Source: a virus
Virus record (IMG/VR): IMGVR_UViG_3300033155_000884
Location: 1 to 25,843 of that record
DNA: 25,843 nucleotides
Direction: 5' to 3' (one strand)
Every line of letters begins with the position of its first letter. The first letter of the stretch is position 1. Below, one piece after another: positions 1 to 25,843 of this stretch. The notes under the pieces were generated by a model, which worked only from the letters and a program-made list of their open reading frames with translations, was not told the DNA's origin and did not search any database. The position numbers and the translations under genes are program-made.

Positions 1-62
1 GCGTGTCCGCTTGCATCGCCTCCGTGGTCACGATCATAGTGACGAAGGTGACGCCGCGATGA
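1..62 (+). CDS. C-terminal end of an unidentified upstream gene (partial)
   Basis: The frame starting at base 3 is open from the window edge to a TGA at 60-62. It encodes about 19 residues, ending ASVVTIIVTKVTPR, with a hydrophobic run that could be the end of a membrane segment. Its stop overlaps the ATG at 59 as ATGA, the coupling used repeatedly in this gene cluster, which is the main reason to list it. Too little is visible to name a function, and it could be chance. No start is inside the window. Confidence 0.3.
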   Translation, partial: VSACIASVVTIIVTKVTPR

Positions 63-595
63 TCCGCGACCGAATCAAGGCACTCCGCCGGGTCAAGGCC
101 TCCGAGCTATCGCCCTCGCCCCGCAACTGGCGAACCCATCCGCAGTCCCAGCAAGAAGCCCTGAAGGGCATCCTCGCCGAGGTAGGCTACGCCGACGCCC
201 TGCTAGCCCGGGAGCTACCGGACGGCTCGCTCGAACTGATCGACGGCCACCTCCGCGCCGAGATAACGCCCGATCAGGAGGTGCCGGTGCTGGTGTTGGA
301 CCTCGATCAAGACGAGGCGGCGAAGCTGTTGACCGTGCTTGACCCGCTGGCCGGGCTGGCCGAGACGAATACCGAGGCGTTGGGGCAATTGTTGCAGGAG
401 ATGCAGACGGATAGCGCGGGGTTGCAGGCGATGCTTGACGGGCTGGCGGAATCGGTGACCATTCCAACGGATGATAATTGGGCGGATGCGTTCGAGGAGA
501 AGGGCGACACAACAGCGGTGGATAACCTGAAGCAAATAACTTTTGTTCTGGAGGTCCACCATCACGCCGCTCTCCTGGATCATCTAAAGCAGTAA
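59..595 (+). CDS. ParB-like nuclease-domain protein
   Basis: The 178-residue protein has a ParB/Srx-type N-terminal domain. Residues 12-30 contain the typical opening (ASELSPSPRNWRTHP), residues 60-68 contain the LIDGHLRAE box that corresponds to the ParB G-x-H-R motif, and a VPVLVLDLDQDEAAKL segment follows. The C-terminal half is acidic and helical and has no recognisable HTH, so this is not a chromosome-segregation ParB. Phages often carry such stand-alone domains near terminase or DNA-modification genes; some of these proteins are nucleases or CTP-binding switches. I chose the ATG at 59 because AAGGTG sits 8 bases upstream. An in-frame TTG at 11 would add 16 residues and lacks a ribosome binding site. 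The next gene encodes a Mom-like protein, so a role in DNA modification or packaging is plausible but inferred. Confidence 0.8.
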   Translation: MIRDRIKALRRVKASELSPSPRNWRTHPQSQQEALKGILAEVGYADALLARELPDGSLELIDGHLRAEITPDQEVPVLVLDLDQDEAAKLLTVLDPLAGLAETNTEALGQLLQEMQTDSAGLQAMLDGLAESVTIPTDDNWADAFEEKGDTTAVDNLKQITFVLEVHHHAALLDHLKQ

Positions 596-624
596 GACGG
601 AAACAAAAACGACGCACTGGTGGC

Positions 625-1473
625 ATGGTTACAAACAGATTCATAGTCAGGCCGATTGCGCGAAAGGCGGCGCGCCGAATGTGCGAGGATCACCCGCACG
701 CGGGGACGCTGCCCAATAGCAGCAAGCACTACATGCGCCTTGACATTGATGGACGCCCGGCCGGCTTGGCTGTCTGGGGGTACGGCATCGTGCCGCACCA
801 GACGCCGAAGCACCTATTCGGTGACACCGCCGGCGTTCATGATTACCTGGAATTGTGCCGGTTCTTCGTCTATGACTGGTGTCCAACAAACACGGCGAGT
901 CGGTTTCTTGCCGTTACGCATCGGGTCATCAAGAGACATGCACCGCATGTGAAGTGGCTATATACATACGCGGCGGGCTTTCAGGGGTTGGTGGGGCATA
1001 TCTATAAGGCCGCGGGATACACTTACATTGGGCGGACACTCTGCAATGGATTTGCCTACGTTCCTCGTGTTGGGCTGATTCATGCAATTGCTATTTGGCA
1101 CCGATGGAAAGCAATAAAGCGAGCTAACAATTCCGACCTACGGAAACTGCGACTCATCTTTCCTGATGTGTGGCGGTGGTGCGGGTACAACTTTCGCTAT
1201 ATCTATTGGCTGTGCAGCAAGGCGGAAAAAACCCGCCTGCTAAGCGTGGCAAGATTCGAGATACAACCATATCCGACGGAGGCAGACCTGGAAATCTGGC
1301 TGGAAGACGAGAACGGCAGGAAGGAAGCGATCGAACCGGCGTTTGCCAAGACGATTCCAATCGTGAAGTTACCGACACGGAGAAAACGCGCCACAAGCAT
1401 AGACAGCGATGCGACCGCCAACCAGGCGGGAGACGGCGGTGCAAGTCCGACCGTGGCGCTTTCCAACGCATGA
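625..1473 (+). CDS. Mom-family DNA-modification protein (GNAT-like)
   Basis: The 282-residue protein resembles the phage Mu Mom family, GNAT-fold enzymes that modify the N6 amino group of adenine in phage DNA and so protect it from restriction. The family core is visible at about residues 75-140: YLELCRFFVYDWCPTNTASR, then a helix (FLAVTHRVIKRHAP), WLYTYAAGFQGLVGHIY and KAAGYTYIGRT. The final IYKAxGY...G segment is the most characteristic. From memory, many relatives have S-Y-A-D where this one reads TYAA, so the active site should be aligned before assuming activity. The C-terminal 60 residues are basic and low-complexity, longer than in Mu Mom (about 240 residues). The ATG at 625 has only a weak upstream GGTGG. 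The gene lies between a ParB-like gene and the terminase genes, which suits modification before packaging. Confidence 0.72.
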   Translation: MVTNRFIVRPIARKAARRMCEDHPHAGTLPNSSKHYMRLDIDGRPAGLAVWGYGIVPHQTPKHLFGDTAGVHDYLELCRFFVYDWCPTNTASRFLAVTHRVIKRHAPHVKWLYTYAAGFQGLVGHIYKAAGYTYIGRTLCNGFAYVPRVGLIHAIAIWHRWKAIKRANNSDLRKLRLIFPDVWRWCGYNFRYIYWLCSKAEKTRLLSVARFEIQPYPTEADLEIWLEDENGRKEAIEPAFAKTIPIVKLPTRRKRATSIDSDATANQAGDGGASPTVALSNA

Positions 1474-1511
1474 AAGACCTCGACCTGAACCCCCGGTTGG
1501 CGGAGTAGACA

Positions 1512-1910
1512 ATGGGACGACCCAAGCTAGACATCGACCCGAACATCGTCGAACGCCTGGCGATGCGCTTCTGCTCGAAGAGCGAGATCGCCGCGGTCAT
1601 TGGCTGCGATGGCAAGACAATAGCAAACCGTTTTTCCGAGGAATATGACAAAGGACGGGAAAACGGAAAATCCGTGCTCCGGGAATTGCAGTGGAAGGCG
1701 GCGTCTGCCGGCAACATCGCCATGCTGATTTTCCTCGGCAAGCAGTACCTCGGGCAGTCGGACAAGCAGGTGATCGACCACGGTGGCGAATCGCTTGCGG
1801 TCATCGAGCGGATTGTAGCGAAGCGTCAGACAACTTTACCGAGTGGAGCGAATGGCAACGGGAACGGCGACACGCACGGCGGAAATGGATCTGCACCAGG
1901 TGCAGGCTGA
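1512..1910 (+). CDS. Terminase small subunit-like protein
   Basis: The 132-residue protein has a helix-turn-helix at about residues 22-41 (SKSEIAAVIGCDGKTIANRF), followed by a helical segment ending in MLIFLGKQYLGQSDK, a signature often seen in small terminase subunits. These subunits bind the packaging site on phage DNA and recruit the large subunit. The last 20 residues are Gly/Asn-rich and are encoded where the gene overlaps the start of the large subunit by about 60 bases, so that tail may be unconstrained. GGAG lies upstream of the ATG. Assignment rests on the HTH, size, the LGKQYLG segment and position immediately before the large subunit. Confidence 0.8.
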   Translation: MGRPKLDIDPNIVERLAMRFCSKSEIAAVIGCDGKTIANRFSEEYDKGRENGKSVLRELQWKAASAGNIAMLIFLGKQYLGQSDKQVIDHGGESLAVIERIVAKRQTTLPSGANGNGNGDTHGGNGSAPGAG

Positions 1911-3105
1911 GTTCGTCGACTGCGATGAGGTCATCAGCGGGTTCGTCGGCGGCCGGGGCGCCGGCAAGACGACGGTCGGCGCGTACAAGATGCTGCTGAA
2001 GGCCAAGCCGGACAGGACCTACGCCGTGATCGCCCCGACGTATCCGATGCTTCGAGACGCTTCGATGGAGGCCTTCATGTCGCTCGGCCGGGATCGGTTC
2101 GATTACGTTCGCGGCTACACGTCCTCGGACGGTGTGGCCCGGCTGGGCAATGGTGCCCGGGTACTCTTCCGATCGGCCGACAATCCGGAGCGGCTCCGTG
2201 GTCCGAACCTATCGGGCGTCTGGCTCGACGAGGCCAGCCAGATGAAACGCGAGGCCTTTGAGATCGTGATGGGCTGCCTCCGCGAGGGCGGTGAGCAGGG
2301 GCACCTGATGGCAACGTTCACTCCGAACGGCCGGAGCCACTGGACATACGACCTGTTCGTCAAGTCGGGCACGGCGACGTTGTTCCGCGCCTCGACGCTC
2401 GATAACCCGTTTCTGCCGCCGGACTTCCACGATACGCTCAAGGTACAGTACAGCGGGCTACGTGCCAAGCAAGAACTAGAAGGCGAGTTCGTTGATATCG
2501 AGGGGGCGGAGTGGCCGTCCGAGTTCTTCAGCGACGATATCTGGTTCGATGAATGGCCGGAGAAGTGGCGGTGTAAGACGGCGGCCCTCGATCCATCCAA
2601 GGGCGTGGGGTCCAAGTATGGCGATTACTCGGCTTTCGTATGGCTGATGGTCGGCTTGGATGGCCGAATGTATATCGACGCCGACCTCGCAAACGACCGG
2701 CACACTGGCATCCTGGTGGATACGGCCATCCAGCTTCAGCGCACCTTTCAGCCTGATGTCTTCGCTTTCGAGGTGAATCAGTTTCAGTCGTTGCTCGCCG
2801 AGAACGTTTTGACGGCGGCCCGAGGTGCGGCGCTGCATGTGCCGATCTGGCCGGTCGATAACCGGATGAACAAGGAAGTGCGGATACGGCGGCTCACCCC
2901 GTGGCTCAGTCAGGGTGTGCTGCGCTTCAAGGGCGGCTCGCCGGGTTCCGAGTTGCTCGTCAACCAGATGAGAGACTTTCCGCTGGCCGACCATGACGAC
3001 GGGCCCGACGCCCTGGACATGGCCGTTCAGGCGATTGGGAAATTGGGGCGGCCCACGGACGGGCTTGGCAGCAACCTTCTACAGGCCATAGGATCTCGGG
3101 CATGA
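1843..3105 (+). CDS. terL: Terminase large subunit (ATPase/nuclease)
   Basis: This is the packaging motor: an ATPase that pumps DNA into the prohead and a nuclease that cuts the concatemer. Numbered from the GTG at 1843, Walker A is GGRGAGKTT at 36-44 and Walker B with its catalytic glutamate is VWLDEAS at 126-132. A coupling segment FTPNG follows. The RNase H-like nuclease domain begins with ALDPSKG (Asp250) and ends with DDGPDALDMA (Asp385-Asp389), giving the acidic residues expected for two-metal catalysis. Its 420 residues are typical. The start is uncertain: GTG 1843, ATG 1852 (GGAG only 3 bases away) and ATG 1885 are all in frame, and 1885 lies just before the conserved LHQVQAEF. It overlaps the small subunit gene by 26 to 68 bases and ends in an ATGA overlap with the portal gene. 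Confidence 0.95.
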   Translation: MERMATGTATRTAEMDLHQVQAEFVDCDEVISGFVGGRGAGKTTVGAYKMLLKAKPDRTYAVIAPTYPMLRDASMEAFMSLGRDRFDYVRGYTSSDGVARLGNGARVLFRSADNPERLRGPNLSGVWLDEASQMKREAFEIVMGCLREGGEQGHLMATFTPNGRSHWTYDLFVKSGTATLFRASTLDNPFLPPDFHDTLKVQYSGLRAKQELEGEFVDIEGAEWPSEFFSDDIWFDEWPEKWRCKTAALDPSKGVGSKYGDYSAFVWLMVGLDGRMYIDADLANDRHTGILVDTAIQLQRTFQPDVFAFEVNQFQSLLAENVLTAARGAALHVPIWPVDNRMNKEVRIRRLTPWLSQGVLRFKGGSPGSELLVNQMRDFPLADHDDGPDALDMAVQAIGKLGRPTDGLGSNLLQAIGSRA

Positions 3106-4682
3106 ATATCATGGAACAACTCACCGGCAACCGTAGCGGTCGCAGCCGTTCGATCATGGAGGCTCTTGCGCGGATCAATCAATCGTTCGCCATCATGGAG
3201 TCGGCATTGAGCTTTGACGATACTATCGTGGACCCGCGCGAGGCGTTCTATGACCAGACGACCGGCGAAATGTGGGACCCGGTTGGCGGTGACAGATCGA
3301 CCGCAACGAACCTCCGCACCGAGGAGACCCTGGCGGCCGTACGCCGTGAGTGTCGGCAATTGGCCATGCACAATCCGTTCGCCATCAACGGCCACGAGAA
3401 CCGGATCAACTATCTGGTTGGTAGTGGGCATGTCTACACGGCGGTGCCGATCCACGGCACGGCGCTGGCAAGGGAGATCGACAGCCAAGAGAAGTCCAAC
3501 CGGCAGCAACGCAAGGACGGCGAGGATGTGGCGGCCGTCGAGGATCCGCTACGGCCGCCTCAGCGGTGGATCGACGAGTTCCTCACGCGGAACAAGTGGG
3601 GCGCGCGGCAGCAGGAGATCATCCGGCGGAAGGATCGGGATGGGGAGTGCTTCCTCCGGATCTTTGCGGACAAGGAAGACGGCATGCCGCTGATCCGGTT
3701 CGTGGAGCCGGGGGAGGTTGCCACGCCGTTGGAGTTGGTGAGCAACCCGGACGCCCGCTGGGGGATTCTGACGGAGCCCGGTGACGTCGAGACCGTACTG
3801 GGGTATTTCCTCGGCGGCGAAAACGAGCCCGTGCCGGCGGCCGAGATTCAACACCGCAAGCAAGGCGTGGACTTCAACGTCAAGCGGGGGTTGCCGCTCT
3901 ACTTCTCCGTCAGAAAGAACCTGCGTCGGGCCGAGAAGCTGCTGCGGAACATGAGCACGGTGGCCGAGATCCAGGCGGCCATTGCGATGATCCGGAAGCA
4001 CAACCAGGGCATCCAAGCGAACATCAATAGCATGGTGCAAGGCAATGCCGACGTGTCGGTGTTGAACCAGCGGACAGGGAAGACCAGTTACCATAAGCAG
4101 TACGCCCCCGGGACGATCATCGACGCCAGCGACCAGATCGAATACGAGTTCCCGACGCAGGGCATCGACGCCGGCAACTATGTCCAGGTGTTGCAGGCCG
4201 AGCTTCGGTCGATCTCCAGCCGGCTGGTCATGCCCGAGTTCATGCTGACCTCGGACGCATCGAACGCCAACTATGCCAGTACGATGGTAGCCGAGGGCCC
4301 GGCTGTCAAGATGTTCGCGCGGCTGCAGTGCAACATGATCGAAGAGGACGCGGAGATTATGGAGCGGGTGCTGGACGCCGGGGTGGAGGCTGGCAGGTTC
4401 CCGGCGGAGTTGCGAGAGCAGATCGAGGTGGACGCGAAGGCGCCGCAGCTTGCGGCACGGAACCGGAAAGACGAGGTGGACGCCGATACCGTGCTGGTGC
4501 GTGAGAAGATCATGAGCAAGCGTACGGCCCGGGTGAGGCAGGATCTCGACCCGGACGAAGAGGAGGAACTGATCGAGTCGGAGAAGGGCCCGGACCCGTT
4601 CGGGGGAATGGCCCTGGACGGGCTGCCGTTCGGAGGGCAGCCAAAGAACCCCAACGAGCAAGGAGAAGAGGACGATGAATGA
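3102..4682 (+). CDS. Portal protein
   Basis: The 526-residue protein has portal-type features: an N-terminal arm, a segment NPFAINGHENRINYLVG, the DGECFLRIFADKE strand pair followed by RFVEPGEVATP (the usual place where portals describe DNA-facing wing strands), and a long helical clip/stem region around FSVRKNLRRAEKLLRNMS. The C-terminal 100 residues are strongly charged, with an acidic DPDEEEELIESE stretch. Portal forms the dodecameric ring at one capsid vertex through which terminase packages DNA and to which the tail attaches. The ATG overlaps the terL stop as ATGA and the gene overlaps the next by 8 bases. Position between terL and a MuF-type gene is decisive. I cannot separate lambda-type from HK97-type by eye. 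Confidence 0.9.
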   Translation: MNIMEQLTGNRSGRSRSIMEALARINQSFAIMESALSFDDTIVDPREAFYDQTTGEMWDPVGGDRSTATNLRTEETLAAVRRECRQLAMHNPFAINGHENRINYLVGSGHVYTAVPIHGTALAREIDSQEKSNRQQRKDGEDVAAVEDPLRPPQRWIDEFLTRNKWGARQQEIIRRKDRDGECFLRIFADKEDGMPLIRFVEPGEVATPLELVSNPDARWGILTEPGDVETVLGYFLGGENEPVPAAEIQHRKQGVDFNVKRGLPLYFSVRKNLRRAEKLLRNMSTVAEIQAAIAMIRKHNQGIQANINSMVQGNADVSVLNQRTGKTSYHKQYAPGTIIDASDQIEYEFPTQGIDAGNYVQVLQAELRSISSRLVMPEFMLTSDASNANYASTMVAEGPAVKMFARLQCNMIEEDAEIMERVLDAGVEAGRFPAELREQIEVDAKAPQLAARNRKDEVDADTVLVREKIMSKRTARVRQDLDPDEEEELIESEKGPDPFGGMALDGLPFGGQPKNPNEQGEEDDE

Positions 4683-5064
4683 CGATATGCGAGCGGTGGT
4701 GATCGAGGTGCCCCAGGATGTATACGATGGGATGCGATTCTGCCGCATTCGCTATCCGGGGCAGATTGTTGCGGTGTCGCAATTTGTGGCATCCCCTGGA
4801 ATGCAAGTGCGATTGGCGTCGAATAAATTCCCGGAATCGTGTGCCGCACCGCCAATGGGCCAACCGTACAAGCGGGCCGGTTGGCGCATCGGTATGGCCG
4901 GCAACGAAGCGGCCTTGCTTCTCGATTTCGACGGGCCGAAAGAAGCGGGTGGCGACGCGGAAGACATTCTGGAGGATAAACCCCAGGTTGTTCCGGCCGG
5001 GGCCTTGTCTCCCGGTGACATCCGGACGTGCCCAAAAGGAGGTGGCGACGATGCCTCGCCGTAG
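4675..5064 (+). CDS. Hypothetical protein between portal and MuF-type gene
   Basis: The 129-residue protein has no fold I recognise. The N-terminal half is mixed alpha/beta (AVVIEVPQDVYDGMRF, GQIVAVSQFVAS) and the C-terminal half is Gly/Pro/Asp-rich and probably disordered. Its start overlaps the portal stop by 8 bases, after an AGGAGAAGAGG purine run that is a good ribosome binding site. Its last 14 bases overlap the next gene, and its 3' end also carries the AAAGGAGGTG that serves that gene. It is probably a small virion or assembly accessory, judged by location only. Confidence 0.6.
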   Translation: MNDDMRAVVIEVPQDVYDGMRFCRIRYPGQIVAVSQFVASPGMQVRLASNKFPESCAAPPMGQPYKRAGWRIGMAGNEAALLLDFDGPKEAGGDAEDILEDKPQVVPAGALSPGDIRTCPKGGGDDASP

Positions 5065-6247
5065 CAACCTACCCACCCGAACCCTCAGAACGCTGGTAGA
5101 ACGCCGCACGGTAGCCCGTGACGGCCGACTACGGGGTATCGGCAGATCGATAGACCGGGTGACTCGACGCCTGGAGGAGCGCACCCTGGGCATCGTAGCG
5201 GCCAACCGTGGCGGACGGGAGGGTGTGATCGGCTCAGTAGATGCCGTGATGATCGGGGCAATCTTCGAGTTGTCCGAGTTGGTGGGCTCCGAACTGCGGA
5301 AGCTGGTCTCGTGGTCATTCGAATCGGCCTCGACGGCGACGATCCGGAGCCTTCCCCTCGTGTACTGGGTACGGCGGCTGCGGCCGGTGGTGCCCGTGCT
5401 GGCGATCGAGGGCGTGCCCTATCGCATGCGAGACCATCTTGCTTCCCTTGGGTTTTCTCGCAATGAAGCTATATCGCTTGCTGATCGCGCAGCCAAGACA
5501 TCGCAAGACCTATCTACGTTGCAGAGCTCGATCTTACTCGAACGTGACAGCCCGTTGGAGGCCGAGATCGAGATCCAGCGTATCCTCGACGGGGAGGCCA
5601 CGGCCGCAGAGGCGGTCGAGATCGTCCGTGCCATCGAGTTCCCACCGCCGACGCCCGAGCAGATTGACGCAATCCTCAACGCCACCTCGGCCAATGATGG
5701 CCTATCGGCAATGAGTCGCATCAAGACGGTGGAGTCTGCCCGGATGGGGGAGGTGCGGGATCTCATCAAAGGAGCATTCTCCGGCGGGTTCGAAGGTGCG
5801 TCGGCGGTCGAAGCCATTGCCCCGCGGCTCCGGCACCTCGTAGGGAACGATCCGGGGCAATCGACTGGGATGAACTACCGGGCGAAGCGGATAGCCCGGA
5901 CGGAGGGGGTGCGGATCGCGGAGACCGGGCTGCGGGAGACGTGGGAGGAGGTCGGGGATGTCATCGAGGCGATCGTCTGGTATTCGGCCCGGGTGCCGCG
6001 TACCCGTCCGGATCATGCCGCCCGGCACGAGAAGCGCTACCTTCGAACGTCCAGCCGCGAGTTCATCGCCCGCGACGGCGAGCGGCTGCCGGAGATCCCT
6101 CTGGGGCCGAACTGCTTGTGCTGGACGTCCGCCGAGTTGCGAGCAGACTTGACGGACGGGCTGCCGCAAGAGAACCTAGGGGCGTGGTACGATCCGGCCG
6201 CCTTGAGGGCGGAGAAAGCAACCCAACAACACACGGTGCCAACATGA
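5051..6247 (+). CDS. Phage head morphogenesis protein, SPP1 gp7/MuF-type
   Basis: The 398-residue protein carries the C-terminal MuF domain: RIARTEGVRIAE, then a tryptophan (WEEV), an Arg/Asp pair in RVPRTRPDHAARHE, and the closing PLGPNCLCW cysteine motif. The spacing A-RTE, W, R-x-D-H and P-N-C-x-C is the standard layout. MuF/gp7-type proteins are minor head proteins that interact with portal and can be ejected with DNA; in some phages the domain is fused to toxins, but no extra C-terminal domain is seen here. I chose the ATG at 5051 because AAAGGAGGTG lies about 7 bases upstream. The frame is open back to 4718, but that part overlaps the preceding gene in another frame. Its stop overlaps the next start as ATGA. 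Confidence 0.85.
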   Translation: MPRRSNLPTRTLRTLVERRTVARDGRLRGIGRSIDRVTRRLEERTLGIVAANRGGREGVIGSVDAVMIGAIFELSELVGSELRKLVSWSFESASTATIRSLPLVYWVRRLRPVVPVLAIEGVPYRMRDHLASLGFSRNEAISLADRAAKTSQDLSTLQSSILLERDSPLEAEIEIQRILDGEATAAEAVEIVRAIEFPPPTPEQIDAILNATSANDGLSAMSRIKTVESARMGEVRDLIKGAFSGGFEGASAVEAIAPRLRHLVGNDPGQSTGMNYRAKRIARTEGVRIAETGLRETWEEVGDVIEAIVWYSARVPRTRPDHAARHEKRYLRTSSREFIARDGERLPEIPLGPNCLCWTSAELRADLTDGLPQENLGAWYDPAALRAEKATQQHTVPT

Positions 6248-6483
6248 AGAAAGCCCAACCCCCCCGATCTGCTATTGCATCTCAGCCGGTCCCGTGTAAG
6301 ATACAGGCGAGGGAGGCCCCAAGCTCAGCGGTCGATGCCGTGCAGAAGGGCGTCAAGCGTTTGCTGGCGATGGATGACGAAATGACCGACAACAAAGAGT
6401 ACGGCGAGGTTCAGATCACCGTTGAATACCGAGCCGGTATAGCCCAGAAGGTCAACACGATGAAGCGAACGGTGGACAAGTAG
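6244..6483 (+). CDS. Small hypothetical protein
   Basis: The 79-residue basic protein starts at an ATG overlapping the MuF-type stop (ATGA). The N-terminus is Pro/Gln/Lys-rich. The rest looks helical (SSAVDAVQKGVKRLLAMDDE) followed by a strand-like EVQITVEYRAGIAQKV. I do not recognise a family. It is the last gene before the rho-independent terminator at 6530, so it ends the packaging/portal transcription unit. Confidence 0.55.
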   Translation: MKKAQPPRSAIASQPVPCKIQAREAPSSAVDAVQKGVKRLLAMDDEMTDNKEYGEVQITVEYRAGIAQKVNTMKRTVDK

Positions 6484-6529
6484 TCCGTTGACATAACCCA
6501 TATTCGCGGGCGCTGAACGAAGATCTCAG

Positions 6530-6579
6530 GCCCGGCTTCTCGGATCAATTGCCCGATCCTTGAGGAGCCGGGCTTTTTT
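6530..6579 (+). terminator. Rho-independent terminator between portal and protease units
   Basis: The arms are GCCCGGCTTCTC (6530-6541) and GAGGAGCCGGGC (6562-6573). They form a 12-bp stem with a single G-U pair, and a run of six T follows at 6574-6579. The loop contains a smaller GGATC/GATCC stem. It lies 46 bases after the preceding stop codon and 22 bases before the protease start. There is no matching A-run on the left, so it acts on + strand transcription only. No good promoter is visible between it and the next gene, so readthrough or antitermination is likely. Confidence 0.88.
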
Positions 6580-6601
6580 CGTTTCTTGCCGGGAGTAAAT
6601 C

Positions 6602-7564
6602 ATGAGCGAGCAGTTTTCCGAGTCGTTCGATAGCCGCGGGGCCACCCTCGCCGTCGAGCGAGAAGCCGGGGTGATCCGTGGCGTAAAGCTCTTGGGGCCT
6701 TCATCGAGCAACGGCAGGGACTACCCGAAGGAAACCATGGCTCGGGCCGTTGGGCTATACGAGGGCGCAAAGGTCAACGTCGACCATCCGGAGGGCTCAG
6801 CGGCAACGCCGCGCCGCTATGGTGATCGCCTCGGCGCGCTCAAGAACGTACGAGTGGGTCGAGGCAGCGACGGCCTGTTCGGGGATCTGCACTTCAACCC
6901 GAAGCACGCCCTCGCCGAGCAATTGATATGGGATGCCGAACACGCGCCAGAGAACGTCGGGCTATCCCACAACATCAAGGGCAAAACCACGCGCGGCCGC
7001 AACGGGCGGGTCGTCGTGGAAGAAATACAGCGAGTCAATTCGGTCGATCTGGTCGCCGACCCGGCTACGACTCGCGGCCTATTCGAGGATCATGGCGACC
7101 AGGAATCCCAAGAGGAGAAGGACCAGATGGAATTCCAGAAGATCACGGTCGAGCAGCTTCGGGCCGAACGGCCGGACTTGCTCGAATCAATCGCCGCCGA
7201 TGCGGTGAAGACACACCTCGGCAGCGAAGAGGCGAAGGCGAAAGACGCCAAGCTGACCGCGTTGATCGAAGAGGTCGATCGGTACAAGGGCAAGGAAGAG
7301 CTTGCCGCGAAGCAGGAGGCGGTCGACAAGCTGATTACCGAGGCCAAGCTCCCGAAGGAGCTCGCCTCAGACGTGCTTCGCGAATCGCTGCTGGCGACCG
7401 ACGATGAGGGCCGCAAGCGGCTGATCGAGGAACGCCAAGCCATTGCGAAGGGGCTCGGGTCGACCGGACCGAAGAGCACAGAACAAAAGACGCTTATGGA
7501 GGGCGTCGCCGGCGAACTCCCATCGGCGAAGGAGTACGCGGCCAGGCTGCGCCGGGCTCGCTGA
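6602..7564 (+). CDS. Prohead protease fused to scaffold domain
   Basis: The 320-residue protein has an N-terminal capsid maturation serine protease. The probable catalytic His62 is in KVNVDHP and the probable Ser122 in VGLSHNIKG. A strand pair around VNSVDLVADPATTRGLF (about 150-166) closes the domain, as in prohead core proteases. From about residue 175 the protein is Lys/Glu-rich and helical, the composition of a scaffold that fills the prohead and is later degraded. Such protease-scaffold fusions are known from lambda C/Nu3. GGGAG lies 6 bases before the ATG. A strong internal ribosome binding site and in-frame ATG at 7127 suggest the scaffold part is also made alone; it is listed separately. 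Confidence 0.87.
   Translation: MSEQFSESFDSRGATLAVEREAGVIRGVKLLGPSSSNGRDYPKETMARAVGLYEGAKVNVDHPEGSAATPRRYGDRLGALKNVRVGRGSDGLFGDLHFNPKHALAEQLIWDAEHAPENVGLSHNIKGKTTRGRNGRVVVEEIQRVNSVDLVADPATTRGLFEDHGDQESQEEKDQMEFQKITVEQLRAERPDLLESIAADAVKTHLGSEEAKAKDAKLTALIEEVDRYKGKEELAAKQEAVDKLITEAKLPKELASDVLRESLLATDDEGRKRLIEERQAIAKGLGSTGPKSTEQKTLMEGVAGELPSAKEYAARLRRAR
7127..7564 (+). CDS. Putative nested scaffold protein (internal in-frame start)
   Basis: ATG 7127 is codon 176 of the protease gene and in the same frame. It is preceded by AGGAGAAGGA (7113-7122), with AGGAG 9 bases and AAGGA 4 bases from the ATG, as good as any start signal in the window. The product would be 145 residues, almost all helical and highly charged (EEAKAKDAKLTALIEEVDRY), with no protease motif. 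This matches lambda, where scaffold Nu3 is made from an internal start in protease gene C. The purine-rich sequence also encodes Gln/Glu/Lys, so it could be coincidence. Confidence 0.62.
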   Translation: MEFQKITVEQLRAERPDLLESIAADAVKTHLGSEEAKAKDAKLTALIEEVDRYKGKEELAAKQEAVDKLITEAKLPKELASDVLRESLLATDDEGRKRLIEERQAIAKGLGSTGPKSTEQKTLMEGVAGELPSAKEYAARLRRAR

Positions 7565-7609
7565 TCGCGCCGTTTACGAACCAGAACCAGAACGGAAAGG
7601 ACACAAGTC

Positions 7610-8101
7610 ATGGCCAACGTAATGCGATGGCTCAAGGAGCCGACCAAGGCCCGGATGTTTGTTGTCGATGATACGGAGGTCATCGAAATCGGCGACCTCG
7701 TCTACCTGGACACCGACGACGTCAAGGCCGCCGATCAGCAATCGGACCAAGGCTCGCTGATTGCGAATCAAGACAAGTTCAAGCAAGGCTTCGCCGGCGT
7801 GGCAATGCAGGCGCACGATGGTGACGGTGCGACCGAGATCCGGGTTGCAATGGATGGTGTATTCCGCTTCATCTGCGCCGAGGCCACGTTCGAGGTCGGC
7901 GACCTGGTCGGCATTGCCGAGGCGTCCAGCGGCACCGCATTGGAGAATCAGACGGTGATCGCCGTTGACGTGGCCTCGGCCGCAATCGGCATTGTCGCCA
8001 AGCGGGCCGCAGCCAACGTCACCGAGGTCGAGGTCGATATCGAATCGACGGTCGCCACTTACGGCGGGATCTCCGAACAGGTAGCCGGCAGCGGTTCCTA
8101 G
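7610..8101 (+). CDS. Capsid decoration-like protein
   Basis: The 163-residue beta-rich protein lies between the protease/scaffold and the major capsid gene, where decoration (head stabilising) proteins are normally encoded. Strands such as TEVIEIGDLVYLDTDD and TFEVGDLVGIAEAS repeat a V/I-G-D-L-V pattern typical of small barrel decoration proteins. GGAAAGGA is upstream of the ATG. It ends VAGSGS, like three tail-region proteins here. The family is inferred from location, size and fold pattern. It could equally be a fiber-anchoring head protein. Confidence 0.65.
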   Translation: MANVMRWLKEPTKARMFVVDDTEVIEIGDLVYLDTDDVKAADQQSDQGSLIANQDKFKQGFAGVAMQAHDGDGATEIRVAMDGVFRFICAEATFEVGDLVGIAEASSGTALENQTVIAVDVASAAIGIVAKRAAANVTEVEVDIESTVATYGGISEQVAGSGS

Positions 8102-8142
8102 GCGCTCGCCTTCACCACACACACATCGAAAGGAGAAAGGCC

Positions 8143-9378
8143 ATGCACAGTGCAGCCTATCAGAAACTGAAACGCGATTACCACACGCACGGCGTGGCGG
8201 TAATGGAAGGCCAAGTTGAACAGATGTTCTCCGAGGGCGCGATCAAGCCCGAGGACATCAGTTTGCAGCAGTTGGGCTATGAGTTCTTCGGCCGCGAGTT
8301 CATCGAGGCCTGTGATCCCATGGGCGGCGGTCATCGGTCGGCCACGGCCATCATGGAAGCCGGGGACGCGGTTGATTCCACTGCGTTCGCCAACATCACC
8401 GGGCAGATCATCTTCTCGTCGATCAACCAGGGGTTCAACAACGCGGACTTCCTGGCGTCGAACCTGGTGCCGACGATCCCGACGCGACTCTCTGGTGAGA
8501 AGATCCCGGGCGTCGAGAAGGTGGGCGACAAAGCGCAGACGGTGCCCGAGGGGATCGAGTACCCGAGCTACGGATTCGGTGAGGAGTATATCGAGACGCC
8601 CGATACCGTGAAGAAGGGCGCCATCGTTCCGGTGACGAAAGAAGCGATCTTCTTCGACCGGACGGGTCTGGTGACCAAACGTGCCGGCGAAGTCGGCGAG
8701 ATGTTGGGCATCAACAAAGAGAAGCAGCTGATGGACATGATCGTCGGGTATGGCGGCGGTGCGACGCCAACGTTTGCCGCCGGCGGCAAGTGGAGGTACA
8801 AGGGCACCAACTACGCGGTGTACAACGCCAGTCCCATCGACTTCGATTCGTACTGGTACACGAACCAGCACACGGCCGTCTTAACCGATTGGACGGACAT
8901 CAACGAAGCCGAGTTGCTGTTCACTGGTGCGCGTGATCCGGCGACACAGGAGCCGATTGCGCTGTCTGTGAGTCGTACCCTGATGGTTCCCTCGGCTTTG
9001 CGTGCGACGATGAGCCGAATCCTCAACGCCACACAAGTGATGCAGGGCGATTCGGATTCGGCGACTGTCCCGAATACGTTCAACACGAATCCGATCGGAT
9101 CCCTGGGCATCACGGGCGTCTCGTCTCCGTACGTCGAGCGTCGGCTGATCGACGGCGGTAGTGTCTCTGCCGCCAACTCGGCCAAGCACTGGTTCTATGG
9201 CGACTTCGGCAAGGCCTTCGCTTGGATGGAGAACTGGCCGATCACGACCATGCAGGCGCCGAGCAACAGCGAGGCCGAGTTCACGCAAGACATCGTCCTG
9301 CGATTCAAGGCCAGCATGCGAGGCGGGCCGGCCGTGCTCAAGCCGCACTACGTGGTCAGGAGCACCGGCGCCGGATAG
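8143..9378 (+). CDS. Major capsid protein (HK97 fold)
   Basis: The 411-residue protein has the pattern of an HK97-fold major capsid protein of the E-type group: a helical N-terminal arm of about 80 residues, then TAFANITGQIIFSS, a VPEGIEYPSYGFGEEYIET loop-like segment, a KKGAIVPVTKEAIFFDRTG strand/helix junction and a long spine helix (VGEMLGINKEKQLMDMIVG). The C-terminal region FTQDIVLRFKASMRGG is the usual last strand with an R-x-K/R ending. It follows protease and decoration genes and has an AAAGGAGAAAGG ribosome binding site, consistent with high expression. The N-terminal arm could be trimmed by the protease; no cleavage site can be fixed by eye. Confidence 0.9.
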   Translation: MHSAAYQKLKRDYHTHGVAVMEGQVEQMFSEGAIKPEDISLQQLGYEFFGREFIEACDPMGGGHRSATAIMEAGDAVDSTAFANITGQIIFSSINQGFNNADFLASNLVPTIPTRLSGEKIPGVEKVGDKAQTVPEGIEYPSYGFGEEYIETPDTVKKGAIVPVTKEAIFFDRTGLVTKRAGEVGEMLGINKEKQLMDMIVGYGGGATPTFAAGGKWRYKGTNYAVYNASPIDFDSYWYTNQHTAVLTDWTDINEAELLFTGARDPATQEPIALSVSRTLMVPSALRATMSRILNATQVMQGDSDSATVPNTFNTNPIGSLGITGVSSPYVERRLIDGGSVSAANSAKHWFYGDFGKAFAWMENWPITTMQAPSNSEAEFTQDIVLRFKASMRGGPAVLKPHYVVRSTGAG

Positions 9379-9402
9379 TCAATTGCTGTTGTCGTTGGGT
9401 GT

Positions 9403-9432
9403 GCCCCGGGTGGGCCCTCCTCCACCCGGGGC
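9403..9432 (+). other. Strong RNA hairpin after the major capsid gene
   Basis: GCCCCGGGTGG (9403-9413) and CCACCCGGGGC (9422-9432) are perfect 11-bp reverse complements with an 8-base loop. It lies 24 bases after the capsid stop and ends 22 bases before the next ATG. No T-run follows, so it is not a standard terminator. It could protect the capsid mRNA 3' end from exonucleases or act as a partial terminator. Confidence 0.7.
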
Positions 9433-9454
9433 CTTGAATCGCAAGGCGGTAGCT

Positions 9455-9829
9455 ATGTCTGATATCCACGTACTCGACGCCGACGGCTCAGGCCACGTCC
9501 GCGTGGCGTTTCATTTCCCGGTTCCGGATGCCAGCAACTCAGTGGGCGTCAACTATCGGGTAGCCGTTGTCAATTCAGGCATTGGCGGTACGACGGCGAT
9601 GACCGAGGGCGACGAACCGGGGCAGATAGCAACTGCCGAGAAAACGCAAATCGAAGCGGGCGAGGTGTTCGAGGAACTCTTTTCCCCGTTGCTGGCTAAC
9701 TATGGCGATACGATTGCCGAGAAGCGATCCGCACTGCTGGCCGACTACGCCGCGCGCAAATCGCATCTGGTAACCCGGCTCGCGGCCCGGTTGGCGTATT
9801 TCGGCTACACAGCGGATGAGGAGGACTAG
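9455..9829 (+). CDS. Hypothetical protein after the capsid gene
   Basis: The 124-residue protein starts with strands (DIHVLDADGSGHVRVAFHFP, VGVNYRVAVVNSG) and ends in two helices (AGEVFEELFSPLLANYGDTI, EKRSALLADYAARKSHLVTR). I do not recognise a family. The ATG at 9455 is preceded by AAGGCGG. Upstream extension of the same frame runs into the capsid gene and the hairpin and is not credible. It is the first of about nine small virion-type genes between capsid and connector genes. The next gene's GAGGAGGACTAGG ribosome binding site overlaps its last codons. Confidence 0.65.
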   Translation: MSDIHVLDADGSGHVRVAFHFPVPDASNSVGVNYRVAVVNSGIGGTTAMTEGDEPGQIATAEKTQIEAGEVFEELFSPLLANYGDTIAEKRSALLADYAARKSHLVTRLAARLAYFGYTADEED

Positions 9830-9830
9830 G

Positions 9831-10445
9831 ATGGCTGACTGGACACAAGGCGACGAAACCAGCGCGCTAGACCATCAACTGGTAACCCACCCGGCGGTTA
9901 TCAAGGGCAACGCCGTTACGTGTACGGAATGGGATTCGGTCTTCTTGACACTGTTCCACGCGCTGGTTGAGGCAGTAGCAAATACCAACCCAGGGACATT
10001 TGTTGTTCGCGGTACGTTAGCCGGAAACGGTGACGATGGTTGGGTGATCCTCGGCAAGTTCACTTGTAGCTCCGGGACCGTCAACCCTGAAGTGTTGACC
10101 GCCGATGAGCCACCGGGCGAGACCGTCATTGCCGTGGCGAGTACGGCCGGCGCGTACGCTTCCGGCGAGTGGTGTTACCTCGACGATATTAGCCATATAG
10201 TTCAAAGCGAGTGGCGACGCATCGAATCCGTGCAGGCGAACACGTCGGTCACGTTGGTCGATGGACTGACGGCCGCGAAGAACAACACGGACAGCGATGT
10301 TATGTATGACATCGCCGACGTGTTCTTCTTGTCAATCGACGTTCGCGCACTGAAACGGTTCCGAGTTGACTTCGAGCACGGCGGTGCGGCCGGCGCAAAC
10401 TGCCACGTCAAGGGAACCTATGTCGCCGCAACGGATTTTGAATGA
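9831..10445 (+). CDS. Hypothetical beta-rich virion-type protein
   Basis: The 204-residue protein starts 1 base after the preceding stop, behind GAGGAGGACTAGG. It is beta-rich, with strands such as PGTFVVRGTLAGNGDDGWVI and the C-terminal KRFRVDFEHGGAAGANCHV. One segment, GETVIAVASTAGAYASGEW, resembles repeated turns seen in phage baseplate or fiber proteins. No family is recognised. Its stop overlaps the LamG-domain gene start (ATGATG), so the two are probably translated together and may form one structure. Confidence 0.65.
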   Translation: MADWTQGDETSALDHQLVTHPAVIKGNAVTCTEWDSVFLTLFHALVEAVANTNPGTFVVRGTLAGNGDDGWVILGKFTCSSGTVNPEVLTADEPPGETVIAVASTAGAYASGEWCYLDDISHIVQSEWRRIESVQANTSVTLVDGLTAAKNNTDSDVMYDIADVFFLSIDVRALKRFRVDFEHGGAAGANCHVKGTYVAATDFE

Positions 10446-11629
10446 TGATTGAGACGATCGCCAAACCGCAACTCTGGCTGCCCGGCATCAACCGGGGCCA
10501 CCAGCTTGCGCGCGGTCTCATCGGCGACTGGCCGTTGTGGGAGGGCACCGGCCAAGGCGTGATGGACGTGGCCAGCGGTAACGGCTCGCTCGACGGCACC
10601 GTCACCGGGGCGACGTGGGTGGGGAGTCAGTATGGGTATGCGCTGGAGTTCGACGGAGCAAGTAATCACCGTGTAACGGGTAGCGGTGCGTCATGGTTTC
10701 CCTATGCGTCCGACATGACGGTATCGTGTCTAGTGCGATTCGACACAATCGCCAAGGAGAAGATTTGTTGGTCGTGGGGGATTGACAACGGATACGGTAG
10801 TAACGAGATAGAGTTGAACACCAATTCATCAGATGGTGGCGTGCAATTCATGTGGAACACGGAGGCAACGGCAAGGGTCACGATTCCGTTGGCGGCTGAC
10901 ACGTGGGGGCATGTGGTATGTCAACGTCAAGGCACTAATATTCAGGCGTGGCTCGATGGGCAATCAGTTGGTACGGACGCAGGCGCTGGTAACCTGTTCT
11001 ACACTACTCACTCGTTACTACTGGGAGGTCCGGTCACGGATACACGGCATTTCGACGGACAGGTGTCGCTGTTCGCCGTCTGGGATCGTTATCTTACCCC
11101 CACCGAAATCGCCGGCCTCTACGCCGATCCGTTCGCGCGGCTGCGCCGGCGGTCGTCGGCCGCGGTGTTGAGTGCGGCAGCTGGCGCGCCGTCCGGTGCG
11201 ATCTCCGGCAACGCAACCGTGACGTTCACGGCAGCGGGTACGGTCAAGGGCACGGGCTCGTTGTCGGGCAGTGCAACCACGACATTCACCGCAGCCGGGA
11301 CCATCGGCGGTACGGGCTCGCTTTCCGGGGCCGCCACCGTGAGCTTCACCGTGGCCGCTACGATCTCAGCAACGGCGTCGATCAGCGGCAGCACGACGGT
11401 CACATTTACGGCCGCCGGCACGATCCGCGATCTGAGCGGGGCCATTGAGGGATCGGCGACCGTTACGTTTACCGTCGCAGCCACGATCCGGAAGAGGATC
11501 ACGGGACCCTATACGATTGCCGCCGGGCAGGCCTACGTTACCGGGCAAGCGGCGGGGCAAGCGTTCGATACCGGCGCGGCAGCCGGGCAAACCTACCTTA
11601 CAGGAGCGGCGGCCGCACAAGCCGCGTAG
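10442..11629 (+). CDS. LamG/concanavalin-like domain protein with C-terminal tandem repeats
   Basis: The 395-residue protein has a LamG-type (Laminin_G_3, concanavalin-like) domain at about residues 20-230. The signs are HQLARGLIGDWPLWEG, ALEFDGASNHRV, MTVSCLVRFD, the TWGHVVCQRQGTNIQAWLDG strand pair, and the closing FDGQVSLFAVWDRYLTPTEIAGLYADPF, which is highly characteristic. LamG domains commonly bind carbohydrate. The last 145 residues are five 20-residue Ser/Ala/Thr-rich repeats followed by three and a half 10-residue repeats, likely an elongated beta structure. Planctomycete and marine phages often carry such virion proteins. A head-surface or tail adhesin is likely; its place between capsid and connector genes favours a head appendage. 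Confidence 0.82.
   Translation: MMIETIAKPQLWLPGINRGHQLARGLIGDWPLWEGTGQGVMDVASGNGSLDGTVTGATWVGSQYGYALEFDGASNHRVTGSGASWFPYASDMTVSCLVRFDTIAKEKICWSWGIDNGYGSNEIELNTNSSDGGVQFMWNTEATARVTIPLAADTWGHVVCQRQGTNIQAWLDGQSVGTDAGAGNLFYTTHSLLLGGPVTDTRHFDGQVSLFAVWDRYLTPTEIAGLYADPFARLRRRSSAAVLSAAAGAPSGAISGNATVTFTAAGTVKGTGSLSGSATTTFTAAGTIGGTGSLSGAATVSFTVAATISATASISGSTTVTFTAAGTIRDLSGAIEGSATVTFTVAATIRKRITGPYTIAAGQAYVTGQAAGQAFDTGAAAGQTYLTGAAAAQAA
11195..11488 (+). repeat. Five tandem repeats of about 60 bp in the LamG-domain gene
   Basis: Five units encode a 20-residue consensus close to GSLSGSATVTFTAAGTIxxT (the last unit is 17 residues and one spacer residue is inserted before it). DNA copies differ at many third positions, so the repeat is old or selected at protein level. 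The alternating Thr/Val/Phe pattern predicts short beta strands stacked along an axis. Confidence 0.85.
11519..11626 (+). repeat. 30-bp tandem repeats at the 3' end of the LamG-domain gene
   Basis: Three full units and a partial one encode the 10-residue repeat AAGQ(A/T)(Y/F)xTG(Q/A): AAGQAYVTGQ, AAGQAFDTGA, AAGQTYLTGA and AAAQAA, ending at the stop codon. The unit is different from the 20-residue repeats just before it. Confidence 0.85.
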
Positions 11630-11633
11630 ACCC

Positions 11634-12065
11634 ATGACAGCCTCAAACGCTTTCGAGAATGCGATCCTGGATCTTGTCTTTAGCAATCAAGCCTTTGCCA
11701 AGATCGGCGATTCCTCGGGGTTGCAGCCGTCTGGCGCAGACGGGAGCCTGTATATCTCGCTGCATACCGGCGACCCGGGCGAGGCGGGGGATCAGACGAC
11801 GAACGAAGCCAGTTACACGGGGTACGGCCGCAAGGCCGTGGGCAGGACGGCCGGCTGGGATATCAGCGGGCCGGTTGCATCCAATGAGAACGCGATCACC
11901 TTTGACGAATGCACGGGCGGCTCGGATACGATAACGCACTTTGGAGTTGGGACGGATGGTGCCGGGGCCGGCGTATTGTTGTTCAGCGGCACGTGTGACC
12001 TGGAGGTGAGCACCGGTATCACGCCGGAATTTGCAATCGGTGCCCTCACCGTAACGGTGGAATAA
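11634..12065 (+). CDS. Phage structural protein of the SLHTGDPGE family (fiber-like)
   Basis: The 143-residue protein belongs to a common phage structural group recognised by an N-terminal helix (NAFENAILDLVFS), then LYISLHTGDPGEAG, a TNEASYTGYGRKAV strand, an AGWDISGPVASNENAITF strand pair, and CTGGSDTITHFGVGTD. Members are often annotated as tail fiber or phage tail proteins and occur next to capsid or tail genes; the precise role is not settled. The ATG at 11634 lies just after the preceding stop; an upstream extension would overlap the repeat region and is rejected. Its stop and the next start overlap as TAATG. Confidence 0.75.
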   Translation: MTASNAFENAILDLVFSNQAFAKIGDSSGLQPSGADGSLYISLHTGDPGEAGDQTTNEASYTGYGRKAVGRTAGWDISGPVASNENAITFDECTGGSDTITHFGVGTDGAGAGVLLFSGTCDLEVSTGITPEFAIGALTVTVE

Positions 12066-12466
12066 TGCCAACTGAAGCTGTCGATATTCACTCGATCGTC
12101 CACAAGAATGGCACGGCCACGCTGTTGGCTCGTGTCGTGGGTGCCGATGGCTCGGCGGTGCAGCAGGCGGATATCGCCAGCGGCGTCTATTCGATTTACC
12201 TGATCGACGAGCAGGACGAGGATAGCAGAACGGCGGTCACCGGACACGGCAGCGTATCGTTGACCATTGCCTCGACGATCCACGACACACTACAGACGGA
12301 TGCGATCTGGACGGAGGACGACACCGGATACAACTTCAGCCATACGATCGACATCAGCAGCGCCGAGGCCTTTGCGATCGCCGGACGGAAGTACCTCGCG
12401 GAAGTAATCCTGACGCCGGCCAGTGGGCAGGTGATTGTTGTCCGATGGCTCTTGAGTGTGATCTAA
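12065..12466 (+). CDS. Hypothetical beta-sandwich-like protein
   Basis: The 133-residue protein has an Ig-like strand pattern: GTATLLARVVGADGSAVQQ, ASGVYSIYLID, IWTEDDTGYNFSHTID and a final strand QVIVVRWLLSVI. The phrase GYNFSHTID with a following helix (SAEAFAIAGRKYLAEV) is common in small phage structural proteins. It overlaps the preceding stop (TAATG) and is followed by AAGGAGGTGA for the next gene. A role in an accessory head structure is inferred from location. Confidence 0.65.
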   Translation: MPTEAVDIHSIVHKNGTATLLARVVGADGSAVQQADIASGVYSIYLIDEQDEDSRTAVTGHGSVSLTIASTIHDTLQTDAIWTEDDTGYNFSHTIDISSAEAFAIAGRKYLAEVILTPASGQVIVVRWLLSVI

Positions 12467-12477
12467 GGAGGTGAGTC

Positions 12478-12693
12478 ATGCCGACCGACGCGGAACAACT
12501 GGCGACGATCAAGACCAACACGCTCGCCCTGCTGGCCGATCTTAGCGCGCACCCGAAGCCGTCGTATATGATCGACGGGCAAAGCGTCCAATGGGGAGCA
12601 TACCACCGGATGCTCATGGATCAACTCAAGGAAGTCAACGCACAGATAGCGGCGGAAACCCCGTTCGAGATTCACAGCCGGGGGTTCACGTAA
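12478..12693 (+). CDS. Small conserved phage protein, 71 residues
   Basis: This small helical protein begins DAEQLATIKTNTLALLADL and continues with HPKPSYMIDGQSVQW and a closing FEIHSRGFT. I recall similar 70-residue proteins in phages and prophages of planctomycete-like bacteria, always among head genes, but no function is known to me. AAGGAGGTGAGTC directly precedes the ATG, one of the strongest ribosome binding sites in the window, suggesting abundant synthesis. It could be a small structural or assembly protein. Confidence 0.7.
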   Translation: MPTDAEQLATIKTNTLALLADLSAHPKPSYMIDGQSVQWGAYHRMLMDQLKEVNAQIAAETPFEIHSRGFT

Positions 12694-12708
12694 CCGAAAG
12701 GAAACACA

Positions 12709-13071
12709 ATGGCAGACCGCATACCAGACCCGGGGGAACTGACCCCGACGTTTGCCGTCAAGGCGAACCCGACGGCAATCGTTGACGGCGTTACCGTCGA
12801 CGCGCTGGCCCTCGGTTCCAGCAAACCGTATCACCGGGCCACTGTGTTGGCACTGAAACCCGGGGCCGACGCATTGACGATGCCAACAGCCAACACCGGC
12901 ACGGTGTGGATCTGCTCGGCAGCCGAGGTCCTGACCGGGGCGTTCCAGTTGGCGCCCGGAGCCTCGATGGAACTTCCGCCAAACTGCGATCTCGCGGACT
13001 TCTTCCTCGCCGTCGAAACCGCGGATGACGGCGTGCTGATCTGTTACACGCAGACGGAGTCATTCGCATGA
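12709..13071 (+). CDS. Hypothetical virion-type protein
   Basis: The 120-residue protein has mostly strand-forming sequence (AIVDGVTVDALALG, TGTVWICSAAEVL, DGVLICYTQTES) with a cupin- or jelly-roll-like rhythm around PGASMELPPNCDL. I do not recognise a family. AAGGAAACACA precedes the ATG. Its stop overlaps the next start as ATGA, linking it to the fiber-type protein that follows. Confidence 0.6.
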   Translation: MADRIPDPGELTPTFAVKANPTAIVDGVTVDALALGSSKPYHRATVLALKPGADALTMPTANTGTVWICSAAEVLTGAFQLAPGASMELPPNCDLADFFLAVETADDGVLICYTQTESFA

Positions 13072-13787
13072 TGAGCCCAGGTTCTGGGATGATGCAAGTC
13101 GGGTTGACTGGCGTGACCGCCAGCCCCGAAGAGATCAACGTCCTCGACGGGGTAACGGCCGGGACTGTAACGGCGCTCAAGGCGTTGGTAGTAGATGCGG
13201 GCAGCGCGTTGGACGCCCTGACGATTACCACGCTGACGGTCGAGGCAGCGGTGATATCGACCTTCGGAAACGGTGCTGTCGACGTGTCGCCCTGGGTAGC
13301 CACCGAAAACGGCGATGGCGTGATTCATAAGACGATGCTGAGCGCCGGCGGTGGCGGGCTAATCACGATCACCCGCGAAGGCGACGACTCCGGGCACGGC
13401 AACACCAAACTGTATAATTTTCCAGAGGGCCGCATCCTGATTTTGGGTGTGACGGTCGACTTGACCATTGACGTATCTGGCTCGGCGAACATCGCAAACA
13501 CCGGATCTGGCAATTTCTCGTTGGGCACCACGGGCACGGTAGACGGCACGTTAGACGGCACGGACGTGGATCTCTGCCCCAGTACCCGGATGACCGATCC
13601 GTTTAACGCAGGCGTTGGCGCAGCCGCGGGTGCCCTGGTCGCCAGCGCCCATTTCGATGGAACGGGCACTGCAAAAGACGCCTACCTGAGTTTGATATTC
13701 GACGCTGGCGACGTCACCACCGGCGATGGTGTGGCCACGATCACGGGTACGGTTACCATCACCTGGATCAACCTGGGGGATTATTGA
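13068..13787 (+). CDS. Fiber-like protein with T-x-EIN-LDG motif
   Basis: The 239-residue Gly/Thr/Asp-rich protein has an N-terminal segment TASPEEINVLDGVTAGT (residues 17-33). This short element recurs in many phage head-fiber and tail-fiber proteins and is usually followed, as here, by TALKALVVDAGSALDAL. The rest is beta-rich with low-complexity turns (GTTGTVDGTLDGTDVD) and an all-strand C-terminus (GVATITGTVTITWIN). It is likely a trimeric fiber or head-surface protein. The start overlaps the previous stop. Confidence 0.7.
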   Translation: MMSPGSGMMQVGLTGVTASPEEINVLDGVTAGTVTALKALVVDAGSALDALTITTLTVEAAVISTFGNGAVDVSPWVATENGDGVIHKTMLSAGGGGLITITREGDDSGHGNTKLYNFPEGRILILGVTVDLTIDVSGSANIANTGSGNFSLGTTGTVDGTLDGTDVDLCPSTRMTDPFNAGVGAAAGALVASAHFDGTGTAKDAYLSLIFDAGDVTTGDGVATITGTVTITWINLGDY

Positions 13788-13788
13788 T

Positions 13789-14316
13789 ATGCCCGGCATA
13801 ATGGTAGCGGATCAAAGCGTGATCGCCGCGAAGGAAGCGACCGAGGCGGCGCATCACTTCCATTCATACGAGAGGTGGATGGGCCTTGCGGCAAGCCCGA
13901 GCGGCGAGACGCACCGGGCCGATGCGATCGCGGCTACGATCGCGCCATTCCAGGCAGACGCTGGGAACGACGGCTGGGGGGCCTGGCTGCAACTACTCGG
14001 GTCGAGCGATACCCCGATAATCGCGGGGAAGAGAAAGTACGACTTGCACAGAGTGGAGATCGTGGCGGCTGAGCGGAAGAGCGCGCTTCACATGGTGCAG
14101 GTGGCATTCGGAGAGAGCGGAGCGGCGGCAATAGCGGCTGGTACGTATACGGAGCTTGTATTCGTGACGCCCGCCGCCGGCGCCCAAGATATCCCGGTGC
14201 CGATCCGACATACGAGTCCTGACGCAGGGACGAAGGCGTGGGTTCGCTTTGCGATTCCGGACGCAGACACGGGCACGGTCGACTTTTACATCGGGATACA
14301 TGAGTACGATGAATGA
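13789..14316 (+). CDS. Hypothetical virion protein before head-completion gene
   Basis: The 175-residue protein begins with a helical segment (VIAAKEATEAAHHFHSYERW), then a loop with GNDGWGAWLQLLGSSDTPI, which suggests a small beta module, and C-terminal strands (KAWVRFAIPDADTGTVDFYI). No family is recognised. The ATG at 13789 lies just after the preceding stop with only a weak GGGGGA upstream; a second in-frame ATG is at 13801. Its stop overlaps the next start. Confidence 0.6.
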   Translation: MPGIMVADQSVIAAKEATEAAHHFHSYERWMGLAASPSGETHRADAIAATIAPFQADAGNDGWGAWLQLLGSSDTPIIAGKRKYDLHRVEIVAAERKSALHMVQVAFGESGAAAIAAGTYTELVFVTPAAGAQDIPVPIRHTSPDAGTKAWVRFAIPDADTGTVDFYIGIHEYDE

Positions 14317-14960
14317 TGGCTGTTGTATTTTCCCCATCCACTGACTTCGAGGATATCACGGACGGCTTGGAGGCCGTGACGCTGGTGCGTCGTGGGAAGA
14401 CCAGCACGAGCGTAGCCAAGGCCCTACAGCGGGCGATCAGCACGCACGAGGTCGAGATCAGCGATGGGAAGTACCGTGCTGGGGACGTACGCTGGCATCT
14501 GCCGGCGGCCGAGGTAACGACGGCCCCGGAGCCGGGTGACAAGATCAAGGATGCGGGCGGGAACTATTACACGCTCTTGGACGTGCAGGCGGCGACGCTA
14601 GAGAACCGCTGGCGGTGCATCGCTCGCAACGTCGAGGTGGCGAACCTGCTCAACGATACGTTCTCGTTTGAGAAGGCGACATTCTCCAAGGGAACGCAGG
14701 GTGCAGCCGAGGCGAGCTACACGGGTGACATGGTGGCCCGTGGCCGGTTACAGCCGGTCGATACGACGATGGTGGTGGAGGCCGGTGCCAAGCGATCAGC
14801 GAAGCGGTGGAGGTTGTTCGTGGCATCCGATCTTGCGATCACCCACGAGCACCGGGTTAAGGGGCCGGGCGGTACGTATTACACGATCCTGTCGACGGCC
14901 GGACAGGAGCGGATCGGGGAAGTGCAGACAGTGGAGGTGAGCGAATGGCGACGCGGCTAA
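14313..14960 (+). CDS. Head-completion/connector-like protein with internal duplication
   Basis: The 215-residue protein lies directly before a gp10-like and a tail-terminator-like gene, the normal site for head-closure proteins. Head-closure proteins of the HK97/SPP1 gp16 type are small barrels containing a G-x-x-Y-x-I/V segment. Here that segment occurs twice: GGNYYTLLD at residues 82-90 and GGTYYTILS at 186-194, each preceded by an R-W-x-L/F segment (RWHLPAAEV at 60, RWRLFVASD at 165) and followed by a closing strand (ARNVEVA, VQTVEVS). The protein therefore looks like two tandem barrel domains. Usual single-domain members are near 110 residues, so the length fits a doubling. Confidence 0.7.
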   Translation: MMAVVFSPSTDFEDITDGLEAVTLVRRGKTSTSVAKALQRAISTHEVEISDGKYRAGDVRWHLPAAEVTTAPEPGDKIKDAGGNYYTLLDVQAATLENRWRCIARNVEVANLLNDTFSFEKATFSKGTQGAAEASYTGDMVARGRLQPVDTTMVVEAGAKRSAKRWRLFVASDLAITHEHRVKGPGGTYYTILSTAGQERIGEVQTVEVSEWRRG

Positions 14961-15439
14961 AGCTGAATACCGCTGGATTTAAGGCGATGACGCGCCGGCA
15001 GATGGAGGCCGGGATTGCGGCCGCGACGGTCGACCTCCACCGGATCGCTCGAAAGAAGGCGGGGATTCCAAACCCCGGCGTGACGGTCACTAGCACCCGG
15101 GCGAGGGCGGGCGGGAACAAGTCGTCACGGACGGAATATCCGACGTCATCGAGACCCGGGGAATCACCACGGCGTCGAACGGGATTCGGCCAGAAGGGGA
15201 TTGTCATGGGGGTTCATGGCCTTGAGGGCCGCGTCGGATATACGAGGCTGGCCCGGTATATGACGTTTCATGAACTGGGAATCCGGTATCACAGGAGCGG
15301 CGGAGAGACGCGGGATAAGCGAGGCCGGTTCCTCGCACGCGGCGGCATACAGCGCCGGCCGACGATTGTCCCGGCGCTTAAAAGGAATCGCGCTCGGCTC
15401 ATATTGATTATGAAACGAGCCGCACAGGCGAAACGATGA
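14945..15439 (+). CDS. Head-tail joining protein, HK97 gp10-like
   Basis: The 164-residue, very basic protein has an N-terminal helix with AGIAAATVDLHRIARKKAG, a variable Arg-rich middle, and the family-typical end YMTFHELGIRY...RPTIVPALKRNRARLI, in which the E-x-G followed by R-P-x-x-x-P-A-L motif marks gp10/minor tail proteins. The GGAGGTGA ribosome binding site lies inside the preceding gene, with a 16-base overlap. These proteins act at the neck, between head-closure and tail terminator. The next gene starts with an ATGA overlap. Confidence 0.77.
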   Translation: MATRLKLNTAGFKAMTRRQMEAGIAAATVDLHRIARKKAGIPNPGVTVTSTRARAGGNKSSRTEYPTSSRPGESPRRRTGFGQKGIVMGVHGLEGRVGYTRLARYMTFHELGIRYHRSGGETRDKRGRFLARGGIQRRPTIVPALKRNRARLILIMKRAAQAKR

Positions 15440-15855
15440 GCATCAACCTCGGACAATACCTGCACGCGCGATGGGCTGCCGATACGACGCTCAACGGTTT
15501 GCTTGATTCATCCAAGTTATCAACGGGACTCGCACCTGACTCGGAGTTCCCTTATGCAACGATCACTTGGCCCGGGAATACGGCGGGTGGCTGGACGAAC
15601 GATGGAGCGTCGTTGGACCGCATTGGCGTGCGGATTACGGTATATCATGGGCGGGATAATTACGATGATGGCAAGGCCATTGTCAGTGCGATACGAAACG
15701 CCTACAGCCGGGCGGACTTCGCTGTGGGTGGCGGCGGGCGGTGCATCAATATGCAATATACCGGGGACGAGGAACTCCAAGACGAGGAAGACGACTGGTA
15801 TTTCGTGATTGACTTCGAGGCCCAAGTGCATACCCTGGCAGGATCGGGAGCGTGA
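15436..15855 (+). CDS. Tail terminator/tail completion-like protein
   Basis: The 139-residue protein follows the gp10-like gene, where tail terminators (gpU/gp17-like) are encoded. Order of elements: a helix (LGQYLHARWAADTTLNGLL), FPYATITWPG strand, DRIGVRITVYHGRDNYDDG, a helix KAIVSAIRNAY, and the DWYFVIDFEAQVHT closing strand. That helix, strand, helix, strand layout matches the DUF3168-like tail completion group. The C-terminus is LAGSGA. ATGA overlap with the preceding gene. Confidence 0.72.
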   Translation: MSINLGQYLHARWAADTTLNGLLDSSKLSTGLAPDSEFPYATITWPGNTAGGWTNDGASLDRIGVRITVYHGRDNYDDGKAIVSAIRNAYSRADFAVGGGGRCINMQYTGDEELQDEEDDWYFVIDFEAQVHTLAGSGA

Positions 15856-15858
15856 GCC

Positions 15859-16371
15859 ATGGCATTCAAAAGCGAACTCGTTATACGTGTCGGGTGGGAG
15901 TGGGATGACGGCGCGAATGACAACAGCAAGCTGGTTTACGAGAAACAGTTGCTCGAAGGAGATGAGGACAACCAGGCTAACGCGGTATGGCATTTGGAAG
16001 ACGTGGAAGAAGCCAGCGGGGAAAGCACGGTCTATGATCTGGAGGCCCTGGAACGCACGGTGCTAGGCGAGACCGTCACGCACCAGTTCTTCCTGGTCAA
16101 AGCGATCGTGATCGTCGTGACGTCCACCACGGGCGACACGGATGTCTTGCTTGTCGGCGGGTCTGGCGTGGATGAGTGGTCGGAGCCGTTTGCTGCGGAC
16201 GGCGATAAGGTCAAGGTCACGGCGGATTCGCCATTGGTGCTTGTCAATCGCGTTGACGGGTGGCCGGTCGATTCCTCAAACAAGGATCTCAAGATCGCTG
16301 CATCGGGTGGCGATGTCACGTATTCGATCGCAATTCTCGGGACCATCACTCTCGGCGGTTCCGGAGCATAG
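15859..16371 (+). CDS. Hypothetical tail-region protein
   Basis: The 170-residue protein lies between tail terminator-like and tail tube-like genes. It has strands typical of virion proteins (KSELVIRVGWEWDD, AIVIVVTSTTGDTDVLLVGG, KVKVTADSPLVLVN) and ends GTITLGGSGA. It could be a structural partner of the tube or an Ig-like decoration of the tail. I recognise no family. Start ATG at 15859 follows a GGATCGGGAGCG tract. Confidence 0.6.
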   Translation: MAFKSELVIRVGWEWDDGANDNSKLVYEKQLLEGDEDNQANAVWHLEDVEEASGESTVYDLEALERTVLGETVTHQFFLVKAIVIVVTSTTGDTDVLLVGGSGVDEWSEPFAADGDKVKVTADSPLVLVNRVDGWPVDSSNKDLKIAASGGDVTYSIAILGTITLGGSGA

Positions 16372-16397
16372 TGAACAAACTGAAAGGAGTGTTGCCG

Positions 16398-16814
16398 ATG
16401 TCATCCTACAGCGGAAAAGACGGGACGATTTGGATTACTGGAAACGAGGTGAGCCCCATTGGGAACTGGAAGTATCGGGAGACTTCCAACAACCCGGCGT
16501 GGGCCGATAACACCACGGCGGGCGTCAAGACCCGCGTGGCCGGCGTCAAGGATTCGTCAGGATCGTTCGAGTTCGTTCTGGAATCCACGGAAACGCTGCC
16601 GCTCGATATCGGGGATACGGCAATCCTGATCCTCGATATCGACGGCACCGAGACGAACACGATCACGGTCCCGGTCATCATCGACGAAATCGGCGAGATC
16701 GAGTGTGATATCAATGATGGCGAGAAGATGATGGTACCATACACCTGGTCTGGTACGGGCGCGGCAACCAAGGCCGGCGTGTTGGCCGTGGCGACGGGAG
16801 GTTCCGGATCGTAA
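16398..16814 (+). CDS. Probable major tail tube protein
   Basis: The 138-residue beta-rich protein sits just before the tail chaperone genes, the usual place of the major tail protein. Strand-turn order GKDGTIWITGNEVSPIGNW, FEFVLESTETLPL, GDTAILILDIDG, EIECDINDGEKMMVPYTWSG fits a compact tube fold with the W/Y-rich closing strand. It ends ATGGSGS. The ATG at 16398 has AAAGGAG about 10 bases upstream; the frame stays open to 16260 but that part overlaps the previous gene. The stop TAATG overlaps the next start. High expression is expected from the ribosome binding site. Confidence 0.72.
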   Translation: MSSYSGKDGTIWITGNEVSPIGNWKYRETSNNPAWADNTTAGVKTRVAGVKDSSGSFEFVLESTETLPLDIGDTAILILDIDGTETNTITVPVIIDEIGEIECDINDGEKMMVPYTWSGTGAATKAGVLAVATGGSGS

Positions 16815-17425
16815 TGGCCTACCTCGACGAACTCACCGGCGCACCGGAAACGGCGACGATTGGGGGAGTGAAGTATTCCCTCTCGCCGTTGGCAATCGAT
16901 GATTGGGCGGTGATCCAGAAGCGGATCATCGCCCGGCGGCCCGATCCGATCGAGGCGGCAACCCGGCTTGCGGCCGGGGCACCGGAAGCCGTGGCCCGCG
17001 AGATTCTCATGAAGGCCTACGGTGATGCCCAGAGATCCGATATCGTGACCACCGAGGAGTTGGACGCCTGGCGGTTTTCGTATGAGGGCGCCCAGTGCCA
17101 GTTCTTCCTGGCAATCCGTAAGAACCATCCGGAGATCACCGAGGACCGCGCGGCTGCGCTGCTGGAAATGTACGGCCGCGAATACCTAGCCGAAGTGACA
17201 GCGCAGTTGCAAGAGCGGTTCCCGGAGGCGACCGAAGAGACCGTAGCGGCAATGATCGCCGGACAGGAACGGTCGATGCTCCATTCAGTCGTGAGCTCGA
17301 TATCGGGACTCCCCCGGGGAAACCCTCAGAGCCCGCCGGAGACGGCGGGCCAATCAATTGGGACGGCTTCTTCTTCACCCTCCGGCAACGATACCGATGG
17401 ACACACGAGCAAATCGGAAAGCTGA
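16814..17425 (+). CDS. Tail assembly chaperone G (zero-frame product)
   Basis: The 203-residue protein is the short member of the tail assembly chaperone pair, placed between tube and tape-measure genes. It is largely helical (AIDDWAVIQKRIIARR, EAVAREILMKAYGDA) and acidic, with a Ser/Asp-rich C-terminal tail after about residue 170, where the zero frame leaves the -1 frame. Chaperones of this type coat the tape measure and recruit tube subunits, but are absent from the virion. The overlap with the tube gene (TAATG) couples the two. The tail after the slip site (SPSGNDTDGHTSKSES) looks unconstrained, as expected when it only overlaps the functional -1 frame. Confidence 0.85.
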   Translation: MAYLDELTGAPETATIGGVKYSLSPLAIDDWAVIQKRIIARRPDPIEAATRLAAGAPEAVAREILMKAYGDAQRSDIVTTEELDAWRFSYEGAQCQFFLAIRKNHPEITEDRAAALLEMYGREYLAEVTAQLQERFPEATEETVAAMIAGQERSMLHSVVSSISGLPRGNPQSPPETAGQSIGTASSSPSGNDTDGHTSKSES

Positions 17426-17583
17426 CAATCGCCCAGGCGCTGGACGCTCTGAAGCAGAAACCCACGCGCACCGGCCGCGTCTCATTGTCTACCGTGGGAG
17501 CGGCTGCGGTCTATCGTCAACGCCTGCACGACGAGCGTTCCGCTTGGGTTGAAGGAATGATCCGTGGCACTCAATCAATTTGA
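16814..17583 (+). CDS. Tail assembly chaperone GT (-1 frameshift product)
   Basis: A -1 shift at the slippery heptamer (17317-17323) would fuse the first 170 residues of G to 86 residues read in the other frame (codons from 17323 to the TGA at 17581-17583), giving about 256 residues. The extension is clearly coding: INWDGFFFTLRQRYRWTHEQ then IGKLTIAQALDALKQ, the R-x-x-x-S/T-x-E-Q-I-x-x-L-T pattern of gpT-like extensions, with a helical end (YRQRLHDERSAWVEGMI). No independent start codon with a ribosome binding site opens this part. Its stop lies 20 bases inside the tape measure gene. GT is the less abundant product, needed for tape measure/tube recruitment. Confidence 0.85.
17317..17350 (+). 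promoter_or_regulatory. -1 programmed ribosomal frameshift signal (slippery site and stem-loop)
   Basis: The heptamer GGGAAAC at 17317-17323 is in the right phase: zero-frame codons GGA and AAC slip back to GGG and AAA. After a 7-base spacer (17324-17330) comes a perfect stem, GCCCGCCG (17331-17338) with CGGCGGGC (17343-17350), closed by a GAGA loop. Lambda G/GT uses the closely related GGGAAAG. Heptamer, phase, spacing, structure and the coding character of the -1 frame all agree. Confidence 0.92.
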
Positions 17584-19510
17584 ACTCGCCGAGGCGTACG
17601 CCAAGCTAACCGTCCGCGACGGTGAGTTCAATCGTGCGATTGGCCGCACGGAAATGTCCCTGAAGCGATTGCAGGGCACGCTGGACGCCGCGGCCCGCAA
17701 GGCTCAGATGTTTCTGTTGGCCGGCGCGGCAGCGATCGCCGGCGTGATGAAGGTCACTTCCGACGCAGAAGAAACGATGAGCAAGTTCCGTATAGTCTTC
17801 AAAGGGCAGGCGGATGAGGCACTGGAATGGGCGAAGAAACTCGGCGAGAATGTCAAGCGGAGCCATTTCGATATCATCGGATTTATGGCCCGCTTTCAGG
17901 ACACCTTCGTCCCGATGGGTATTGCTCGCGAAGAAGCTACGAAGCTGTCGAAGACAATGACCAAGTTGACTATCGATCTAGCTAGCTTCAACAACGAGAA
18001 CGAAGCGGAGACGGCAAGCCTACTAACCGCGGCTTTGACTGGCACCCACGATGCCGTACGACGGTACGGTATTGTGCTTTCGGCATCTACTCTGAATCAA
18101 GAGTTGATGAATATGGGCATCGCGAAGGGTATTCGTGGTGCGACCGAATTACAGAAGACACAGGCACGGCTCAACCTTATGCTGAGCATGACGGCCGATG
18201 CCCAGGGGGACGCGGCCCGGACGTCGGATAGCTTGGCGAATCAATGGAAGGATATGATATCAGACGTCAAGAAACTAGCGATTCAGTTTGGCCAGCAGAT
18301 GCTTCCCGCAATTATTGCGATCATCGAAGATGTAAAGAAGCTCATTGATTGGCTAAGTAGTCTATCCGATGAGACGAAAAAACTTATCGGGGAGTGGGGC
18401 CTGTGGGCCGTCAAGGCCGCGCTGGTTGTCACTGTGTTAGCCAAAGTAACGAGTGGGGTAATCAGCCTGACGGCGATGATAAAGAAACTGGCGGTCGCAA
18501 CCGGAATGCTCAATGCGGCATCGATGCTCGGCGGAGGTCTTGCCGGTATTGTTGGCGGCGGCGGGGCGAAAGTCTTTCGCGGTCGGGCGGCTGGCGCTGC
18601 GATGGCGGGGGCCCCGCTGGTTGCTTCCAGGATCGGCGGCTTGGCTAGTCGCGGCGGGGGCCTGGCCAAGATGTTTGGCTTTACGGGGCTTGCTGCGGGC
18701 AGCGGGGGCTTGCTCGGGATGCTTGGCCTTGGGGGTCTTGCGGGCGCGATAGGCGCGGGGATCATCGGCGAAGGGATTATGCACCCACTCCGGGGCCAGA
18801 AGGCCCGTAAAGACAAGGCGCTTGACGAAGAAATTATGAAGAAGAACGAAGAGACGATGCGCCACGCCAAGCGGGTGTGGATTGATATCAATGATAACCA
18901 CCAGAGGAACCTGGATATCTTCGCCCGTGCCGGCGAGCGGGGCCGCAAGGCAGCAGAAGCCGGGTCCAAGAGTTCTGCGGCCCATCAGCTTGGGCTCCTT
19001 CAGGAGTGGAAGAAGAGTCAAGCGGCGGCGTTGGAGAATGCCCAGGCTTTCGAGACGGCTGCGAAGGAAGCCGGGCATTTGGGCGAGAAGGGTTCGCCGG
19101 CAGTCAAGGCGTTCACCGAACAGGTGGAGGCGATTGACAAGGCGATCGCGAAGCTAACGGCGAGCATCGCGGAGGCCGCGGTAGAGGAGGCGGCCTTGGC
19201 AGCGAAGAAGGCCGAACAGATCGCACAACTCAACGATATGCGGCGGGAGACTACGCGGACCCAGGCTAGCGTGGCGGGGCGGTTCCATGAGCGCGAGCGG
19301 AAGTTGATGGACGCTATCCGAAATCCCGGGCGCGGCGTCACCTTCCGCGATACGGGCTTTGCGTTCGGGGCCTCGTTCCAGCAGGCCGTAGGCTCGCAAA
19401 TCACCGGAGCGATGGAGCAACAGTTGGAGGTGCAGCGTAGCTCGCTGGAAGAACTGAAGGGCATTCACCAGGAACTCGCGGAAGTCCATGAATTGAACTG
19501 GGGGGCCTGA
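17564..19510 (+). CDS. Tail tape measure protein
   Basis: The 648-residue protein is the longest in the window and follows the chaperone pair. N-terminal helical region, then the phage-tail minor domain signs FGFMARFQDTFVPMG-like segment at about residue 105 and LTIDLASFNNENEAETASLL near 140, continuing GTHDAVRRYGIVLS. The middle (about 280-410) is hydrophobic Gly/Ala-rich (AAGSGGLLGMLGLGGLAGAI), a likely membrane-inserting part used in DNA delivery. The C-terminus is coiled-coil (QQLEVQRSSLEELKGIHQEL). The start is GTG 17564 with GAAGGA 7 bases upstream, overlapping GT by 20 bases. Length predicts a tail of about 100 nm by the usual 1.5 angstrom per residue rule. Confidence 0.92.
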   Translation: MALNQFELAEAYAKLTVRDGEFNRAIGRTEMSLKRLQGTLDAAARKAQMFLLAGAAAIAGVMKVTSDAEETMSKFRIVFKGQADEALEWAKKLGENVKRSHFDIIGFMARFQDTFVPMGIAREEATKLSKTMTKLTIDLASFNNENEAETASLLTAALTGTHDAVRRYGIVLSASTLNQELMNMGIAKGIRGATELQKTQARLNLMLSMTADAQGDAARTSDSLANQWKDMISDVKKLAIQFGQQMLPAIIAIIEDVKKLIDWLSSLSDETKKLIGEWGLWAVKAALVVTVLAKVTSGVISLTAMIKKLAVATGMLNAASMLGGGLAGIVGGGGAKVFRGRAAGAAMAGAPLVASRIGGLASRGGGLAKMFGFTGLAAGSGGLLGMLGLGGLAGAIGAGIIGEGIMHPLRGQKARKDKALDEEIMKKNEETMRHAKRVWIDINDNHQRNLDIFARAGERGRKAAEAGSKSSAAHQLGLLQEWKKSQAAALENAQAFETAAKEAGHLGEKGSPAVKAFTEQVEAIDKAIAKLTASIAEAAVEEAALAAKKAEQIAQLNDMRRETTRTQASVAGRFHERERKLMDAIRNPGRGVTFRDTGFAFGASFQQAVGSQITGAMEQQLEVQRSSLEELKGIHQELAEVHELNWGA

Positions 19511-19514
19511 CCCA

Positions 19515-20387
19515 ATGACCGTATACCGCGAAATGGCCGGCTCGCCGATCGAGACCTTTACCCGTGCTCGTGGCTTCACTGCCCAGCGGACGTTTCTCAC
19601 CGCATGGGCAACGAGGGCGACGGCCATCAAGGAAATCCTCGGCGACGGCTACGCTTACGGGTCAACGAAGCCTTGGACCTATCCTGATATGCCCGGCATC
19701 ATCACGGCCCAAGTGAAGGTAACGCCGTTCACCGATGACATCGAGGCGACGGTTCTCAATGACCTGAGTGTGGACATCAACTCGTATACGAACTATGCGA
19801 AGATCGTCGTGGATTACGAACCGGCTGAGGTCGAGAACGCCCAGCCGATGGAAGATCCAAAGGACGCAATCGAGGTCGAGGAAGGATACCTCACATACGA
19901 GATGACTTTCGCCGGCGCGAATCGGATGATTCCCGGGAATGCGATCCGCTGGTCATCTGACAGCACGCCGCCGACCGATGGGGAATGGACGAAGTTTCAT
20001 CGGCTTTCCGATATCGTTCACCACTGGACATGGCACCGGGTGCCCGAGCCGCCGCTGAAGGCAATACGGGCGTTGACGAACTTCGTCAACGCCGGCGACT
20101 TCATGGGCGCGGCCGATGGGACACTGCTCTTCGAGGGCGCGCGCATCCGTAAAGAATATCTACTCTCTGAGATTTTCGGCCGCCCGAAGCAGATGTTCCA
20201 GGTCGACTACACATTCCGCGAGCGACGGATCTTCACCGGCCTCGGGCAGTTCGCCGGCGGCTGGCAGTACGAGTACCGGAGCGACCCGGGGGAGGAGGGC
20301 TGGAGCCCTGTCGTTGACGCCAATGGCAGCCCGCTGTATGCTACCGGAGACTTCAGCAGTCTTTTCCTCCACCATCCGCAGCCCTAG
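19515..20387 (+). CDS. Tail tip/distal tail protein, unassigned
   Basis: The 290-residue protein immediately follows the tape measure gene, in the position of a distal tail or tail-hub component. It has mixed sequence: MPGIITAQVKVTPFTDDIEA, a strand-rich centre (YAKIVVDYEP), EWTKFHRLSDIVHHWTWHRV and a C-terminal FQVDYTFRERRIFTGLG followed by GGWQYEYRSDPGEEGW. I cannot match it to Dit or Tal families. Tail function is inferred from location between the tape measure and the collar-type fiber. ATG at 19515 lies 4 bases after the preceding stop, near a GGGGG tract. Confidence 0.68.
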   Translation: MTVYREMAGSPIETFTRARGFTAQRTFLTAWATRATAIKEILGDGYAYGSTKPWTYPDMPGIITAQVKVTPFTDDIEATVLNDLSVDINSYTNYAKIVVDYEPAEVENAQPMEDPKDAIEVEEGYLTYEMTFAGANRMIPGNAIRWSSDSTPPTDGEWTKFHRLSDIVHHWTWHRVPEPPLKAIRALTNFVNAGDFMGAADGTLLFEGARIRKEYLLSEIFGRPKQMFQVDYTFRERRIFTGLGQFAGGWQYEYRSDPGEEGWSPVVDANGSPLYATGDFSSLFLHHPQP

Positions 20388-20399
20388 GCGCAAGGCGAA

Positions 20400-21671
20400 A
20401 TGATGGCCAAGATACCGGACGTGCAGCCGGGCGATCCTCTTAGTGCAGAACGCCAGAACGAGTTGATTGCGATCATCAACGCGCTGCAACACTCCGAGAT
20501 CCAGGGCGGCCTTGGCGAGCGCGGCGGGGCCGGGCAACAGGTTCTCATCCCGCCGCGAACTCGGTTGGTGATGTTTGAAACCGGCGGGCCGCTCATTTAC
20601 CCGGAGACGGCAACGCTTGCCCCGTACGCCACGTGCCACCGGATTATCTGGAAAGATCAGGCAGACGAGTATGGGGACGAGCACCCTAATGACGTGAGGG
20701 TCTACTTCCCGCATGCCGTGGGGGCGGGCGCCGGCGCCGGCTTCGAGGGTCTGCCAATTGTCCCGCGCCGTGTCTGGGCTACGTGGAATCGCCAGTCGGC
20801 CCGCTGGGAGGCGATCGTCCAGACCCAGACCGTATGGCGTGGGACGCTGGACGGCACGCTGAGCCAGGGTAGCTCGGCCACCGTCAACATCTGGCTCTAT
20901 GCCGGCAGTGATCTGGATACGAACATCGACGTCACGGCCTACGATTGGCTGCTCGGGGCAAACCAGTCGATAGCCAGCGGGGCGAAGGTGGTCATCCTGT
21001 GGTCCGAAGACGATGGCCGGTTCTATGTGATCGCCGCGGAGGGGGCCGGCGGTGGGCTGAAGCTCTGGGCAAAGGCCCAGGACATCTGGCAAGAGAATAG
21101 CGGCGATCCGCGGGTATCGTGTAAGGTCTGCCAACGGGACGGCAGTGGCGAGACCGGGGATGCCTTCTGGATTTACCTCCCTCGGCGCCGCGGTGTATCA
21201 ACGGACTTCGACCCGGACATCTACAGCGGCGACGTAATCCCCTGGGAGATTGACGCCGAGGGGACGGCGTTCTGCACCGGGGAATACCTGCACTCCAAGA
21301 TCGGCGATCTACGCTGGCAGAAAGCGGCACTGCGAATCCCGACCGGCTGGCAAGAATGCGATAGCACAAACAGTTCATGGGACGCGACCGGCCGGGTGCT
21401 GATGGGCCGGGATGCCGATGGTGCTGATGACGAGAACGTGGCCGGCAAAACCGGGGGAGAGAGCGTACACGGTGACGGGACGAACGATCACACCGACCAT
21501 CCGATTACAATTAGCAAGCAGTCCTGGGGCGATTCATCCCCCGATTCATCCGAGCAAGTGGTTGACGATATCGACGAAAAGGTAGGCGGCGGCGAGCACC
21601 TGTTGACCCATTCCGAAACTGACAACCGCATGCCATACAAGGTGGCGATTCTGATTGAGCGATTCGTGTAA
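20400..21671 (+). CDS. Tail fiber protein with collar-like C-terminal domain
   Basis: The 423-residue protein has a virion-anchoring N-terminus (VQPGDPLSAERQNELIAIIN, a segment common at the start of phage tail fibers), a long Gly-rich beta middle, and a C-terminal tail-collar-like part from about residue 320: IPTGWQECDSTNSSWDATGR, VLMGRDADGADDENVAGK, HGDGTNDHTDH, and the closing RMPYKVAILIERFV. The P-x-G-W-x-x-C/L-D with G-R-x-x-x-G and a final P-Y-x-x-x-x-x-I-E-R are the usual collar signs. It probably recognises host surface glycans or proteins. Two adjacent ATG codons open it (20400, 20403). It ends 12 bases before the first glycosyltransferase. Confidence 0.8.
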   Translation: MMAKIPDVQPGDPLSAERQNELIAIINALQHSEIQGGLGERGGAGQQVLIPPRTRLVMFETGGPLIYPETATLAPYATCHRIIWKDQADEYGDEHPNDVRVYFPHAVGAGAGAGFEGLPIVPRRVWATWNRQSARWEAIVQTQTVWRGTLDGTLSQGSSATVNIWLYAGSDLDTNIDVTAYDWLLGANQSIASGAKVVILWSEDDGRFYVIAAEGAGGGLKLWAKAQDIWQENSGDPRVSCKVCQRDGSGETGDAFWIYLPRRRGVSTDFDPDIYSGDVIPWEIDAEGTAFCTGEYLHSKIGDLRWQKAALRIPTGWQECDSTNSSWDATGRVLMGRDADGADDENVAGKTGGESVHGDGTNDHTDHPITISKQSWGDSSPDSSEQVVDDIDEKVGGGEHLLTHSETDNRMPYKVAILIERFV

Positions 21672-21683
21672 AGGCGCAAGCAA

Positions 21684-22715
21684 GTGAAAATCTATTGCAT
21701 CGGAGGCCCCGCCGACATAGGCGGAGCCAATACGGAGCTATGGCACACGGTCAAGCTGTGGCGATCGTTCGGCGTTGACGTCACGATCTTGCCGCAGCAT
21801 GGCGCGGAGGTGACTATTGCATGGAGAAAACGGCTTGACGGTATCGGATGCCAGCTTCGGGCAGAACTACCGAAGGGCGGTGTCTGTGTTGGCTTCTGTA
21901 ATTCGCACTATCGCGCGATTGCGAAGGCGCTTCGGGCTCAGGGCAACCGGCTCGTGTACGTGCCCTGTATGTGCTACCAATTCCCGGACGAAGCCAAGCG
22001 GGAGTTGTTCGATCACTACATTTTCCAGACGCACTATCAGGCATCGCGGATACTGCCGGCGCTAGAACACAGAGGGCTCCCGCAGTCGCACTCTTCGATC
22101 ATCCGGGGTGCGTTCGATGTCACTGAGTTCGACCCGTCCAGCCGCTTGCGCCGCCGACGTCAGGGGGAGCCGTTCGTTATCGGGCGGCTCTCCCGGTCGG
22201 TTGCGCCAGTGGCCCTTGGCCGTGGCGGTACAGTGCCCGACGTCGAGAAATACCCACGCGGTCTCTGGCAGCAGTACGAGGCGATCGACTACCGACCGCT
22301 TCGCGCGCGGGTGATGGGCTGGAGCGGTATCATCCAGGGCCGTTGCGGCAAGCCGCCGGCGTGGGCCGAGGTCTTCCGCGATGGGGCGATGCCGGCGAAA
22401 GAATTTCTCCAGTCGATCCACGTTCTGATTCCCGGCATCGGCTGCTGCGAGGAGAACTGGTCTCGCGTTGGATTGGAGGCTATGGCCTGCGGCGTGCCGG
22501 TCGTGGCGGAGGATAAGGGCGGCTGGCGAGAAATGACCGGCGTCGTTCGGGCGCTTACGCCGGGCTCACAGGCCCTATTCCCATCGGCCTGGGCTCGTGA
22601 CCCGGAAACGTACGAGGCCAACCGGCAGCGGGTACGCGCGGCGGTCGAGGAACTCTGCAGGCCAGAACCAATTTGGCAGGCGTGGCTGTCAATATTCGAG
22701 AGGCTGGAAGCATAA
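21684..22715 (+). CDS. Glycosyltransferase, GT-B fold (GT4-like)
   Basis: The 343-residue protein begins MKIYCIGGPADIGGANTEL, a GT-B Rossmann strand and glycine loop, and has at residues 256-275 EENWSRVGLEAMACGVPVVA. Glu257 and Glu265 make the E-x7-E motif of retaining GT-B enzymes that binds the sugar nucleotide, followed by DKGGWREM. It should transfer an activated sugar; donor and acceptor are unknown. Start GTG 21684 is 12 bases after the tail-fiber stop, with GGCGCAAG upstream. It is the first of a run of alternating glycosyltransferase and methyltransferase genes, so a common glycan pathway is likely. Confidence 0.85.
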   Translation: MKIYCIGGPADIGGANTELWHTVKLWRSFGVDVTILPQHGAEVTIAWRKRLDGIGCQLRAELPKGGVCVGFCNSHYRAIAKALRAQGNRLVYVPCMCYQFPDEAKRELFDHYIFQTHYQASRILPALEHRGLPQSHSSIIRGAFDVTEFDPSSRLRRRRQGEPFVIGRLSRSVAPVALGRGGTVPDVEKYPRGLWQQYEAIDYRPLRARVMGWSGIIQGRCGKPPAWAEVFRDGAMPAKEFLQSIHVLIPGIGCCEENWSRVGLEAMACGVPVVAEDKGGWREMTGVVRALTPGSQALFPSAWARDPETYEANRQRVRAAVEELCRPEPIWQAWLSIFERLEA

Positions 22716-22724
22716 GGAAACGTA

Positions 22725-23312
22725 ATGTCTACCGATATCGAAATTACCGCGAGGTTTATCCGGGAGTGCGGCGAGGTTCGCAGCAACCTCAAGGAGAAGC
22801 GGCACTTCCAGCAAGTGGCCACCGAGATCGGAAGTATTCTCGCGTGGCTCCACCCGCACCGGAAGGGCTTTGTATCTTACCTTGAGATAGGCGCGGGGGC
22901 TGGGTTGCTTGCCGCAACAGTCACGCGATTACTCGGCATCCCAAACGCCTACCTAATCGATAACAACAAGTACGACTGGGCACACGATCAGCGGGCCTTA
23001 AATATACCCGATGCAATTCAGTGGGAAGGCGACTCCACCAGCAAGGAGTGCGCAGCGGCGGTTGCTGGTTGGGATGCGCTGATGGATGTCGTCTTGATTG
23101 ACGGCGGGCACTCTCGCGAGCAGGTCACATCTGATACCCTGTTAGCCCTGTCAATTGCCTCCCCGGGCTGTTGGTTTATTTACCACGACTTTGAGTCTCG
23201 GAAAGGCGTGCAGCAATGCCTTCGGGACGTGGACGCCGGGAAGATTCCGGGGCTCGTGCGTATCGTTCAGTTCGGCAATACAATCCTTTATCGAGAAACG
23301 AGACAAACATGA
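22725..23312 (+). CDS. Class I SAM-dependent methyltransferase (Methyltransf_24-like), first copy
   Basis: The 195-residue protein has motif I YLEIGAGAG at residues 52-60, an acidic residue at the end of strand 2 (AYLIDNN), and the DVVLIDGGHS segment at 121-130 with a following YHDF. This V-x-I-D-G-x-H layout is typical of the Methyltransf_24 group, whose members often methylate sugars or small molecules. It lies 9 bases after a glycosyltransferase gene, behind AAGGAAACGTA, and its stop overlaps the start of the next glycosyltransferase (ATGA). It probably O-methylates a sugar laid down by the neighbours; this is inference. Confidence 0.82.
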   Translation: MSTDIEITARFIRECGEVRSNLKEKRHFQQVATEIGSILAWLHPHRKGFVSYLEIGAGAGLLAATVTRLLGIPNAYLIDNNKYDWAHDQRALNIPDAIQWEGDSTSKECAAAVAGWDALMDVVLIDGGHSREQVTSDTLLALSIASPGCWFIYHDFESRKGVQQCLRDVDAGKIPGLVRIVQFGNTILYRETRQT

Positions 23313-24034
23313 ATGACCTTCATGTCTATACCGTATCGACCGCCCCTCTTGCGGAAGTGCCGCTCAGCAAGCGGGCGCGCCCGGACATCATGCTTGCGTC
23401 AGCGGCGGCCTTCGGTGTCGACCTGCACGTTGAGCTTACGCCAGCAGTCGGAACCAGCCGGATGCGGCATAAGATCGTGGGCGCGAGGGTGGTTCTCGAA
23501 AGACTGCCTCCCGATGATATCCTTCTGATGTCTGACGGCTGGGATGTATTCTTTTCTGGTAACGCTGCTGGCATCTTGGAGGAATACCGCAAGCTGGATT
23601 CCCCGGTTGTGATCTCGGGGGAGTGCCGACTCTTCCCGCGGCTCGATGAGTTTGCAAACTACCCGGAGGCGCCGACTAAATACCGATACTGCAACTCCGG
23701 AGGCATCATTGGGACCGTTCGAGAATACAGGGAGCTTCACGACCACTATCTCGCAACGGAGCGATGGGACCCGGATTGGGGCTGCCAGCGTCTCTGGCAT
23801 AGTGCCTTCCTCGCGAGGCCGGATCTCTTGGCGATCGACTATCAGTGCAGGATCTTCCAGACCCTCGCCCAGCCGGATAATGGCACGCCGCCGACAGCAG
23901 ACCTGCATTTCGTCGATGGCAGAATCCACAATCGAGACACCGGCTCGACCCCTTACCTCGTTCACGGCAACGGGCCACGGACACAATTGGCGGTGCAATT
24001 ATGGGAGAAACAGAAGGCGGCCTTGCAGAACTAA
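23309..24034 (+). CDS. PLOD/procollagen-type glycosyltransferase
   Basis: The 241-residue protein resembles the glycosyltransferase domain of PLOD (procollagen lysyl hydroxylase/glycosyltransferase) proteins, also present in giant viruses and some phages. The GT-A metal-binding motif is LLMSDGWDVFF with Asp76 and Asp79 (compare the family D-A-Y-D). An ISGECRLFPRLDE segment corresponds to the family's A-E-x-x-C-W-P, then FANYP, YCNSGGIIG at 127-135, and the C-terminal HGNG at 219-222. All main family motifs are in order. The ATG at 23309 overlaps the methyltransferase stop. Metazoan members glucosylate galactosyl-hydroxylysine; the phage acceptor is unknown. Confidence 0.8.
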   Translation: MNDLHVYTVSTAPLAEVPLSKRARPDIMLASAAAFGVDLHVELTPAVGTSRMRHKIVGARVVLERLPPDDILLMSDGWDVFFSGNAAGILEEYRKLDSPVVISGECRLFPRLDEFANYPEAPTKYRYCNSGGIIGTVREYRELHDHYLATERWDPDWGCQRLWHSAFLARPDLLAIDYQCRIFQTLAQPDNGTPPTADLHFVDGRIHNRDTGSTPYLVHGNGPRTQLAVQLWEKQKAALQN

Positions 24035-24633
24035 GGCGGCGGTACCCATGGCCGGACAAGATCCCGGAGGTTCCGGAAGACCGACATGGCTGGTTTGGCG
24101 TGGCCAATCGCAAGGCGACCTCGGAAGCGCTCAGCGGAAAGAGCCGCGTCGTTCTTGAGTTGGGTGCATGGCTTGGGACATCAGCATCCCTGCTTTGCCA
24201 GTACGCGCCAAACGCAACCGTGATCTCCATTGACCATTGGAGGGGAAGCTCGGAGCATCAGCGGGTCCCGTCGTGGAAGGCTAAACTCCCGACACTTTAC
24301 GAGACCTTCCTCGTCAACTGCTGGGCGCTCCGCGATCGCCTGATCCCAATGAAGACCACGACGCTCGAGGGGATGGCTGAGATTGCTGACCTAGGCATCC
24401 AGCCGGATCTTGTTTATATCGATGCGGCCCATGAGGCAGAACCGGTATTCGCGGATGTCTCAACCGCACACGACCTTTTTCGCGGGGCCCGTATCATCGG
24501 CGATGACTGGACCTTGACGTCTGTCCGGCAGGGTGTAATCCGTGCCGCCCATGGCCAGCAACTAATCACGCACGGCAATACATGCTGGGAACTCCTGATC
24601 CAAGGGCGCCAATGGCCGAGCCACCGAAAATGA
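24001..24633 (+). CDS. Class I SAM-dependent methyltransferase, second copy
   Basis: The 210-residue protein has motif I VLELGAWLGTSA at residues 51-62, strand-2 ISIDHW at 76-81, DLVYIDAAHEAE at 136-147 and GDDW at 167-170. Order and D-x-x-x-I-D-x-x-H pattern match the same broad family as the methyltransferase at 22725, but the two are clearly divergent, so they are not a recent duplication. The start at 24001 overlaps the previous gene by 34 bases and has a weak GGCGG upstream. The stop overlaps the next ATG at 24630. Confidence 0.8.
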   Translation: MGETEGGLAELRRRYPWPDKIPEVPEDRHGWFGVANRKATSEALSGKSRVVLELGAWLGTSASLLCQYAPNATVISIDHWRGSSEHQRVPSWKAKLPTLYETFLVNCWALRDRLIPMKTTTLEGMAEIADLGIQPDLVYIDAAHEAEPVFADVSTAHDLFRGARIIGDDWTLTSVRQGVIRAAHGQQLITHGNTCWELLIQGRQWPSHRK

Positions 24634-25619
24634 AACTACTCTTCGCCTACAACCACGAGCTACACGCAGCGGCTCTCCTACGGTCGGCTGGAGCGTTCGC
24701 CCACTATGGGGTGCAGTTTATCCCTACTGACTTTGACCCGGTGCCGGACAGGCTGATTGACTGGGCCGAGGTCATCCTTCTCCAAGAGCCGCCGGTCCGG
24801 GATGCTGTAGTGGACTGCGGAAAGCCGGTGATCTTGCTCGAGCGTATCGACGGCGCACAACTGCGGGCCGCTCGGGAGTATCTTCCTCGTGTCGCTGGTG
24901 TAATCAAAGGATATCTATTCCGTGACCGGGATAGAAACAACGCTACGTTCGATCGCGCCCACGTCGAGATCCTTCACTGTGCCGGGATTACCGGGGCGAT
25001 GCCAAGACACCGTGAGGATTCACCGGAACCCAAGATTGCGGTCCCAGATTTACGCCGGATGTTCGCGGGCTACGGATTCGGGGCACACGCGCACATGGGG
25101 CGCCTGGTAGAGACGGTGATCGATTTCGACGTAGCGCGACCATACGATGCGAGTTTCCACGGCATCGTGGAATACAATCACAGCGAGATCGAGACGCACC
25201 GCAAGGCGGCCGTTAGCGCCGTGGAAACATGGCCGGGGCCGACGCTGTACGGTGCAGGTCGACCGCTGCGGCAAGAAGACTATTACCTAAGCCTGTTGCG
25301 ATCAAGGGCGGTCTTGTCGCCGTGGGGCTGGGGCGAGGCGTGTCATCGCGACTACGAGGCCATGCTCCTGGGTGCGGTGCTCATCAAGCCCGACACCTCG
25401 CATGTGAAGTGCTGGCCAGATATTTTCGCAACGGGGAAAACCTACGTTCCCTGCGAGCCCGATTTCTCGGACGCCCACGCGAAGATCGCTCACGTCCGGG
25501 ATCATTGGGACGACTATCGGACGCTAAGGGAACGCGCAAGGCACATGGCCCAACTTGCCTGGCGGCCCGGCTTGATTGCCGAGCGGATCGTCAATGTTGT
25601 CCGGAGGCTACTCGCATGA
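24630..25619 (+). CDS. Glycosyltransferase, GT-B-like, third in the cassette
   Basis: The 329-residue protein begins MKLLFAYNHELHAAALLRS. At residues 230-255 it has SPWGWGEACHRDYEAMLLG then AVLIKPD, the C-terminal nucleotide-sugar region S-P-x-G-x-G-E-x-x-x-R-x-Y-E-A-x-x-x-G seen in phage and bacterial glycosyltransferases that act on O-chains. CWPDIF follows. An upstream ATG (24612) is in frame, but ATG 24630 gives the ATGA overlap used throughout this cluster. Donor and acceptor are unknown. The stop overlaps the next gene's ATG, linking it to another methyltransferase. Confidence 0.77.
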   Translation: MKLLFAYNHELHAAALLRSAGAFAHYGVQFIPTDFDPVPDRLIDWAEVILLQEPPVRDAVVDCGKPVILLERIDGAQLRAAREYLPRVAGVIKGYLFRDRDRNNATFDRAHVEILHCAGITGAMPRHREDSPEPKIAVPDLRRMFAGYGFGAHAHMGRLVETVIDFDVARPYDASFHGIVEYNHSEIETHRKAAVSAVETWPGPTLYGAGRPLRQEDYYLSLLRSRAVLSPWGWGEACHRDYEAMLLGAVLIKPDTSHVKCWPDIFATGKTYVPCEPDFSDAHAKIAHVRDHWDDYRTLRERARHMAQLAWRPGLIAERIVNVVRRLLA

Positions 25620-25843
25620 TAACCCAGCAGCAGATCGAGGCACTGGCGGCCATTCATAATCCGAAGGATACGGCAGAAAAGTTTTGCCGCGACTGCGTGA
25701 AGTGGGATCGTATAGCAACGCACGTTTCCCAAGGCCTCGGGTTGCATGAGTCAGAGCCGAAGCGAATACTCGATCTTGGTTGCGGGTTTGGCTACTTCGC
25801 GAACGTGTGCCAGCAAATGGGGCACATGGTGACGGGTTTGGAT
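25616..25843 (+). CDS. SAM-dependent methyltransferase (partial, cut by window end)
   Basis: The first 76 codons are visible. The start overlaps the preceding glycosyltransferase stop as ATGA. A 25-residue helical N-terminus with CRDCVKW is followed by motif I ILDLGCGFGYFANV, the SAM-binding glycine loop, and the beginning of strand 2 (HMVTGLD). The clean D-L-G-C-G-F-G motif differs from the two earlier methyltransferases and resembles the UbiE/COQ5-type group. The rest lies beyond the window. Confidence 0.8.
   Translation, partial: MITQQQIEALAAIHNPKDTAEKFCRDCVKWDRIATHVSQGLGLHESEPKRILDLGCGFGYFANVCQQMGHMVTGLD

Follow-up and report, generated by a model that had tools for sequence, protein, structure and literature searches.

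The gene at 16814–17425 very probably encodes a lambda-type gpG/gpGT tail assembly chaperone, in which a programmed −1 frameshift at GGGAAAC, aided by a hairpin, yields a 256-aa G–T fusion (Table 1). Positions refer to the window, the whole 25,843-nt stretch of viral DNA analysed here. In the proposed mechanism, the product of this gene would be a tail assembly chaperone resembling lambda gpG. We infer that slippage occurs, with an efficiency such that a minority of ribosomes would move back one base on G_GGA_AAC, where GGA AAC would re-pair as GGG AAA. The 8-bp hairpin with a GAGA loop, positioned 7 nt downstream, would aid slippage, and the slipped ribosomes would read the −1 frame to 17583 and thereby complete the fusion. 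If the roles match those in lambda, the G part would form a coat on the tape measure protein, and the tail tube protein would be recruited by the rarer G–T molecules.

Table 1 Features of the predicted frameshift region and neighbouring tail genes
Feature	Position	Strand	Basis
Tail terminator / tail completion gp17-like protein, upstream in the tail module	15436..15855	+	Pfam PF11367, E 8.5e-9
G-like ORF, 203 aa, ATG start; 170 aa up to the slip site	16814..17425	+	G homologues in L001 and L003; AlphaFold model
Slippery heptamer G_GGA_AAC, in phase	17317..17323	+	L001 with the identical heptamer at the homologous place
T-like extension, −1 frame, 86 codons past the heptamer; 256 aa as fusion with G	17317..17583	+	Codon usage; weak similarity to L001 T; helical model
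7-nt spacer, CCTCAGA	17324..17330	+	Direct sequence reading
8-bp perfect stem with GAGA tetraloop, presumed stimulator	17331..17350	+	Sequence and folding
Tail tape measure protein, GTG start, GAAGGA upstream	17564..19510	+	PHROG tape measure families, best E 7e-20

Slip site and reading frames

The start of the G-like ORF overlaps the upstream stop codon as TAATG. GGGAAAC is located near the 3′ end of this ORF and, read directly from the sequence, is in its phase as a slippery heptamer of the form X_XXY_YYZ. The 0-frame codons are GGA (17318) and AAC (17321), and the −1 codons are GGG and AAA, exactly as an earlier note on this DNA had stated. Across the 30 main ORFs of the window that were tested, this is the only in-phase GGGAAAN.

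The −1 frame is open for 88 codons counted from the heptamer, and its stop codon (17581–17583) falls 20 bases inside the tape measure gene. The 86 codons beyond the heptamer and the overlap with the tape measure start agree with the earlier note, which also held that the gpT-like extension has no start of its own. This is correct in the sense that no start codon yields the whole T part; the frame does contain starts, namely TTG at 17485, GTG at 17494, and ATG at 17557, all of them late. The predicted junction peptide of the fusion contains LPRGNPSEPAGDGG.

Near the heptamer, the coding signal moves out of frame 0 and into frame −1. With a codon-usage score trained on other genes, frame 0 is favoured before the heptamer (mean +0.38 per codon). 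From the heptamer to the tape measure start, frame −1 scores +0.14, compared with −0.26 for frame 0 and −0.35 for frame +1, and the preference for the −1 frame is also present beyond the G stop.

A second in-phase heptamer, A_AAC_CCT (17320), overlaps the first and recurs in L001, the virus contig retrieved with G itself. We set it aside, since the data are accounted for by GGGAAAC; to our knowledge, A_AAC_CCT is not a recognised efficient slip site. The two overlapping in-phase heptamers, GGGAAAC and AAACCCN, together make up GGGAAACCC, which is present at three diverged loci (window 17317–17326, L001 2776–2785, and L004 2536–2545). Transcriptional slippage is set aside because the site has no long run of A or T.

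The hairpin downstream of the slip site

The stem-loop GCCCGCCG-GAGA-CGGCGGGC (17331–17350) starts 7 nt past the heptamer, within the 5–9 nt at which a putative stimulator is looked for, and spacer, stem, and loop (17324–17350) are as the earlier note described them. On the + strand of the 25.8-kb window there are just three separate perfect stems of at least 8 bp with loops of 3–8 nt, and this is one of them. Therefore, the chance that such a stem begins 5–9 nt past a given site is estimated at about 6e-4. The fold of an 84-nt stretch is ordinary for its composition (z −0.9), and the local 45-nt fold is unusual (z −2.2).

Across the relatives described below, the 45 nt past the heptamers fold with a median z of −0.9 against shuffles, compared with 0.0 for control segments of the same genes. 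Folds below z −1.5 are found past 36% of the heptamers and in 13% of the control segments (p 0.001). Strong hairpins are present in the window (z −2.2), L004, L006, L011/L014, L018, L019, L034, and L042. However, L001 and L003, the relatives closest in G, have no comparable hairpin when the 45 nt past the heptamer are folded. Since the hairpin is strong in many relatives but missing in these two, it is likely a stimulator and not a conserved requirement. The expectation of the earlier note that relatives would keep both heptamer and stem is thus borne out for the heptamer, together with the −1 extension, and only in part for the stem.

Conservation of the arrangement in relatives

Most relatives came from searches with the tape measure protein, which took no account of the heptamer and gave about 50 loci beyond L001; five annotated phage regions were added. 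G/T-like overlaps were located through ORF geometry alone, and removal of near-duplicates left 38 loci, the window included. An in-phase slippery heptamer lies inside the overlap at 29 of the 38 loci, GGGAAAN at 11, and none at the remaining 9. In-phase heptamers occupy 40 of 1145 codon sites in the overlaps, compared with 144 of 31519 in the remainder of G and in the genes for the tape measure protein (odds ratio 7.9, p 1e-20, with loci treated as independent, which is only roughly true). For GGGAAAN the counts are 11 in the overlaps and 6 elsewhere (odds ratio 51, p 1e-12, the independence of loci being just approximate). By phase, 42 heptamers are in phase, compared with 11 and 17 in the other two phases.

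L001, the one contig retrieved with G itself (27% identity in the best segment), carries GGGAAAC in phase at the homologous place, followed by an 81-codon −1 extension that stops at the tape measure gene, which comes immediately next. Heptamer and −1 extension thus hold their position across highly diverged relatives. In some of these the G stop codon immediately follows the heptamer: L011, L014, and L026 have A_AAA_AAC (at 2589, 2589, and 2479) and then TGA or TAA, and L016, L027, L041, and L043 have other heptamers in the same position relative to the stop.

In several relatives, the syntenic proteins match named chaperone families: G has matches to Phage_TAC_11 (PF11836), and T to Phage_TAC_6 (PF09550) and to several tail assembly chaperone families of PHROGs. 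Microbacterium phage Gack and Arthrobacter phage PinkFriday have homologous tape measure genes, and upstream of these a joined tail assembly chaperone CDS is annotated. Together with the heptamers of the relatives, these matches and annotations support the G/GT chaperone fusion that the earlier note predicted.

Searches of Pfam and PHROGs with window G and T themselves give no match to a named chaperone family. With a T profile, the −1 ORF is the best match in the window, but the match is weak (E 0.56); window T and L001 T are similar, with an E of 0.0036 obtained from a small set. Among annotated phages, window G, window T, L001 G, and L003 G have no match, a scan of genome contigs with window G finds no relative, and scans of viral sequences with T and with the G of L001 and L003 find no new one. 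The AlphaFold model of G (pLDDT 75) shows an N-terminal β hairpin followed by helices. In a fold search it is matched best by uncharacterised phage proteins, with named chaperones just among the weak matches, and a search of the PDB gives no meaningful match. The T model is helical (pTM 0.42), and a search of BFVD gives no significant match.

The −1 frame could be unused, with the 203-aa G protein as the sole product and the open frame a product of chance in GC-rich DNA. The openness is indeed not remarkable alone, as about 10% of in-gene sites in the window have an equally long open −1 frame. However, codon usage past the G stop, the similarity to L001 T, and the conserved position of the −1 arrangement all speak against this reading, which we consider extremely unlikely. 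Internal initiation could instead make the T part alone from one of the three late starts. The first of these is preceded by 56 of the 88 codons and lies beyond the region that resembles the T of relatives, so that the conserved part would stay unused, and this route is highly improbable. There is likewise scarcely any probability that the two frames are a single gene that was split, be it by a mistake in sequencing or assembly or by a genuine frameshift mutation. Any single-base loss gives rise to overlapping −1 ORFs, but here the break falls exactly at a canonical in-phase heptamer with a hairpin behind it, and dozens of relatives have an equivalent split at a heptamer, which speaks strongly against error or mutation. 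Programmed frameshifting at GGGAAAC is the reading that we prefer.

Genomic context and known systems

The G-like ORF follows the major tail protein region and directly precedes the tape measure gene, the identity of which is clear. Upstream of the G-like ORF are the tail terminator/completion gene and two more small ORFs of the tail module; profile searches did not identify the tail tube gene itself in the window. Elsewhere on the + strand, the ORF at 625–1473, near the terminase end, matches the Mom protein family (PF25680, E 1.3e-29), a type of DNA-modification protein known from phage Mu. A short SGSATVTFTAAGTI-like motif is repeated at 11119–11500, at the end of the ORF at 10442–11629. 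Behind the tail module, a series of glycosyltransferase- and methyltransferase-like genes occupies 21684–25843 and includes a match to the PLOD glycosyltransferase domain at 23312–24034 (PF25342, E 4.7e-19).

The arrangement resembles lambda G/GT in its place ahead of the tape measure gene, the −1 direction, the GGGAAAN-type heptamer near the 3′ end of G, and a T extension that overlaps or abuts the next gene. The slip site of lambda is GGGAAAG, whereas that of the window ends in C and is followed by a strong 3′ hairpin, and window G and T have no sequence match to a lambda-type family. In lambda, gpG attaches to the tape measure protein and gpGT uses its T part to recruit the tail tube protein, at a G to GT ratio of about 30:1 (PMC5009743; Levin 1993 and Xu, Hendrix and Duda 2004, as cited therein). 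In TP901-1, a permanent fusion leads to non-infectious particles (PMC4493119). As a chaperone slip site, GGGAAAC has been reported or predicted in Caulobacter phage Colossus (PMC3556154), Burkholderia phage KL1 (PMC3483164), and the haloarchaeal virus HCTV-1 (PMC5009743); these are different viruses, likened to the window by their slip site.

According to the tape measure protein, the closest named relative is Methanoculleus virus Blf4 / L4768 (39% identity), which has the same order of G ORF, in-phase heptamer, −1 ORF, and tape measure gene. It differs in its heptamer, AAAAAAC, and its G is weakly similar. In the L4768 region (L053 2173–2828, NC_074642.1), the heptamer is in phase at 2562 and the −1 ORF extends to the tape measure start. 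In the record, two hypothetical genes are annotated separately, and a joined CDS is absent. Judging from its sequence, a chaperone frameshift seems to have been missed in the annotation of this archaeal virus.

The example is very probably sound but ordinary, a further case of an arrangement long known from phage lambda. We give a rather small chance to the window and a few relatives representing a G/T chaperone family that Pfam and PHROGs do not list as such, from an uncultivated lineage whose host is possibly an archaeon. An archaeal host is considered because the closest named tape measure relative of the lineage is a virus of a methanogenic archaeon; if the host is archaeal, the window would add one more case of GGGAAAC frameshifting in archaea. 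Profile searches overlook this gene pair, for which the analysis supplies the right annotation. Tools that predict frameshifts in uncultivated viruses may be benchmarked against the roughly 30 diverged loci at which a heptamer is in phase. It also shows again that the G/GT arrangement outlasts nearly all sequence similarity.

Follow-up and report, generated by a model that had tools for sequence, protein, structure and literature searches.

The window, by which we mean the whole stretch of DNA analysed here (a complete IMG/VR record of 25,843 bp), ends in six close-packed genes on the plus strand (21684-25843), and the contig is cut off within the sixth. These genes follow directly after a tail fibre gene and encode a glycosyltransferase (GT), a methyltransferase (MT), a GT, an MT, a GT and a partial MT, as proposed in the first-pass annotation, and open reading frames, Pfam assignments and gene junctions all agree with that description. 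The tail genes and the cassette are arranged as follows (L-numbers denote loci compared with the window).

17564-19510, plus strand: tail tape-measure protein (PHROG tail length tape measure, E 7e-20)
19515-20387, plus strand: t290, conserved tail protein 5' of the cassette (32-36% identity to genes in the same place in L004, L005, L075, L088, L091 and L094)
20400-21671, plus strand: fib, tail-fibre-like protein and candidate acceptor (N-terminal family common to the fibres of L004, L091, L092, L103, L116 and L005)
21684-22715, plus strand: GT1, GT4-type (GT-B) glycosyltransferase, conserved first gene of the cassette (Pfam and PDB profile matches)
22725-23312, plus strand: MT1, SAM-dependent methyltransferase, Methyltransf_24 (PF13578, E 5e-8; motif LEIGAGAG)
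23309-24034, plus strand: GT2, GT_PLOD-type (GT-A) glycosyltransferase (PF25342, E 5e-19)
24001-24633, plus strand: MT2, SAM-dependent methyltransferase, Methyltransf_24 (PF13578, E 7e-9; homologs with 41-47% identity in L002, L003 and L005)
24630-25619, plus strand: GT3, predicted GT-B-fold glycosyltransferase, family unassigned (AF2 model; homologs in L002, L003 and L004)
25616-25843, plus strand: MT3, Methyltransf_23-like, 76 aa, cut by the contig end (Methyltransf_23, 5e-5)

The stop codon of fib is separated from GT1 by 12 bp, and the junctions within the cassette comprise one 9-bp gap, three 4-bp ATGA overlaps and one 34-bp overlap. Given these short gaps and overlaps, the cassette has the structure of an operon with coupled translation. 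GT1 starts with a GTG codon, and the start of GT2 is at 23309 and not at 23216. None of the cassette proteins of the window has a transmembrane segment, which makes it plausible that they act in the cytosol.

The three GTs are of different types, as had been suggested: Pfam, PDB and an AF2 model place GT1 as a GT4-type GT-B enzyme, GT2 as a GT-A enzyme resembling PLOD and R699, and GT3 as another GT-B enzyme. GT1 matches Pfam Glyco_trans_1_4 (E 2e-5) and, by PDB profile, BshA and other GT4 enzymes; its E257 and E265 (E-x7-E) are invariant across the alignment, and the solved structures nearest to it are enzymes using small molecules such as malate. Among solved relatives, GT2 matches mimivirus R699 (E 4e-14) and human LH3. 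The MTs are less diverse than had been supposed. MT3 is indeed set apart as Methyltransf_23-like, with 41% identity over the overlap to a homolog in L002 (11020-11595), but MT1 (34.3 bits) and MT2 (36.9 bits) both score above the Pfam gathering cut-off for Methyltransf_24 (26.3) and belong to this one family. Pfam assigns GT1, GT2 and MT1-MT3 but gives only weak, sub-threshold RXYLT1_C/Glyco_trans_1_2 matches for GT3, which has no match in the PDB by sequence. When an AF2 model of GT3 (pLDDT 70, from a four-sequence alignment) was compared with the PDB using Foldseek, GT-B enzymes filled the top matches with a probability of 1.0 and a modest TM-score (about 0.55), and on this model GT3 is predicted to be a GT-B-fold glycosyltransferase.

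Homologs of GT3 were found only in L002, L003 and L004 and in none of the genome contigs, and comparison with INPHARED yielded no DNA match to the window and no protein match to GT3 or MT1. A single-sequence search with GT2 found no viral relative. A GT_PLOD scan of 21 relatives matched none of them, and its controls gave no match either, so that it does not show absence; in cyanophage S-8S55, a GT_PLOD domain is likewise encoded a few genes 3' of the tail fibre.

GT1 was searched for with a four-sequence profile in 85,462 species genomes and in viral contigs. It was present in 14 genome contigs, 14/14 of which are from Planctomycetota (Pirellulales, Planctomycetaceae, Thermoguttaceae and relatives), and in 22 viral contigs; the 37 GT1 loci form 23 clusters at 70% GT1 identity. 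Structural genes homologous to those of the window or its relatives adjoin GT1 in 10 of the 14 genome loci. Based on this taxonomic range and these structural neighbours, the host of the window phage is most likely a member of the Planctomycetota. The position of GT1 is also conserved: it usually comes immediately after tail genes, and in many contigs these include homologs of t290 and/or fib; in L121, a divergent t290 relative, there is no GT within 5.6 kb.

Four of the six cassette genes of the window recur in the same order and with 41-44% identity in another phage, which argues that these genes are real beyond chance. In L002, which was found via GT3, the cassette lies behind tail genes and consists of GT1, a sulfotransferase, MT2, GT3, MT3, two related unassigned genes and a GT4, while L003 has MT2-GT3-MT3 together with one of these two unassigned genes, and this core lies shortly 3' of the portal gene and not behind tail genes. 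The cassette of L004 comprises GT1, DUF1360, GT3, Sulfotransfer_2 and a GT-D (DUF1792) enzyme, and that of L005 GT1, MT2, a GT2-family enzyme and a GT4. What is conserved is GT1 in first place and the core MT2-GT3-MT3.

The genes that follow GT1 in the relatives are mostly for glycan transfer or decoration and encode GT2-family, GT4, GT64-like, GT-D and GT7C enzymes, sulfotransferases, radical SAM proteins, Methyltransf_24 and a cytidylyltransferase. In L103, the genes run GT2_4, SPASM, GT7C, GT29 (sialyltransferase), B12/radical SAM, RraA-like, NeuB, CTP_transf_3 (CMP-sugar synthetase), Sulfotransfer_4 and Galactosyl_T, a set that includes central steps in the synthesis of a nonulosonic acid. 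Such a content is in keeping with a variable glycan, but not with one fixed pathway.

In many relatives, the tail gene directly 5' of GT1 carries long Ser-rich tracts, with extremes of 40/40 residues in L095 and of 352 Ser in L107. Most of these tracts use five or six serine codons, which suggests selection on the protein and not a DNA repeat. In an automated count, the nearest upstream gene had a tract (at least 50% Ser+Thr over 40 residues) in 5/20 GT1 clusters compared to 2/210 other proteins (Fisher p 6e-5), with near-copies clustered and shared ancestry not fully removed. This count is conservative because in the L095 cluster and in L103 the gene taken as the nearest upstream was not the Ser-rich fibre. 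To our knowledge, poly-Ser fibres of planctomycete phages have not been described before, and a limited literature search found no prior report of them. Within the N-terminal family of fib, which has no match in Pfam, the L004, L092 and L103 members are Ser-rich while the window copy is not (6% Ser), and the fibres of the window, L005 and L091 have no Ser-rich tract. The acceptor is, therefore, not visible in the window itself. A collagen-like acceptor was considered for the window and rejected, as there is no long collagen-looking G-X-Y run. Moreover, poly-Ser tracts can be nothing more than flexible linkers.

A second fibre family (type B, 43 loci) served as an independent anchor. GT1 comes next in 12 of the 13 cases in which a type-B Ser-rich fibre has enough flank. 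Ten type-B loci were initially classed as free of GTs, and this classification was rejected because L139 and L142 carry a different cassette; the 2x2 contrast of type-B loci with and without GT1 does not, then, mean that glycosylation is missing from the latter. The GT1-free loci mostly have a short fibre gene and a Ser/Gly-rich gene followed by Mannosyl_trans3, an FkbM methyltransferase and a GT4. This GT71-FkbM-GT4 cassette is unrelated to the GT1 type and has the same logic, again in the order GT-MT-GT. By parsimony, the fibre tree requires five switches between the GT1-type arrangement and the other, although support is weak.

As the probable explanation of these observations, we suggest that the six genes are one version of a modular cassette for glycan decoration, found directly behind the tail fibre gene in phages and prophages of Planctomycetota, which acts in the cytosol to place O-glycans on the tail fibre of the phage itself; the glycan would then be methylated, sulfated or sialylated. 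In this model, GT1 would act before assembly and attach the first sugar to its putative acceptor, the fibre protein of the same phage. Subsequently, GT2 and GT3 would extend the glycan, and MT1-MT3 would O-methylate hydroxyls of its sugars, while in other phages sulfotransferases or nonulosonic acids would take the place of methylation. The outcome would be a varied virion surface, which might serve adsorption or shielding. Points against this model are that the fibres of the window, L005 and L091 lack a Ser-rich tract, that the core of L003 lies near the portal gene, and that the nearest solved relatives of GT1 use small molecules. The first-pass annotation had taken the alternation of GTs and MTs as the signature of a stepwise, partly O-methylated glycan. 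The stepwise glycan is supported, with the virion fibre as its probable site, by gene co-occurrence, by position and by the Ser-rich fibres of the relatives; the alternation does not hold up as a signature because order and content vary.

More tentatively, and as a generalization that we regard as plausible while falling somewhat short of probable, phages of Planctomycetota may carry "phage mucins", i.e. Ser-rich fibres O-glycosylated in the cytosol by a dedicated first enzyme (GT1 or, in a second lineage, one of the Mannosyl_trans3/GT71 type), with swappable methylating, sulfating and sialylating modules, of which the window would have the methylating version. If so, the tail surface would be varied by swapping whole sugar-pathway modules, unlike variation by changes in fibre sequence, with adsorption specificity or shielding as the purpose of the swapped modules. 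These phages would then also be the source of a soluble system for protein O-glycosylation, in which the acceptor is simple poly-Ser and there is an obvious candidate for the first enzyme, and the role of poly-Ser phage fibres would become a directly testable question.

It is unlikely that the cassette instead remodels a host surface glycan during infection or lysogeny, giving rise to seroconversion or superinfection exclusion in a gtr-like manner. Loci for surface polysaccharides typically carry such genes (GT, MT, sulfotransferase and sialic acid genes), and GT1 is also present in planctomycete genome contigs, some of them prophage-like. However, the window cassette contains no membrane-bound GT, polyprenyl-phosphate GT or flippase; specifically, among gtr-type parts (GtrA flippase, GtrB polyprenyl-P GT and GtrC membrane GT), there is no Pfam match to GtrA/B and no transmembrane segment. 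Among all enzymes checked, the sole exception is the small DUF1360 protein of L004, which has a transmembrane segment. Moreover, the cassette lies directly 3' of the fibre gene within the structural operon, and in relatives is associated with Ser-rich tail genes. The lack of a membrane or flippase component in the window cassette also speaks against the earlier suggestion that host LPS is changed to block superinfection.

The target could also be a different protein of the virion, for example that of the major capsid or the tail tube, with proximity to the fibre gene being a convenience of the late operon. The capsids of Che8 and Rita carry glycans and these phages encode GTs (PMC11256854), and the window fibre lacks a Ser tract; by contrast, two unrelated cassettes repeatedly pair with Ser-rich tail genes, and we consider this alternative quite improbable. 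We give similarly little credence to an ordered pathway in which methylation of each sugar immediately follows its addition and gene order equals step order. The order of GTs and MTs in the window and its three ATGA couplings are as such a pathway would have them, and MT2-GT3-MT3 is retained in L002 and L003. However, strict alternation is not kept, as the order differs in L002, L004 and L005. If three GTs and three MTs are placed in random order, a GT-first alternation has a probability of 1/20 (5%), and the strict alternation is compatible with chance. Finally, modification of phage DNA (hypermodified bases) by the cassette is highly improbable: a Mom-family protein is encoded on the same contig (625-1473), but about 20 kb from the cassette, the GTs give no Pfam match to T4-type DNA glucosyltransferases, and the neighbouring genes in the relatives are sulfotransferase and sialic acid genes.

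Glycosylation of the fibre would have several counterparts in known systems. In logic, the closest analogue is provided by the loci for serine-rich-repeat adhesins in Gram-positive bacteria (GtfA/GtfB and further GTs; PMC6973325). As in these loci, in the relatives of the window the gene for a Ser-rich acceptor adjoins a first GT4, which is conserved, and later GTs, which vary, and even a GT-D (DUF1792) enzyme is present, in L004. By contrast, the acceptor here would be a phage tail protein, and the window fibre is not Ser-rich. No GtfB/DUF1975 partner and no SecA2/Y2 accessory Sec component was seen among the cassette genes scanned with Pfam and, therefore, the cassette may be said to work like the adhesin system, not to be one.

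GT2 is of the same fold family as the collagen glucosyltransferases PLOD/LH3 and mimivirus R699 (PMC9546862, PMC11838735). The DxxD of the Mn2+ site is kept (D76/D79; D83/D86 in R699), and E105, N129, H219 and N221 align with E114, N138, H216 and N218 of R699. However, W118 of R699 is replaced by F109 and the acidic pair D162/D163 is absent, and donor and acceptor of GT2 can therefore not be read from R699. No collagen-like acceptor or hydroxylase was seen in the window, so that a collagen-type activity of GT2 should not be assumed. Glycogene clusters of giant viruses (mimivirus, CroV, chlorovirus A064R; PMC9614988) similarly combine GTs with sugar O-methyltransferases and yield a capped virion glycan. 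They differ in belonging to giant viruses of eukaryotic hosts, and the homology comparison covers GT2 and R699.

Among phages, mycobacteriophage Maravista encodes several GTs, and the capsids of its relatives Che8 and Rita are glycosylated (PMC11256854, citing Freeman et al. 2023). Together with the planctomycete relatives, which have several glycan-transfer genes each, Maravista contradicts the notion that known phages carry single GTs. The likeness is that GTs encoded by these mycobacteriophages are thought to act on structural proteins. Two features of a virion-glycosylation locus, phage-encoded GTs and linkage to structural genes, are present here, as read from the genes. The differences are the host phylum, the modular cassette behind the tail fibre, and the mucin-like fibres, sulfotransferases and sialic acid genes of the relatives. 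Thus, with several GTs and glycosylated capsids already described in phages, virion glycosylation is a known kind of system, while its planctomycete version with mucin-like fibres looks new, the new points being its group of hosts, its location behind the fibre, its modular build and its association with mucin-like fibres in the relatives.

The L103 locus, which lies on a viral contig and shares with its relatives GT1, the conserved GT4-type glycosyltransferase gene at the start of the cassette, carries, as a single run (L103:9748-17660) placed after the tail genes and GT1, genes for NeuB, CTP_transf_3, a GT29 sialyltransferase and a sulfotransferase. This run covers the main steps of a nonulosonic acid pathway carried by a phage. 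Within GT1-type cassettes, radical SAM/SPASM genes adjoin glycosyltransferase genes in several cases (L078:2739-3512, L098:7161-8549 and L103:10632-14207), and a gene for a small DUF1360 membrane protein (L004:9485-9763) is flanked by GT1 on one side and by GT3, encoding a GT-B-fold glycosyltransferase, on the other.

A second, unrelated cassette follows a mucin-like tail gene in loci found from the second fibre family. Here, a Ser/Gly-rich tail gene is followed by Mannosyl_trans3, FkbM methyltransferase and GT4 genes (L139:6700-10495, L142:6700-11251, L141, L132 and L155).

In the window itself, a ParB-like gene (2-595) precedes a DNA modification gene of the Mom family (625-1473), which lies upstream of the terminase gene. 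In the head-tail region, the product of 10442-11629 has a Laminin_G_3/ConA-like lectin domain and a C-terminal part rich in Thr/Ser/Ala/Gly, and is possibly a carbohydrate-binding virion protein.

In Synechococcus phage S-8S55, three genes annotated as 2OG-Fe(II) oxygenases follow the tail fibre gene (L122:4041-7083), and one of the three contains a GT_PLOD domain, the Pfam family of the window's GT2. These genes suggest that the fibre of this cyanophage may be both hydroxylated and glycosylated.
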